A stretch of 64,000 nt of DNA from an uncultured Actinomycetes bacterium. Its GTDB lineage: Bacteria > Actinomycetota > Actinomycetes > Nanopelagicales > Nanopelagicaceae. Under the pieces are notes generated by a model that did not search any database, had not been told where the DNA came from, and saw only the letters and a program-made list of their open reading frames with translations. Both the position numbers and the translations under genes were made by a program. The stretch is from the NCBI GenBank assembly GCA_903834515.1, contig CAILJM010000027.1, positions 62,001-126,000 of the forward strand. Direction: 5' to 3'. Below, piece by piece: positions 1 to 64,000 of the stretch. How positions within the stretch are numbered: the first letter of the stretch is position 1; every line of letters starts with the position of its first letter.

Positions 1-456
1 CCCCGATGGCGTCGGCCAACTAATTCCAAAATGTAGATGCGGTGTCGTTCCCCGAGCATCACCACTATTTCCGGTCTTGGCAAGGAGATCGCCAGCGACC
101 ACGCGCACCCCCGACAAGATATTGAGTGGGATAGAAGAGAGGTGAGAGCCGTAATAACGGACCCCGTCATCACCAATCATCGAGACTGAAAGTCCCCCAC
201 GATCTGCACCTTTGTTCGTTCTCCAACTGAAGCGATCAACGCGATTAACCTCATCAATCACGCCATTTGTCGGCGCCACGAAATCGCACCCTATGTGAGT
301 GAGGATATCGGTAGCGGGATAATTGTGATGCGATCGAGCGTAAGAATAAGAGCATCCCGAAATCGGAAAGACATAGGTGGGAGCTGAGTGCGCTACTGGA
401 ATTACGGCAACAGAGATTAAAACGGCTACAAAAGAAATCGATCGCTTCACTTCCAC
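1..456 (-). CDS. Secreted M23-family (LytM) metallopeptidase, 3' part outside window
   Basis: The reading frame runs off the left edge, so the C-terminus is missing. The start is taken as GTG at 456, 9 bases after the stop of the permease gene; a second GTG lies at 450. The N-terminus is a signal peptide (VKRS, then a hydrophobic stretch ending in AHSA). The remainder matches the M23/LytM zinc-peptidase fold: a histidine-aspartate pair in HHNYPATD, a conserved glycine-rich core and the HLHFG motif near the visible end. Family members cut peptidoglycan peptide bridges, or act as catalytically dead activators; here both metal-binding motifs are present. It is probably cotranscribed with the permease and the hydrolase-ABC fusion upstream. 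Codon-by-codon reading supports it, but the full domain cannot be judged. Confidence 0.8.
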   Translation of the reverse strand, partial: MEVKRSISFVAVLISVAVIPVAHSAPTYVFPISGCSYSYARSHHNYPATDILTHIGCDFVAPTNGVIDEVNRVDRFSWRTNKGADRGGLSVSMIGDDGVRYYGSHLSSIPLNILSGVRVVAGDLLAKTGNSGDARGTTPHLHFGISWPTPSG

Positions 457-465
457 AGCGTACAG

Positions 466-1311
466 CTACGAAGTTACATCCTTCTTAGCAAAACGAAGAA
501 AGGCGATGGAAGTCAAAATTGCAGAAAGAATAAGTGCATAAGATGCACCGCGAACCATTTGGTTCCAGTCGATTTGGCTGGATAAGGCATCGAACCACGA
601 GAAAGAGAAGTGGCTCGGTAGCCAATTTCGCAATGCCCCAAGGCCAGTGATCGCATCCAAAATATTTGAAAGGATCATTATTCCTATCGCTCCCCCGACT
701 GCGCCGAGCGGAACATCCGTAGTCACGCTGAAATAAAAGGCGATCGCCGCAACGACAAGTAAGGTAATCGCAAGATAGGCAGCGACAATTGCTAAACGCC
801 CGATTGCCACAGAATTAACCATCGTTACGCCCAATGGGGTCTGAAGTGGCGCTGTGCCGAATGCCAGAGCTCCGACAGAGAATGAGGTCAGAGCAAGCAA
901 AATTATGCCAACCGCGGACAGAGTCAGACTGACCTTAAGTTTTTGAAGTAGGAGCCTCGCCCTGGGAACCGGAGCGGCGAGGAGATACCTCAGCGTTGAC
1001 CACGATGCTTCCGATGCAACGGTATCGCCATTAAAAAGAGCAACGACTGCAATAAGTAGAAAGGGCGTCGCAAAGTAGAACATCGTTGCAGTGAAGTTAG
1101 CCGCGCCTTTCGTTGCGAGGCCAATCAAGTCAGCAGTTCCGGCTCCAAAACGAGTTGGCCCAGTGCTGTTGCCAGTAGTACCGAATTTAACAGCAAGTGA
1201 AACAATGACCGGCAGGGCCATGACGAATAGATAGGCAAAGAGGGTCCGCTTTCGCTTCAGTTGCCGATACATCTCAACTCGATACGGCAGCGTTGTTCGT
1301 GGTGAATACAT
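466..1311 (-). CDS. ABC-2 type transporter permease
   Basis: An integral membrane protein of about 281 residues with six or so hydrophobic segments, including LFAYLFVMALPVIV near the N-terminus, AIGRLAIVAAYLAITLLVV in the middle and a last helix just before the KKDVTS tail. This layout is typical of ABC-2 exporter permeases. The start is set at ATG 1311 because GGAAAGGAG lies 7 bases before it, at the very end of the preceding ATPase gene. An ATG at 1341 would add 10 residues and overlap that gene by 29 bases. The stop of the ATPase gene (TGA at 1313-1315) nearly touches this start, so the two are translationally coupled and presumably form one transporter. The substrate is unknown. Confidence 0.85.
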   Translation of the reverse strand: MYSPRTTLPYRVEMYRQLKRKRTLFAYLFVMALPVIVSLAVKFGTTGNSTGPTRFGAGTADLIGLATKGAANFTATMFYFATPFLLIAVVALFNGDTVASEASWSTLRYLLAAPVPRARLLLQKLKVSLTLSAVGIILLALTSFSVGALAFGTAPLQTPLGVTMVNSVAIGRLAIVAAYLAITLLVVAAIAFYFSVTTDVPLGAVGGAIGIMILSNILDAITGLGALRNWLPSHFSFSWFDALSSQIDWNQMVRGASYALILSAILTSIAFLRFAKKDVTS

Positions 1312-1312
1312 A

Positions 1313-3772
1313 TCAGGACTCCTTTCCGATAGTGAGGTCATCCCCGATAAGTTCGATAAAGATCTCTTCCAGCGAGCCTGACTTCTTTCCCGTCTTGCGC
1401 AGAATCTTCTTCATCGTCCCGAATGCGATGAGTTTTCCTCGGTGCATGAGAACAACATGCGTACAGGTTTGCTCCACCTCGGAGAGAAGGTGTGAAGAGA
1501 CGATTACCGTTCGACCCGTTTTCGCATAGTTCTTAAGAACTTCACGCATCGCCTTGATTTGCTGTGGATCAAGACCGTTCGTTGGCTCATCGAGAACCAG
1601 CAAATCTGGCATACCCAACATGGCTTGTGCGATGGCAAGGCGCTGTCGCATGCCTTGCGAATACGAACGGACCTTCTTATCTAGCGCATTTCCAAGGTCA
1701 GTAATTTTCACTGCCTCATCAAAGAACGGTTCATCGTCACGCCCAATGGATTTCCAGTAAAGCTCGAGATTTTCTCTTCCTGAAAGGTGTGGCAAGAAAC
1801 CGGAGCCCTCAACAAATGAACCGAGTTCAGCGAGAGTTGGCGAGCCAGGATAAATTGGTTTGCCATCGATACTAATTTCACCTTCGGTCGGATAAATAAG
1901 TCCCATCATCATCCGAAGGGTCGTTGTCTTCCCCGCACCATTGGGGCCGAGCAAACCAAGAACTTGACCACGCTTCACGTGGAAAGAGAGGCCATCGACA
2001 GCCTTATACCCATCCTTATAAACCTTGGAGAGGTGAGAGACGCTAACGAGCGCATCACTCTCCTCGAGGGGTGCGCGATTATGTCGCGGCCTACGTAAGT
2101 ATGCGAAGAAAACGGAGGCGATGACAATCAGAATTGCCGCAATGGGCCAGAGCAAGAGTGAGCTGTTGCTCTTTGAAGAAGTAAACGCCAGGTTGGAGTA
2201 ATGCAATGGTCCCGCTACTGCAACGGTATACAGGCGCCCATCTTGGGGCATCGAATAACCCTGGTCGGTTGTCGAAATTGCGACGGCGAGTTTGTCCCCG
2301 ACAGCCGCATCGAGCACCACTGCAGGTAGCGCTATCTCAAAGAGTGATCCGGCAGGTGCGAGATGAGTCAAATGCACTGGGGCAACGATTCCGTTGGGTT
2401 GCTTGGTCTGTCCCGAAGCGGTGCGAACCACGAGCGAGAAGAAGAGAGTCGCATCTGATTTATTTGAAGAGACTTTAACTTTAATTTTTGAAGGCCCCAC
2501 AATACTCAGCGGATGCTTTAAGGCCGATGTCTCGAGAAAGCCACTTTGTCCTGGTAGAAATGCTGCCGAGACTCCCCCTAGGTTGCCCGCCAATGCGAGA
2601 GCAGATCCAACTCCTGGTAGCGATGAAATAGCACCGGGGATTCCGCCGATTGGCGCAATAAGCGCAGTGAAAGGCGTGACAATCGGCATCTCTGAATAGG
2701 GGATAGTCGTAGGGAGTGAAGAACTTTGCATCAGTTTAGGGATTACCGATGAGTCAATTAACGAGATAGAGCCATTTGTATCGGTGACTTGGAAGGGCGG
2801 GAAAGTGATACTTTTTTTGAGAAGATATTTATCGAACCAATCGCTCGTTGCTTTCTGCAATCTCTTTGATTCGTCAGTTCCGCCATCGTGCCCGCCGCTA
2901 TGCCAGATCATTGCAAGCGGGACGTCAGGATGCGAAGAATGGATAGCACGTGCATTTGCAAGCGAATCATTCAATGGAAAGAGTGAATCTGCTTCGCCCT
3001 GCATTAAGAGCGTCGGCGCTACGATCTCTGATGCGACAGAGGCAGGTGATGAAGCCTGCATTAACTTCATATCGGTTGCAGTAGGTGATCCGCCGGCAAC
3101 GGCATCTTTGAATGCGGCACACCACGCGGCGGAGAAAGTTCCACACTCTCCCCCAAAAGCATTAGGAAGAGATGCTAAGGCGAAGAAAGTTCCCGCCCAA
3201 AATTTCTTGTATGGACCATAACTTGGGTCATTCGCATTTTGAGGAAAGAGGGCGTCACTGAGCGAGTTCCACGTGATATTCGCAGAGACTGCATCGATTC
3301 GGTGATCGTATCCCGCGGTTAAAAGTGAGACGGCACCTCCATAAGAATCCCCCGCAATACCAACAACGGGATCTCCCTTAGCCTGCTGGATTACTTCACT
3401 TCGCGTCGAGAGAAAATCAATGAGTTTCGATACATCTGCAACTTCACCATCTGGTGAGTCCATTGAAATTTCACCTGTCGATTTACCAAATCCGCGGGCA
3501 GTCCACGCGAGAACTACATATCCATGGAGCGCCAAGGCTTTAGCCTGGGCAGCGACAGATGACTTATCTCCCGCAAATCCATGAGCCAATAGGATCGCTG
3601 GTGCTGGAAGTCGGGCTGGCAAGTAGAGAGTTGTATCGAGGGAGACTCCCCCCGCGCCATCGATGCGCTGATCCACTGATATCGCCTTGGAAGAAGCGTG
3701 GGCACTTGCTCCTGTGAAAATTGAGAGCCCGCCGAGAATCAGGGCAGTGAGTGAAGCTAAAAACTTCTTCAT
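1313..3772 (-). CDS. Fusion of secreted S15/CocE-like alpha/beta hydrolase, membrane helix and ABC transporter ATPase
   Basis: An 819-residue protein with unusual architecture. Residues 1-27 form a signal peptide. Residues about 40-320 are an alpha/beta hydrolase resembling X-Pro dipeptidyl-peptidase/CocE enzymes, with nucleophile elbow GDSYGG (Ser143), likely acid Asp262 and His295. Residues about 325-525 are a beta-rich region like the C-terminal domain of that family. A single membrane helix covers 537-559 and is followed by a basic RRPRHNR stop-transfer. Residues 573-810 are a complete ABC ATPase: Walker A GPNGAGKTT (609-617), signature YSQGM (704-708), Walker B LLVLDEP (724-730), H-loop His761. 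The topology therefore puts the hydrolase outside and the ATPase in the cytoplasm. The downstream permease is coupled to it. The frame is continuous, with no sign of a frameshift artefact. Its substrate is unknown. Confidence 0.9.
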   Translation of the reverse strand: MKKFLASLTALILGGLSIFTGASAHASSKAISVDQRIDGAGGVSLDTTLYLPARLPAPAILLAHGFAGDKSSVAAQAKALALHGYVVLAWTARGFGKSTGEISMDSPDGEVADVSKLIDFLSTRSEVIQQAKGDPVVGIAGDSYGGAVSLLTAGYDHRIDAVSANITWNSLSDALFPQNANDPSYGPYKKFWAGTFFALASLPNAFGGECGTFSAAWCAAFKDAVAGGSPTATDMKLMQASSPASVASEIVAPTLLMQGEADSLFPLNDSLANARAIHSSHPDVPLAMIWHSGGHDGGTDESKRLQKATSDWFDKYLLKKSITFPPFQVTDTNGSISLIDSSVIPKLMQSSSLPTTIPYSEMPIVTPFTALIAPIGGIPGAISSLPGVGSALALAGNLGGVSAAFLPGQSGFLETSALKHPLSIVGPSKIKVKVSSNKSDATLFFSLVVRTASGQTKQPNGIVAPVHLTHLAPAGSLFEIALPAVVLDAAVGDKLAVAISTTDQGYSMPQDGRLYTVAVAGPLHYSNLAFTSSKSNSSLLLWPIAAILIVIASVFFAYLRRPRHNRAPLEESDALVSVSHLSKVYKDGYKAVDGLSFHVKRGQVLGLLGPNGAGKTTTLRMMMGLIYPTEGEISIDGKPIYPGSPTLAELGSFVEGSGFLPHLSGRENLELYWKSIGRDDEPFFDEAVKITDLGNALDKKVRSYSQGMRQRLAIAQAMLGMPDLLVLDEPTNGLDPQQIKAMREVLKNYAKTGRTVIVSSHLLSEVEQTCTHVVLMHRGKLIAFGTMKKILRKTGKKSGSLEEIFIELIGDDLTIGKES

Positions 3773-3833
3773 ATCGCAACCGTAGTGCCCGATTCAGAGA
3801 GATGCCATTTAGAAATCTCGGTAGAGTGCGAAT

Positions 3834-4955
3834 ATGAGGTCCACTCGCATATTTCCCATCTTGGCCGTTACTACAGGTGCGCTTTTCGCGGCCCTAGGGT
3901 TAACAACATCTGCCACTCATGCCGCAACACCGCCTACTCACCTCTATACGGCGACGATGAGCAGACCTTATAGTCCCGTTCCTACAAATGGTGGAACCGA
4001 TGACTACCACTGTTTCGTCATTGACCCTCATGTGACATCGGATTCGATCATTACTTCAGTAACTTTTAAACCGCAACAGAAATTGATCGTTCATCACATG
4101 ATCCTCTTTCAGGTCGCGCAAAAGGATCGCGCATCGGCTATTGCACTCAATAAAAATGGTGCAGGTTGGTCCTGCTTCGGCGGTGCTGGAAACGGATCGA
4201 GCTTCTCTTCCTTCTTGACTACACCATGGCTCTCTTCATGGGCGCCCGGCCGGAATACCGACACAATGCCAAGTGGATATGGCTCACCCATTTCACAAGG
4301 TGATCTCTTAGTAATCCAGATTCACTACAACTTGCTCGCCATTAATTTCGGTGGCACACCTAAAGATCAATCGAGCGTTCAGATAACTGCTCTTCCTGCA
4401 GCAGGTTCGACCTTGAAACCGCTCTATGCAGATCTATTCCCTGCCCCGGTAGAACTTGCCTGTCCAACTGGAGTGACCGGGCCTCTCTGCGACCGCGGCA
4501 AATCTCTCATCGACCTCGCCCGCCGAACCAGTAGCGAAAGTGCGGTTGAATCGGCCGGACTTAACTTGATCTGCGGAGAGAGCGCCTTCGCTCCAACGCC
4601 CTCTAACACGTCAACATGTGACCGCACAATCACACAAAATGAAGTTGTTATTAAGGCAACTCCACATATGCATTTACTTGGTCGTTCCATGCGCGTGATC
4701 CTCAACCCTGGAACCGCTGGCGAACGGGTCTTACTTGACCGCCCTCGCTATAACTTCGATGACCAATCCCCAACAGTCCTGCGCAAGCCGATAGCTCTTA
4801 AAATTGGTGACACGATCCGCGTTCAATGCGTTTTCGATCCAACCCTTCGTCAGACGATCCCACAACTCAAGAAATTACCCGCTCGATATGTGACCTGGGG
4901 CGAGGGCTCATCCGATGAGATGTGCCTAGGTGTTCTTGGCGTGGCGCGAAACTAG
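3834..4955 (+). CDS. Secreted copper type II monooxygenase, PHM/DBH-like
   Basis: A 373-residue protein with an N-terminal signal peptide (cleavage near residue 30, TSATHA). It keeps the whole copper-ligand set of peptidylglycine/dopamine beta-monooxygenases: His87-His88 (VHHM), His164 (IQIHYN) for the first copper, His278 and His280 (PHMH) plus Met363 (DEMC) for the second. The TDDYHCF segment near residue 55 is also typical of the family. Such enzymes hydroxylate carbon using two separated coppers, oxygen and a reductant such as ascorbate. The bacterial substrate is unknown. It is divergent from the hydrolase-ABC gene across a 61-base gap and is followed by tRNA-Met, so it is probably a single-gene unit. 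Confidence 0.85.
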   Translation: MRSTRIFPILAVTTGALFAALGLTTSATHAATPPTHLYTATMSRPYSPVPTNGGTDDYHCFVIDPHVTSDSIITSVTFKPQQKLIVHHMILFQVAQKDRASAIALNKNGAGWSCFGGAGNGSSFSSFLTTPWLSSWAPGRNTDTMPSGYGSPISQGDLLVIQIHYNLLAINFGGTPKDQSSVQITALPAAGSTLKPLYADLFPAPVELACPTGVTGPLCDRGKSLIDLARRTSSESAVESAGLNLICGESAFAPTPSNTSTCDRTITQNEVVIKATPHMHLLGRSMRVILNPGTAGERVLLDRPRYNFDDQSPTVLRKPIALKIGDTIRVQCVFDPTLRQTIPQLKKLPARYVTWGEGSSDEMCLGVLGVARN

Positions 4956-4994
4956 TAAACTCACGCCGCTCACCTGAGAAGGTGACCTTTATCA

Positions 4995-5068
4995 GGGGCG
5001 GTAGCTCAGTTGGTTAGAGCCCGGAACTCATAATTCCGTCGTCGTCGGTTCGAGCCCGACCCGCCCCA
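4995..5068 (+). tRNA. tRNA-Met (CAT), elongator type
   Basis: A full cloverleaf can be drawn: acceptor GGGGCGG/CCGCCCC, D arm GCTC...GAGC, anticodon stem CGGAA/TTCCG around loop CTCATAA, T arm GTCGG/CCGAC with loop TTCGAGC. The anticodon is CAT. The first acceptor pair is G-C, unlike an initiator tRNA, and the overall sequence resembles elongator tRNA-Met; a lysidine-modified tRNA-Ile2 cannot be fully excluded. The CCA end is not encoded. Confidence 0.92.
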
Positions 5069-5087
5069 CGAGCAAGTCGATTTGCGG

Positions 5088-6146
5088 CTAGAGCTCCGGG
5101 AGAATAATTGTGATTCCACTCTTTCCATTTTTAGCGATGCTCGCACCCTCATCCATCTCCTGAAGGAGTCTCGCCCCTTCCGCGAGTGAGACTTCTCGCT
5201 CAACAAGTTCTTGAGGTCTTAATTTTCCAGCAGCGACCATGGCGAGCATTTCTGGATAGTCAACGGCTGCCATGCCATGGCTGCCAAATAGATCGATCTC
5301 CCAACCAATTACTCGAGCCATCGGCATGAGGGTGTCACCGCTTGGGGTTAGTAAAAGTCCCAGTTGAAGATGGCGGCCCTGACGACGAAGTGAGAGAACC
5401 GAATCCTTTGATGTCATCGGTGATCCAAGCGCGTCGATGCTGACATGAGCTCCAAGATCGGTGAGTGCATGAATCTTATTGACCGGATTCTCAAGCGAAC
5501 TATTAATAAGGAAATCGGCGCCAGATTCGGAAGCCTTCTGAAGAGCTTCTGGGTTGATATCTACGGCGATGACCTTGGCACCCAATGCCTTCGCGATCAT
5601 GATTGCCGATAAACCAACTCCGCCACAGCCGTAAATCGCAACCCATTCCCCTTCTACAACGCGGGCCCGATCCACAATGCCACGAAATGCGGTTGCGAAT
5701 CGACAGCCAAGCGCGGCGGCGGTAGCGAAATCGACATCATCTGGAAGTCGAATGAGATTGAAATCCGCATTTTCGATTGAGACAAGCTCAGCGAATGAAC
5801 CCCACTGCGTAAATCCCGGTTGAGTCTGAGTCGGACAGACTTGTGCATTACCTGATAAACAGAATGAACAATTGCCACAACCATTAACGAAAGGTACGGT
5901 GACGCGATCACCAACCTGGAATCTCTCGACACCGCTTCCTATCTCGGTGACTACGCCGGCAAATTCATGCCCTGGCACGTGTGGCAACTTTATATCCGTA
6001 TCGTGTCCCACCCAGCCGTGCCAATCACTTCGACAAAGTCCTGTGGCCATCACCTTAATGAGAACTCCACTCTGTGGGGCAACAGGTTGAGGCAAATCCC
6101 ATACAGAAAGTTCACCATTGAAATCCGAAAAGTAAATAGCACGCAT
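5088..6146 (-). CDS. Zinc-dependent alcohol dehydrogenase (MDR superfamily)
   Basis: A 352-residue medium-chain dehydrogenase. Catalytic zinc ligands are Cys38, His60 with Glu61 (GHEFAG) and Cys148; the structural zinc lobe is Cys90, 93, 96 and 104. The NAD-binding Rossmann motif is GCGGVG at 173-178. An Asp in VIAVDIN after the second strand suggests NAD rather than NADP. It would oxidise an alcohol or reduce an aldehyde in the cytoplasm; the substrate cannot be read from the sequence. The start at ATG 6146 has no clear Shine-Dalgarno sequence, so the message may be nearly leaderless. It stands alone between tRNA-Met and a formamidase-like hydrolase in the same direction. Confidence 0.9.
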   Translation of the reverse strand: MRAIYFSDFNGELSVWDLPQPVAPQSGVLIKVMATGLCRSDWHGWVGHDTDIKLPHVPGHEFAGVVTEIGSGVERFQVGDRVTVPFVNGCGNCSFCLSGNAQVCPTQTQPGFTQWGSFAELVSIENADFNLIRLPDDVDFATAAALGCRFATAFRGIVDRARVVEGEWVAIYGCGGVGLSAIMIAKALGAKVIAVDINPEALQKASESGADFLINSSLENPVNKIHALTDLGAHVSIDALGSPMTSKDSVLSLRRQGRHLQLGLLLTPSGDTLMPMARVIGWEIDLFGSHGMAAVDYPEMLAMVAAGKLRPQELVEREVSLAEGARLLQEMDEGASIAKNGKSGITIILPEL

Positions 6147-6207
6147 GCACCTAGGCTAATCTAAAGTGCGGGAAGAGAAGAACTACTAACTGCTTTTTCT
6201 GCAATCT

Positions 6208-6909
6208 TTAGAGTGAAGCTAAAACTAAATCCATAACTAGATCCACAATATTTTCCCTGCGTGGATCGATGAGTTCGAAATGTCCAACATCGGCAAGTTC
6301 TATGTAGGCCACATCTGTAAAGCGCTCCGTAAATTTACGTGAAAGCTCAACCGGCACCCGATGATCTTCATCTCCGTGAATCACAGTCACCTTGCTTGAA
6401 AATCCATTCACACTCATGGGATTCAGGTGAGGATATTTACTTGGTGGAGCCCCCAAAAACAGGCGTATTACTCCATCATCTAATCCAAGTTCATCGCCCG
6501 CAATCAGATCGCTCACTGGCGCTAGGGCAATAACGCTCTCGACTTGCTCAAGAGATTCAACCAATAGAGCAAGGTGTCCCCCGGCGGAATGGCCGATCAC
6601 TGAGCAAGGGCCAATCACCTTCAAGGCTGAAATGAGATCCCCGAGATAATTTTCTGGTGATCCCAATTCGCGTCGATATTCTAGAAGGAGTGTCTCTATC
6701 CCCCTGAGCGCGAGCTCTTGCGCATAAGGGCGTAAATGAGAACGATCGAACTCTGGTCGCCAATAGCCGCCATGTATAAGCAATACCCGTTTCTTCACAG
6801 CGCCAATCGCTCTGAAAACTTCGATTACCTGATCGGCGCCTTCGCCATAGTGAAGAAGCGTTTTTGAGGGCTCGGCCGTGAGTTCAAAAACTGAACGATC
6901 TTCACTCAT
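6208..6909 (-). CDS. Alpha/beta hydrolase, kynurenine formamidase-like
   Basis: A 233-residue cytoplasmic hydrolase. HGGYW at 46-50 is the oxyanion-hole motif of arylformamidase (kynurenine formamidase) relatives. The nucleophile is Ser108 in GHSAGG, the acid is Asp180 or Asp182 in HGDEDH, and the base is His210 in VGHFEL. Arylformamidases hydrolyse N-formylkynurenine in tryptophan breakdown, but no other kynurenine-pathway gene lies nearby, so it could equally be a general carboxylesterase of this fold. It is transcribed downstream of katG, with about 30 bases between them. Confidence 0.75.
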   Translation of the reverse strand: MSEDRSVFELTAEPSKTLLHYGEGADQVIEVFRAIGAVKKRVLLIHGGYWRPEFDRSHLRPYAQELALRGIETLLLEYRRELGSPENYLGDLISALKVIGPCSVIGHSAGGHLALLVESLEQVESVIALAPVSDLIAGDELGLDDGVIRLFLGAPPSKYPHLNPMSVNGFSSKVTVIHGDEDHRVPVELSRKFTERFTDVAYIELADVGHFELIDPRRENIVDLVMDLVLASL

Positions 6910-6940
6910 GGCCGAAATTATCCCTCTTTCTAATTACTTT

Positions 6941-9118
<2,178 letters not shown>

Positions 9119-9216
9119 CTACCTAAAAACCCTCACCGTCTCATCCTGAGCGATTTATTACACGGGCGATACTCCCGATTTACCCCCATGAAACATCTCA
9201 GTCATATAAATAGCTC

Positions 9217-10815
9217 ATGAAGGTCAGGCTCCCACTCAATCCCATCGACGAATATCTCGTCGATGGAGCTCCTAGGGCCGAGCTAGCTTACCTTTGGGAG
9301 ACAATTGCGAAAGTAGGAAGAGATGGCTTCGTCTCTCGTGCAAAGCAACGCGATCTCTATCTCTCGATGCAAGGAATCACCTTTACGCTCTCGGGAATCG
9401 AGCGCCCATTACCAGTCGATCTGATACCTCGAGTAATCGAAGTACAAGAGTGGCAGCATCTTGAGGCCGGTATCAAACAACGCATAACAGCGCTTGAAGC
9501 ATTCTTGGATGATGTCTACGGCGAACAACACCTCTTTCGGGATGGAATTGTTCCCAAGGCCCTCATCCAAAGTTCTGAGCATTACCATCGCGCAGCTCAC
9601 GGAATTAAACCTGCCAACGGAGTTCATATCCACGTGGCGGGTGTCGATTTGGTTCGTGATCAAAACGGCACGCTTCGCGTCCTGGAAGATAACCTCCGTT
9701 CACCTTCGGGCGTTTCATATGTCATGGAAAATCGTCGAACGATGGCGCATGTCGTACCAGAACTCTTTAACGGCTACTCAATTCGTTCAGTTGACGAATA
9801 TCCCGAACGCCTAATAGCCGCTTTGATCGCCGCTTCACCTCGAGGTGTAAGCAATCCAAATATCGTTGTACTCACACCAGGAGTTCATAACTCCGCTCAC
9901 TTCGAGCACGCATTTTTGGCTCGTCGTATGGGCGTTGAATTAGTTGAAGGACGCGATTTATATTGCCGCAATAACAAGGTCTACATGCGGACAACACAAG
10001 GATCTGAAGAGATTCACGTGATTTATCGTCGGATTGATGATGATTTCCTGGATCCCATTCACTTTAAACCCGATAGCTTGCTCGGAATTCCAGGTGTACT
10101 CAACGCGGCCCGAGCAAATAATGTGAGTATCGCGAACGGGGTTGGTAATGGAGTTGCTGATGATAAAGCGCTTTACACCTACGTACCCAGATTAATCGAG
10201 TACTACCTTAATCAAAAGGCCATACTGCCCAATGTAGATTCATTCGATTTGCAAGACCCCGACGTTCTCCATGATGTTCTCTCTCGCCTTGATGAGCTGG
10301 TTGTGAAACCCGTTGCGGGTTCAGGTGGCTATGGAATTACGATTGGACCGAAAGCGACCAAGGAAGAGTTAGCGATCGTTGCAGATGAAATCACTCTCAA
10401 TCCACGAAATTGGGTAGCCCAACCCCTTGTTGCGCTCTCAACAATTCCAACCGTCCAAGAAGACGGTTCACTTTCACCACGACATGTCGACCTCCGACCT
10501 TTTGCCGTTAACGACGGCAAAGAAGTGTGGGTCTTACCGGGGGGTTTGACACGCGTCGCTCTGGTTGAGGGCAATGTCGTGGTGAATTCAAGTCAAGGCG
10601 GAGGCAGTAAAGATACGTGGGTCCTTACAGACGAGACGATTGGCGAACGTGAATCGATAGAGATCGAAGAGACCGATCCTGCTCTTGATCCATTAAATCT
10701 GGAGATCGTTCCCCAAGAGATAGGACCTGAAGTCCTGCCCCCAAGTCGTATGCGCCAACAGGAAGAGCAGCAACAGCAGTACCACGTGAACTTGGAGGTC
10801 TGCCACAATGCTTAG
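9217..10815 (+). CDS. Circularly permuted ATP-grasp type 2 protein
   Basis: A 532-residue member of the COG2308 family (circularly permuted ATP-grasp, former DUF404/407). The core runs from about residue 60 to 480, with conserved segments around VDLVRDQNGTLRVLEDN (about 145-161) and VVKPVAGSGGYG, the latter being the nucleotide-binding loop. Family members are predicted ATP-dependent carboxylate-amine ligases, with the partner substrate unknown. The tail is rich in Gln and Glu. It overlaps the next gene (alpha-E) by 8 bases, and a transglutaminase follows; this triad is conserved in many bacteria, including mycobacteria, implying a joint peptide-modifying function. Confidence 0.93.
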   Translation: MKVRLPLNPIDEYLVDGAPRAELAYLWETIAKVGRDGFVSRAKQRDLYLSMQGITFTLSGIERPLPVDLIPRVIEVQEWQHLEAGIKQRITALEAFLDDVYGEQHLFRDGIVPKALIQSSEHYHRAAHGIKPANGVHIHVAGVDLVRDQNGTLRVLEDNLRSPSGVSYVMENRRTMAHVVPELFNGYSIRSVDEYPERLIAALIAASPRGVSNPNIVVLTPGVHNSAHFEHAFLARRMGVELVEGRDLYCRNNKVYMRTTQGSEEIHVIYRRIDDDFLDPIHFKPDSLLGIPGVLNAARANNVSIANGVGNGVADDKALYTYVPRLIEYYLNQKAILPNVDSFDLQDPDVLHDVLSRLDELVVKPVAGSGGYGITIGPKATKEELAIVADEITLNPRNWVAQPLVALSTIPTVQEDGSLSPRHVDLRPFAVNDGKEVWVLPGGLTRVALVEGNVVVNSSQGGGSKDTWVLTDETIGERESIEIEETDPALDPLNLEIVPQEIGPEVLPPSRMRQQEEQQQQYHVNLEVCHNA

Positions 10816-11701
10816 TCGACTCGCTGAATCATCCTTTTGGCTCGGACGTTATCTTGAGCGCTCAGAAGGCCTGAGTCGCCTTCTACTCGAGTTTCATCAA
10901 CTTCTGATTCAAGACCAGAGGGCACATGTGTCACGAGGATGCGCCCTACTCAGCCATGGACTCGGACTCGACACCACTCCATTCAACGCGCGAACACTGG
11001 TCGAAGTTGTCTATGGCGATACATCGAATCCATCAACAATTCGCGGCGCTCTTCACGGAGTTCGATCCAATGCCCGCTCGATTCGCGACACTCTCCCCTC
11101 TGATTTTTACGAATCTATCAACCGACTAAACGCAGCTACCGAAGAGTTTGATATCGAGTCACCCGGTCGATCACTCAAAGAGATTTTGGATCGCTTGGCC
11201 GTCTCGAATGGCATCTATGAATGGCTCGCGCCTTCAGATGAAGCCTCACATTTCTTTGAGCTTGGTCGAAATCTTGAAAGAATGGATCTAGTGAGTCGGC
11301 TACTGACTCTGCAGATAGAGAAGGAATGGCGAGATCAGGGCCCGGCCACAACACTGCGGGCGGTTGGTGGTTTGAGTACCTTCCTTCGAGCGAGAGTTCC
11401 CATCTCTGCCGAACGTGTCCGATCTTTCTTGATTAAGGACCCAGCTTTCCCTCGATCCCTCTTTGAATCGGGTCGAATGGCCGAGGCCGCTCTTCGAGAA
11501 ATAACAAAACTCAATGGCACGGCTTCGGAATTGATTCTTCGTCCGATCGGATTGCTTGGGAGTCAGATCCACTTTATTAATGATGATCCTGATGAGATGG
11601 CACGAATAATTGCGAAGACACCTCACGCAGTCGAGGAGACATCCGCCTCAATTAAAGCGAACTTTTTCAGGCCGGTCGGCTCGATTGTTTGGAGCAACTA
11701 G
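10808..11701 (+). CDS. Alpha-E domain protein
   Basis: A 297-residue, mostly helical protein of the COG2307 (alpha-E) family, recognised by its opening LSRLAESSFWLGRYLERSE, which is very conserved, and by the repeated RLL/RNLERMD helices. Its biochemical role is unknown; it nearly always accompanies an ATP-grasp partner and often a transglutaminase. It overlaps the ATP-grasp gene by 8 bases, and its stop codon shares one base with the GTG start of the transglutaminase gene, so all three are translationally coupled. No catalytic motif can be pointed out, so it may be a scaffold or substrate-binding partner. Confidence 0.92.
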   Translation: MLSRLAESSFWLGRYLERSEGLSRLLLEFHQLLIQDQRAHVSRGCALLSHGLGLDTTPFNARTLVEVVYGDTSNPSTIRGALHGVRSNARSIRDTLPSDFYESINRLNAATEEFDIESPGRSLKEILDRLAVSNGIYEWLAPSDEASHFFELGRNLERMDLVSRLLTLQIEKEWRDQGPATTLRAVGGLSTFLRARVPISAERVRSFLIKDPAFPRSLFESGRMAEAALREITKLNGTASELILRPIGLLGSQIHFINDDPDEMARIIAKTPHAVEETSASIKANFFRPVGSIVWSN

Positions 11702-12528
11702 TGTCCTGGCGAATGCAAGTTACTCACTCAACTTCATTTCAATACGAATCTGAAGTCCTCGCATCATTTAACGAAGCACGTATGACCCCCATAAATTTTT
11801 CAGGTCAATACTTAATTCAACATCGCTTCAAAGTGAGTCCAGACTCTACAATCTTTGAATATGAGGATTATTTCGAGACTCAAGTTAAGTCTTTTGATGT
11901 TCAATCTCCTCACACCTCTCTTCTTATTGTCGCCGATAGCGTCGTGGAAACCCACGGACCAGCACCCGAGCCTGCTCACATTACGTGGGATGTGCTTCTA
12001 GATCCCATTTTTATCGATGAGTTTGATGAATACTTGCACCACTCAAGTTTGGTCGATTACATCGAGCCGGGTTTAAACTTGCGGAGCCAAGAAACACCGT
12101 TAGCGGCTGTTCATTTTCTCAATGGGATCATGCGAGAGAAAATTACCTACGCAGCAGGTGTAACACATGTCTACTCTCCCGCTTCAGAAGCTTGGAGCAA
12201 AGGTGCTGGCGTCTGCCAAGATTTCACACACGCATCCCTCTCTATCCTTCGCGAGGCGGGAATTCCTGCTCGATATATCTCAGGCTACCTATATACCGGT
12301 GATGGAAATATCGGCGAGACAGTTGTCGGTGAATCTCATTCCTGGGTCGAAGCATGGGTTGGCGAGTGGCTCCCCTTCGATCCAACCAATGGACGCCCTG
12401 TTGCAGAAGACCATATTGTGGTCGCAAAGGGACGTGATTATCACGATGTTTCCCCGCTGAAAGGAATATTTAGCGGCGGAGCCAGCAGAAAGACCGACGT
12501 AATTGTCTCGTTAACGCGATTAAGTTAG
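11701..12528 (+). CDS. Transglutaminase-like cysteine protease family protein
   Basis: About 275 residues from GTG 11701, chosen because GGAG lies 6 bases before it and the start overlaps the upstream stop as TAGTG; a TTG at 11689 would add four residues. The N-terminal beta domain is the bacterial transglutaminase N-terminal type. The catalytic triad is Cys172 (GVCQDF), His213 (SHSWVEAW) and Asp227 (FDPTN). Members either cross-link or hydrolyse amide bonds. No signal peptide is visible, so it probably acts in the cytoplasm on the product of the ATP-grasp and alpha-E partners. The coupling to both supports one pathway. Confidence 0.92.
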   Translation: MSWRMQVTHSTSFQYESEVLASFNEARMTPINFSGQYLIQHRFKVSPDSTIFEYEDYFETQVKSFDVQSPHTSLLIVADSVVETHGPAPEPAHITWDVLLDPIFIDEFDEYLHHSSLVDYIEPGLNLRSQETPLAAVHFLNGIMREKITYAAGVTHVYSPASEAWSKGAGVCQDFTHASLSILREAGIPARYISGYLYTGDGNIGETVVGESHSWVEAWVGEWLPFDPTNGRPVAEDHIVVAKGRDYHDVSPLKGIFSGGASRKTDVIVSLTRLS

Positions 12529-12549
12529 TGGTGGCTTATCCTTTTCTCC

Positions 12550-12846
12550 ATGAGGAGTTCAGAGGGTGATCGTGAAGTAAGAGAGATCTCTCTCGATGAG
12601 CTCAAATCACTCTGGAATCAGATACTCGACTTACTTCTTGAAAGCGATCGAATCGCTTGGTTAGCCTTCTTCGATGCGAGACTCGTTCGCCTCACTTCGA
12701 ATGTGCTCACTATCAATTTCTCCGATGTCACAAAATTTGGCGGAGAACACAATTTTAGCGCCGCCCGCAACCCCCGGCATCTTGGATTACTTCAAAAATC
12801 CATCAAAGAGATCGCCGGGATAGATCTTGAGATAGTTGAAGAGTAG
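12550..12846 (+). CDS. Small hypothetical protein resembling the C-terminal domain of DnaX (gamma/tau)
   Basis: A 98-residue soluble protein. The pattern of LKSLWNQILDLL, a 'LVRL...VLTINF' strand pair, 'NFSAARNP' and a last 'KEIAGIDLEIVEE' strand resembles the short domain found near the C-terminus of actinobacterial DNA polymerase III gamma/tau subunits. No ATPase part is present, so it is not DnaX itself. The likeness is weak and judged by eye. It lies 21 bases after the transglutaminase gene and 5 bases before the lysozyme gene, so it is probably transcribed with them. Function unknown; it could bind a polymerase or clamp-loader partner or be unrelated. Confidence 0.65.
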   Translation: MRSSEGDREVREISLDELKSLWNQILDLLLESDRIAWLAFFDARLVRLTSNVLTINFSDVTKFGGEHNFSAARNPRHLGLLQKSIKEIAGIDLEIVEE

Positions 12847-12851
12847 ATCTC

Positions 12852-14162
12852 ATGAAAGCCCTTCTGAAAATTTTAAGTTGCGTAGCACTCGCAATTATTC
12901 TTCCCGCTGATTCTGTCTGGGCTTTTTCACCAGCACGCATAACTCAATCTGGGCCAGGAGCTCGAATCGCGGGTATCGACATCAGTCGATGGCAGCACCC
13001 CGGCGATGCTTCCATCGACTTTCAACGAATGTACTCTGCTGGCGTTCGCTTTGTAATGATCAAGGGAGCTGATGCTCAGACATCGGCAGATGCCATGGCG
13101 AGAAAGTACTTACTGATCGATCGCAAAGCTGCGCAGCGGGCACAGCTATATACCGGTTTCTATTATTACGCCTATCTTCCAGATAGCAGTGACTCGACTT
13201 TCATCGTTAAGGATGCGCAGGCTCAAGCCCAAAAAGTTATTTGGCGAATTGGTGAGATGGGTGGATACAACCGCCGAGACTTACCGGTAGCGCTAGATTT
13301 GGAAAATAACTGTCAACGCACTGATGGTCACGGGACATGCCTCAAATACATGGCACGGGCAAATGTCACGCTCTGGGCAAAGAGTTGGCTTCAATCTGTC
13401 TCCGATAAAACAGGACGTAAACCGATCTTCTACTCTTACCCGCAATTTTTAGAGAACGCGATGGCCGGCGATTTGGCGCTTCGGCAATATCCACTATGGA
13501 TGGCTCGCTACTCATTAGATCCTGCACTCACCACATCTCAACCAAATGCCAAATCGATTGGGTGTTATGCACACCCTTGGAGTAATGCGAATTGCACGGC
13601 TCAGTGGCAGTTTTGGCAGTACACCTCGTGTGGCATTGCTGGCAAATATGGTGTGCCGGGCAACCGCGTTGACCTTAATGTCTTTGCCGGTAGCTCGGCG
13701 AAATTCTTAGCTCTCATTAGAGGCACCTGGGCTCCGGAAGCCGTCGACTCCCTGCCTCAAAACGAAGCCACAACAATGCAACTTGTCAGCCAGATTGTAG
13801 GGACGACAAATGATCCGCTGATTCTGACCGTCGATGTACTTCGACCAGACGGAACTCCGGTCGTAACTGGCGGCGTGACCTTTAAATCCCTCGATCCGTC
13901 ACTTCCCATTGGAAGTCAAAATTCGGTTCGATCGGCGACTGGGCGTTGGACTATCACGGTAAAGGGAATGCTCGCTGGAAACTACCTTGGACTTATCGAA
14001 TATCAAGATCCTTCAGGCACCCATGCTGGGAATACATTCCCTCTGCAATTCCAGGTGGCCCAAGGGGAAGCGTTGCCAACGCCGACCATCAATCCAACGC
14101 TGAAACCAACAAAGAGTAAGGCGCCACCTGTCGACTCGTGTGCAGGTCAGATTCGTAATTAA
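12852..14162 (+). CDS. Secreted GH25 lysozyme-like glycoside hydrolase with C-terminal beta domain
   Basis: A 436-residue exported protein. Residues 1-25 form a signal peptide ending near VWAFS. Residues about 38-290 are a glycoside hydrolase family 25 barrel: GIDISRWQ (Asp43) at the first strand, DLENN with Asp149 and Glu151 as the catalytic acids, and WQYTSCG near the end. GH25 enzymes cut between N-acetylmuramic acid and N-acetylglucosamine. Residues about 305-405 look like an immunoglobulin-like beta domain (VTGGVTFKS, then SATGRWTITVKG) and are followed by a Pro/Thr-rich tail. It probably remodels the cell's own wall or attacks that of others. It starts 5 bases after the small DnaX-like gene. 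Confidence 0.9.
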   Translation: MKALLKILSCVALAIILPADSVWAFSPARITQSGPGARIAGIDISRWQHPGDASIDFQRMYSAGVRFVMIKGADAQTSADAMARKYLLIDRKAAQRAQLYTGFYYYAYLPDSSDSTFIVKDAQAQAQKVIWRIGEMGGYNRRDLPVALDLENNCQRTDGHGTCLKYMARANVTLWAKSWLQSVSDKTGRKPIFYSYPQFLENAMAGDLALRQYPLWMARYSLDPALTTSQPNAKSIGCYAHPWSNANCTAQWQFWQYTSCGIAGKYGVPGNRVDLNVFAGSSAKFLALIRGTWAPEAVDSLPQNEATTMQLVSQIVGTTNDPLILTVDVLRPDGTPVVTGGVTFKSLDPSLPIGSQNSVRSATGRWTITVKGMLAGNYLGLIEYQDPSGTHAGNTFPLQFQVAQGEALPTPTINPTLKPTKSKAPPVDSCAGQIRN

Positions 14163-14185
14163 CTGACGTCAAGTAGAGTTGAACT

Positions 14186-15145
14186 ATGAGCAGAATTCTT
14201 GTTACTGGCGGTGCAGGTTACATCGGAGGCACTACGGTCGCCGTATTGCTACAGCAGGGTTACGAAGTCACTGTTCTCGATGATTGCAGTACCGGGCATG
14301 CAGATTCTGTCCCTGCCGCCGCTACCTTCTATCAGGGCTCAATTCTGGATGGCGAAATTGTACGAAAAGCGCTCGAAGACTGCGACGCGGTTATTCACTT
14401 CGCCGCCAAATCCCTTGTCGGTGAGTCAGTTGAAAAGCCAGATCTTTATCGCTCGAACAATGTAAATGGAAGTCAAGTCCTCTTTGACGAGATGGATGGC
14501 GCAGGTATCACACGAATTGTCGTCTCATCGTCTGCGGCAACGTATGGTGATTCACGAGAGCAACCAATCCTTGAAAGTCATAAGGCTCATCCCACGAATC
14601 CCTATGGCGAAACAAAACTCGCGGTCGACAATTTACTGGTAGACCTCGCCCACGAAGAGAACTTTGCCGCAATCAGTTTGCGATACTTCAACGTCGCAGG
14701 TGCATTGATGCTCGAAAGCGGTTGGCTAGCAGAGCGACACGACCCGGAGACTCATCTCATTCCAAATGTCCTAAGGGCGACATCTGAAAAACCGCTAAAA
14801 ATCTTTGGTACGGATTGGGATACGAAGGACGGAACCTGCATTCGCGACTATGTCCATGTGGTTGATTTAGCCGATGCTCATGTCAAGGCACTTTCAGCAC
14901 TTGAAACTGGCAGGCACGAAATCATTAACCTTGGTAGCGGTGGCGGCTACTCTGTTCGCGAAGTTGTCGACACAGCGAGCAAAGTAGTGGGTTACGAAAT
15001 TCCCGCGATCGAAGTTGACCGCCGAGCCGGCGATCCAGCAGTCCTGATTGCAAGCATTGAGAAGGCGAAAACAATTCTAGGTTGGTCGCCATCTCGAGAT
15101 CTGGAGATGATGATCTCTGATGCTTACAAGAGTCTAAAAGATTAG
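14186..15145 (+). CDS. galE: UDP-glucose 4-epimerase
   Basis: A 319-residue extended short-chain dehydrogenase. The NAD-binding motif is TGGAGYIG at 7-14, and the catalytic Ser/Thr-Tyr-Lys set includes Tyr140 and Lys144 (YGETK) with Ser near 116 (SSSAATYG). The NVAGA segment and the RDYVHV motif fit GalE rather than other sugar epimerases. It interconverts UDP-glucose and UDP-galactose for cell-surface glycans or galactose use. It stands 23 bases after the lysozyme gene in the same direction, possibly cotranscribed. The downstream ACT gene is convergent, leaving a 27-base gap. Confidence 0.93.
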   Translation: MSRILVTGGAGYIGGTTVAVLLQQGYEVTVLDDCSTGHADSVPAAATFYQGSILDGEIVRKALEDCDAVIHFAAKSLVGESVEKPDLYRSNNVNGSQVLFDEMDGAGITRIVVSSSAATYGDSREQPILESHKAHPTNPYGETKLAVDNLLVDLAHEENFAAISLRYFNVAGALMLESGWLAERHDPETHLIPNVLRATSEKPLKIFGTDWDTKDGTCIRDYVHVVDLADAHVKALSALETGRHEIINLGSGGGYSVREVVDTASKVVGYEIPAIEVDRRAGDPAVLIASIEKAKTILGWSPSRDLEMMISDAYKSLKD

Positions 15146-15172
15146 CTTTTCTAAAATTGCAGAAGGGTAAAG

Positions 15173-15409
15173 TTAAAGTGGCTTTACTGAGAGCACTTCG
15201 ACTCCCCCAATTTGATTGAGAACGCTGAGCAAATCAGTTGTATCAGACCCTGGAATGGCGACAATAATCTCATCGTAGCCACGACCCGCTTCGTTCTTCA
15301 GTACCTGAAGTCCTCGGATATCTCCTCCGGCAAATCCAATTGCTGAAGCAACTGCGCCGAGTGAGCCTGGGCGATCTGGGAGTGCAATCTCTAATTTGAA
15401 TTGAGCCAT
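15173..15409 (-). CDS. Small stand-alone ACT-domain protein
   Basis: A 78-residue protein consisting of a single ACT fold: strand LEIALPDRPGSLG, a helix through AVASAIGFAGG, then GYDEIIVAIPG and a terminal VLSVKPL strand. ACT domains bind amino acids or other small ligands and regulate enzymes; no catalytic domain is attached. Comparable single-ACT proteins are common in actinobacteria near amino-acid genes, but none is next to it here. Which ligand or partner it has cannot be said. Confidence 0.85.
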   Translation of the reverse strand: MAQFKLEIALPDRPGSLGAVASAIGFAGGDIRGLQVLKNEAGRGYDEIIVAIPGSDTTDLLSVLNQIGGVEVLSVKPL

Positions 15410-15463
15410 AGATAAAACCTACCCTTCCTGGGTTACGTTGACGTTACAAATCTGGCGTAAGAA

Positions 15464-16351
15464 TCACGCTTGAATAATGTGATCTCCTGCGATCGAAACG
15501 CTGATCTTTGGAAGTGGGATTGGCGCTGGCCCTGCGAGTACTGCTCCGCTTGCAGCATCGAATTTCGCACCATGGCAAGGGCAGTTCATTGAATGCGAGA
15601 GACCATCGTATGCAACCGTGCAGCCTTGGTGTGTGCAGATTGCGCTGTAAGCGAAGACCCCAGCGTTGGTTCTAAAGAGAATCGCTGGATTTCCATCATT
15701 GGCGGTAAATGGCATCGTTGAGCCAATCGGAAAATCTGCCACTTTGACGATAGCGGCATTGGCTTTTTGCTTTGGTCGGAAGGATCGACCAGCAAGTGAA
15801 GCGATTACCGCACCTGCCGCAACGCTCATTAAGCCGACAACCTCACGTCGATCCTTGAGATGAGGGATGAGGTCGCCGATCAAGGTGCTCCGACCGCGAT
15901 TGCCTGACCGCTCATGCGCGCGCCATAGATAGAAGAGCGCCAGCCAAGAGGCAGCGAAAGCGAGATCACTTCCCAAGAAGTACGGATGAACATGAAAAGT
16001 GACAGAGAGCCAAAGAATGATAGAGACTGAAAATCCACCAATTATCGCCAACTGCATCGCAACCCCTGAAAGCACAGCGATCCCGATTGCGAATTCAGAG
16101 AGCATCACAAACCACGCGAATAGCGTTGCATGCTCCAACATGTGACGTAAAATAAATGTGAGAGGTGAATGGCCGATATAACTTGTGAGCTGACCGCTAA
16201 ATGAATTTGGTCCCGACTTGCTGAGAAATGCGCTATCTGAAGCCTTCGCCCAACCGCCATAAACCCACGTGCCGCCAAGCCAGAGGCGAAGGATTGCGAT
16301 TCCGAGAGGTTGATTGCGCCATGATGCGAGACCCATTTTTTTAGTTGCCAT
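15464..16351 (-). CDS. DoxX-like membrane domain fused to a Rieske [2Fe-2S] domain
   Basis: About 295 residues from ATG 16351 (MATKKMG). An upstream in-frame extension would read through the tRNA-Asn gene and is rejected. Residues about 15-145 hold four hydrophobic helices of the DoxX type (RLWLGGTWVYGG). A twin arginine at 168-169 precedes a fifth helix (about 172-189). Residues 200-295 are a Rieske domain with Cys239-x-His241 and Cys257-x2-His260 ligands; Cys244 and Cys259 can form the disulphide seen in high-potential Rieske proteins. The cluster would lie on the outer face. It is likely a quinol-linked electron carrier; the partner is unknown. It lies just downstream of tRNA-Asn. Confidence 0.88.
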   Translation of the reverse strand: MATKKMGLASWRNQPLGIAILRLWLGGTWVYGGWAKASDSAFLSKSGPNSFSGQLTSYIGHSPLTFILRHMLEHATLFAWFVMLSEFAIGIAVLSGVAMQLAIIGGFSVSIILWLSVTFHVHPYFLGSDLAFAASWLALFYLWRAHERSGNRGRSTLIGDLIPHLKDRREVVGLMSVAAGAVIASLAGRSFRPKQKANAAIVKVADFPIGSTMPFTANDGNPAILFRTNAGVFAYSAICTHQGCTVAYDGLSHSMNCPCHGAKFDAASGAVLAGPAPIPLPKISVSIAGDHIIQA

Positions 16352-16391
16352 ACGGGTATTTAACAGTATTCCCCTGTGAAATAGAGTTACT

Positions 16392-16449
16392 TCGTGAGCC
16401 TCTGGCTCCCTCAATTGCATCGCTCGTGAGCCTCTGGCTCCCTCAATTG
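16392..16449. repeat. 26-bp direct repeat duplicating the 3' end of tRNA-Asn
   Basis: Two identical 26-base copies occupy 16392-16417 and 16424-16449, 32 bases apart. The second copy includes the last bases of the tRNA-Asn gene (acceptor and the first T-arm bases) and its flank; the first copy sits in the spacer before the DoxX-Rieske start. It could be a scar of integrase-type recombination at the tRNA 3' end or a simple tandem slip. Confidence 0.9.
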
Positions 16450-16510
16450 GACTCGAACCAATAACCTGCCGATTAACAGTCGGCTGCTCTGCCAATTGAG
16501 CTATGAGGGA
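16438..16510 (-). tRNA. tRNA-Asn (GTT)
   Basis: The complementary strand folds as a standard cloverleaf: acceptor TCCCTCA/TGAGGGA, D arm GCTC...GAGC, anticodon stem GCCGA/TCGGC with loop CTGTTAA (anticodon GTT), T stem ATTGG/CCAAT with loop TTCGAGT, discriminator G. The CCA end is not encoded. Its 3' end is repeated once just downstream. Confidence 0.95.
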
Positions 16511-16613
16511 CTTCTTGGCGAAAGAATCGCCAACAGTTCTTCTTGCTGGTGGCTTCTTCCCTGGTGTGGGCCTCGACCTACAGACTTGGCTGTCTGCGGA
16601 GCAAATATTAAGG

Positions 16614-18449
16614 CTAAACCTCTCCGATCGCCAATTCCTTCTGAGTCCTACGGGCTGCCTCTAGGCCGACCAATCGAGTAAAGGTTTCGGTGTATTCCGC
16701 CTCATTTTCCACGGGATTGAGTCGTTGCAGACTCGATTTAATCTCGGCGATCTCGCGGCTGAGAGCAACTTCACGTAATCTGGCAAAAATTGCCTGAATG
16801 TAGCGCTCTGAAATCTCGCCATCGGTACGAACTGGCTCAACGGTCAGTTCGGTGATCAGTGAGCGAAGTTGCTCATCCTCGGTCCGGTCTAAGAGGTCAG
16901 TGATCGCCTGATCTGGCGACTCATCAATACGCGCGCGCAATGAAGCATAAGGAGCATATGTAAAGGCGTTGAGCTCTAATTGGTTCCATGCACCAGCCAG
17001 TTCTGGAACTTGCAGTTTTACCTTGAGAACTTCTCGCTCCAACATCAAGATCGGATCTTTCAGATTCACTGATCCAGCGGGCTGTAGCTCTTGTGGGGCC
17101 GCACTGCTCTTTCCGGCACTTCGCTTCGTTGCGGTATTCACTACATCCACTTCCATGCCAAGCCACGCGGCCACCGAGCGAACATATTCAGGTCGTAACG
17201 ATGCATCCTTAATCTTGCTAATCAAGGGCGCAACTTGATTCAATGCGCTGACACGGCCTTCGGGTGTCTTCGTGTCATATCCTGCAATCACTGATTTCAT
17301 TGCAAATTCAAAGAGTGGAACTCGCCTGGCGATGAGATCGCGAACTGCTTCATCTCCCCCACTTTGACGAAGTTCACAAGGATCCATGCCGTTTGCAGCA
17401 ACAGCAACAAAGGTCTGGGCCACAAATTTTTGATCATCATCAAAAGCCCGTAGCGCCGCCTTCTGGCCAGCTGCATCTCCATCAAAGGTAAATATAACCT
17501 CGCCCCTAAAGGCATCATCATCCATGAGCAATCTTCTAATGATGCGGATATGGTCATCTCCAAAAGCAGTGCCGCAGGTTGCCACAGCCGTAGTTACGCC
17601 AGCTAAATGTGCCGCCATTACATCTGTATAGCCTTCGACAATAACAACTTGCCGCTTCTTTGCGATCTCTTTCTTCGCAATATCTAGCCCATAAAGAAGT
17701 TGGGACTTCTTATAGATCGGCGTCTCTGAGGTGTTGAGATATTTTGGACCTTGATCCTTCTCATCACCAGCGAGTTTGCGTGCACCGAAACCAACGACAT
17801 CACCAGATATATCTTTTACTGGCCAGATTAATCGGTTGCGGTAGCGATCAATAAAATTACCGCGCGACCCTTCCTTAATGAGGCCAGCAGTATTTAATTC
17901 ATTCTCCGTATACCCAATACCTTTAAGATGTTTGTAGAGAGCATCCCATTCATCCGGTGCATAACCCACACCAAAGTACTCTGCAGCACTCTTATCAAAT
18001 CCTCGACCTGTAAGGAATTCTCTTCCGATCTGCGCTGGTCCAGGTTTGCCAAGCTCTTCTTGATAAAACTTTGCTGCTGCAGTATTTGCCGCAACTAAAC
18101 GCGATCGATTTATCCCCGACATTCCAGAATTTGATTGTCCGCTTGAATCGTAGGTGAGTTGATATCCGATTCTTTCGGCTAGACGCTCGACCGTCTCAGT
18201 GAAAGTGAGGTGCTCTAACTTCATCAAGAATGCGATGACATCGCCCCCGGTTTGGCAGCCAAAACAATGGAAGTAGCCTTTTGATGGAGTGACGTGAAAG
18301 GAAGGTGACTTCTCATCGTGAAATGGGCAGAGCCCCTTCTTCTGCCCTCCGCCGGCGCCTTTCAATTGAACATAGTCACCGACCACATCATCAATATGGC
18401 TATGTTCGCGCACATATGCGACATCTTCATCTCGTATGCGACCGGCCAT
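16614..18449 (-). CDS. dnaG: DNA primase
   Basis: A 611-residue primase that lays down RNA primers for replication. The N-terminal zinc-binding domain has Cys41, His44, Cys62 and Cys65 (CPFH and CFGC). The catalytic core follows, with a TOPRIM fold seen as VEGYTDVMAAH and FTFDGDAAG. The C-terminal helicase-binding part from about 440 onward is less conserved, as is usual. It stands between tRNA-Asn and dgt, all on the minus strand, an arrangement also known in mycobacteria (dnaG next to dgt). Confidence 0.97.
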   Translation of the reverse strand: MAGRIRDEDVAYVREHSHIDDVVGDYVQLKGAGGGQKKGLCPFHDEKSPSFHVTPSKGYFHCFGCQTGGDVIAFLMKLEHLTFTETVERLAERIGYQLTYDSSGQSNSGMSGINRSRLVAANTAAAKFYQEELGKPGPAQIGREFLTGRGFDKSAAEYFGVGYAPDEWDALYKHLKGIGYTENELNTAGLIKEGSRGNFIDRYRNRLIWPVKDISGDVVGFGARKLAGDEKDQGPKYLNTSETPIYKKSQLLYGLDIAKKEIAKKRQVVIVEGYTDVMAAHLAGVTTAVATCGTAFGDDHIRIIRRLLMDDDAFRGEVIFTFDGDAAGQKAALRAFDDDQKFVAQTFVAVAANGMDPCELRQSGGDEAVRDLIARRVPLFEFAMKSVIAGYDTKTPEGRVSALNQVAPLISKIKDASLRPEYVRSVAAWLGMEVDVVNTATKRSAGKSSAAPQELQPAGSVNLKDPILMLEREVLKVKLQVPELAGAWNQLELNAFTYAPYASLRARIDESPDQAITDLLDRTEDEQLRSLITELTVEPVRTDGEISERYIQAIFARLREVALSREIAEIKSSLQRLNPVENEAEYTETFTRLVGLEAARRTQKELAIGEV

Positions 18450-18533
18450 ATGCCTATCCTAATCAATCCTCGCAACATTCAGGTCGACCCTGAATTCATG
18501 GAGTAGAAGTGGAGGTTCTGGAGGTTGTAAAGG

Positions 18534-19778
18534 TTAAGAACGGCCCGATAGCTTCTTGTGGAGGGCATAGGCCCCCGGATCTGTCAGAGAGGCGATTTGA
18601 TCGATAGCGACCCGCAGCCGTTGTGCATCAGTCGCTGCTCTTCGCCAATCTTCGAGGAAGAAGCTCTCGAGCGCCTCCTCTCCACCGCTATAGACCATAT
18701 CCACTAACTCTTTGATAATCACCTGCTGCTCTGCATATCGCTTCTGTGAAGATTCGGCACTTATCACGTAGTGACCGGCCATTGCCTTAAGAAGAGCAAC
18801 CTCTACACGTTGATCGCGCGGGACGACGAGATTAGCGCTGTAGCGGGTGAGATTTCCATCCCCGTATTGATCGCGGGTGGCTGATTCTGCTGCGAGAGCA
18901 AAACGTCCAATCAATTGAGATGCGAGATCTTTAAGTCTGGCGAGATTTCGATGTGAGCCATCGTATGTCGATGGCCAGCATGAGAGTGCCTGCAAATTTG
19001 TAAGCGCGGTCATCGCCTCGGCCTCAGTGATATCTGGCAAATAACCACTCTTCGCCATCGCGTATATCTTTTCAAGATCTCCTTGCAATCCTTCAAGCGT
19101 GACCTGTCCAGAGACGATTGCATCTTCAAGATCATGCACAGAGTAAGCGACATCATCAGACCAATCCATGATCTGGGCTTCCATCGATTGCACGCCTTCT
19201 GCAGCACCATGTCGAATCCACTGAAATATCTCTTGATCATCGTCGTAGACGCCGAACTTGCGAAGATTTGTGGCGCGCGGCCAGGGATATTTTGTCGCTG
19301 CATCGAGTGAGGCACGTGTGAGATTTAAGCCAACTGATCGACCTTCACTATCGACGGTCTTCGCTTCAAGTCTGATGAGTAGTCGAAGCGATTGCGCATT
19401 TCCTTCAAACCCACCCGCATCGAAGGAGAGTTCATTGAGTGCATCTTCACCATTGTGACCAAAAGGCGGATGCCCTAAATCATGAGCTAAGCAGGCACCT
19501 TCCATGAGGTCTGGGTCAGCGCCAAGTGCCTCTCCAAGTTCACGCCCCACTTGAGCACACTCAAGGGAATGGGAGAGTCTGGTACGTGGAAAATCTGAGG
19601 CCCAAGGGACTTCTACTTGAGTTTTAGCTGCAAGGCGACGAAGAGCAAAGGAATGAATGATGCGAGCTCGATCTCGCGCAAATTCTGTTCTTCCACCCCG
19701 TTTTGCAGGTTCATCCAGGAAGCGCTCACGATCAAAGGAGGTGTAGCCGAGTCGCTCATGGGCGGGTTGAAGAACCAT
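18534..19778 (-). CDS. dgt: Deoxyguanosinetriphosphate triphosphohydrolase-like protein
   Basis: A 414-residue HD-domain phosphohydrolase that converts dNTPs to deoxynucleoside and tripolyphosphate. Metal ligands are His70 (RLSHSLE), His99-Asp100 (HDLGHPPFGHNGE) and a later Asp in SDDVAYSVHDLED. Length and layout fit the actinobacterial Dgt branch. It may trim dNTP pools, complementing the ribonucleotide reductase elsewhere in the window. It lies directly upstream of dnaG with an 84-base gap, suggesting one transcription unit. Confidence 0.93.
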   Translation of the reverse strand: MVLQPAHERLGYTSFDRERFLDEPAKRGGRTEFARDRARIIHSFALRRLAAKTQVEVPWASDFPRTRLSHSLECAQVGRELGEALGADPDLMEGACLAHDLGHPPFGHNGEDALNELSFDAGGFEGNAQSLRLLIRLEAKTVDSEGRSVGLNLTRASLDAATKYPWPRATNLRKFGVYDDDQEIFQWIRHGAAEGVQSMEAQIMDWSDDVAYSVHDLEDAIVSGQVTLEGLQGDLEKIYAMAKSGYLPDITEAEAMTALTNLQALSCWPSTYDGSHRNLARLKDLASQLIGRFALAAESATRDQYGDGNLTRYSANLVVPRDQRVEVALLKAMAGHYVISAESSQKRYAEQQVIIKELVDMVYSGGEEALESFFLEDWRRAATDAQRLRVAIDQIASLTDPGAYALHKKLSGRS

Positions 19779-19790
19779 AGTGAACGAACT

Positions 19791-20420
19791 CTACTTCTTG
19801 ATCTGATCTGTGAGATGAATACCGAACTGTCCAACAGTCTTATACGCGAGATAGGCCCCAGTCTCGCGCACGATATAGCGCCAAGCTGCCTCCTGTAACG
19901 ATGCTGGCCCAGTCGTTGTGGCCGCACAACTCGCCTTTATTCCTAGATCCTTTGCCTCGGCTTCAGCTCGGTAGCAATGATAGGGATCGGTCACAATAAT
20001 GATTGACGAGAGGCTATGACTCTTTAAGTAGCGGACATATGCAATCGTGCTGCTCAAGGTATCTCGGCCGATAGAAATTGATGTCAAAGCGCTCTTTGCA
20101 ATCCTCGATTGAATGAGGGAGAGTCTGCTGGTCGACGCTTCTGTGTAATTATCACCCTTCGCATTAGCACCCACGGTAATGATGCGCGGTGCCAAACCGG
20201 CGCGATAGGCCTGATTCGCCCGATCAATTCTCGCCTGCAATATATCTGACGGTACGCCATTGAATTGAGCAGCGCCAAGAATCACAATTGCATCGCTTTT
20301 TAGCGGTTTTGCCTTATGTCCTTCATTCCAGATTGAGTAGAAAAAATATCCAGGAATAACAATCAGAAGTAGAACAAGGAAGGTAAAAAGCCTACGAAAA
20401 ATTCGGAACAGGAGAATCAT
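19791..20420 (-). CDS. YdcF/SanA-like DUF218 membrane-anchored protein
   Basis: A 209-residue protein with one N-terminal membrane helix (about residues 5-29, FTFLVLLLIVIPGYFFY) and a DUF218 domain, recognised by DAIVILGAAQFNG, the 'RIDRANQAYRAG' helix and VTDPYHCYRA. Members are linked to cell-envelope integrity (SanA, ElyC, YdcF) but their reaction is not established. The ATG overlaps the last bases of dusB (ATGA type), so the two are translationally coupled. The domain should lie outside the membrane given the short, basic N-terminus. Confidence 0.88.
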   Translation of the reverse strand: MILLFRIFRRLFTFLVLLLIVIPGYFFYSIWNEGHKAKPLKSDAIVILGAAQFNGVPSDILQARIDRANQAYRAGLAPRIITVGANAKGDNYTEASTSRLSLIQSRIAKSALTSISIGRDTLSSTIAYVRYLKSHSLSSIIIVTDPYHCYRAEAEAKDLGIKASCAATTTGPASLQEAAWRYIVRETGAYLAYKTVGQFGIHLTDQIKK

Positions 20421-21607
20421 CCGCCCGAAACCGAATCATCAATCGTAATAGCGGGAATCTCATCAGGATCATTTAACCAACCATCAGGCAGAGTTGGCGT
20501 ACGCCCGTGAGACTTTCGACCCCTCGGTCCTTCGGAGACGGCAGTTGGATACGGTTGATCATCGAGTTGTCCTAGAAGGTACTCAAGCTCGCCAAGTGAG
20601 GCGACCATTCCCAATGAAGATCTTATTTCTCGTGGCACGGTAAATCCTTTGAGATACCACGCCATATGCTTGCGAAGATCTCGCATAGCGCGGCCTTCAG
20701 CTTCAAAAAATTCTACGAGTAAATTACCGTGTCGAATCATCATCTCGCGTACTTCAAAGAGGCTTGGCTCCGACTTTCGAGAGTCACCGTTCATGGCACG
20801 AACTAGATCGGCGAATAACCAAGGACGTCCAAGACAGCCGCGACCAACGACGACGCCGGCGCACCCAGTTTGAGCGATCATCCTTGCGCCATCCTCGCCG
20901 CTCCAGATATCTCCGTTACCAAGAACAGGGACGCCAGTAGGTTTCAGATGTTCAACGAGGGTCGCAATCTTCGACCAATCTGCCTCACCGTCGTACATCT
21001 GCTCTGCGGTTCGAGCATGTAGCGCAACCCACGCAACCCCCGCTCGTGCAGCCGCGGTTGCAGCATCAAGATAGGTGTGGTGATCTGTATCGATACCTAC
21101 GCGCATCTTGACGGTAACTGGTACTCCAAAAGGTTTCGCAGCATCAACTGAGGCTTTCACAATATTTTCAAAGAGGCGTCGCTTATACGGCAGTGCTGCG
21201 CCACCACCTCGACGAGTCACCTTAGGAACCGGGCAACCGAAATTGAGATCGATGTGATCGGCAAGATTTTCTTCCATCAGCATCGTAATCGCCTTGCTCA
21301 CAACAATGGGATCAACTGCATAGAGCTGTACCGAGCGTGGTGACTCACCCTTACCCGGAGTTATCAAACGTAACGTCTCTGGGTGTCGCTCAATAAGCGC
21401 GCGAGCAGTAACCATCTCTGAGACAAAGAGTCCTGCTCCTTGCTCTCGGCACAAGGTCCGAAAGGCGGAGTTTGTAATTCCCGCCATAGGAGCTAAAACG
21501 ACGGGAGTGCTCAGCACCACCTCATCATTTTCAAACCCCCCATTTGCGATGGGTAAGCGAAGAGGTGCAGGTTGAGTTAGCACCCGAGCAAACGTGGCGC
21601 GAGCCAC
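20417..21607 (-). CDS. dusB: tRNA-dihydrouridine synthase
   Basis: A 396-residue flavoenzyme that reduces uridine to dihydrouridine in tRNA D loops. Diagnostic parts are [12 protein letters not shown] at the first strand, the catalytic cysteine in NFGCP, GGGAAL after it, and the FMN-phosphate loop in GNGDIW and VVGRG. The start is uncertain: GTG 21607 overlaps glyS by 31 bases, and GTG 21583 overlaps by only a few. The C-terminal tail of about 70 residues is polar and variable. It is coupled to the DUF218 gene downstream and to glyS upstream. Confidence 0.93.
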
Positions 21608-22956
21608 GATTGAACGTGATCAATGCCAACGCGCTCCTGAGCCATCGTGTCGCGATCACGAATCGTCACCGCATTATCTTCGAGGGTTTCAAAATCAATC
21701 GTGATGCAATACGGAGTCCCGATCTCATCCTGCCTGCGGTAACGACGACCGATTGCTCCGGCATCATCAAAGTCGACCGACCAATTTTGGCGAAGCTCAG
21801 CAGCTAAATCGCGAGCCTTTGGCGAGAGATCGGCATTGCGAGAGAGCGGAAGTACTGCGACTTTAATAGGCGCAAGACGATGATCCAACTTCATCACCGC
21901 TCGCTTCTCCATCTCACCCTTCGAATTTGGAGCCTCATCTTCGGTGAAGGCATCCATCATGAAGGTCAGTGTGCAGCGGTCAACCCCTGCTGCAGGTTCA
22001 ATGACATAAGGAACCCAGCGTTCATTCTTCTCTTGATCAAACCATGAAAGATCTTTTCCAGATGCCGCTCCATGCGCTTTGAGATCAAAATCTGTCCGAC
22101 TTGCGATGCCTTCAAGTTCACCCCACTCGGTGCCATTGAATTCAAATTTGTATTCGATATCAACGGTTCGCTTCGAATAGTGCGAGAGCTTCTCTTTAGG
22201 ATGCTCGAAGAGGCGAAGGCGCTCTGGATTAATACCAAGATTTTTATACCAAGCAAGGCGAGTATCGATCCAATATTGATGCCACTCTTCATCTGTCCCA
22301 GGAACGACAAAGAATTCCATCTCCATTTGTTCAAATTCGCGAGTACGGAAGATAAAGTTTCCAGGAGTGATTTCATTTCGGAAAGACTTTCCGATTTGGC
22401 CGATTCCAAATGGCGGTTTCTTCCGTGAAGTCTGTGCAACGTTGTCGAAGTTAATAAAGATACCCTGTGCTGTTTCCGGACGTAGATACGCTAATCCGCT
22501 CTCATCCTCGACCGCACCTAAGTAGGTCTTGAGTAAACCAGAGAATTGTTTTGGTTGGGTGAACTTTCCCTTGTTTCCACAGTTTGGGCAATTTACTTCT
22601 TCCATCGAAGTTGGCTGACGACCATTCTTAGCTTCGAATGCCTCTTCGAGATGATCAGCGCGATAACGCTTGTGACAGGCGGTGCACTCGGTTAATGGAT
22701 CTGTGAAAGTTTCTACGTGGCCAGATGCTTCCCAGACCTCCCGTGCAAGTATCACGCATGAGTCCAAACCCACGACATCTTCGCGTCCCTGAACCATGGA
22801 ACGCCACCACTGACGCTTCACATTGTTTTTGAGTTCTACGCCGAGGGGACCGTAATCCCAAGAGGCGCGCAAGCCACCATAAATTTCCGATGATGGGTAG
22901 ACGAATCCGCGGCGCTTGGCCAAACTAACAATTGTCTCTAAACGATCTGCGGCCAT
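21577..22956 (-). CDS. glyS: Glycyl-tRNA synthetase, class II dimeric type
   Basis: About 459 residues from ATG 22956, chosen because GGAGGAG sits 6 bases before it; a longer frame to 23028 lacks such a site. It charges tRNA-Gly. The single-chain alpha2 type is recognised by [11 protein letters not shown], the class II motif 2 [10 protein letters not shown](I)FRTREFEQ and motif 3 [14 protein letters not shown]. Cysteine pairs CTACHK and CPNCGN suggest a zinc site in the insertion. The C-terminus holds the anticodon-binding domain. It is the first gene of the glyS-dusB-DUF218 group. Confidence 0.97.
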
Positions 22957-23081
22957 GATTTTCTCCTCCGGCTGGCTGTCGGCTTGTACTGATCTTGCGG
23001 GCTGCAAGGAGTCGAATTTTACCTGCATCTAGAGCCTCACTTCACCCGCGTGAAGGGCCTCTGCCAATCTAGAATCGCCGG

Positions 23082-24329
23082 ATGAGCGAGGATCACAACC
23101 AGGAATATCAAGGGACCAAAAATCTCTCAGCTATTCCAGCCCTGTGGGCGAACATCAGAGATTTTCCCCGTGCTCTTACGCTCAGCGCCTTCGTCTCCGG
23201 CTTTCTCGTGGTCCTTGTGGCGGCAACGGGACCCATTGTGATCATGCTGCAAGCAGCAGAATCTGGCCATTTCACGGATGCGCAGACCGCTACGTGGATC
23301 GCATCCTCATGGGTGATGTCGGGTCTCTTCTCGCTTTATCTATCCCTTCGCTACCGAATGCCTATGATCGGCTCAACCTCTACCGCGGCAATAGTTCTCC
23401 TCGTCACAAGCTTGAAGACCCACTCGATTCAAGAGGCGGTCGCTTCGTACATCATCGTCGCTCTGCTTTTCATCGTAGTTGGGCTTGCAAAGTTTATGCC
23501 CAAGTTGATGAAAGCCATCCCTCACCAACTCATCATGGCGATGCTTGCCGGTGTGCTCTTCAATTTTGGTGTAAATATTTTCATGCAGTTCAGGGATGAA
23601 CCTTGGATAGTCTCTTCTATGGTGCTCGCCTACTTTATCGCCCGAATTTTCAAACTCCGAGCGCCAGTTGTTGCGGTACTCGTGGTTGGAATCATCGCCT
23701 CCTTGCTCTTACATCAGATGCATTTTCGCTCACCACACTTTGGAGTAACGCACCTCGTCTGGATCTCTCCACATTTCACGCTCGGTGCATTGATTAATCT
23801 CGCATTGCCAATGTTCATACTCACGATCGCGACGCAATTTGCGCCTGGCTTTGCGGTTCTTAAAAACAATGGATACGACGCTCCGCATAATCGCTCACTC
23901 ATCTCCTCTGGCGTTATCTCTCTATTAAGCGCTGGCTACCTCAACAGCGGAACCAATACCTCAGCGATTACGGCAAGCATTGCCGTGGGTGAACATGCCG
24001 ATCCAAACCGCGAAACCCGTTACACATCGGGGGTCATTACCGGCATCATCTATATTGCCGCTGGATTGGTGGGCGCATCAGTGCTCACTCTCTTCGGCGC
24101 ACTCCCAGCTTCAGCACTCGCTGCTCTCGCGGGTTTGGCGCTCTTCCCTGCTCTCTCCACATCACTTCATGAATCTCTCGTTGCACACCAGGGCCGCGAA
24201 GCCGCTCTTGTTACCTTGCTCATCACGATAAGCGGAATACATCCGCTTCAACTCGGTTCACCATTTTGGGGATTGATTGCAGGAAGCCTGCTTTACGCTT
24301 TACCAAATCTTCGATCGCGCTCTGCATAG
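23082..24329 (+). CDS. BenE-family transporter (benzoate/proton symporter-like)
   Basis: A 415-residue integral membrane protein with about 11-12 helices. The N-terminal part ([17 protein letters not shown], '[19 protein letters not shown]') matches the BenE family, whose characterised member imports benzoate with protons. The usual 'WSTPGAA' motif appears as GSTSTAA, so the substrate may differ. No aromatic-degradation genes lie nearby. The frame overlaps the convergent uppS gene by 37 bases at its 3' end. It is divergent from glyS and stands alone on the plus strand. Confidence 0.87.
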
Positions 24330-25021
24330 ATTTCAATCGCCTTCCAAAGAGTGTGACGATCAACATCTGGCCAGAGCACATCCATAAAAACCATCTCTGC
24401 ATAGGCCGATTGCCACGGTAGGAAGTTAGACGTTCTCTGTTCTCCTGAAGATCGCAGGAACAAATCCACATCCGACATCCCTGGGTTGTAAAGATGCTTG
24501 GCGAGCAACTTCTCGGTTATTTGCTCGGGTTTGAGATTTCGTTTCGAAATTTCTTTGGCAATGGATACTGCAGCATCAACGATCTCAGCTCTCCCCCCAT
24601 AATTGACGCACATATTGAGGGTGAGGGTCTTATTTCGTCGAGTGAGTGCCTCTGCTTCGCGCAATTCGTTAATCACTGACTTCCAGAGGCGTTGCTCTTT
24701 TCCAACCCATCGAATTCGGACGCCTAAGTCATTCATTTCATCTCTACGGCGCCGGATAACATCACGATTAAAGCCCATCAAGAATTTAACTTCTTCTGGC
24801 GATCGTCGCCAATTCTCAGTTGAGAAGGCGTATGCGCTTATCTCCTTGACGCCTATTTCAATTGCGCCATGTATGACATCAAGCAAAGAAGCTTCACCTG
24901 CCTCATGTCCTGCTGTTCGAGGCAAACCACGCTCCTTCGCCCAACGACCATTTCCATCCATCACAATAGCGACATGGTGAGGAATCTGATCCGGGTGCAA
25001 TTTTGGTGGTTTTGCGGCCAT
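24293..25021 (-). CDS. uppS: Isoprenyl (undecaprenyl/decaprenyl) diphosphate synthase
   Basis: A 242-residue cis-prenyltransferase that builds the lipid carrier for peptidoglycan and other glycans. Asp22 in MDGNGRW is the catalytic aspartate; GGRAEIVDA and the SGEQRTSNF segment that binds diphosphate are intact. The length fits the UppS family. Chain length made cannot be predicted. It begins two bases after the recO stop, so recO and uppS are one unit. Its 3' end overlaps the convergent BenE gene. Confidence 0.96.
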
Positions 25022-25023
25022 GA

Positions 25024-25755
25024 TTACATTCTCTCAACAAGCGGTAAGGAACGTAAACCTCTCTCCAAATGCCACTGAAGATAGGCAGCAATCAATCCTG
25101 ATGCCTCTCGTCGATTTCGAAGCTCGGATGAATGTGCGCTCTCCCAATCACCAGAGAGCAGCGCTGACATTAATTCGAGTGATTCTGGGGCAGGCGTTGG
25201 AGCCGCAGATGGCTTACAAGAATTGCAGACCGATCCACCGCCAACTAACGAGAAGAATTTATGTGGTCCTGGCGCATCACAGACCGAGCAATGTGTCAGC
25301 GATGGTGCATAACCTGCAACAGAGAGCGAGCGCAGAAGATACGCATCCAAGATGAGTGATGGGTCATAACTCTCATTGGCGAGTGCTTTGAGGGCACCGG
25401 TAATTAATAGGTATTGCTGTAACGCAGGTTCGTGCTCATTCTGAGTGAATCTCTCTGCCGATTCTAAAATCGCATTGGCGACTGTCCAATGCTGGTAATT
25501 CTCGCTCAGGCGATCGCCAAAATTTTCAATGCTTACCGCTTGAGTGACGGTATCGAGTGACTTGCCCGAATACAGTTGAAGGTCGACGTGGCTGGTCGGT
25601 TCAAGTCTGGCACCCCACCTCGACTTTGTCCGACGCACGCCTTTTGCGACCGCTTTAATCCGGCCATGTTCGCGAGTGAGCAGAGTGATGATCCGATCAG
25701 CTTCGCCCAATTTCTGAGTACGAAGCACAACCCCTTGATCTCGATATACCGCCAC
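25024..25755 (-). CDS. recO: DNA repair protein RecO
   Basis: A 243-residue recombination mediator that helps load RecA in the RecFOR pathway. The N-terminal OB fold opens with [19 protein letters not shown], and a C-terminal zinc-ribbon is visible as CSVC and CNSC cysteine pairs around residues 158-179. The likely start is GTG at 25755. It lies between leuA (19-base gap) and uppS on the same strand; recO beside uppS is typical of actinobacteria. Confidence 0.96.
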
Positions 25756-25774
25756 CCTCAGAAGGTAGTCGTGA

Positions 25775-27535
<1,761 letters not shown>

Positions 27536-27555
27536 TTAACGGGATTTTGGATGTC

Positions 27556-27593
27556 AACCGGCAACACCAAACCCCGCGGCGAGGGGACCGGTT
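27556..27593 (-). promoter_or_regulatory. Hairpin after the leuA leader peptide, candidate attenuator
   Basis: AACCGG at 27556-27561 pairs with CCGGTT at 27588-27593, enclosing a second stem of CCCC (27572-27575) with GGGG (27583-27586). It overlaps the stop codon of the leader peptide. No U-tract follows, so it is not a standard intrinsic terminator. The leader's GGCGGGG stretch could pair with CCCCTCGCC of the hairpin, offering an alternative fold. Confidence 0.6.
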
Positions 27594-27636
27594 ATTTGGC
27601 CCCGCCACGGCAGCTAAGGAGGAGACTGCGTTCCAT
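27592..27636 (-). CDS. leuA leader peptide
   Basis: A 14-codon open frame on the minus strand reading M-E-R-S-L-L-L-S-C-R-G-G-A-K, with three successive Leu codons (CTC CTC CTT) and a TAA stop at 27592-27594. It lies 96 bases upstream of the leuA start. Tandem regulatory codons followed by a GC-rich RGG segment overlapping a hairpin are typical of actinobacterial leucine leaders, in which ribosome stalling at Leu codons when leucyl-tRNA is scarce alters mRNA folding. The Shine-Dalgarno sequence is not obvious. Confidence 0.75.
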   Translation of the reverse strand: MERSLLLSCRGGAK

Positions 27637-27657
27637 AGGTCTAACTCTAAATCAGCC

Positions 27658-28962
27658 TTAGAGGATCGGCAAATATCGATCTAATTCGTAGGCGCTGACC
27701 TGCTTGCGGTACTCATTCCACTCGGCCCGTTTATTTCTCAGAACATACTCAAAGACCGCCTCGCCGAGGGTTTCGCGGACAAAAGTCGAATTTTCCATCG
27801 CCTTGATCGCTTCCTCGAGATTCGTAGGTAGCGCTTCAGGCTGCTCATTCTCGGTGAGGGAATACTTTGATTCAATTCCCTTCAAGCCAGCGGAGATGAT
27901 GACGGCGAAAGCCAAATATGGGTTACATGCAGAGTCTGGCGAGCGAACTTCAACTCGAGTCGAATTCTCTTTTTGAGGCTTATAGGCAGGAATTCGGACG
28001 AGCGATGAGCGATCGTTATGTCCCCAGGTAATAAAGGCTGGTGCCTCACCTTCGCCTGAAAGTCGCTTATACGAATTAACGAATTGGTTAGTGATCGCCG
28101 TGAATTCGCCAGCATGTTTAAGTACTCCGGCGATGAATGCACGACCAATCTCTGAGAGCCCAAATGGCTTGCCCGCTTCGTAGAAGGCATTTGCCTCGCC
28201 ATTGAAGAGTGAGAAATGTGTATGCATGCCAGAGCCCGGGTGCTCTGTGAAAGGTTTTGGCATAAATGAGGCATGCACACCCTGGTCGAGTGCCACCTCT
28301 TTGATGACATGGCGTGCAGTCATGATGTTATCCGCTGTGCTCAGAGCATCGGCGTAGCGAAGATCAATCTCTTGTTGACCTGGAGCTCCTTCATGGTGTG
28401 AGAATTCAACAGAGACTCCCATCGCTTCGAGCATAGTTATGGCTTGGCGCCGAAAATCTTGTCCAATCGATGTTGGGGTGTGGTCGAAATATCCGCCCTG
28501 ATCAACCGGTATCGGTGCGAGACCAGATTCCGGTGCATTCTTAAAGAGGAAAAATTCCAACTCTGGATGGGTGTAGCAAGTGAACCCCATATCTGCGGCC
28601 CGTTGAAGTGTCCGCTTAAGAACCTGGCGTGGATCAGATTCAGCTGGCGTGCCATCTGGCATGGTGATGTCACATATCATTCGCGCTGCCCCAGGTGCTG
28701 TGGTGCGCCAAGGAAGGATTGCAAAAGTTGAAGCGTCAGGCTTTGCCAACATATCTGATTCGGTGATGCGTGCATATCCCTCAATCGCCGACCCATCAAA
28801 ACCGATCCCCTCAGAGAAAGCAGAATCGAGTTCAGCTGGTGCGATTGCTACCGACTTTAAGAATCCGAGAACATCGGTAAACCAGAGGCGCACAAATCGA
28901 ATTGACCGCTCCTCCAAGGTACGAAGAACGAACTCTTCTTGCTTGCTCATCTCATCATTCAT
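27658..28962 (-). CDS. glnA: Glutamine synthetase, type I
   Basis: A 434-residue enzyme making glutamine from glutamate, ammonia and ATP. The N-terminal beta-grasp (IRFVRLWFTDVLG) and catalytic domain motifs FDGSAIEGYAR, PELEFFLF, and GMHTHFSLF are intact, and ENSTRVEVRSPD is the glutamate-binding segment. Length and the GFDGSAIEG form fit the shorter GSI type seen in actinobacteria as GlnA2. The adenylylation Tyr loop of GlnA1 is not obvious to the eye. The start is ATG 28962; ATG 28950 is an alternative. Confidence 0.95.
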   Translation of the reverse strand: MNDEMSKQEEFVLRTLEERSIRFVRLWFTDVLGFLKSVAIAPAELDSAFSEGIGFDGSAIEGYARITESDMLAKPDASTFAILPWRTTAPGAARMICDITMPDGTPAESDPRQVLKRTLQRAADMGFTCYTHPELEFFLFKNAPESGLAPIPVDQGGYFDHTPTSIGQDFRRQAITMLEAMGVSVEFSHHEGAPGQQEIDLRYADALSTADNIMTARHVIKEVALDQGVHASFMPKPFTEHPGSGMHTHFSLFNGEANAFYEAGKPFGLSEIGRAFIAGVLKHAGEFTAITNQFVNSYKRLSGEGEAPAFITWGHNDRSSLVRIPAYKPQKENSTRVEVRSPDSACNPYLAFAVIISAGLKGIESKYSLTENEQPEALPTNLEEAIKAMENSTFVRETLGEAVFEYVLRNKRAEWNEYRKQVSAYELDRYLPIL

Positions 28963-29033
28963 GGGGTCAGACTCTCAACCCATTGTTACATGAATGTTAA
29001 GCGTGCTCCCGGTTAAGCGCGAGGAGCGCACAA

Positions 29034-30113
29034 TTACAGATTATGCGCGCTAGCCACCGCTGCATACATGATTTTTCCATCATGAATATTGAGTCCGGCC
29101 GCTAGCGCTGCATCATCATTGAGGGCTCGTTCCCACCCCTTGTTGGCGAGAGCCAGCGCATATTTGATCGTCGCATTCGAGAGCGCATAGGTAGAGGTTG
29201 CCGGGACCGCGCCAGGCATATTTGCTACACAATAATAAAGTGAGTTGTGCACGGCAAAAGTTGGATCCGCGTGAGTAGTCGCATGTGAACCCTCGAAACA
29301 GCCACCTTGGTCGATCGCGATATCGACGAGAACCGATCCGGGTTTCATTCGTGAGACCAATGCATCTGTTACTAATTTAGGCGCCTTCGCTCCTGGAATC
29401 AGAACCGAACCAATGACCAAATCGGCGGTCAGAAGTTCTTCTTCAATCGCAAGAGCTGATGATGCAATTGTCTTTACCTGTCCATGAAAAATATTGTCAA
29501 TCTCAGCGAGCCGATTCAGGTTCACATCAAGAATTGAAACATCGGCGCGCATTCCATGCGCGATCGCTGCAGCGCTGAGACCAGCAACACCACCGCCGAG
29601 GATAACGACCTTTCCGGGTTTGACGCCGGGCACTCCGCCAAGAAGAACTCCTCGACCACCGTTTGGGCGTTGTAGCGCCGCTGCTCCAACTTGAATAGAC
29701 ATTCGACCAGCAACTTCAGACATAGGTGCGAGAAGAGGGAGGGTTCGATTTACCTCGACCGTTTCATATGCGATCGCTGTAGCGCCACTTGCCATCAGAG
29801 CTAAGGTCAACTCTTTATCAGCAGCGAGATGGAGATAGGTGAAGATCACCTGACCCTGACGCATTCGAGGATATTCGACGGCAATAGGTTCCTTGACCTT
29901 TAAAATCAGATCAGATCGTTCCCAGAGTTCATCGGCGCTTGTAACAATTGTTGCCCCTGCAGAGATGTATTGCTCATCGGTGATGGCTGAACCAAGACCA
30001 GCCCCGCTTTCGATGAGAACCATATGATTTTGCGCAAGTGAATGTGCGCCCGCCGGAGTTAAAGCGACTCGGGATTCATTATTTTTTATCTCTTTTGGGA
30101 CACCAACAAACAC
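29034..30113 (-). CDS. ald: Alanine dehydrogenase
   Basis: About 359 residues from GTG 30113, preferred because GAGGAG lies 7 bases before it and the product then starts FVGVPKEIK as in other alanine dehydrogenases; an ATG at 30128 sits inside that Shine-Dalgarno stretch. It interconverts alanine and pyruvate with NAD, releasing or fixing ammonia. Visible features are the N-terminal VPKEIKNNESRVALTP, the Rossmann motif GGGVAGLSAA and the C-terminal PGAVPATSTYALSNAT. It lies beside glnA in the same direction, both concerned with ammonia assimilation. Confidence 0.94.
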   Translation of the reverse strand: MFVGVPKEIKNNESRVALTPAGAHSLAQNHMVLIESGAGLGSAITDEQYISAGATIVTSADELWERSDLILKVKEPIAVEYPRMRQGQVIFTYLHLAADKELTLALMASGATAIAYETVEVNRTLPLLAPMSEVAGRMSIQVGAAALQRPNGGRGVLLGGVPGVKPGKVVILGGGVAGLSAAAIAHGMRADVSILDVNLNRLAEIDNIFHGQVKTIASSALAIEEELLTADLVIGSVLIPGAKAPKLVTDALVSRMKPGSVLVDIAIDQGGCFEGSHATTHADPTFAVHNSLYYCVANMPGAVPATSTYALSNATIKYALALANKGWERALNDDAALAAGLNIHDGKIMYAAVASAHNL

Positions 30114-30173
30114 TTCTATGCTCCTCATCGTTGAGTAGTAACGTCTTATCTTCGCTGGATATTACTCTCTAAT

Positions 30174-31166
30174 TTATCCCCCAAAGAGAGTCTCCGTGAT
30201 CTTTGGATGTAATTCCGCTCGCATTTTGGCAAAATTTTCAGGCGGCCAGCCAGCAGCAAATGTACGGCGAAGCAATTTCGCCAACGTGTACTCCGGATCA
30301 TCCAACTCTGCCCGCTCTAATGCGCGTACCGCTAAGGCACCATCACCTCGCTCATAGAGAAGCTCTGCAAATAGGGCTGCCGGCGCTGCTCCAAATCCTT
30401 GAGGCGATATCGTCATCAACCAACGCCACATCTCGAGCAGGGCCTCTTTGTTATCCGCTGTGGCCATTCCCAACCCATAGTCGCGAACTTGAAGATCTAG
30501 GAGTCGCACTAAAACGAGCGCAACGAGATCGATCCGATCTGATCCTCTCTTAGCGATGAATTCTTGCACCAGTTCATTGAGTGCCACGGCGCCTTCACGT
30601 TGAAGTTTTTGAACGCTCGAAGCTTGATAATCAATCGGTGCAATCCTGGCGATAGCGGCAGCAAGTTCTTTCACGTGATGATGTGAGGAGAGCATCTCCT
30701 TTGCCGCTTTCTCGTTCGCAAATGGCATAGGCGCTCCGTCTACAACCCGTTCACAGGCGACTCTCGAATTTTTAATATCAGGAAGTACTCGCCCGCGAGG
30801 CGGACAACACTCTTTATCCTGGCAGATCGTTGACCGCCATCGATCCCCATCAACGAGCAGAGATTCACGAACAACGATCGCCTTCTCATTAAGCGCGCTC
30901 ACAAGAGAGTCGAGCACCAGTTTGTGAAATTCAGCTCTGGCGCTGATGTAACCAACGATGAGCGCCGAATCTGCCTGCTGTTTTAGTAAGTGAGAAATTA
31001 AAAAGTCGATCTGCAGAAACGGAAGTTCCGTCGGATAGTCGACGCGCATCGCCAGGCCTGCTTGGTTCTCTTTAATTGCAATAATGACTAAGGAATTTTC
31101 TGGGTGATAACCGATTAAAAAAGGTACTGCGGCAAGTAAATCATGCGGACTAGTAAGTGTGGTCAT
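30174..31166 (-). CDS. DUF4192 family protein
   Basis: About 330 residues from ATG 31166, with AAGGAG 9 bases before it; ATGs at 31172 and 31190 are alternatives. The opening LTSPHDLLAAVPFLIGYHPENSLVII is characteristic of DUF4192, an actinobacterial family of unknown function. The cysteines in CQDKECCPP near residue 120 are also typical. No signal peptide or membrane helix is seen, so it is probably cytoplasmic. It is upstream of ald with a gap of about 60 bases. Confidence 0.87.
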   Translation of the reverse strand: MTTLTSPHDLLAAVPFLIGYHPENSLVIIAIKENQAGLAMRVDYPTELPFLQIDFLISHLLKQQADSALIVGYISARAEFHKLVLDSLVSALNEKAIVVRESLLVDGDRWRSTICQDKECCPPRGRVLPDIKNSRVACERVVDGAPMPFANEKAAKEMLSSHHHVKELAAAIARIAPIDYQASSVQKLQREGAVALNELVQEFIAKRGSDRIDLVALVLVRLLDLQVRDYGLGMATADNKEALLEMWRWLMTISPQGFGAAPAALFAELLYERGDGALAVRALERAELDDPEYTLAKLLRRTFAAGWPPENFAKMRAELHPKITETLFGG

Positions 31167-31246
31167 AACCATAGACTCCTTGATTGCCAAAAGAATTTAT
31201 TGCCGTGTTAAGGAATCTGTGGAGATGAGATCTCTGTTGAAATCCT

Positions 31247-32041
31247 TCAGCCTCCGAAGCGAGTTGGTGCAGCATTGACATTCACGACCGTTGAATAACT
31301 CTGCACAATCGCGCCACCAACGACTGGATAAGAACTCGCTCCAGCCGACCACGTGCCTAACCAGGAAACATTGAGGGTCACTACATATCTTCCTGCGCGG
31401 TGATAGGTATGGCCGGTCGATCTGTCAGGCAATGGTCCGCCTGGAGTTTGCGATGTAGCAGTGACACCATCCCCAAAATTCCAGCTGAATGTAGGCGCGA
31501 GATTCACCCCAACGGCCACTCCTAGAATCTGAGTCACTGTTGCAAAGCTCAAGCCCGTATCACTCCAAAAGTAGGTGGGTACCTGGGCAACGACGCCATC
31601 TGACGGTTGAACGTATATATGCCGTGAAGGCAACAATTGCGTAATTTGATCGGCAAGATTTACTGCAGCCACTTCCGTGGGAGTTGTTACCACCTTTGCA
31701 GGTTTGGGTCTGGGCGGGTGGTACACGTAGGGAACGTGTCGAATATACGGACGTGGAGTTGGATTGAAGGTCCGTTTAACGACGGGCCTTGGGGTGGGGG
31801 TTGAACTCTTGGAAGGAAGCGGTGTGGGTTTTGAACTTCCAGGGATGACCTTTGACGCATCAATTATTATTTTACCGGTCACCGGATCCGTATAAACATT
31901 AATGCAGACGTTATTTGTGCACTGCGAAGCGTTAGCCGATCGCGTGCCGACGAACAACCCGCCAACAGTAAAGATCGACATCGCTAGAAGGGCAAGGAAG
32001 GAGTTTAATGAAAAGTTGTTCCGGTCGCTTCGTATCCGCAT
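31247..32041 (-). CDS. Secreted PKD-domain protein with Pro/Thr-rich linker
   Basis: A 264-residue protein with an N-terminal signal sequence or anchor (SFLALLAMSIFTVGGLFVG, then SANAS). Residues about 68-118 form a linker rich in Pro, Thr, Arg and Lys, likely spanning the cell wall. Residues about 155-255 hold a PKD beta-sandwich, recognised by WNFGDG, GHTYHRAGRYVVTL. PKD domains usually bind proteins or glycans. Two cysteines (CTNNVC) near the mature N-terminus may form a disulphide. No enzyme domain is present, so it may be an adhesin or wall-associated factor. Function is unknown. Confidence 0.8.
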   Translation of the reverse strand: MRIRSDRNNFSLNSFLALLAMSIFTVGGLFVGTRSANASQCTNNVCINVYTDPVTGKIIIDASKVIPGSSKPTPLPSKSSTPTPRPVVKRTFNPTPRPYIRHVPYVYHPPRPKPAKVVTTPTEVAAVNLADQITQLLPSRHIYVQPSDGVVAQVPTYFWSDTGLSFATVTQILGVAVGVNLAPTFSWNFGDGVTATSQTPGGPLPDRSTGHTYHRAGRYVVTLNVSWLGTWSAGASSYPVVGGAIVQSYSTVVNVNAAPTRFGG

Positions 32042-32118
32042 GCCCTGAGATTAGGAGAAAACTGCAGCGAAGATTTTGGTTGATCGGCAAGTTGTGGATA
32101 AGAGAGTAGGTTGCTCTC

Positions 32119-32580
32119 ATGGCTTTACGCGATGGAGATGGCTGGGTGCAATGCGCATGCGGCAATCGCCATTGGGGATTAAATGGTGCGGCGGGCCTCC
32201 TCTTGGTGAGGGATGGCTCCGTTCTCTTACAACATCGCGCACCCTGGGTGCACAACGGCGATACATGGGGAATTCCAGGTGGTGCGCGAGATTCGCATGA
32301 AGAGATATTTGATGCGGCGGCACGTGAGGCTCATGAGGAGTGCGGCATCGATAAGGATTTAATCAAACCGATTGAGACCTTTGTCGATGATCATGGAGAT
32401 TGGGCATATTGGACTGTCATCTGCATAGCGAACGAGGATGTGGAAGCTCATCACGTCAATGATGAAGCTCTCCAAGTTGAATGGGTCCGTTATCAAGAGG
32501 TCTCACTCAAGAATTTACACCCAAGCTTTGCAAAATCGTGGCCAGCCCTACAAACCCTCTTGAGTGAATTGGGCATCTAA
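32119..32580 (+). CDS. NUDIX hydrolase
   Basis: A 153-residue hydrolase with a full Nudix box: GGARDSHEE then REAHEECGI (residues about 54-76). These enzymes cleave nucleoside diphosphates linked to other groups. The N-terminal CACGNRHWG segment looks like a small metal knuckle. The substrate cannot be deduced; NUDIX proteins of this form in actinobacteria are often pool-cleaning enzymes. It converges with dinG, overlapping it by 33 bases at the 3' ends. Confidence 0.92.
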   Translation: MALRDGDGWVQCACGNRHWGLNGAAGLLLVRDGSVLLQHRAPWVHNGDTWGIPGGARDSHEEIFDAAAREAHEECGIDKDLIKPIETFVDDHGDWAYWTVICIANEDVEAHHVNDEALQVEWVRYQEVSLKNLHPSFAKSWPALQTLLSELGI

Positions 32581-34581
32581 CCGTTTAAGTGAATCCTTGA
32601 TGATCTTCGCATCTGACGTTCGCCAAAAAGGTGGCATTGAATTCAATAAAATTGAACCGTAGCGCTTCGTAGTAATTCTCGAATCTAGGATCGCAACAAC
32701 ACCTCGATCATCGATCGAGCGAATTAGCCGACCCGTTCCTTGCGCCAATAAAAGTGCTGCTCGAGGAAGGGATACTTGCATAAATCCGCTACCGCCAGCC
32801 TCATCAGCCTCTGCTGCACGAGCGGCCATTACCGGCTCATCTGGACGTGGGAAGGGAATGCGATCGATAACTACAAGGGTGCATGAAGGTCCCGGCACAT
32901 CGATTCCTTGCCACAATGAGATCGTTCCCAAGAGGATTGACCTCGGATCTTGGGCAAAGCGATCAACAAGTGGTCCAACTGAGTCACCACGTCGCTGAGT
33001 GATGATCGGCAATTTCAACTCTTTCAAAACTTTTCGCAAATGTTCGTCCGCCATCTCGACGCCGCGCCAGGAGCTGAAGAGCGCCAAGGTTCTGCCCCCT
33101 GCCGCTTCTGCCAATTCCCCAAGCTCGGTCAGCGCTTCACGCGAAGGTCCCTCTCTGCCAGGTTCGGGGATATGTTTTGGTAGATAGAGCATGCCTTGAT
33201 TTGCAAAGTCAAAGGGTGAGCCGACATCTAGCATCTGAACATTTGCCGGGTCTATTTCGCCAGCATCAAATGATGAATCCGCTTCATCTTCGGAGGAATT
33301 CTTATTGACAACAAAACCAATAGACGAAGCGATCGCATCGAAAGATTTACCCACCGAGAGCGTGGCAGATGTTGCTATCACCGGGGTCTGAGTAAGTAAG
33401 TTCTCGCGCAAGACAGATGAGACTTGAAGTGGCGCTAAATACAGCGTCGAAAAATTTGGCTCAAACCACATAACCTGACCATTGCCTGGTTTGAGAAGTT
33501 TCGTTGCGGTTGTGAGTACCTCTTGAGTTGCACCCTTTACTCGGGCTCGTTCTGCAAGTGAATCTGGATCAACTACCTCAGAATCGGCATTGATGAGTGC
33601 AATCACGGCTGCTGCACTCTCTTTTATTTTTCGTGTCGGCGCCTCAAGCACCGAAGGAAGTTCGGGTAACCGTCCCGCCTTCGTTGGGTCGCTTCGTACA
33701 TCTTGGGCAAAATCTGTAAGCGCTTCTGCAAATTGATCTGCCGCCTTATCGAAGGCGATCGATGCCTTACCTGGCAGATGTTTCTTTGCCATCTTTGCTG
33801 CTCGTTCAACGCGCCCCGCGGTTAATTCTTCAGTCACCGCTTGAGTTGTTCTATCCATAAATTCGTGTGCTTCATCCAAAATAATGGCGTCACGCTCGGG
33901 CAAGATCGGATGAGAATCAACAATTTCAATTGCGAGCAAGGTGTGATTTGTAACCACAACATCAGCGGTCTGAGCTTTTGCTTTCGCATTCACTGCAAAA
34001 CATTGTGAACCGAATGGGCATTCATCCGCTCCCATGCATTCGCGTCCCGAGGTGCTATTTGCGATCCAGACCCGTCGATCTACATCGGGCGCATCATCTC
34101 TATCGCCAGAGATTCCAGGTGTCTCAACCCATGCTCTCAGGCGCTTTGCATCCTTCTCAAGTGAACCGATCTCAAGTAGCACCTCACCATCGGGATCGAT
34201 ACCTTCGCCATTCATCTTCTGGAGACAGATGTAATTACCCACGCCCTTATAGACAGCGAAGGTGAGCTCTCTCCCTAACTCCTTTTCCAATGCGCCTTTA
34301 ATCTTTGGGAGATCACGTTCAACGAGTTGACGTTGGAGTGCGAGTGTTGCGGTCGCAACCAATACTTTCTTCCCATGAACAAGTGCTGGAACAAGGTAGG
34401 CCAGGGACTTTCCCGTGCCGGTTCCTGCTTGCACGAGTAAGTGATGGCGATCAACAAGGGCATTCGCCACAGCCTCAGCCATCTCTATCTGTCCTCCACG
34501 CGCCTCGCCACCGATTGCCGAAACCGCTGCATCCAGGGCTGAACGAACTTTAAGAATAAAAGCAGAGTTAGAAGCGGTCAC
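32548..34581 (-). CDS. dinG: DinG-family ATP-dependent helicase
   Basis: A 677-residue superfamily 2 (XPD-like) helicase. Walker A is AGTGTGKS, the DEAH box is DEAHEF, and four cysteines for a probable iron-sulphur cluster are visible: one in NYICLQ and three in ECMGADECPFGSQC. The C-terminal motif VI region is ALLLAQGTGRLIRS. DinG relatives unwind R-loops and D-loops. It begins with GTG directly after the DinB-family stop, so the two genes are coupled. No SOS box was seen before the pair. Confidence 0.9.
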   Translation of the reverse strand: MTASNSAFILKVRSALDAAVSAIGGEARGGQIEMAEAVANALVDRHHLLVQAGTGTGKSLAYLVPALVHGKKVLVATATLALQRQLVERDLPKIKGALEKELGRELTFAVYKGVGNYICLQKMNGEGIDPDGEVLLEIGSLEKDAKRLRAWVETPGISGDRDDAPDVDRRVWIANSTSGRECMGADECPFGSQCFAVNAKAKAQTADVVVTNHTLLAIEIVDSHPILPERDAIILDEAHEFMDRTTQAVTEELTAGRVERAAKMAKKHLPGKASIAFDKAADQFAEALTDFAQDVRSDPTKAGRLPELPSVLEAPTRKIKESAAAVIALINADSEVVDPDSLAERARVKGATQEVLTTATKLLKPGNGQVMWFEPNFSTLYLAPLQVSSVLRENLLTQTPVIATSATLSVGKSFDAIASSIGFVVNKNSSEDEADSSFDAGEIDPANVQMLDVGSPFDFANQGMLYLPKHIPEPGREGPSREALTELGELAEAAGGRTLALFSSWRGVEMADEHLRKVLKELKLPIITQRRGDSVGPLVDRFAQDPRSILLGTISLWQGIDVPGPSCTLVVIDRIPFPRPDEPVMAARAAEADEAGGSGFMQVSLPRAALLLAQGTGRLIRSIDDRGVVAILDSRITTKRYGSILLNSMPPFWRTSDAKIIKDSLKRLDAQFTQEGL

Positions 34582-35052
34582 TTAATTCTCGAGAGCATCA
34601 AGAATCTGTTGAATATGACCTACAGGATGGTTTGTGAAGTGAGTAATCATTGCGGCCAGGGTTAGCTCGCCGTACTCGGAGTGTTGACAAGTGCGGAGTA
34701 AATCTTCGTCGGTTGCACCGTGCAATAATCTCGCGCTCTCGGTTCGTACCGCCTTGAAGAGTTCAAGTGCTGGTTCGATTGGCGCAGTACGATATGCGAG
34801 CACATCGCTTCCAGCGAGCGCTTCTTCACTAAATGATCGAATAACAGTGCCGGGCTCTGAGAGCACCTGGATGATCCGCGTAAGGCAATAGGCATCGGCA
34901 TGCGCAAGATGGTGAACAACCATCCGCGGGCTCCACTCCCCTGCGGGACCCTTATCTAAATCAGTGGGTTGCAACTTCTGTGCTGCAGCGAGAAAGTCAG
35001 TGGTAGCAGCTTCATATGCGGTGAGCAGCTTCATTAATTCAGTATTTGCCAT
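34582..35052 (-). CDS. DinB/DUF664-fold protein
   Basis: A 156-residue four-helix protein of the DinB/YfiT superfamily, seen in TDLDKGPAGEWSPRMVVHHLAHAD with its two-His metal-binding site, and a third His late (HPVGHIQQI). Members are metal-dependent enzymes or thiol transferases (for example mycothiol- and bacillithiol-dependent), mostly uncharacterised. It directly precedes dinG and follows a strong terminator after nrdJ on the other side. Confidence 0.87.
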   Translation of the reverse strand: MANTELMKLLTAYEAATTDFLAAAQKLQPTDLDKGPAGEWSPRMVVHHLAHADAYCLTRIIQVLSEPGTVIRSFSEEALAGSDVLAYRTAPIEPALELFKAVRTESARLLHGATDEDLLRTCQHSEYGELTLAAMITHFTNHPVGHIQQILDALEN

Positions 35053-35078
35053 GAGTAGATCTTAGAGGTTGAAGGAAT

Positions 35079-35112
35079 AAAAAAGGCCGCCAGAACTCTG
35101 GCGGCCTTTTTT
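35079..35112. terminator. Bidirectional intrinsic terminator between nrdJ and the DinB-family gene
   Basis: AAAAAAGGCCGCCAGA is followed by a short loop and then its complement ending in a T-run: stem GGCCGCCAGA/TCTGGCGGCC with flanking A and T tracts on the two sides. It lies between the 3' end of nrdJ and the upstream side of the DinB-family gene, so it terminates nrdJ transcription on the minus strand. Confidence 0.85.
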
Positions 35113-35134
35113 CAAACGAGAGTAACTATTCAGA

Positions 35135-37990
35135 TCAAGAACAACCTGATGTATTTCCACATCCTTCGCAGACGAAGCATGAACCGGCCATACGCATCTT
35201 CACACCGCAGGTCATGCAGAGTGGAGCATCGGACTTAACGCCAGTCATTTTCTCGAAGAGTTCCATTGAGGAACCCACACCTGCAGAGTTATCAACAGCC
35301 GCAGGCTTTGCTTCGATAGTGACTGATGCTGGCTTACTTGCAACCGCAGGAGCCGCCGCAGCTGCAGCTGGTGCTTTTGGGAGTGTTGGTGCTACCTGTG
35401 CATCCTGCGTATATTCGCCGGTCTCAAGCGCGCGTGCGCGCTCTGATGCGGTGTAGAGCCCCATTGCTGAACGAGTCTCATAAGGAAGGTAATCGAGGGC
35501 CAAGCGACGGAAGATGTAATCCATCATCGATTGTGCCATGCGGATATCAGCATCATCAGTCATGCCCGCTGGTTCGAAGCGTAGGTTTGTGAACTTCTCA
35601 ACGAAGGTCTCAAGAGGTACTCCGTATTGGAGACCGATCGATACTGCGATAGAGAAGGCATCCATGACGCCTGCAAGTGTCGAACCTTGCTTTCCAAGCT
35701 TCAAGAAGACTTCAGCAAGTGCGCCATCGGCATAAGAGCCAGCGGTCATATAACCATCGGCACCGCCGACAGAGAATGAGGTCGTCATAGCTGGGCGTGA
35801 CTTTGGAAGACGCTTGCGTGCAGGAGCCGAAGCTACAGCTGAAACATTTGAGTCAGTTCCCTTGTTCTCACCCTTGCCATCAGAGAGAGGTTGACCAACC
35901 TTGCAGTTATCACGATAGACAGCGAGTGCCTTAAGGCCAAGCTTCCATCCCTGGTAGTAGACCTCTTCGATCTCTTCAACAGTTGCATCTGACGGAAGGT
36001 TGACCGTCTTTGAGATTGCACCTGAGAGGAATGGTTGGCAAGCAGCCATCATATGGACGTGGCCCATTGCGCTGATTGAGCGAATTCCCATCGCGCAGTC
36101 GAAGATGTCGTAGTGCTCTGTCTTGAGACCAGGGGCATCGATGACATTTCCATTTGCTGCGATGTACTCGACAATCGCTTCAACAGTCTCCTCGGTATAG
36201 CCGAGTTTGCGAAGAGCCATTGGGATTGTCTGGTTAACGATCTGCATAGATCCGCCACCAACGAGCTTCTTGAATTTCACGAGAGCGAGATCTGGCTCGA
36301 TACCTGTGGTATCGCAATCCATCATCAAACCGATCGTTCCTGTTGGAGCAAGTACTGATGCTTGCGCGTTACGCCAGCCGTTCTTTGCGCCAATCTCGAT
36401 ACCAAGATCCCACTGCTTATTTGCTTCAGTCCAGACATCGCGATCGAGAGTTGAAACCGACTTCGCTGAGTGCGATGCATTTGCATGCTTCTTCATCACT
36501 TTGGTGTGTGCATCCGCGTTACGTGCATAACCTTCATATGCGCCAACGATTCCTGCAAGTTCTGCGGAACGGCGGTAAGAAGTTCCGGTGAGGAGTGAGG
36601 TGATCGCGCCAGCAAGTTGGCGGCCGCCATCTGAATCGTAAGCAAGTCCTGATGCCATAAGGAGCGCGCCGAGGTTTGCATATCCGATACCGAGTTGACG
36701 GTAGTTGCGAGTTGTCTCGCCGATTGGCTCAGTTGGGAAATCCGCGAAGCAGATCGAGATATCCATTGCAGTGATGATGAGTTCCGATGCCTTAACAAAC
36801 TTCTTGGTATCGAAAGAACCATCGTTGTTGAGGAACTTCAAGAGGTTGAGAGAGGCCAAGTTGCATGATGAGTTATCAAGTGACATGTACTCAGAGCATG
36901 GATTGGATGCATTGATGCGCCCAGTCTCTGGGTTGGTGTGCCACGCGTTGATGGTGTCGTCATATTGAATTCCTGGATCAGCACAAGCCCATGCCGCCTC
37001 CGCCATTTTGCGGAAGAGTTGCTTTGCATCGACAGTCTCGATGACATCGCCAGTTGCACGAGCTACAAGTCCAAATTGCTCGCCATTCTCATATGAACGC
37101 ATAAATGCATCACTCACGCGAACTGAGTTGTTGGCATTCTGGTACTGGACAGAGATGATGTCCTTTCCGCCAAGATCCATATCGAATCCGGCATCACGGA
37201 GGGCGCGAATCTTGTCCTCTTCGCGAACCTTCGTCTCAATGAACTCTTCGATATCTGGATGATCAATATCGAGTACGACCATCTTTGCAGCGCGACGAGT
37301 TGCTCCACCTGACTTGATAGTTCCTGCTGATGCATCGGCACCACGCATAAAGGAGACAGGTCCTGATGCAGTTCCGCCAGACTTAAGAAGCTCTTTTGCA
37401 GAGCGAATACGAGAGAGGTTGAGACCAGCTCCTGAACCGCCCTTGAAGATCATTCCTTCTTCGCGGTACCAGTTAAGGATGGAATCCATCGTGTCATCTA
37501 CTGACAAGATGAAGCATGCAGAAACTTGCTGCGGAGCATTAGTTCCCACGTTAAACCATACTGGTGAGTTGAATGAGAAAACTTGATGAAGGAGCATGTA
37601 TGTAAGCTCGTGTTCGAATACTTCGGCATCGACATCTGTTGCAAAGTAGCCGTTCTCTTTACCGGAGGCTACATAGGTGAGCACAACGCGATCGATTACC
37701 TGCTTGAGGGACCATTCACGGTTGTCATGACCCACTGCTCCGCGGAAGTACTTAGTTGTCACAATTGTTGAGGCATTTACTGACCAGAAATCTGGATATT
37801 CAGTGCCCTTCTGCTCGAAGATAACTTCGCCAGATTTCCAGTTAGTCTGGACGACATCGCGACGCTCCCACTTCACTTCATCATAAGGATGAACACCAGC
37901 GGTGGTGTAGATACGTTCAATACTTAAACCCTTACCCAACTTCTTTACTTGGGACTTGCGCTCCGCGGCGGGCTTATTAACGATAGACAT
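35135..37990 (-). CDS. nrdJ: Adenosylcobalamin-dependent (class II) ribonucleoside-diphosphate reductase
   Basis: A 951-residue enzyme making deoxyribonucleotides, independent of oxygen but dependent on vitamin B12. The glycyl/cysteine barrel is evident: NSPVWFNVG, GSGAGLNLSRIRS, NPCSEYMSLDNSSCNLASLNL (catalytic cysteine context), and APTGTIGLMMDCDTTGIEP. The C-terminal tail has a Cys-rich zinc ribbon (CMTCGVKMRMAGSC...CEGCG). No intein is seen. AAGGAG lies 8 bases before ATG 37990. It is the second gene of an nrdR-nrdJ unit, and its need for B12 implies cobalamin uptake or synthesis elsewhere. Confidence 0.97.
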   Translation of the reverse strand: MSIVNKPAAERKSQVKKLGKGLSIERIYTTAGVHPYDEVKWERRDVVQTNWKSGEVIFEQKGTEYPDFWSVNASTIVTTKYFRGAVGHDNREWSLKQVIDRVVLTYVASGKENGYFATDVDAEVFEHELTYMLLHQVFSFNSPVWFNVGTNAPQQVSACFILSVDDTMDSILNWYREEGMIFKGGSGAGLNLSRIRSAKELLKSGGTASGPVSFMRGADASAGTIKSGGATRRAAKMVVLDIDHPDIEEFIETKVREEDKIRALRDAGFDMDLGGKDIISVQYQNANNSVRVSDAFMRSYENGEQFGLVARATGDVIETVDAKQLFRKMAEAAWACADPGIQYDDTINAWHTNPETGRINASNPCSEYMSLDNSSCNLASLNLLKFLNNDGSFDTKKFVKASELIITAMDISICFADFPTEPIGETTRNYRQLGIGYANLGALLMASGLAYDSDGGRQLAGAITSLLTGTSYRRSAELAGIVGAYEGYARNADAHTKVMKKHANASHSAKSVSTLDRDVWTEANKQWDLGIEIGAKNGWRNAQASVLAPTGTIGLMMDCDTTGIEPDLALVKFKKLVGGGSMQIVNQTIPMALRKLGYTEETVEAIVEYIAANGNVIDAPGLKTEHYDIFDCAMGIRSISAMGHVHMMAACQPFLSGAISKTVNLPSDATVEEIEEVYYQGWKLGLKALAVYRDNCKVGQPLSDGKGENKGTDSNVSAVASAPARKRLPKSRPAMTTSFSVGGADGYMTAGSYADGALAEVFLKLGKQGSTLAGVMDAFSIAVSIGLQYGVPLETFVEKFTNLRFEPAGMTDDADIRMAQSMMDYIFRRLALDYLPYETRSAMGLYTASERARALETGEYTQDAQVAPTLPKAPAAAAAAPAVASKPASVTIEAKPAAVDNSAGVGSSMELFEKMTGVKSDAPLCMTCGVKMRMAGSCFVCEGCGNTSGCS

Positions 37991-38032
37991 GCGTACTGCT
38001 CCTTATGCTGGTTTTGAACGTGAGGGTATTAA

Positions 38033-38566
38033 CTAATTGTTCGCTGGGGAGAGCGCTTTTTCAGAACTAACTTTCTTCGCTGCATTTACTTCTTGAACTG
38101 ATCCATCTTTTGCCGAATGTGAAGGAGCGGCGCGGAGAAGTGCGATCTCGCCTTCAAAATCTTCGAGGGAGGCAAAGTTACGGTATACCGAGGCATAACG
38201 TAGGTAAGCCACCTCATCTAATTCACGGAGTGGCGCAAGAATTGCCATCCCGACTTCTTGGGCCTCTACCTCAGCTTGGCCATCTGAGCGAAGTATTTCT
38301 TCGACCCGCTGGGCAAGGAGAGCTAGATCGTCATCATTGACGGGACGTCCCTGGCAAGCCTTGCGAACGCCATTAATGACCTTCTCGCGGCTAAAGGGCT
38401 CGGTGGCACCTGATCGCTTGACGATCAAAAGCACCGAAGTCTCTGAGGTTGTGAAGCGACGACCGCAGGCTGTGCACTCGCGGCGGCGGCGAATAAGGGC
38501 GCCTTCATCGGCCGGCCTTGAATCGACGACTCGAGAGTCATCGTGGCGGCAGAAGGGGCAATTCAT
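38033..38566 (-). CDS. nrdR: Transcriptional repressor of ribonucleotide reductase
   Basis: A 177-residue regulator with an N-terminal zinc ribbon (Cys3, Cys6, Cys31, Cys34) and an ATP-cone from about 49 to 139 ([24 protein letters not shown]) that senses nucleotides. It represses nrd genes according to dATP/ATP. The C-terminal tail after 150 is Ser/Ala/Lys-rich and variable. It is upstream of nrdJ with a 42-base gap, so it probably regulates its own unit through boxes upstream. Confidence 0.96.
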
Positions 38567-38637
38567 TCACAGCTCTTTTCATCTCGTTGGGTTACAGACT
38601 CACTTTGTGAGGGTAGATGGGGGAGATTAGCGGAAAA

Positions 38638-38683
38638 CCACAACTTATGGGTGATATTGCCGTGTCGACCCCTACATCTTGTG
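38638..38683. promoter_or_regulatory. Candidate pair of NrdR boxes upstream of nrdR-nrdJ
   Basis: CCACAACTTATGGGTG (38638-38653) and ACCCCTACATCTTGTG (38668-38683) resemble the NrdR binding consensus (roughly ACAC-A/T-rich-GTGT) and lie 30 bases apart start to start, near the roughly three helical turns known for NrdR pairs. They stand about 70-115 bases upstream of the nrdR start. The match is imperfect. Confidence 0.45.
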
Positions 38684-38797
38684 CCAACTGTACATCTACG
38701 GTTGAGAGTTTGGCCTCCACGATGCGGCGTGTCGAGGTGAACTCAACTCAAAATTCTGTACCAGGGTGGGGTTTCGCCTAACAAAGTATCTCTAAAT

Positions 38798-38883
38798 ACC
38801 CTAAAACGGACACCCCGCTACCCCAAAACGGAGACCCCGCTACCCCAAAACGGAGACCCCGCTACCCTAAAACGGAGACTCCT
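38798..38883. repeat. 22-bp tandem repeat, about 3.9 copies, running into the end of the DUF779 gene
   Basis: Units of 22 bases (ACCCCAAAACGGAGACCCCG followed by CT) start at 38798, 38820, 38842 and 38864, with one or two changes in the outer copies. The last copy includes the stop and last codons of the DUF779 gene, so the gene's C-terminus (VSVLG) comes from repeat sequence. No spacers, so not a CRISPR. Confidence 0.9.
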
Positions 38884-39275
38884 GTGGTGATCGGAGCGTC
38901 CTCGAGGATTGCCCACTCCACATCTGAGAAGAGTCTCGATCGAATCAGGAAGCGTTTTCCCTCTGGAGACTCCAAAGAGAATCCACCGCCTCTGCCATCT
39001 ACTACATCAATGGTGAGGTGGGTATGTTTCCAATATTCAAATTGCGATGCCGAAATCCAGATCGAAATACTTTCTGCAATTCCATCAATAATAAATTCGC
39101 CGAGCAATACATCGGCTGCTCCTACCCGAAACTCACCACGTGGGTAGCACATTGGAGAAGACCCGTCACAGCAGCCACCTGATTGATGAAACATCAGTGG
39201 TCCATGAATTGCGCGAAGTTTGCGCAGAAGTTCTGCGCAACTCTCGGTGTAATCCACCCGTGACGGAATCTCCAT
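38862..39275 (-). CDS. DUF779 family protein
   Basis: A 137-residue protein of the DUF779 family: GPLMFHQSGGCCDGSSPMCYP with Cys35, Cys36 and Cys43, then a beta region (ISIWISASQFEYWKHTHLTIDVV) and 'GGGFSLESPEGKRF'. The family is of unknown function but is very often encoded beside aldehyde dehydrogenases of the AcoD/ExaC type, as here. The cysteines and histidines could bind metal. AAGGAG lies 4 bases before ATG 39275. The stop codon lies within a 22-bp tandem repeat. Confidence 0.92.
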   Translation of the reverse strand: MEIPSRVDYTESCAELLRKLRAIHGPLMFHQSGGCCDGSSPMCYPRGEFRVGAADVLLGEFIIDGIAESISIWISASQFEYWKHTHLTIDVVDGRGGGFSLESPEGKRFLIRSRLFSDVEWAILEDAPITTGVSVLG

Positions 39276-39310
39276 CTCACTCCTTTTTATTTTGAATGTT
39301 ACTCAGTACA

Positions 39311-39353
39311 TCTACTCGGTAAATCTACTCGGTAAATCTACTCGGTAAATCGA
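39311..39353. repeat. 13-bp tandem repeat between the aldehyde dehydrogenase and DUF779 genes
   Basis: Three exact copies of TCTACTCGGTAAA at 39311-39323, 39324-39336 and 39337-39349, with a partial fourth, fill most of the 79-base gap. It could reflect slippage or act in the spacer between two cotranscribed genes. Confidence 0.9.
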
Positions 39354-39354
39354 C

Positions 39355-40878
39355 TTAGAAGAATCCAAGTTTATTTGGTGAGTACGAGACAAGGAGGTTC
39401 TTTGTCTGCTGATAATGATCGAGCATCATCTTGTGATTTTCACGTCCAATACCAGATGCCTTGTATCCGCCGAAGGCAGCGCCGGCAGGATATGCGTGAT
39501 AGCAATTGGTCCAGACGCGTCCAGCTTGGATTTCACGTCCCGCGCGATAAGCGGTATTCATATCGCGACTCCAAACGCCAGCTCCAAGTCCATACAACGT
39601 GTCATTTGCAATCTCCATCGCATTCTCAAAACCGTCGAACTTAGTTACTGAGACTACCGGCCCAAAGATTTCTTCTTGGAAGATACGCATCTTGTTATTG
39701 CCTTCGAAGATCGTTGGTGTTACGTAGTAACCGCCTGAAAGTTCGCCGCCGAGATCTGCACGCGTACCCCCTGTGAGAATCTTCGCGCCTTCTTTCTGGC
39801 CGATCTCAATATAGGAGAGGATCTTCTCTAACTGATCATTAGATGCCTGGGCTCCAATCATTGTCGAAAGATCAAGTGGATGACCTTGAACGATTGCTTT
39901 GGTTCGAGCAGTGACATCACCCAAGAATTTGTCGTAGATCTTGGTATCAATAAGTCCGCGAGATGGGCAGGTACATACTTCACCTTGGTTGAGTGCGAAG
40001 AGAGTAAAGCCTTCAAGCGCCTTGTCGTAGAAAGCATCGTTCTCCGCAGCAACATCTGCGAAGAAGATATTCGGTGACTTTCCGCCGAGCTCGAGTGTCA
40101 CGGGAATAATGTTCTCTGAGGCATATTGCATGATGAGTCGACCGGTCGTGGTCTCACCCGTGAAAGCGATCTTTGCAATTCGTGGAGATGAGGCAAGTGG
40201 CTTTCCAGCCTCGACGCCAAATCCATTAACGATATTGACAACTCCTGCAGGCAGAAGATCGGCGATGAGCTCCATCAGGAACATAATTGATGCTGGAGTT
40301 TGTTCTGCCGGCTTTAATACAACACAGTTTCCCGCAGCGAGCGCAGGTGCGAGTTTCCATACAGCCATCAAGATCGGGAAATTCCACGGGATAATCTGCC
40401 CAACTACACCAAGTGGCTCGTGGAAGTGATAGGCGACGGTATCGTCATCGAGTTCGCCAAGGGAACCTTCTTGTGCGCGAATCGCGCCAGCGAAATATCT
40501 GAAATGATCGATGGCGAGTGGAATATCTGCATTTATTGTCTCGCGGATTGGCTTTCCGTTATCCCATGTTTCGGCAACGGCGATCGCTTCAAGGTTTGCC
40601 TCCATGCGATCGGCAATTTTATTGAGAATAATTGCGCGGGCTGTTGCCGATGTCTTACCCCATGCACGAGCCGCGGCATGTGCGGCATCGAGTGCTTTAT
40701 CGATATCAGCGGCGTTACCACGGGCAACTTCACAAAAGACTTTTCCGGTGACGGGTGTGACATTTTCAAAATATTGACCCGACGATGGCTTTACATATTC
40801 GCCACCTATCCAGTGGTCGTATCGAGCTTTGAATGTAGCTTTGCTGCCAGGCTGGCCCGGTGCAACGTAATCTGTCAT
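39355..40878 (-). CDS. NAD-dependent aldehyde dehydrogenase (AcoD/ExaC-like)
   Basis: A 507-residue enzyme oxidising aldehydes to acids. Asn166 in PWNFP, Glu263 in [10 protein letters not shown] and the nucleophile Cys302 in GEVCTCPSR are all present. The opening ([24 protein letters not shown]) and the Cys302-x-Cys304 pair fit the acetaldehyde dehydrogenase group that associates with DUF779. GGGAG lies 6 bases before ATG 40878. It may detoxify aldehydes or serve ethanol-type metabolism, perhaps together with the alcohol dehydrogenase at 5088-6146, which is speculative. Confidence 0.95.
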
Positions 40879-41010
40879 TTTTTCTCCCTAGGTGATTCGC
40901 GCCTCTGCGCATCGAATCTGACGCTACGCCTGCGAGTGGAGAGAGTGAAGATCCACCGGAGAATTTATTGGTTAATGAGTGCTAGCGCTCACGGGAGGGA
41001 AGGAGAATCC

Positions 41011-41358
41011 CTACTTCAGCGGAACGAGAAGTCGAGTACCTGTCGCCACATCAGTGGATGGAAGGTTGTTAGCGGTCACGATCTCATCGAGAACTGAACT
41101 CACATCCCGGTTACCCGCGACCATTGCAGCGACGGACCAGAGTGATTCACCTGGAGCTACAACGACGCGGATATACCCTGATGGAACTGATTGCGCTGAA
41201 GATGAAACGGAAGAAGTTGAGTGTGAACGTGTCTCAGAAGCGTGGCCCGTTGCGCTAAAACCAGCGCCGATTACTACTAAGAGCGATCCAGCTGCAACTA
41301 CACGCAGAAGGCTGCGACCGCGCCGGGTGAGCTTTACTGAATTCTGAGTCTTTGCCAT
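41011..41358 (-). CDS. LysM-domain membrane protein, SOS cell-division inhibitor-like (DivS/ChiZ type)
   Basis: About 115 residues from ATG 41358. One membrane helix (about 18-36, LLRVVAAGSLLVVIGAGF) follows a basic, short cytoplasmic start. After a Ser-rich linker comes one LysM domain (VVAPGESLWSVAAMVAGN to RLLVPLK) that binds peptidoglycan outside. It is divergent from lexA, with an SOS box (41400-41413) about 42 bases before the start. In mycobacteria and corynebacteria this position holds LysM proteins (Rv2719c/ChiZ, DivS) that stop division during DNA damage. That role is inferred from synteny. Confidence 0.85.
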   Translation of the reverse strand: MAKTQNSVKLTRRGRSLLRVVAAGSLLVVIGAGFSATGHASETRSHSTSSVSSSAQSVPSGYIRVVVAPGESLWSVAAMVAGNRDVSSVLDEIVTANNLPSTDVATGTRLLVPLK

Positions 41359-41399
41359 TGTCAGTACCAACTTCCTTAAAAACTCTGTTCGAGGGGATT

Positions 41400-41413
41400 C
41401 GAACAGTTGTTCT
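41400..41413. promoter_or_regulatory. LexA box facing the LysM gene
   Basis: CGAACAGTTGTTCT matches the Gram-positive SOS consensus CGAACRNRYGTTCG in all but the last base. It lies about 42 bases upstream of the LysM-gene start and 91 bases from the lexA start. Confidence 0.75.
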
Positions 41414-41457
41414 AATGAGAAAGATACCCCACCCCACTGACATTGGCAAGATTTTTC

Positions 41458-41471
41458 CGAACATATGTTCG
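41458..41471. promoter_or_regulatory. LexA box facing lexA, perfect palindrome
   Basis: CGAACATATGTTCG is a perfect SOS box, lying 32 bases before the lexA start at 41504. It implies classic self-repression of lexA. An ATG within it (41465) is therefore unlikely to be a start codon. Confidence 0.9.
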
Positions 41472-41503
41472 ACAATCTCAAGAAGTGCGGCTACCCTTTA
41501 CCC

Positions 41504-42193
41504 ATGGCTAAAAATTCCCCAGATTCACCAGTCTCGCCAGTCTCGCCAGTCTCGCCAGTCTCCCCCGTGGTCGCGATCGACCCCCATGGCCTCACTCAGC
41601 GCCAACAGCTCATCCTCAAGGTCATCAAGGATGCCGTTGAAAAGCAAGGATTTCCGCCAAGTATGCGTGAGATCGGTGAAGCAGCCGGGCTCGCCTCGCC
41701 CGCTTCGGTCAAATACCAGCTCGAAGAGCTGACAAAGAAGGGCTATATCAAGCGGAAAGCGACGAATGCTCGCTCCCTAGAAATATCTACCCCGGAAGAT
41801 CAGATTGCTCCATCCAAGGGGAGGAATATCCCGCTTCTTGGAACGATCGCCGCCGGCGCCCCAATCCTCGCCCAACAAGAGGTAGAAGATCTCTTCACTC
41901 TCCCCGAAGAATTTGTCGGCCAAGGCGAACTCTTCATGCTGAAGGTAAAAGGCGATTCAATGATCGACCTCGCAATCTGCGATGGTGATTTTGTCGTTAT
42001 ACGGGCACAGAAGAACGCCGAGCAGGGTGAGATCGTCGCTGCAATGATAGATGGCGAAGCGACAGTAAAAACTTTCTCTAAGAAGGATGGCCATCTCTGG
42101 CTGCTGCCGGCTAATGAAAATTATGCACCCATCCCAGCTGATGAGGCCGAGATCCTAGGGAAAGTAACGGCAGTCATGCGGAGCGTACGTTAA
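41504..42193 (+). CDS. lexA: LexA repressor
   Basis: About 229 residues from ATG 41504; an ATG at 41465 lies inside the operator and is rejected. The N-terminus is unusual, with five Ser-Pro-Val triplets (residues 8-22). A winged helix (about 30-95, SMREIGEAAGLASPASV) binds DNA. The peptidase domain has cleavage site Ala117-Gly118, Ser152 (GDSMID) and Lys189 (ATVKTF). RecA-induced self-cleavage releases SOS genes. The divergent LysM gene shares the control region. Base usage around the triplet repeat indicates recent expansion. Confidence 0.97.
   Translation: MAKNSPDSPVSPVSPVSPVSPVVAIDPHGLTQRQQLILKVIKDAVEKQGFPPSMREIGEAAGLASPASVKYQLEELTKKGYIKRKATNARSLEISTPEDQIAPSKGRNIPLLGTIAAGAPILAQQEVEDLFTLPEEFVGQGELFMLKVKGDSMIDLAICDGDFVVIRAQKNAEQGEIVAAMIDGEATVKTFSKKDGHLWLLPANENYAPIPADEAEILGKVTAVMRSVR
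41525..41569 (+). repeat. Nine-base tandem repeat encoding (Ser-Pro-Val)5 in lexA
   Basis: Five nine-base units, mostly TCGCCAGTC, encode SPV repeats at residues 8-22 of LexA. The middle units are identical at DNA level, the end ones differ in third bases. It lengthens the disordered N-terminus ahead of the winged helix. Confidence 0.9.
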
Positions 42194-42253
42194 GGGAGTC
42201 GATCTCCGTTTTCGAAGCTTGGTTGAATTGGCCACATTGGTTAGATTCGCTGA

Positions 42254-42745
42254 ATGCGTAATTCGATAATTCGCAAGCTAGATCACGCAGAGTGGCAGCT
42301 CCTCCGTGATATTCGCCTGCGGGCGTTGAGTGACTCCCCAGAGCATATTGGTGGAGATTTTGCTGAAGAGAGCTCTTGGGGTGAAGAGCAGTGGTCATCT
42401 CAACTAGAGAAATTTGATTTTGTGATCGCAGAGGTCGACGGTGAATCTGCAGGCGGAATGAATATTGAGAAGTTAATTGGAGACTTCGGGGCGACTTGCT
42501 GGATTGGAAGTTGTTGGATCGATCCCCACTATCGAGGCCAAGGATTATTGAGCGAGATCTTCACTCATATTGATGAGAAGGCAGAAGAAGAGGGATGGTC
42601 GGTTCAAGGACTTGGAGTCTGGGTAGATAATTTTGTGGCGATCGCAATCTACGAAAAATTAGGTTTCGTAAAGATGGGGCCAGAAGTACCCTCTACTCGA
42701 ACACCAGATCGTCATTACCAACGGATGATTCGTCACTCGCGTTAG
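42254..42745 (+). CDS. GNAT-family N-acetyltransferase
   Basis: A 163-residue acetyltransferase. The acetyl-CoA binding motif is PHYRGQGLLSEIF, after the strand SCWID; the later VDNFVAIAIYEKLGFVKMG is the usual C-terminal signature. Conserved opening 'WQLLRDIRLRALSDSPEHIG' matches GNATs of this subgroup (RimI/PA-type). The acceptor cannot be predicted. It is 60 bases after lexA in the same direction; no SOS box lies in front of it. Confidence 0.92.
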   Translation: MRNSIIRKLDHAEWQLLRDIRLRALSDSPEHIGGDFAEESSWGEEQWSSQLEKFDFVIAEVDGESAGGMNIEKLIGDFGATCWIGSCWIDPHYRGQGLLSEIFTHIDEKAEEEGWSVQGLGVWVDNFVAIAIYEKLGFVKMGPEVPSTRTPDRHYQRMIRHSR

Positions 42746-42808
42746 GCGAAAAATCAAAAATATTTCCCCGTTATCCCTCAATCATGGCGAGATCCCTTAG
42801 GAAAGAAT

Positions 42809-43090
42809 TCAAAGAATTCCTAGAAGCTCACTCAATCTGATTGCAAGCAACGCCTGATCACCCTGAATTAAAATGCGTTTATCTCTATGCAACTCTCCGA
42901 AGACGATAACGCACTCTCGACTTCTCACATCAAATGCCTTTGCGATCTCCTTCAGTACGGCGAGATTCGCCTTGCCATTCACCGCTGGAGCTTGGACTGT
43001 GACCACAAGCCTTGGCGGTTCCCCCGCTGCTCCGCCCACTCGATTCTTGGCGGCTCCAGGGCGAACCCGAATTTCCACGCTTAACGGCAC
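42809..43090 (-). CDS. YggU/DUF167 family protein
   Basis: A 93-residue protein. RVRPGAAKNRVGG, 'VTVQAPAVNGKANLAVLKEIAKAF' and 'GELHRDKRI' are the hallmark of the small YggU/DUF167 family, of unknown function, in bacteria and archaea. Cytoplasmic; a single domain. It is convergent with the GNAT gene and divergent from the secreted nuclease gene. Confidence 0.93.
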   Translation of the reverse strand: MPLSVEIRVRPGAAKNRVGGAAGEPPRLVVTVQAPAVNGKANLAVLKEIAKAFDVRSRECVIVFGELHRDKRILIQGDQALLAIRLSELLGIL

Positions 43091-43134
43091 CTACTTATCG
43101 TAACCTTTGTCTCACTTGATGCTATCTTCGCAGC

Positions 43135-43659
43135 ATGCATGGCTGGCAGAAACCTCTCATTCGGATCTCCCTCATGCTCACTCTTCTCCTCTCTCTATGT
43201 ACCACGATGAACGCGAGCGCCGGCGCAACAGCAGAAAATATTTATCTCCCCATCCGCTCGTTGACTCCAGGTGCGATCGATTCTGCTGTCACTCAGTCAA
43301 ATATCTCCGCGACAATCTGCGTTCTTGGGTATACCAAGACTGTACGACCACCGGTCTCTTACACAACGCCACTCAAGCGTGCTCAATTGGCGGGAAGTTA
43401 TTCGCGCTATAACGATCTCATGACCAAGGATTTTGAAGAAGATCACTTGATTCCACTTGAGCTAGGCGGTGCACCAAAAAACCCTAAGAATCTCTGGCCA
43501 GAACCGTGGAATGGAAGCGCTGGAGCCCGCATGAAAGATCGATTAGAAAATAAATTACATCTGCTCGTTTGTTCAAAGCAATTATCACTTGCGACGGCAC
43601 AGCGCGCGATTTCTGTAAATTGGCTAAGCGCCTATTCGAAGTACGTTCTCAACAACTGA
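43135..43659 (+). CDS. Secreted HNH-like nuclease
   Basis: A 174-residue protein with a signal peptide (cleavage after TMNASAG, near residue 30). The motif EEDHLIPLELGG, with His104 and the following PKNPKNLWPEP (Asn119), is an HNH-type beta-beta-alpha metal core as in small endonucleases. Two cysteines (Cys62, Cys146) can form a disulphide. Secretion suggests a nutritional nuclease or toxin-like function; no immunity gene is evident. It has its own start between DUF167 and an orphan LuxR-type regulator. Confidence 0.8.
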   Translation: MHGWQKPLIRISLMLTLLLSLCTTMNASAGATAENIYLPIRSLTPGAIDSAVTQSNISATICVLGYTKTVRPPVSYTTPLKRAQLAGSYSRYNDLMTKDFEEDHLIPLELGGAPKNPKNLWPEPWNGSAGARMKDRLENKLHLLVCSKQLSLATAQRAISVNWLSAYSKYVLNN

Positions 43660-43772
43660 TTCTTCTCACCGTTTCAACACCGTTACATCACTGAAATTAG
43701 GGATTTCCCTGCACTTTTCTCCGAGAGATCTTTTACTGCGACAAAGCCACTTATCATCGTTAGCGTTGGTAA

Positions 43773-44438
43773 GTGAAGAGCGTGACTTTGAATTCGAGCG
43801 AGAGATTCACTCTCAACGCGTACGGTTTTGACTCGATTCAGCAGATTGGCATTAAAGAGTCGCTCCGAGGAAATGGCATCTCAGCAGAAATATCCTTCCT
43901 CGATCAAGAGTCGATGAAGCGGCCACATGAAAATTTTCCCGAAGTCGATGCGAATATTTACCTTCTGACCCCTCGTAACTTTGCAACGGTGGTTCGCCAC
44001 ATCAAAGCGCAACCTCGGCTCGAATCAGAGTCCACGCTCTTCATCGTCACGGATGTGCCGAGTTTGTCATTGCTTGGAATAGAACAAAAATCTCTCCCAT
44101 CAAAAACGATCTACCTCTCTCTTGCAGAGTTCGGGGATCTGCTTAGAGGCAGCGGGGAGCAACTTTTTCGCTCGGGTGAAACAAAACAGGCCAGACCGAT
44201 CGAACGATTCTTTGAGACCGCAAAACTATCCAGGTCGCAAGTGAGGCTTCTCTTGCTCATTGCTCACGGAGATACCAATGCCGAAATCGCTCGCGAGATG
44301 GTCCTCACTGAAAAGGGCGTTGAATCTGCTATTAAACGTCTCGCAATCAAATTGGAGTGCGTGCGAACTGGCGAGAAACCACAGAATCTTCGGATCCTCC
44401 TCGGTCGCCGATACGCGCAACTACTTGGAGTCCTGTAA
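43773..44438 (+). CDS. Orphan LuxR-type regulator with a degenerate N-terminal domain
   Basis: A 221-residue protein. The C-terminal residues about 152-195 form a LuxR/NarL helix-turn-helix (SRSQVRLLLLIAHGDTNAEI, then TEKGVESAIKRLAIKL). The N-terminal 130 residues have alternating strands and helices like a receiver domain (NIYLLTPRNF, LFIVTDV) but the usual phospho-Asp and acidic pocket are not recognisable. No sensor kinase lies nearby. The start is GTG 43773. Target genes are unknown; it may respond to a ligand or act constitutively. Confidence 0.8.
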   Translation: MKSVTLNSSERFTLNAYGFDSIQQIGIKESLRGNGISAEISFLDQESMKRPHENFPEVDANIYLLTPRNFATVVRHIKAQPRLESESTLFIVTDVPSLSLLGIEQKSLPSKTIYLSLAEFGDLLRGSGEQLFRSGETKQARPIERFFETAKLSRSQVRLLLLIAHGDTNAEIAREMVLTEKGVESAIKRLAIKLECVRTGEKPQNLRILLGRRYAQLLGVL

Positions 44439-44591
44439 GAGAAGGTCCGTTCCCAGCATTTTTTCGGTTACCTAAGAGCAGTTATTAAGTGGGAGTTTGG
44501 GATCCGTTCAGGTTGACCCTGTTATCTACATCCATGAGTTCAGGCAGAGAGTCTGACTCTGAGATCGCGGAGCTAGAGATAGGAGTTCGAA

Positions 44592-44780
44592 ATGGTTGCA
44601 ATTCTCGTGCTTTTCCCACTTCTTATGATCGGGACACTGATCTATGTCGGCTTAGCCACTCATGATGAGAGCGCCGTGGAATCAAACGGTGCAGGACAGA
44701 CTGGCTGCGTCTCCTGCGAAAGTCAGCCTTCTCGCGTCAGCGCTTTACCTTCCGAGAAGGTCGAGCTACTCGCCGCTTAA
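44592..44780 (+). CDS. Small membrane protein, unknown function
   Basis: A 62-residue protein with one membrane helix (about 3-23, AILVLFPLLMIGTLIYVGLA) and a hydrophilic tail carrying CVSC. An AGGAG Shine-Dalgarno sequence lies 6 bases before ATG 44592, which supports real translation. It follows the LuxR-type regulator by 153 bases, with no other recognisable gene in that gap, and converges with prmC. Not recognised as any known family. Confidence 0.6.
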   Translation: MVAILVLFPLLMIGTLIYVGLATHDESAVESNGAGQTGCVSCESQPSRVSALPSEKVELLAA

Positions 44781-44837
44781 AGCGGCAATTCTTGGGAGTC
44801 GGAGGTTGAGGGGCCAAAGACTCCCCCGGATTTATCC

Positions 44838-45689
44838 TTACTTACGGAAGGCTGTTGTGAATCGGGGGCGTTCATTAAGGTCTTTATGAAGAGCAATCCC
44901 CTCGAAACTCTCGGCCAATTCTGCTGCCATCGCTGGACCTTGAATCTCATTATGTTCACATGCAAAGAGCCCACCAGGTTTAAGTAATCTTGCGGCCGCT
45001 TCGATAAATTGACGAGGAATCGCCATGCCATCAGGTGACCCACCGAAAAGTGCAACTGCTGGCTCAAAGGTGAGTTCTATCGGAAGGGTCTGACTCGTAG
45101 GAACATATGGCGGGTTAGCTACAACCACATCGCACTTGACGCCCTCGAGCACATCCATGGCGGACCCGTGGACGACACGAATCGGCAGATCCGCCTTTTC
45201 AATATTCTGTCGGAGCCACTTTATGGCAGCTCCGTCCTGCTCTACTGCAATAACATTTATATCTCTCTTCGTTAAAGTCTCACTTGCGAGAGAAATCGCA
45301 ATCGCACCGCTGCCAGACCCAAGATCGACAACACTGATTGGCTCCGAGAATCGATTGAGCTGATGTAATACTTCATCAACAAGAAGTTCAGTCTCAGGAC
45401 GAGGAATTAAAACGCCTTCACCTACATCGAGAGTCAAATATCGAAATGGCGCCTCTCCAATGATGTATTGGGTGGGTCTGCCAGTAAGACGCTCGTCAAG
45501 AAGTTCGTTGAAATGTTCTGTAATACGAAGCAACTCCGTCTCGTCGACTTCGACTCTCTTTGAGTGAAGTTCCATTCGCGTGATTCCAAGTATGTGCGAC
45601 AACAGAAGCTCGGCATCAACTTCGGCGATCTGTTTCTGCGCCAGTCGCGCCTTTCCCGATTTGAGTACGGCGCGAATCTCATCCGCCAT
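44838..45689 (-). CDS. prmC: Peptide chain release factor N5-glutamine methyltransferase
   Basis: A 283-residue methyltransferase that methylates the GGQ glutamine of release factors. The N-terminal helical domain is followed by an AdoMet fold (DLGSGSGAIAISLA) and the substrate motif NPPYVP. It directly follows prfA; the start codon shares one base with the prfA stop (TAATG). Its substrate is encoded next to it, as in most bacteria. Confidence 0.96.
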   Translation of the reverse strand: MADEIRAVLKSGKARLAQKQIAEVDAELLLSHILGITRMELHSKRVEVDETELLRITEHFNELLDERLTGRPTQYIIGEAPFRYLTLDVGEGVLIPRPETELLVDEVLHQLNRFSEPISVVDLGSGSGAIAISLASETLTKRDINVIAVEQDGAAIKWLRQNIEKADLPIRVVHGSAMDVLEGVKCDVVVANPPYVPTSQTLPIELTFEPAVALFGGSPDGMAIPRQFIEAAARLLKPGGLFACEHNEIQGPAMAAELAESFEGIALHKDLNERPRFTTAFRK

Positions 45690-46780
45690 TACTTTCCAGA
45701 CTCCCCCGCGCTTGCCAATCGTTCAGCTTTATCAGCTTCCAACAGGGCTTCGATAACTGGGTCGAGCTCACCGTTGAGAACTGCATCCAAGTTTGATGCT
45801 TTGAAGTTGACGCGGTGATCAGAGAGTCGGTTCTCGGGGAAGTTATACGTACGAATTCGCTCTGAGCGGTCGACCGATTTCACTTGGGATTTGCGAGCCG
45901 CCATGGCTTCGGCATCTGCTTGCTCTTGTGCATGTGCCAACAATCTGGCGCGAAGAATTCGAAGGGCTGACTCCTTATTCTGAAGTTGAGACTTTTCATT
46001 CTGGCAAGAGACGACAACACCCGTAGGAATATGTGTAATTCGCACTGCAGAGTCGGTTGTATTCACCGATTGTCCGCCAGGACCGGATGAGCGGTAAACA
46101 TCGATTCGAAGATCTTGCTGGCGAATTTCAACATCAACCTCATCAGCTTCTGCAAGAATTAATACTCCGGCAGCTGATGTATGGATACGTCCTTGTGACT
46201 CGGTTTCAGGCACTCGCTGAACACGATGCACGCCACCCTCGAATTTCAATTTTGCATAAGGCGATTGACCGGGCTCAGCAACGCCTTTGGATTTAACCGC
46301 CATTGAGATCTCTTTGTAGCCGCCCATCTCAGATTCAGCATAATCAATAATTTCAGTCTTCCAATTGTGCTTCTCTGCATAGCGCTGATACATGCGCAGT
46401 AAGTCTCCTGCGAAGAGTGCGGATTCGTCGCCACCTACGCCTGCCTTAATTTCAAGAATCACATCTCGATCATCATTTGGATCTCGTGGGAGAAGAAGTT
46501 CTTCCATCTTCTCGCCAGCTGCCTCTAGCGTCGCTTGGAGCGCGGGTAATTCTTCAGCGAATGCTGGATCAATCTCAGCAAGTTCCTTCGCTGCAGCAAG
46601 GTCATCCTCTGCTGCCTTGTATGCACGGTATCCACCGATAACTGGACCGAGTTGGGCATATCGCTTTCCAAGTTGTCGAGCCTTGCCCTGGTCTGAGTGG
46701 ATCCCTGGATCAGCGAGATCTTTCTCGAGTTGCTCGTACTCAGCGAGAAGTGTTGGGATCGTTCCAAAACGTTCAGACAC
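45689..46780 (-). CDS. prfA: Peptide chain release factor 1
   Basis: A 363-residue release factor that ends translation at UAA and UAG. The PET tripeptide in [13 protein letters not shown] stands for the PxT stop-codon reader of RF1, and GGQ in [14 protein letters not shown] is the peptidyl-hydrolysis loop. Full length. It is coupled to prmC downstream, while rpmE lies upstream after a hairpin terminator. Confidence 0.98.
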
Positions 46781-46832
46781 TCTTCGCTCCTACACTCATT
46801 TAACACTCATTTAATTTGGATTAGAGAAATAA

Positions 46833-46876
46833 AAAAGACCCCACGCACCACTAATGGGTGCGATCTGGGGTCTTTT
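46833..46876. terminator. Intrinsic terminator between rpmE and prfA
   Basis: AAAAGACCCCA is answered by TGGGGTCTTTT, with a second inner pairing of CGCACC and GGTGCG and a short loop between. A- and T-tracts flank both sides, so it can work in either direction; it ends the rpmE message. Confidence 0.85.
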
Positions 46877-46883
46877 AAGAAAG

Positions 46884-47090
46884 CTACTTCTTGCCGAAAC
46901 GCTTTTCGAAGGCAGCAACACGGCCACCAGTATCGAGGATGCGCTGCTTGCCCGTATAGAAGGGATGGCAGACTGAACAAACTTCAACGTAGATAGAACC
47001 AGTCGACTTAGTCGACTTCGTGGTGAAAACCTCACCGCAACCGCACGTAACGGTTGTCTCGATATATTCTGGATGGATCTCTGGCTTCAT
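46884..47090 (-). CDS. rpmE: 50S ribosomal protein L31, zinc-binding type
   Basis: A 68-residue ribosomal protein. Cysteines 16, 18, 38 and 41 bind zinc (TCGCGE, CSVCHPF), so it is the zinc-containing (C+) form, with [19 protein letters not shown] closing the domain. Under zinc shortage a C-minus paralogue may replace it, but none is seen here. It is between rho and prfA as in other actinobacteria, followed by a terminator. Confidence 0.97.
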
Positions 47091-47281
47091 AGTTAATCCT
47101 TTATATGGAAGTGGCTGGGTCCGTCATCCGCTCTTTGAAGCAAGAATCTGGTGAACCAGTGGCTGTGGGTGGTTATTGGAACTGCAAGCCCCAAGGGTAC
47201 TAAAACTCGAGGCTTTCACAAAAAATGAGCGTAAAGCCGGGAAGAAAAGAAGGGCAAGTAGCTACTAGTGGCTACTTACTA

Positions 47282-48970
47282 CTACTTAGCATCCCCATCA
47301 GCGGTCGTTTTCTGGATCTGCATCAAGAATTCGACATTCGACTTCGTGCCCTTCATCTTGTCAAGAAGGAGTTCCAGAGCCTGCTGGCTATCTAGCGCAT
47401 GCAAGACTCGACGGAGCTTCCAGACGATATTGAGCTCCTCGGTGCCCATAAGAATCTCTTCCTTACGGGTACCAGATGCATCGACATCGACGGCTGGGAA
47501 GATGCGCTTATCGGCAAATTTGCGATCGAGTTTGAGCTCCATGTTTCCGGTGCCCTTAAACTCTTCGAAAATCACCTCATCCATCTTCGAGCCAGTCTCT
47601 ACGAGCGCTGTTGCCAAGATAGTGAGCGAGCCACCATTTTCGATATTACGTGCTGCTCCAAAGAATTTCTTTGGTGGATAGAGCGCTGCTGAGTCAACAC
47701 CGCCGGAAAGGATTCGGCCAGATGCCGGTGCTGCAATGTTGTAGGCACGACCCAATCGGGTAATCGAGTCAAGGAGTACGACGACATCGTGCCCAAGTTC
47801 AACTAAGCGCTTTGCTCGCTCAATCGCAAGTTCAGCTACAGATGTGTGATCGTCGGCAGGGCGATCGAAGGTTGATGCGATAACTTCGCCCTTTACGCTC
47901 CGCTGCATATCAGTTACTTCTTCTGGGCGTTCGTCTACAAGGACGACCATGAGATGGCACTCTGGATTATTTGTGGTAATCGCATTAGCAATGGCTTGAA
48001 GCACCATGGTCTTTCCAGCCTTCGGAGGCGAAACGATCAAGCCACGCTGGCCCTTACCAATAGGTGCGATTAAATCGATGACACGCGTCGTCAATATATT
48101 CGGCTCAGTCTCAAGTCGAAGTCTTTCCTGCGGATAAAGCGGAACCAATTTTGCGAAGTCGACGCGATTACGTGACTCCTCTGGATCGCTGCCATTGACT
48201 GAATCTAGTTTCACGAGCGCATTGAACTTCTCTTTACGCTCCCCCTCGCGAGGTTGACGTACCTGGCCCGTAATAACGTCACCTTTACGAAGTCCGTAGC
48301 GACGAACTTGTTGGAGTGAGACGTAGACATCGTTTGGTCCGGCAAGATATCCAGTGGTACGGATAAATGCATAAGAATCCAAGATATCGAGCAAACCAGC
48401 TACTGGAAGCAGAACATCATCCTCAGTTATCTGAATATCGCGCTCTCCGCGCTCTGGACGATCACCGCGGTCACGGAAACGATTCCGGTCACGGCCTCTG
48501 CCACGATCATTGCGATCGCTACGGTCATTGCGGTCATTGCGATCGTTTCTGTCGCCACGATCATTCCGGTCGCCACGATCATTTCGGTCGCGACGATCGC
48601 TCCCGCGATCATCCTCTTTCGAACGAGTTGGAGTTGACTCCTTTTCGTCGTCAGAGCCATCTGCCTCATCGGAGTCATCTTGTGAATCTTCCGAACGGCT
48701 CTTTGTCGAGCTCGAAGAATTCTTCTTATTGCGCGCCTCTTGGCGAGCCAAACGCTTCTCTTCGCGTTCTTGCTTTGCAGCTTCGCGATTTGCTGCCTGC
48801 AGATCTGCAATCCCTTGAACGAGATCGCCCTTACTCAATTTTGTCGCGCCTTCAATACCCAATTGGCCAGCAACTTTTTTAAGTTCTGTCAGGGTCATGG
48901 CGGATAGTTCACCGGAGTCCTTCTTTGCTTTCGCGGACTTCACGGTGCTATCTGTATCTTTTAGAGACAT
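47282..48970 (-). CDS. rho: Transcription termination factor Rho
   Basis: A 562-residue RNA-dependent ATPase. Rho_N lies at about 24-60. Residues about 85-180 hold an actinobacterial insertion, first Ser/Asp/Glu-rich and then a run of Arg-Asn-Asp and Arg-Gly-Asp repeats (124-176). The cold-shock-like RNA binding domain follows ([14 protein letters not shown]...), then the ATPase with Walker A PPKAGKT (315-322) and Walker [20 protein letters not shown] precedes ATG 48970. The repeat insert is likely disordered and RNA-binding. Confidence 0.97.
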
Positions 48971-49172
48971 GCTTTCCTTAATGTGATTGTTTAGGCAAAA
49001 CAGAGAAATATTCTCTAGTTCTTTCCGTAATTATTTTTATTATGTGAGTGATTGAAGCTTGTGGATCTTCTCAAACTTTGTCTCAAGCGCTCTTCGCCTC
49101 AGGTGTTTCCGGCGGACTTTAAGACTTTCCGAACACTGAAAAGATAGCACAATGCCATCCCTTAGCCCAAAA

Positions 49173-50093
49173 TTACGCCTGAAGGTAACCCTTGCGGCTA
49201 ATCTCCAGCGGCATCGATACAAACTCCTCGCCGGCCGCCCGGGTCATCTCTTCTAGCTCGATCTCTGAGGAGGTATGAAGGACTAAGACTGTCGGTCCTG
49301 CACCAGAGACGAGCGCGGCGACCCCCGCAGCTCTCAAGCGATCGACAAGCTCAAGACTTTTTGGCATGGCACTCGCCCGATATTGCTGATGAATCTCATC
49401 ATGAGTGGCGGTAAATAAAAGATCTGGTCTATGAGAAAGTGCGTGAACAAGCAAGGCAGCCTTTCCGGCATTCGCCGCGGCCGCAGAATGCGGAACACTC
49501 TCGGGGAGAATCTTCCGCGCCTTAGACGTTGCCAGAGTTGAAGAAGGGATAAATGCAAGAGCTTTAATTGTCTCGTGTACCGGAATGTTGACAGCCTTAC
49601 CGACGCCGTTTTCTAGCCATGCAATCGTCGCGCCGCCAAGTACCGCAGCTGCAACATTGTCTGGGTGTCCCTCAAGTTCGGTTGCAAGCGCGACCATATC
49701 TTCATCACTGAGCAGCGCTTCTCCACCATGAACCAGTGAGCGAGCGAGTGCAAGTCCACCAACGATTGCCGAAGAACTTGATCCAAGGCCGCGGCCATGA
49801 GGCGTGACATTGAGCGCTCGCAAAGCGATTCCGCGGGGCTTTTGACCCATATGTTCAAAACCGCGAAGCATCGATTTAATAACGAGATGGTTTTTATCCT
49901 TCTTGAGCTCTGAAGCGCCTTCACCAGAAAGATCGACATCAAAAATCGGATCATCAAGCACTTGTGCCGCGTACCTGTCGCGCATCTCTAAAGCGAGTCC
50001 AAGGCAATCGAAACCTGGGCCGAGATTTGCCGATGTAGCAGGAACACTCACTTGAGCGAGCGTCGCCTTAAAAGTTAAGCGATTGATTGCCAT
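49173..50093 (-). CDS. thrB: Homoserine kinase
   Basis: A 306-residue GHMP kinase making O-phosphohomoserine. PATSANLGPGFDCLG near the N-terminus and the nucleotide loop HGRGLGSSSSA are typical; GAGPTVLVL is the third GHMP motif. It starts two bases after the thrC stop, in the order hom-thrC-thrB, so all three are cotranscribed for threonine synthesis. Confidence 0.97.
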   Translation of the reverse strand: MAINRLTFKATLAQVSVPATSANLGPGFDCLGLALEMRDRYAAQVLDDPIFDVDLSGEGASELKKDKNHLVIKSMLRGFEHMGQKPRGIALRALNVTPHGRGLGSSSSAIVGGLALARSLVHGGEALLSDEDMVALATELEGHPDNVAAAVLGGATIAWLENGVGKAVNIPVHETIKALAFIPSSTLATSKARKILPESVPHSAAAANAGKAALLVHALSHRPDLLFTATHDEIHQQYRASAMPKSLELVDRLRAAGVAALVSGAGPTVLVLHTSSEIELEEMTRAAGEEFVSMPLEISRKGYLQA

Positions 50094-50095
50094 GA

Positions 50096-51184
50096 TTAAA
50101 GACCCATTGCTTGCGCAGCGGCTTTTACATCGACTGGAACAATTACCGGAGGCTTTGCGTGATCCAAAATATGACCAACATCCTTGAGGCCATTTCCTGT
50201 AACGGTGATGACAATCTTCTTCCCCTTAGGGAGCTTTCCTTCGCGCTGCTTCTTGAAGAGGCCGGCGATGCCTGCTGCCGAAGAGGGTTCGACGAAGACT
50301 CCTTCTTTCGCTGCGACGAGACGATATGCCGTCAAAATCTCTTCATCCGTCACTGAATCAATAACTCCACCTGATGAATCCCGAGCATCGATTGCCTGCT
50401 CCCAGGATGCTGGATTTCCGATGCGAATTGCAGTTGCTAGCGTTTCAGGATTTTCAACGGGGTGACCCAATACGAGAGGCGCAGCCCCAGCCGCTTGGAA
50501 TCCCCACATCTGTGGCAATTGTTTGGAGATTTTCTCAGAGTAATACTCTTTATATCCCTTCCAATATGCCGTGATATTTCCTGCATTTCCTACTGGCAGG
50601 ACATGAAGATCCGGCGCATCACCAAGGAGATCGACAACTTCAAAGGCTGCGGTTTTTTGACCCTCGATGCGATACGGATTCACAGAATTAACGAGAGCAA
50701 CTGGATACTCTTGAGAGAGTTCTCGAGCTAGTCGCAAGCAATCATCGAAATTTCCATCTACCTGAATGAGACGAGAACCATGCGCGATCGCTTGGGCTAA
50801 CTTGCCCATCGCAATCTTTCCTTGCGGAATGAGAACGACTGGAATCATGCCGGCCTTCGTCGCATATGCCGCTGCTGATGCAGAGGTATTTCCGGTGGAT
50901 GCACAAATAACTGCTTGAGCGCCATCTTCCGCCGCTTTGGAGATCGCCATTGTCATGCCGCGATCCTTAAAGGAACCCGTTGGATTGGCACCTTCTACTT
51001 TTAGCCATATTTCATTATCAAGCATCTCGGAAAGTACACATGCGGCCACTAGCGGAGTTCCGCCCTCGCGCAGTGAAACAACCGGAGTTTTCGCCGAGAC
51101 CGGAAGCCGAGTGCGATACTCATCGATGACGCCAAGCCACTGATGCGCGCCGTGATCCTTCGTACGTGAGCCGAAGATTCCCAT
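50096..51184 (-). CDS. thrC: Threonine synthase
   Basis: A 362-residue PLP enzyme converting phosphohomoserine to threonine. Lys73 in GSFKDRGM binds PLP, and the phosphate loop is [11 protein letters not shown]. The actinobacterial short form lacks an N-terminal extension. Its start overlaps the hom stop by one base (TAATG). Confidence 0.97.
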
Positions 51185-52521
51185 TATCTGATTCCCTCCA
51201 CGCGGATCACACTTACTACATCGGAAACCGTATCCAGCTGTGTCAGGTCATTCACGGTATTTGCCAGGTCCGATTCAGCGGCAATGTGCGTCATGACTGT
51301 TAACTCAGCGTTATTTCCTGCTCCACTTTGTCGAACCGTCATGATGGAGACCTCATTGGCCGCAAAGGTTTGTGCCACAGAGGCGAGAACTCCCGGGCGA
51401 TCGGTAACATGAAGACGGATTAAATAGCGCGTGCGAGCAACACCGATCGGCGCGATATCAAGATCGGCATAATCGGTCTCTGTTGGTCCGAGGCTTCCCT
51501 CGTTTCGATTTCTTGCAACGGCGACTAGATCACCAAGAATCGCTGACGCCGTTGGGGCACCGCCCGCACCTCGACCATAGAACATCAATTCGCCAGCAGA
51601 TTCGCACTGCACAAAGACCGCATTGAAAGCTTCGCGTACAGATGCGAGTGGATGAGTTTTAGGAATAGCTGTTGGGTGCACGCGAACCGTTATGGTCTCT
51701 TCCTTTGAGCCGTGCGCCTCATTTGCTTCGGCGATTGCGAGCAGCTTGATGACAAATCCCATATCTTGAACGACTGCGACATCTTCTGCCGTTATCTTGG
51801 TGATGCCTTCGCGATATACATCCGCATCTGTTACTACCGAGTGAAAAGAAAGCCCAGCGAGAATTGCCGCCTTTGCAGCCGCATCAAATCCCTCGATATC
51901 TGCAGTCGGATCCGCTTCGGCATATCCAAGATCCTGAGCTTCTTTGAGCGCATCCGCGAAAGAGAAACCGGGATGTTCGTGCATCTTCGTCAAAATGAAG
52001 TTAGTAGTTCCGTTGATAATTCCCATCACGCGTTCTACGTGATCTCCCACAAGTGATTCTGCAAGGGGGCGTAGGATCGGGATTGCGCCAGCAACAGCAG
52101 CCTCATAATAAAAATCAACATCTGCTTCATCTGATGCATGAAAGAGCTCTGCGCCATGGTGGGCAAGGAGTGCCTTATTTGCCGTCACGACCGCTTTGCC
52201 ATTCTTCATCGCGGCAAGAATTAACTTATGAGCCGGTTCGATTCCGCCCATAACCTCGATAATGAGATCGATTTCCGGGTCATCGATGATGGATTCGACA
52301 TCTGTCGTAAAAAGATCTTTCGGAATACCAGGGCGGTCGATACTGAGATCTCGTACCGCAATTTTCTTCAGGACGAGCGGGACACCTGCGCGCGAAGCGA
52401 GGTCTGATGCATTCGCGACCAACAAGCGTGCTACCTCTGTGCCGACATGTCCACAGCCCAGCATTCCAACATTGAGGGTCTTACCTACCAAGGTACGGCC
52501 AGCCACGAGATCAACTCCCAC
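51184..52521 (-). CDS. hom: Homoserine dehydrogenase
   Basis: A 445-residue enzyme reducing aspartate semialdehyde to homoserine. The N-terminal Rossmann motif is GCGHVGTEV, the catalytic segment is [12 protein letters not shown] with [11 protein letters not shown], and residues about 365-445 form an ACT domain ([12 protein letters not shown]) for threonine feedback control. It heads hom-thrC-thrB. It is separated from lysA by about 60 bases. Confidence 0.97.
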
Positions 52522-52580
52522 TAATTATCGACATTAGAACTTCGACGAATTTCCGCCGAAATCACACTGGTAGAAGTATC

Positions 52581-53903
52581 TCAGATATCTAATGCTAGAA
52601 GATCGTTAATACTCTCACGTCGGGTGATTAAGCGGGCTTGGCCATCTCTGACCGCAACCACCGCGGGGCGCGGAATGTGGTTGTAGTTGCTCGCCATCGA
52701 ACGCCCATAAGCACCGGTCACTGGAACCGCGATTAAGTCGCCAGGGGCAATATCTTGGGGCAGATCAATCTCGCGAATCACAATGTCGCCAGTCTCGCAA
52801 TGCTTTCCGACGATCCGTGAATTTACGGTTGGCTCATGTGAAAGGCGATTAGCCAAAAGCGCGGTGTACTCAGCCCCATATAGAGAGGGGCGGATGTTGT
52901 CGCTCATGCCACCATCGATCGAGAGATATCTGCGGGTCTCGCCTCGCTCGAGTTCAACGCTCTTTGTGGTTCCAACTTCATAGATGGTAGTTGTGGTGGG
53001 ACCAACAATATGCCGGCCAGGCTCGATGGATATCTTTGGCAGATGCAGATTGTGCTTTGCGCATTCACTCTTCACGACAGAGGCAATCGCACCAATGACT
53101 TCTGTAGGGATAAGCCCACTCTCACCAGGAAGATAAGCGATTCCATACCCGCCGCCAAGATCAAGTTCAGGAAGCTCGCGATCGAAGTGATCACGGTACT
53201 TTGCTAGTAATTCAATTAACCGCGTAGCTGCCATCTCAAAGCCATCATTAATCAATATTTGGGAACCAATATGTGAATGGAACCCTACTAAATTGAGCGA
53301 TGCGTGAGAAAGAGTGGCCTCTACTGCTCGCCATGCCGATCCACTTGCAATTGAAAATCCAAATTTTTGATCCTCGTGAGCCGTTGAAATAAATTCATGG
53401 GTATGGGCTTCAACCCCGGCAGTGAGCCGCAAGTAAACGCGTTGAATTTTTCCTGATTCTTGAGCGAACTTTGCTACTCGTTCGATCTCATGAAATGAGT
53501 CCATGACGATTGTCCCGATACCGGAAGCGATTGCACTTTGAATCTCAGATTCAGATTTATTATTTCCGTGAAGTTCCATTCGTTCTGCGGGGAATCCAAC
53601 CGATGCCGCTACCGCCATTTCTCCGCCGCTACAAACATCAAGCCCAATTCCACTTGCATCTACCCAGCGGGCAACTTCTCTGTTCAGAAATGATTTTCCT
53701 GCGTAATAGACCTGACCCGCTTGTGCGCCGAAATGAAAAGTTAACGCCTCACGCCATGCTGCTGCCCGGAGCATAAAATCTTCTTGATCGATCACAAAGA
53801 GAGGCGTGCCGAATTGCGCAGCAAGATCTCGGGCGCTAATCCCGGCAATCTTCAACTCTTGATCGAAAGTTGAATTCTTTGAGTAGGGCTCTGAGAGGTT
53901 CAT
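52581..53903 (-). CDS. lysA: Diaminopimelate decarboxylase
   Basis: A 440-residue PLP enzyme forming lysine from meso-diaminopimelate. Lys70 in YYAGKSF is the PLP lysine, GGGYGIAYLPG binds phosphate and the CETGDI motif carries the catalytic Cys from the partner subunit. It starts immediately after the argS stop, so the two are one unit, an order shared with mycobacteria. Confidence 0.97.
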   Translation of the reverse strand: MNLSEPYSKNSTFDQELKIAGISARDLAAQFGTPLFVIDQEDFMLRAAAWREALTFHFGAQAGQVYYAGKSFLNREVARWVDASGIGLDVCSGGEMAVAASVGFPAERMELHGNNKSESEIQSAIASGIGTIVMDSFHEIERVAKFAQESGKIQRVYLRLTAGVEAHTHEFISTAHEDQKFGFSIASGSAWRAVEATLSHASLNLVGFHSHIGSQILINDGFEMAATRLIELLAKYRDHFDRELPELDLGGGYGIAYLPGESGLIPTEVIGAIASVVKSECAKHNLHLPKISIEPGRHIVGPTTTTIYEVGTTKSVELERGETRRYLSIDGGMSDNIRPSLYGAEYTALLANRLSHEPTVNSRIVGKHCETGDIVIREIDLPQDIAPGDLIAVPVTGAYGRSMASNYNHIPRPAVVAVRDGQARLITRRESINDLLALDI

Positions 53904-55583
53904 CTACATCTTCTCCGGTGCGCTGACACCCAACAGGGCGAGTGAATTGGCGATGACCTGAGCAGTCGATTTGCAAAGCGTCGCCCGAGCCGAGTGAAGT
54001 GAAGTAGGAGCCTCATCCCCGAGGGGCAAGACCCGACAATCTGCATAGAAGCGATGATAGACACCTGCTAATTCCTCGACATATCTTGCGATTCGATGCG
54101 GTTCTCGCAATTCGGCCGCGCTTGCGACGATACGAGGGAACTCGCCAAGTGAGCCGATCAGCTCTCGTTCGCGTTCATTTTCAAGAAGTTCAGGATGGAT
54201 ATGGTCTGCACCGAAGGCTATTCCGAGGTCAGCGGCGTTTCTGAGGACTCCACATATTCGCGCATGGGCATACTGCACGTAATAAACCGGATTCTCATTT
54301 GTTCGACTTCGAAGAACATCGACATCCATCACCATGGGCGTATCCACGGGATAACGAATCAGCGTGTAACGCGCGGCATCGACGCCAACTTTTTCGATCA
54401 ATTCTTCCAAAGTAATAATTGTCCCGGCGCGCTTGGATAACTTCAGTTCTTCTCCGTTTTCGAGAATCTTTACTAGTTGGCCAATCAAGATATCAATATT
54501 CTTCTTTGGGTCATCCCCGGCACACGATGCGAGTGCTTTCAAACGATTCACATATCCGTGGTGATCTGCTCCGAGCATATATATCAATACATCGAATCCA
54601 CGCTCGCGCTTTGAGATGTAGTACGCAGAATCCGAAGCGAAATAGGCAAAAGAACCATCCGACTTGATCATCACTCGATCTTTATCGTCACCAAAGTCAG
54701 TAGTTCGCAACCAGATTGCACCTTCATGTTCAAATACGTGGCCTTGCTTCTTTAAAGTCTCTAGACAGTGATGAAAGAAATTATTCTCATAGAGGGACTT
54801 TTCGGAGAACCAAATATCAAAGTGTGTGTTCATGGCGTCGAGAACACGTTGTTGATCGGCAAGTTGAAGGGCGTAGCCCGCATCGCGAAAGGCATGAATT
54901 GATTCACTCTCGGGCAACTTCGTGAATTCCGGGTGTGACTCAACAATAATTTTTGCCAACTCGTCGATGTATAGGCCGTGATAACCAGCTTCTGGACGAG
55001 GCATACCCAAAGCTGAAGATCGAATGGACTCACCAAAAAGATCCATCTGGACGCCGCGATCATTGACGTAGAACTCGCGAGTGACGTCAGCACCGGCTGC
55101 ACTCAAAACTCTCCCGAGAGCATCGCCCACCGCAGCCCAGCGAGTGTGACCTAGGTGAAGCGGGCCAGTCGGATTTGCTGAGACAAATTCCAAATTTACT
55201 TTGACACCGGAAAGGGTAGAACTCTTTCCAAACTCTGAACCGCTTTTCAAAATTGCTTCGATGGTTCCGCCTTGACTCGCCTTGGCGAGGGTCAAGTTGA
55301 GAAAGCCTGGGCCTGCAATATCTACCCCGGCTAAATCCTGGGCTATCTCTCCATCCGCGAGAAGTTGGCCCTGTAACGCAGTAGCAATTTCACGAGGAGG
55401 GATTCCTGCAGATTTAGCGAGCGCAAGCGCGATCGATGTCGCGTAGTCGCCATGATCTCGATTCTTGGGACGCTCAAGCGTAAGGGACGTTGGAATCTCC
55501 GCTTGGGCGGGAAGGGTGCCACTTTCACGCAGCGAGGAGAGCGCCCGAAGAATTGCCGCCTCTAATTTCTCTTGGATGCTCAC
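53904..55583 (-). CDS. argS: Arginyl-tRNA synthetase
   Basis: A 559-residue class I synthetase charging tRNA-Arg. The HIGH signature is seen in NPTGPLHLGHTRWAA, the KMSKS-like loop is KLSKRAGT, and the C-terminal DALR anticodon domain (about 440-559) carries ENPVYYVQYAHARI. It heads the argS-lysA unit; its start is ATG 55583. Confidence 0.97.
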   Translation of the reverse strand: MSIQEKLEAAILRALSSLRESGTLPAQAEIPTSLTLERPKNRDHGDYATSIALALAKSAGIPPREIATALQGQLLADGEIAQDLAGVDIAGPGFLNLTLAKASQGGTIEAILKSGSEFGKSSTLSGVKVNLEFVSANPTGPLHLGHTRWAAVGDALGRVLSAAGADVTREFYVNDRGVQMDLFGESIRSSALGMPRPEAGYHGLYIDELAKIIVESHPEFTKLPESESIHAFRDAGYALQLADQQRVLDAMNTHFDIWFSEKSLYENNFFHHCLETLKKQGHVFEHEGAIWLRTTDFGDDKDRVMIKSDGSFAYFASDSAYYISKRERGFDVLIYMLGADHHGYVNRLKALASCAGDDPKKNIDILIGQLVKILENGEELKLSKRAGTIITLEELIEKVGVDAARYTLIRYPVDTPMVMDVDVLRSRTNENPVYYVQYAHARICGVLRNAADLGIAFGADHIHPELLENERERELIGSLGEFPRIVASAAELREPHRIARYVEELAGVYHRFYADCRVLPLGDEAPTSLHSARATLCKSTAQVIANSLALLGVSAPEKM

Positions 55584-55652
55584 ACGGAGAAGATTACCCG
55601 TTGCGAGTCCTCCGCCACGCGCAGAAAACTGATCTCAAACTCCGCTAAAAAC

Positions 55653-56633
55653 CTAGGCGCGATTAGCTTCGTGAATAACCAACTTTGCGTAAAGATCTTC
55701 CAGCGTCGTTCGAGCATCGAGGTGCGTGTATATACGCATAGGCACGCCGTCGGGGCGCGCTTCATAGCTTCCATCGTCCCGCAAGCGTGGTTTAGGTGAG
55801 ATTCGATAATGGCTCGATGAAGGATCCGCCTCAAATGTCGAATGCAGAGCCGTGAGGGTGACGAGCGCAGAATCTCCCAATATATATGTTTCGCCAAATT
55901 CAAAACCTAGCCGCTTTGTGGCAACAGGCACAGCAGCCAATAACTCGTAGAGGTGATCTCCAAGAACTCCTGCCATACCCATTCGAATAAAGAGCTCGGC
56001 TCGGCCCACATTAAATTGGCGATAGGTATTTCGAGGAATTTGCCACAAGGTTAAATCAGATTCATTGAAAAGTACTTGTGCTGCAATCACATCTTCGTGA
56101 AGGTTGTACTCATATTGTGGTGCGCCGGGCGGTGGAAGAGCATCCCCATCGTGCTCGGGTCCCCCGATCCATACCACGGTGAGTTTCTCGGCGATCGCTG
56201 GCTCCATCAGCCATGCGCTTGCAATCGAGGTCAAGCTTCCGCCGCAACTCACAAAAAGTGGAAGTTGCGAATCACTCTTCAGCGCTTCATCAATGATCTT
56301 GCGCGCAGCGGGAGTATCGGCCGCTGTCCGTGAATCCTTGAGCGGAGTCCGAGAGCCTTCAAGAATTGGCACAGTACGGCGCCTACTCTGTTGAGGCATA
56401 AACGCCAATAAATCTTCGATCGCCGCAACGCCCGCAGCTACCGAATCCTCAAATGTATTCCAACTATCTCCGGCTCGCAGGTGACTACTTATGATTGCTC
56501 GCATCTCGACCGATGGTGAAAGTAAGTGATGGGCAAGTTGGATCAAGCCATCTGGATCACCTGCATAATCGTTATCAGAAATAACTCTCATACGCGGGGT
56601 GATGCGATACGAACCCCAATTTTCACTCTTCAT
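55653..56633 (-). CDS. Nucleoside hydrolase-like protein
   Basis: About 326 residues from ATG 56633; the frame continues upstream through tandem repeats, but such an extension is unlike the family, so ATG 56633 is taken. The calcium-binding aspartate cluster appears as SDNDYAGDPDG (Asp20, 22, 26, 28), the usual opening of inosine-uridine nucleoside hydrolases, and VWIGGPEHDG lies at about residue 160. It would split ribonucleosides or a related N-glycoside into base and sugar. It is divergent from a sugar ABC transporter, suggesting ribose or nucleoside salvage. Confidence 0.75.
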   Translation of the reverse strand: MKSENWGSYRITPRMRVISDNDYAGDPDGLIQLAHHLLSPSVEMRAIISSHLRAGDSWNTFEDSVAAGVAAIEDLLAFMPQQSRRRTVPILEGSRTPLKDSRTAADTPAARKIIDEALKSDSQLPLFVSCGGSLTSIASAWLMEPAIAEKLTVVWIGGPEHDGDALPPPGAPQYEYNLHEDVIAAQVLFNESDLTLWQIPRNTYRQFNVGRAELFIRMGMAGVLGDHLYELLAAVPVATKRLGFEFGETYILGDSALVTLTALHSTFEADPSSSHYRISPKPRLRDDGSYEARPDGVPMRIYTHLDARTTLEDLYAKLVIHEANRA

Positions 56634-56692
56634 GTAATGCAGTGTAAAGGGCGCGCTTGAGCGTGTGATTCCTAGCTTTCGTAAATCAGGAA

Positions 56693-56746
56693 AAATATTC
56701 TCGAATATTTGAGAATATTTGAGAATATTTGAGAATATTTGAGAAT
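56693..56746. repeat. 10-bp tandem repeat with palindromic edge in the nucleoside hydrolase upstream region
   Basis: Four full copies of GAATATTTGA (56703-56742) and a partial fifth follow a mirrored AAATATTC at 56693-56700, which with the first unit makes an inverted repeat across TC. The 10-base period puts each unit on the same helix face. It lies 60-114 bases upstream of the start at 56633. Confidence 0.85.
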
Positions 56747-56882
56747 CAGGAGCCCGGATAGGCATTCTGAGTGCCAAAAGAGAAAACAAAGGAGAAAATA
56801 GGCCAACCTTTATCAAATCGTTATCTCCTTGAGCGTAATTTTGGGGTTTTCGACGTGGCATTTGCGCTGAGGGGAGATTAAT

Positions 56883-56940
56883 ATCCCATTGTCTTCATTT
56901 ACGTACCTAGGCCATTTTCCTGTGGCCGCGTAAATGGGAT
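56883..56940 (+). promoter_or_regulatory. Structured 5' region of the sugar-binding protein gene with two mutually exclusive stems
   Basis: Stem A pairs CATTTACG (56896-56903) with CGTAAATG (56929-56936) and encloses GGCCA/TGGCC (56910-56914 with 56923-56927). Stem B would pair ATCCCATT (56883-56890) with AATGGGAT (56933-56940), using four of the same bases. The elements end 22 bases before ATG 56962. It could be an operator or an RNA switch. Confidence 0.55.
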
Positions 56941-56961
56941 CTTTCGAAAGGTATCTCTCTT

Positions 56962-58002
56962 ATGAAGAAAACCGCAAAGGTTGCTGTTCTTGCAGTTGCT
57001 GCTCTTGCAGCAATGACATTGACAGGCACAACTGCTTCACATGCTGCTGCTAGCAAGCGCGCATGCGTAATCCTTCCAGATGCTGATTCAGGCACACGTT
57101 GGGAATCAGGCGATCGTCCTGCATTGAACTCAATCCTCACAGCTGCTGGTTTTGTCACAGACATCCAGAACGCTCAGAAGGACACTTCACGCTACGCAAC
57201 AATCGCTGATCAGCAGCTCGCAAAGGGTTGCGGCGTAATGCTTCTTGTTGACCACCAGGGTGCAGGCGCAGCTGTTGCTTCAAAGGCAAAGGCTCAGGGT
57301 ATTCCGGTCATCGCTTACGACCGTCCAATCGCTGGCGCTTCTTACTACGTTTCATTTGACAACACTGTTGTTGGTGCACTTGAAGGTCAGACAGTTCTTG
57401 ACGGCCTAAAGGCTGCAGGCAAGAACGTCAAGACAGCAAGCATCGTCTACGGTTCAGGCGATCCAACCGACGGAAACGCAGCAATGTTCCTTAACGGAGC
57501 ACTTGCAGTACTTAAGAAGGCTGGCGCAAAGGCTGCCTTCACAATGAAGGGCACATGGGATGGCCCAACTGCTGGAACAGAGTTCGAGCAGGCATTCACA
57601 GCTCTTAAGGGCAAGGTTGATGGCGTATTGTCACCAAACGACAACAACGCAGCTGCAATCATTGCAATCCTTGATAAGAACAATGTAAAGGCTGCAGTAT
57701 CTGGTCAAGATGCATCAGTCGCTGGTCTTCAGAACGTCCTTCTTGGAAAGCAGACAGCAACTGTCTACAAGCCATTCAAGGTCGAAGCGAAGGCTGCTGC
57801 TGACTTGGCAGTGAAGATCCTTAAGGGAATTCACCCAGTCGTCACTAAGAAGTTGGCTGACGGAACACCATTCCTCGCATCAAAGCCAATCTTGGTAAAC
57901 GCTGCAGCAGTTAAGACTGTTGTTGCTGCTGGAGATGCAAAGGCATCTGATATCTGCACAGCTGCAGTTGCTGCTGCTTGCACAGCTAACGGCGTTAAGT
58001 AA
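56962..58002 (+). CDS. Sugar ABC transporter substrate-binding protein (xylose/ribose family)
   Basis: A 346-residue exported periplasmic-binding-protein-like protein. The signal peptide ends near TASHAAASKRA; no lipobox cysteine precedes the mature part, as the first Cys is in KRACVILPD. The fold is of the XylF/RbsB type: ILPDADSGTRWESGDRPALN, YDRPIAGA, and 'VYGSGDPTDGNAAMF'. GAAAGG lies 10 bases before ATG 56962. Codons are the strongly used type (AAG, GCA, CTT, GGC), suggesting high expression. It binds a sugar for the ATPase and permease that follow. Confidence 0.92.
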   Translation: MKKTAKVAVLAVAALAAMTLTGTTASHAAASKRACVILPDADSGTRWESGDRPALNSILTAAGFVTDIQNAQKDTSRYATIADQQLAKGCGVMLLVDHQGAGAAVASKAKAQGIPVIAYDRPIAGASYYVSFDNTVVGALEGQTVLDGLKAAGKNVKTASIVYGSGDPTDGNAAMFLNGALAVLKKAGAKAAFTMKGTWDGPTAGTEFEQAFTALKGKVDGVLSPNDNNAAAIIAILDKNNVKAAVSGQDASVAGLQNVLLGKQTATVYKPFKVEAKAAADLAVKILKGIHPVVTKKLADGTPFLASKPILVNAAAVKTVVAAGDAKASDICTAAVAAACTANGVK

Positions 58003-58008
58003 TCACAT

Positions 58009-58095
58009 TTCTTGGGCGTAAAAGCCAAGAATTGATCGATTAGTTGATGGTCAGAGAGGACCTAGTGTCAATGGCACTAGGTCCTCTCTTCATTT
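58009..58095 (+). terminator. Two hairpins after the binding-protein gene, the second a likely partial terminator
   Basis: The first pairs TTCTTGG with CCAAGAA (58009-58031). The second is a perfect 14-pair stem (GAGAGGACCTAGTG with CACTAGGTCCTCTC, about 58054-58088) with a loose T-rich tail. Together they may stabilise the binding-protein message and reduce reading into the ATPase gene. Confidence 0.8.
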
Positions 58096-58215
58096 CAGGA
58101 TCCCTTCTTCTGACGCTTCAGAATCAAGTAGGATTCCCCAATAATGAGCAGTAATAAGTATCGAGTACCTCAATCCACATATTCATCAGCAAGCCTCATT
58201 GAAAAGAGATAGATA

Positions 58216-58971
58216 GTGACACCTCCAGTCCCAGTCGTAGAGCTCACCGGTATTAGAAAAAGCTTTGGCCCGGTAGAAGTATTAAAAGGAATCGACTTCT
58301 CTGCCTATGCAGGGCAAGTAACTGCCCTCGTTGGTGATAACGGTGCCGGAAAGTCAACTCTTATTAAAGGTTTGGCTGGAGTTCAACCATTCGATGAAGG
58401 CCTCATTCGTTTCGCAGGAACTCAAGTTGAATTGAATTCGCCACTCCAAGCTTCGAGTTATGGGATTGAAGTGGTGTACCAAGACCTCGCGCTCTGCGAG
58501 AACCTCGATATCGTGCAGAACATGTTCCTCGGCAAAGAAGAGTTGAAATTTGGAACTCTCAATGAGCCTGCGATGGAATTGCAGGCAACTCAAGCTCTCA
58601 CTCGCCTATCGGTACGAACTGTTAAATCTGTTCGTCAAAAAGTTTCATCCCTATCTGGTGGCCAGCGCCAGACTGTCGCGATCGCCCGATCTGTCCTGCG
58701 CGAAGCGAAGCTCGTTATTCTCGATGAGCCAACTGCTGCACTTGGAGTGGCTCAGACCGAGCAAGTTCTTAATTTGGTACAGCGCCTCGCCCAGCAGGGT
58801 GTGGCCGTTATCATCATTAGCCACAACATCAGCGATGTCTTCAAAGTCGCGAATCAGATTTCAGTGATGTACCTCGGCCAGATGGTCGCCCATCTTGATA
58901 CCAAGCAGACAAATTATGATGAAGTCATCGCCTATATCACTGGCACTAAGACACAGGAAGGCGTGAAATAA
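58216..58971 (+). CDS. Sugar ABC transporter ATPase, single-domain
   Basis: A 251-residue ATPase. Walker A is GDNGAGKST, the signature is LSGGQRQTVAIARS, Walker B is LVILDEPTAAL and the H-loop is IISHN. XylG and RbsA carry two such domains, whereas this has one, the form used by several actinobacterial carbohydrate importers, working as a homodimer. It starts at GTG 58216, about 210 bases after the binding-protein gene, and is followed two bases on by the permease gene. Confidence 0.95.
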   Translation: MTPPVPVVELTGIRKSFGPVEVLKGIDFSAYAGQVTALVGDNGAGKSTLIKGLAGVQPFDEGLIRFAGTQVELNSPLQASSYGIEVVYQDLALCENLDIVQNMFLGKEELKFGTLNEPAMELQATQALTRLSVRTVKSVRQKVSSLSGGQRQTVAIARSVLREAKLVILDEPTAALGVAQTEQVLNLVQRLAQQGVAVIIISHNISDVFKVANQISVMYLGQMVAHLDTKQTNYDEVIAYITGTKTQEGVK

Positions 58972-58973
58972 TC

Positions 58974-60212
58974 ATGTCAGAAAAGGTAACGTCTCTCGCA
59001 AGCGGTCATGAAGGAACACTGGGCGACCAAGTTCGTGGCTATGTTGGACGAGTAAAAGGCGGAGAGATGGGCTCTCTACCCGCAGTATTTGGAATCATCA
59101 TCCTGACAGCGGTCTTCCAGACCCTCAGTCCTTTTTTCATCACGAAGCTCAACTTTGCAAATCTCTTTGTCCAAGCAGCCGAACTCACAATGCTCTCATC
59201 AGCTCTTGTCTTTGTCATTCTGCTCGCCGAGATTGATCTCGCTGCTGGTGTGACTGCTGGTGTTGCCATGGCGGTATTTATTCAGCTCATCAAGGCTCAA
59301 GGCTGGCCTTGGATTCCCGCCTTAGTTGTCGCTTTTATCGTAGGCACAGCAATTGGACTGGTGATCGGATTCCTGGTCGCAAAAATTGGCGTACCTTCCT
59401 TCGTTGTTTCGCTTGCATTCTTCTTAGGCTTCCAAGGAATGCAGCTCGTCCTTCTCGGTGAGGGCGGTGTTTATCGCGTAGAAGTACCCGCTGTCCTTGC
59501 CATCATGAATAAGAATCTACCTGCCGCAGGCGGTTGGATTCTTCTCGTCGTCTCTGCACTCGCCTCACTCGCTTTGAGTATTTGGGATCGTCGTCGTCGG
59601 TCTAGCACCGGCTTGGTAAATAAGCCATTCTCGATGATTGTCATTCGTCTTGTTGCAATAGTGATCGCTGGCTCATTTGCGGTTTACTACATGAACCTCA
59701 ACCGCAGCCAAGGCAATATTCCAATCAAGGGTGTCCCAATCGTTCTTCCGATTACTATCGTCGTCCTCGCAATCGGAACATTCTTGCTCGATCGCACTCG
59801 TTTTGGCCGTCACCTTTATGCAGTGGGTGGTAACCCAGAAGCTGCGCGTCGCGCCGGTATCAAGGTCGTCAAGATTCGTATCCTCGCGTTCGTTATCTGC
59901 TCATTCCTCGCTGTTATCTCAGGGGTCTTCCATGCAAGCCGCATTGGTAGCGTTGACGGTTCCGCTGGACATACCATCGTGCTCTCGGGTGTTGCTGCCG
60001 CTGTTGTCGGCGGAGTAAGCCTCTTTGGTGGTCGTGGTCGACTGGCGCATGCAGCGATTGGTGCAGTTGTGATCTCTATGATCGATAACGGCCTTGGCCT
60101 TCTCCAGATGCCAGCTGGTATCAGTTACTTAGTGCAAGGCGGAGTTCTCCTCGCCGCTGCCACAATCGATGCCCTCGCCAGAAGGCGTAATGGCGTTGTT
60201 TCGCGCAACTAA
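58974..60212 (+). CDS. Sugar ABC transporter permease (xylose/ribose type)
   Basis: A 412-residue membrane protein of the RbsC/XylH family with about ten helices. Family-typical segments are EIDLAAGVTAGV early, 'GVPSFVVSLAFFLGFQGM' and GGVSLFGGRGRLAHAAIG late, the last being the EAA-like coupling region. The basic, hydrophilic first 40 residues lie in the cytoplasm. It is coupled to the ATPase gene (two-base gap) and is followed by a GH31 gene. Confidence 0.95.
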   Translation: MSEKVTSLASGHEGTLGDQVRGYVGRVKGGEMGSLPAVFGIIILTAVFQTLSPFFITKLNFANLFVQAAELTMLSSALVFVILLAEIDLAAGVTAGVAMAVFIQLIKAQGWPWIPALVVAFIVGTAIGLVIGFLVAKIGVPSFVVSLAFFLGFQGMQLVLLGEGGVYRVEVPAVLAIMNKNLPAAGGWILLVVSALASLALSIWDRRRRSSTGLVNKPFSMIVIRLVAIVIAGSFAVYYMNLNRSQGNIPIKGVPIVLPITIVVLAIGTFLLDRTRFGRHLYAVGGNPEAARRAGIKVVKIRILAFVICSFLAVISGVFHASRIGSVDGSAGHTIVLSGVAAAVVGGVSLFGGRGRLAHAAIGAVVISMIDNGLGLLQMPAGISYLVQGGVLLAAATIDALARRRNGVVSRN

Positions 60213-60250
60213 CTAGTTAACGCTAGTTCTACCAAGTTCCACAGGGAGTA

Positions 60251-62275
60251 GTGCCCATCATGAAATTTACCGACGGCTTCTGGTTAGTTCGTGATGGGTA
60301 CTCACTTAGACATGCAACACATGTACAACGAGCAGAGTTTGATTCCACCAGTGGAACAATTCGTGCCTTAGTCGCGCCAAGAGTCGTCGAAAATCGTGGG
60401 GCCACTCTCAACATCGGCACACTTAACGTCGCGTTAGATTCCCCTCTTGAAGGAGTCGTACGCATAAGGGTCTCTCATCACACTGGCGGGACTCCATCAC
60501 TTCGATACGCGGTGAATGAATACTCCCCTTCAGTATCCCTTGAAGAGAGTGAGGGCGAGGTCCGCTTAACCACGGGAGCTGTGACTGCAAGACTTAAGAC
60601 CGGCAAGAGCTGGGGATTAGATTTTTCAGCAGCAGGTAAGGTTTTTGCAGAACAAAGTGCGAAGAGTTTGACGATCGCAGATGCTCCAGATCGTGCTCGA
60701 TATATTGCGGCACAAATCTCGCTCAAGGTTGGTGAAAACGTTTATGGACTTGGTGAACGCTTCACATCTTTTATAAAAAATGGCCAGAGTATCGATATCT
60801 GGAATGCAGATGGTGGGACAAGCAGCGAGCAGGCTTATAAAAATATCCCCTTCTATTTGACGAATGAAGGTTATGGGGTCTTTGTAAACCACACTGGAAA
60901 AGTATCCTTCGAAGTAGCGAGTGAAGCGGTCGAGCGTGTTCAATTTAGCGCTGAAGGTGAAGACCTTGAGTATTTAGTAATTTATGGGCCAACACCACGT
61001 GAGATTTTAGAGAAGTACACGGCACTCACTGGAAGGGCGCCGGCACTTCCAGCCTGGAGCTTTGGACTCTGGTTGAGTACATCATTTGTTACCGATTACG
61101 ACGAAAAGACCGTCTCGCAATTCATAGACGAGATGGCGCAAGAGAAGATTCCGCTCTCTGTATTCCATTTCGATTGTTTTTGGATGCGTGAATACCAATG
61201 GTGCGACTTTCAATGGGACCCTCGCACCTTTCCAGATCCTGAGGGCATGATTGCCCGACTGAAATCAAAGGGCCTCCGAATCAGCCTATGGATAAATCCA
61301 TATATTGGCCAAGCTTCACCGCTCTTCGCAGAAGCAAAAGGGTTGGGATATTTGCTCAAGAGGCCGGATGGATCTGTCTGGCAATGGGATCTTTGGCAAG
61401 CAGGTAATGCAATCGTAGATTTCACGAATCCAGATGCTCGTGAATGGTTCAAGGCAAAACTTCGTCCACTCCTTGAAATGGGCGTTGATTGCTTCAAGAC
61501 TGATTTTGGCGAGCGAATCCCAACTGATGTTACTTATTTCAATGGCGCCAATCCCGAGCAGATGCATAATCTCTACTCTCAGATTTATAACGAGACCGTC
61601 TGGGAAGTCTTGCAAGAGACGAAGGGTAAGGATGCCATCGTCTTTGCGAGAAGTGCCGCCCCTGGCGGACAGAAGATGCCAGTTCATTGGGGCGGAGATA
61701 ACACTTCATCATTCGAGTCAATGGCAGAGAGTTTGCGCGGTGGCTTGAGTCTGGCCTTAAGTGGATTTGGTTACTGGAGCCATGACATTGGCGGCTTTGA
61801 AGGTACGCCAAATCCAGCCGTTTTCAAGCGGTGGATAGCATTCGGCTTGCTCAGTTCACACTCACGATTGCATGGAAATGAATCGGTTCGGGTGCCTTGG
61901 AGCATTGATGCGGAGTCTGTGGATGTGACACGTAGATTCGCTACTTTAAAAGAGGAGTTACTCCCCTACATCATGAAGGTAGCTGTCGAAGAAGTGAATG
62001 CACTTGGAACGCCCATGATGCGACCAATGCTCGTTGAATTTCCGGAAGATCGCACCGCTTGGTTCCTCGATCAGCAATATATGTTTGGTCCGGATTTGTT
62101 AGTAGCACCAGTCTTCACAGAATCTGGTGACGTTGAGTTCTATTTGCCACAGGGCACGTGGACTAACTTCTTCAGCAAGGAGCGGGTAGAGGGGGGCCGT
62201 TGGCTAAAGGAGCGCCACGGTTTTGATTCATTACCTCTATATATTCGCGAGGATTTCAAGTACCTTACTCTTTAA
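60251..62275 (+). CDS. yicI: Alpha-xylosidase, GH31 family, YicI-like
   Basis: A 674-residue cytoplasmic glycosidase with no signal peptide. The nucleophile is Asp418 in KTDFGERIPTD and the acid/base is Asp483 in HWGGDN; both segments match YicI of E. coli, which cuts terminal alpha-xylose from isoprimeverose and related saccharides. Length is about 100 residues shorter than YicI (772), mainly at the C-terminus, where one beta domain seems trimmed. The N-terminal beta-sandwich precedes a full barrel. It follows the permease gene by 38 bases, so uptake and cleavage are probably coordinated. Confidence 0.93.
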   Translation: MPIMKFTDGFWLVRDGYSLRHATHVQRAEFDSTSGTIRALVAPRVVENRGATLNIGTLNVALDSPLEGVVRIRVSHHTGGTPSLRYAVNEYSPSVSLEESEGEVRLTTGAVTARLKTGKSWGLDFSAAGKVFAEQSAKSLTIADAPDRARYIAAQISLKVGENVYGLGERFTSFIKNGQSIDIWNADGGTSSEQAYKNIPFYLTNEGYGVFVNHTGKVSFEVASEAVERVQFSAEGEDLEYLVIYGPTPREILEKYTALTGRAPALPAWSFGLWLSTSFVTDYDEKTVSQFIDEMAQEKIPLSVFHFDCFWMREYQWCDFQWDPRTFPDPEGMIARLKSKGLRISLWINPYIGQASPLFAEAKGLGYLLKRPDGSVWQWDLWQAGNAIVDFTNPDAREWFKAKLRPLLEMGVDCFKTDFGERIPTDVTYFNGANPEQMHNLYSQIYNETVWEVLQETKGKDAIVFARSAAPGGQKMPVHWGGDNTSSFESMAESLRGGLSLALSGFGYWSHDIGGFEGTPNPAVFKRWIAFGLLSSHSRLHGNESVRVPWSIDAESVDVTRRFATLKEELLPYIMKVAVEEVNALGTPMMRPMLVEFPEDRTAWFLDQQYMFGPDLLVAPVFTESGDVEFYLPQGTWTNFFSKERVEGGRWLKERHGFDSLPLYIREDFKYLTL

Positions 62276-62350
62276 ACCTTATTAAAACTTATTAAAACTT
62301 ATTAAAACTTATTAAAACTTATTAAAACTTATTAAAACTCATGAAAACAG
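62274..62350. repeat. 10-bp phased A-tract tandem repeat downstream of the alpha-xylosidase gene
   Basis: Six units of ATTAAAACTT occupy 62281-62340 (the last ends in C), with degenerate copies at both ends. Each unit carries an A4 tract in phase with the helix, so the stretch should be intrinsically curved. It lies between the convergent 3' ends of the GH31 gene and tRNA-Leu. Confidence 0.9.
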
Positions 62351-62365
62351 GGTACGTGATACTGG

Positions 62366-62444
62366 TGCGGAAGGTGGGACTTGAACCCACACGCCGAAGC
62401 ACAGGTTCCTAAGACCTGCGTGTCTGCCATTTCACCACTCCCGC
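62366..62444 (-). tRNA. tRNA-Leu (TAG)
   Basis: On the minus strand the acceptor is GCGGGAG/CTTCCGC, the anticodon stem CAGGT/ACCTG holds loop CTTAGGA (anticodon TAG), a short variable arm with a TTCG-type loop follows, and the T arm is GTGGG/CCCAC with loop TTCAAGT. The discriminator is A. The long variable arm confirms a class II tRNA. Confidence 0.93.
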
Positions 62445-62552
62445 CGGGATCAGTAGCCCTAGGTTAGAGCAAAAGGGTCCAGGTAACAAAACCAATGTTT
62501 CTCAATATTTGTCCGCGATCGTTCACCAACACGCATGTAAGGGAATAGCTCA

Positions 62553-64000
62553 ATGAATCTACAGAATGCATCTCTTGAGGATCGACCTTGGCTCGACAGA
62601 TCAAAAGATACCGCCGCACGGCTTGGTCTTCTGATGACCGAGATGACTCTGGAGGAGAAGATCGGACAGCTCGGAAGTGTCTGGCTCGAATTTAATCTCC
62701 CTCGCGAAGATGACACCGAAGAAGAGCATCCCGTAGATAACGTACCGGTCTTTGCGGAGGTTGCGCAGCCCCTCTCTTGGGAGGCTGCGACCAAGAATGG
62801 TCTGGGGCAATTCACAAGAGTATTCGGCACTCTTCCCATCGCAGCTGCTGATGGTGCGCGGAAGTTAATCGAGCTTCAACGACGTCTGACCACAGAGACA
62901 AGATTGGGGATCCCCGCTCTTGCTCATGAGGAATGTCTCACCGGTTTTACAACTATGGGTGCAACTTCGTTTCCAACACCCCTGGGAATGGCTGCAACTT
63001 TTGATCCCTCCATTATCGAGGCAGCCACGAGAATTATCGGTCGCGATATGAAGTCGCTCGGAATCCATCAGGGCCTCTCCCCGGTACTTGATGTAGTTCG
63101 GGATTACCGTTGGGGTCGAGTAGAAGAAACCTTTGGTGAAGATCCATATCTTGCAGGCATCTGCGCAACAGCATATGTGCGTGGATTGGAATCCCAAGGC
63201 ATCGTCTCAACGCTCAAGCATTTCTTTGGCCACTCAGCTTCAAAGGCAGCACGAAACCATGGCCCGGTATCTATGGGCTGGCGCGAACTTTACGATTTCA
63301 TGTTACCTCCCTTTGAGATGGCTATCCGCGAAGGTAAGGCTCGGTCGGTTATGAACTCCTACACCGATATTGACGGACTTCCCGCAGCAGCTGACCCAAA
63401 AATATTTACTGAAATTCTGCGCGACGAGCTCCAATTCACGGGTACGGTCGTCTCAGATTACTGGGCGATCAGTTTCTTAGAAATTATGCATCACGTGGCA
63501 GGTAATGCGGGTGACGCTGGTGCACTCTCTCTCATTGCTGGAATCGATGTCGAATTACCGGCTACTCGGTGCTACGGTGATCAACTCATCGAACTCGTTA
63601 AAAATGGCTCGCTCTCTGAGGAATATGTGGACCGCGCACTTATTCGTGTATTGAGTCAAAAGTTTGAACTGGGACTCCTTGATCAAGATTGGACTCCAGA
63701 AAAGGATGTCACAGCAAACCTCAGTTCAGTTGACTTGGATACACCGGAGAATAGAAGCGTCGCGCTTGAGGCTGCCCGACGCGGCGTGATTCTGCTTGAA
63801 AATAGCGGCAATCTTCTCCCGATCGAACCAGGAAATAATCACTATAAGAAGATTGCAATAGTAGGTCCGTGTGGCGACGACGGTGGAGCCTTCTTGGGTT
63901 GCTATTCGTTTTCGAATCACGTCATGGCCATGACACCAGGTCTCGGATTGGGTATTGAAGTTCCATCAATCTATAGCGCGATCGCTTCCGCATTTCCTAA
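62553..64000 (+). CDS. Glycoside hydrolase family 3 (beta-glucosidase/beta-xylosidase), cut by window end
   Basis: At least 482 residues are present with no stop, starting at ATG 62553. No signal peptide is seen. Motifs fit GH3: PVLDVVRDYRWGRVEETFGEDP early in the barrel, KHFFGH, and the nucleophile Asp in VVSDYW; the second alpha/beta domain begins with AARRGVILLEN. GH3 enzymes remove beta-linked glucose or xylose. With the GH31 gene and the ABC transporter upstream it probably breaks down xyloglucan-type or plant-derived oligosaccharides. tRNA-Leu lies between, so it has its own promoter. Confidence 0.92.
   Translation, partial: MNLQNASLEDRPWLDRSKDTAARLGLLMTEMTLEEKIGQLGSVWLEFNLPREDDTEEEHPVDNVPVFAEVAQPLSWEAATKNGLGQFTRVFGTLPIAAADGARKLIELQRRLTTETRLGIPALAHEECLTGFTTMGATSFPTPLGMAATFDPSIIEAATRIIGRDMKSLGIHQGLSPVLDVVRDYRWGRVEETFGEDPYLAGICATAYVRGLESQGIVSTLKHFFGHSASKAARNHGPVSMGWRELYDFMLPPFEMAIREGKARSVMNSYTDIDGLPAAADPKIFTEILRDELQFTGTVVSDYWAISFLEIMHHVAGNAGDAGALSLIAGIDVELPATRCYGDQLIELVKNGSLSEEYVDRALIRVLSQKFELGLLDQDWTPEKDVTANLSSVDLDTPENRSVALEAARRGVILLENSGNLLPIEPGNNHYKKIAIVGPCGDDGGAFLGCYSFSNHVMAMTPGLGLGIEVPSIYSAIASAFP

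Follow-up and report, generated by a model that had tools for sequence, protein, structure and literature searches.

A 64,000-nucleotide stretch from an uncultured actinobacterium of the family Nanopelagicaceae, hereafter the window, carries near its start a gene whose product appears to place a secreted hydrolase and the ATPase of a membrane transporter in one polypeptide. This raises the question of whether the two halves truly belong to one protein, on which side of the membrane each of them lies, and what a transport motor tied to an outer enzyme would do.

Architecture and predicted topology of the fused protein

The reading frame of 819 residues (3772-1313, minus strand) was recovered in an ORF check with exactly the length and position given by the sequence-only reading that first drew attention to it. 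The chain comprises the following features, all on the minus strand.

1313..3772, minus strand: fused protein, 819 residues, made up of a signal peptide, an S15/CocE-type hydrolase, PepX_C, a transmembrane helix and an ABC ATPase
3695..3772, minus strand: N-terminal signal segment, residues 1-26, with a cleavage-like site AHA-SS and a hydropathy peak at 4-22
2783..3685, minus strand: alpha/beta hydrolase domain (S15/CocE-type), residues 30-330, with PF02129 at 42-295; the fold matches PaL (8yzn) and CocE
3344..3346, minus strand: nucleophile Ser143 in GDSYGG, Ser in 48/48
3119..3145, minus strand: Cys210...Cys218 pair, a probable disulphide from covariation in 48 proteins
2987..2989, minus strand: triad residue Asp262, Asp in 48/48
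2888..2890, minus strand: triad residue His295, His in 48/48
2174..2782, minus strand: PepX_C jelly-roll domain with loop, residues 331-533 (PF08530), strand-rich
2546..2653, minus strand: motif loop PIGGIPGAISSLPGVG...LPGQ, residues 374-409, characteristic of fused proteins
2096..2164, minus strand: single transmembrane helix 537-559, then RRPRHNR, from hydropathy, model and homologues
1388..2050, minus strand: ABC ATPase domain, residues 575-795, with Walker A (GPNGAGKT), signature (YSQGM) and Walker B (LLVLDE); PF00005, motifs intact

We found that Pfam assigns Peptidase_S15 (PF02129) to residues 42-295 (5e-16; 59.5 bits against a cut-off of 23), PepX_C (PF08530) to residues 414-512 (6e-6; 26.7 bits against a cut-off of 22.5) and ABC_tran (PF00005) to residues 593-732 (2e-30). 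Both hydrolase-side domains score higher in the homologues from L098 and Tsukamurella than in the window protein. Together with these two domains, the Ser-Asp-His triad in its GxSYxG context places the N-terminal half in the S15/CocE group, and the residues earlier proposed as catalytic, Ser143, Asp262 and His295, do occupy the triad positions and are invariant across the 48 aligned fused homologues. In the other half, the 48 aligned fused proteins retain unbroken Walker A, signature and Walker B motifs, as in a complete ATPase of an ABC-2 exporter, and among the solved structures nearest to this half in sequence are lipid-transporting ABCA proteins, NosF and Rv1218c.

Regarding topology, the N-terminus is hydrophobic in nearly all fused homologues, with the sequence of the signal segment itself being variable (alignment, n=48). 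The only clear transmembrane segment of the fused protein lies at residues 539-557 (hydropathy 2.69), directly followed by YLRRPRHNR, and a hydrophobic helix followed by Arg/Lys is common to the aligned fused homologues. The helix spans 536-559 in the AlphaFold model, although such models, built with 14 close relatives, are poor (mean pLDDT 52). Because of the arginines after this segment, the positive-inside rule places the hydrolase on the outer side of the membrane and the ATPase on the inner side. C210 and C218 are the only cysteines in the ectodomain of the window protein. Both are present in 46/48 fused proteins and jointly missing in 2/48, the two losses being in close relatives and possibly a single event; since the two residues are kept or lost together, as for a disulphide, they favour an oxidising outside location. 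The signal segment, the positive-inside arginines and the covarying cysteine pair thus support the predicted placement of the hydrolase domain on the outer face and speak against a cytoplasmic hydrolase, the outcome that had been set against the initial proposal. That proposal, one chain linking an outside enzyme through one helix to an inside ABC ATPase, agrees with both Pfam and hydropathy.

In a structural search (Foldseek, VIA-align 2), the ectodomain model is nearest to the lipase PaL (8yzn; Z 16.6, rmsd 5.2, 404 residues), followed by cocaine esterase (Z ~15) and alpha-amino-acid ester hydrolase (Z ~13), a fold match to be read mainly as Pfam plus a low-confidence model. PepX, which represents the X-Pro dipeptidyl peptidases of true MEROPS S15, is a more distant fold (6nff, Z 12.4) than the ester hydrolases, the PepX_C region is strand-rich with pLDDT mostly 63-85 from about residue 406 onward, and 8yzn is also among the top sequence matches of the ectodomain (phmmer). 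Because the nearest folds are PaL and cocaine esterase and phmmer also ranks 8yzn high, the modelled domain is more probably an esterase or acyl hydrolase than a dipeptidase, and it is unlikely to be a peptidoglycan hydrolase. Additionally, free-standing secreted S15/CocE-like hydrolases at L140, L167 and L169 have C-terminal membrane segments, in L140 with an LPATG sortase-like tail.

Distribution and history of the fusion

Trivially, two genes could have been joined by an error of assembly or sequencing, and separate genes in close relatives, with a join error here, had been named as the finding that would undo the proposal. We instead recovered 60 fused loci, some of them the same genome reached by two routes, and the identical join recurs in these homologous loci from many assemblies and finished records; the chance of an artefact is accordingly negligible. 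Some loci lie in single-contig genomes (G016, G040), and a genome scan found 13 complete fused copies in MAG records. In the finished record of Nonomuraea gerenzanensis the fused protein has 966 residues and the permease gene overlaps by four bases, and in that of Tsukamurella tyrosinosolvens (WP_232066410.1) an ABC permease adjoins. The RefSeq label of the Tsukamurella protein (L124:8998-11373) is 'alpha/beta fold hydrolase' only, an example of how public annotation conceals the ABC half and with it the fusion. L082, considered as an unfused case, was discarded, being cut at a contig end with the hydrolase half on another contig of the same genome.

Upon partitioning by taxon, we observe the fusion in 17/101 genomes of the window's family, its own genome included, and in 25/201 genomes of its order, with a patchy frequency within the family of about one genome per six to eight. 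A phylum-wide sample of 396 genomes added 23 further genomes, ten of them within one genus of 6-10 Mb genomes. In samples of two other phyla, those to which L055 (195 genomes) and L054 (200 genomes) belong, nothing scored above threshold, and judged from these two samples a restriction of the fusion to Actinomycetota is likely. The fusion is kept in actinobacteria ranging from small-genome plankton to large-genome antibiotic producers, and we find no description of it in open-access full text (PMC; subscription papers lie outside this scope).

In a tree with 25 free-standing homologues, the fused hydrolases fall into a single clade (support 98/97; 200/200 bootstrap trees). Because this clade is supported and stands apart from its free-standing relatives, the fusion is probably ancient in Actinomycetota, and the simplest history, judged from the trees, would be one early fusion followed by patchy loss. 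The fused ATPases likewise group together; at the border of their cluster stand a few free ATPase-permease pairs (L083-L085), which lack a hydrolase gene in their vicinity. A split-gene ancestor, in which a hydrolase gene would stand beside a free ATPase, was sought in L109-L111 and none was found. At these three loci, ATPase-permease pairs share about 50% identity with the fused ATPase and have no hydrolase nearby, an exporter core lacking the enzyme, and such relatives suggest that the hydrolase is not required for this transporter type per se. Furthermore, nonsynonymous divergence against close relatives is 0.15-0.31 in the hydrolase and 0.05-0.13 in the ATPase, with synonymous sites saturated or nearly so, and purifying selection is evident, from these substitution patterns, on both halves of the protein.

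Residues 374-409 read PxGGxPxAxSxxPGxG...PGQ, with P374, P379, P386, G408 and Q409 invariant in 48/48 fused proteins. The pattern matches 57/60 fused proteins (the three misses are variants) versus 0/25 free-standing hydrolases; it was written after inspection of the fused set, whose members share ancestry, and we therefore take the loop as a clade signature only. A role of the loop in docking the enzyme onto the permease is conjectural.

Permease, neighbouring genes and a proposed role of the complex

The genes flanking the fused gene in the window are the following.

466..1311, minus strand: ABC-2 permease with six hydrophobic segments (hydropathy), PF12679/PF12730 (ABC2_membrane)
1..456, minus strand: M23 peptidase gene, running past the edge of the window, PF01551 (Peptidase_M23)
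3834..4955, plus strand: divergent gene with weak similarity to copper type II monooxygenases, a conserved neighbour in related genomes only

The permease probably starts with the ATG at 1311, one base past the TGA of the fused gene, where homology begins in most relatives; this start is better than 1341, the first ATG of the ORF list. A permease lies directly downstream on the same strand in 56/56 fused loci with downstream sequence, mostly with a 4-base overlap or a gap of 0-3 bases. The coupled permease that the sequence-only reading described is thus conserved in its position, and the gene comparison supports an ABC-2 permease as the constant partner of the fused protein.

The remaining neighbours are less constant. 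The M23 gene, complete in the full contig (200 residues), follows the permease with tight spacing in the window, as had been noted, and its conservation as a neighbour did not hold up, given that among loci with flanks we see it besides only in L038 and L040/L113. We rejected it as a part of the system, since as a neighbour it is confined to three related genomes. This bears on the suggestion that hydrolase and M23 peptidase together cut peptidoglycan, driven by the ATPase: the tight spacing in the window speaks for such wall-peptide trimming, but M23 is absent from all other flanked loci except those named, and the hydrolase is a member of the CocE/S15 group of esterases and aminopeptidases, its fold being nearest to PaL and cocaine esterase, not to a peptidoglycan enzyme. 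We consequently drop this part of the earlier proposal as very improbable. The product of the divergent gene at 3834-4955 is secreted and shows weak similarity to copper type II ascorbate-dependent monooxygenases in both of their domains; many related genomes keep this gene next to the fused one, and it was not seen outside the family. A zinc alcohol dehydrogenase occurs a few kb upstream in the window (5088-6146, minus strand) and at L094:4990-6051 and L097:15199-16236, the proteins being 54-56% identical. L094 and L097 are large-genome relatives, and the linkage is probably coincidence, since the gene is not kept in the nearest relatives. Because the genes beyond the permease differ between lineages, they provide no biosynthetic context indicating the cargo. 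A role in defence was also set aside, the PADLOC matches being generic ATPase hits only.

We give an even chance to the likeliest reading, that the fused protein and its permease form an ABC-2 exporter with a tethered outer-face esterase or acyl hydrolase acting on the cargo at its exit. The complex would contain two permeases and two ATPase chains, a dimeric stoichiometry that we infer, and each ATPase chain would cross the membrane once and present a CocE/S15-fold esterase or acyl hydrolase outside. The export core would move outward a hydrophobic compound, with the direction suggested by the family and the substrate presumably acylated, esterified or peptidyl, and the tethered hydrolase would act at the exit by deacylation or ester cleavage, releasing or maturing the cargo, enzyme and transporter presumably working on the same molecule; this agrees with the processing or release of exported material that the sequence-only reading had put forward as a possibility. 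What can be read from the sequences themselves is the one-chain architecture, the invariant catalytic residues, selection on both halves, the constant permease and the single clade. Weighing against this reading are the shifting gene neighbourhood beyond the permease, the poor fold model and the hydrolase-free pairs at L109-L111. The fused protein is open to tests in culturable strains, and the identity of the cargo would reveal an unrecognised exported compound that is enzymatically finished.

A further step, in which the protein would be a covalent allosteric exporter-enzyme whose ATPase cycle gates the outer hydrolase via the one helix, with loop 374-409 docking it at the permease exit and cargo cut only during export, we consider unlikely. 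More improbable still is mechanotransmission as in FtsEX or MacB, where the ABC module would not mainly be a pump and ATP cycling would move the single helix to switch the outer hydrolase. The single-helix connection and a conserved outer loop typical of fused, not free, hydrolases would suit such a device, but only ABC2_membrane models match the permease, whose hydrophobic segments number six in place of the four helices of MacB/FtsX, and a single short helix that leads into a charged, flexible linker makes a weak lever.

Self-protection offers another account, in which the exporter would pump out a toxic, hydrophobic ester, antibiotic or xenobiotic that the esterase on the outer face would destroy, blocking its re-entry, the tether merely holding the enzyme at the exit. 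The CocE/lipase-like fold and the patchy presence in the family fit this account, as do the scores, all below the cut-off, that the ATPase obtains with ABC models of the DrrA (drug) and lantibiotic-protection types. Against it stand the deep, vertical-looking conservation across Actinomycetota and the annotated or compared loci, in which no resistance genes adjoin, and we regard it as possible but doubtful.

Comparison with known systems

The CocE/NonD-S15 hydrolases (PaL 8yzn, cocaine esterase 1ju3, alpha-amino acid ester hydrolases 1mpx/2b9v, PepX 1lns) likewise combine an alpha/beta hydrolase with a C-terminal PepX_C jelly roll, and share with the fused protein the G-x-S-Y-x-G nucleophile and the Ser-Asp-His triad, whereas a distinct loop motif marks the fused clade, which branches apart from free-standing actinobacterial relatives in the tree. 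We know of no CocE/NonD-S15 hydrolase with a transmembrane helix and an ABC ATPase. PCAT transporters (C39) resemble the fused protein in joining a hydrolase to an exporter and in linking cargo processing with export; the PCAT C39 domain is, however, a cysteine protease on the cytoplasmic side that acts before export, whereas the fused protein would carry a serine hydrolase outside, and Pfam finds no C39 domain or fused TMD in it, the hydrolase being an alpha/beta serine hydrolase. FtsEX with its wall hydrolase partners and NosDFY with NosD likewise pair an ABC machine with an extracytoplasmic protein, but these partners are separate polypeptides, and FtsEX has another permease type. Finally, the ABC-2 exporters DrrAB, NosFY and Rv1217c-Rv1218c likewise encode an ATPase of this family and a six-helix permease side by side; their ATPase is a soluble subunit, whereas the fused chain carries, on the N-terminal side of its ATPase, a membrane anchor and an enzyme on the outer face. 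ABC ATPases of the ABC-2 exporter type are normally entirely cytoplasmic, and the fused clade would tie this motor to a surface esterase.
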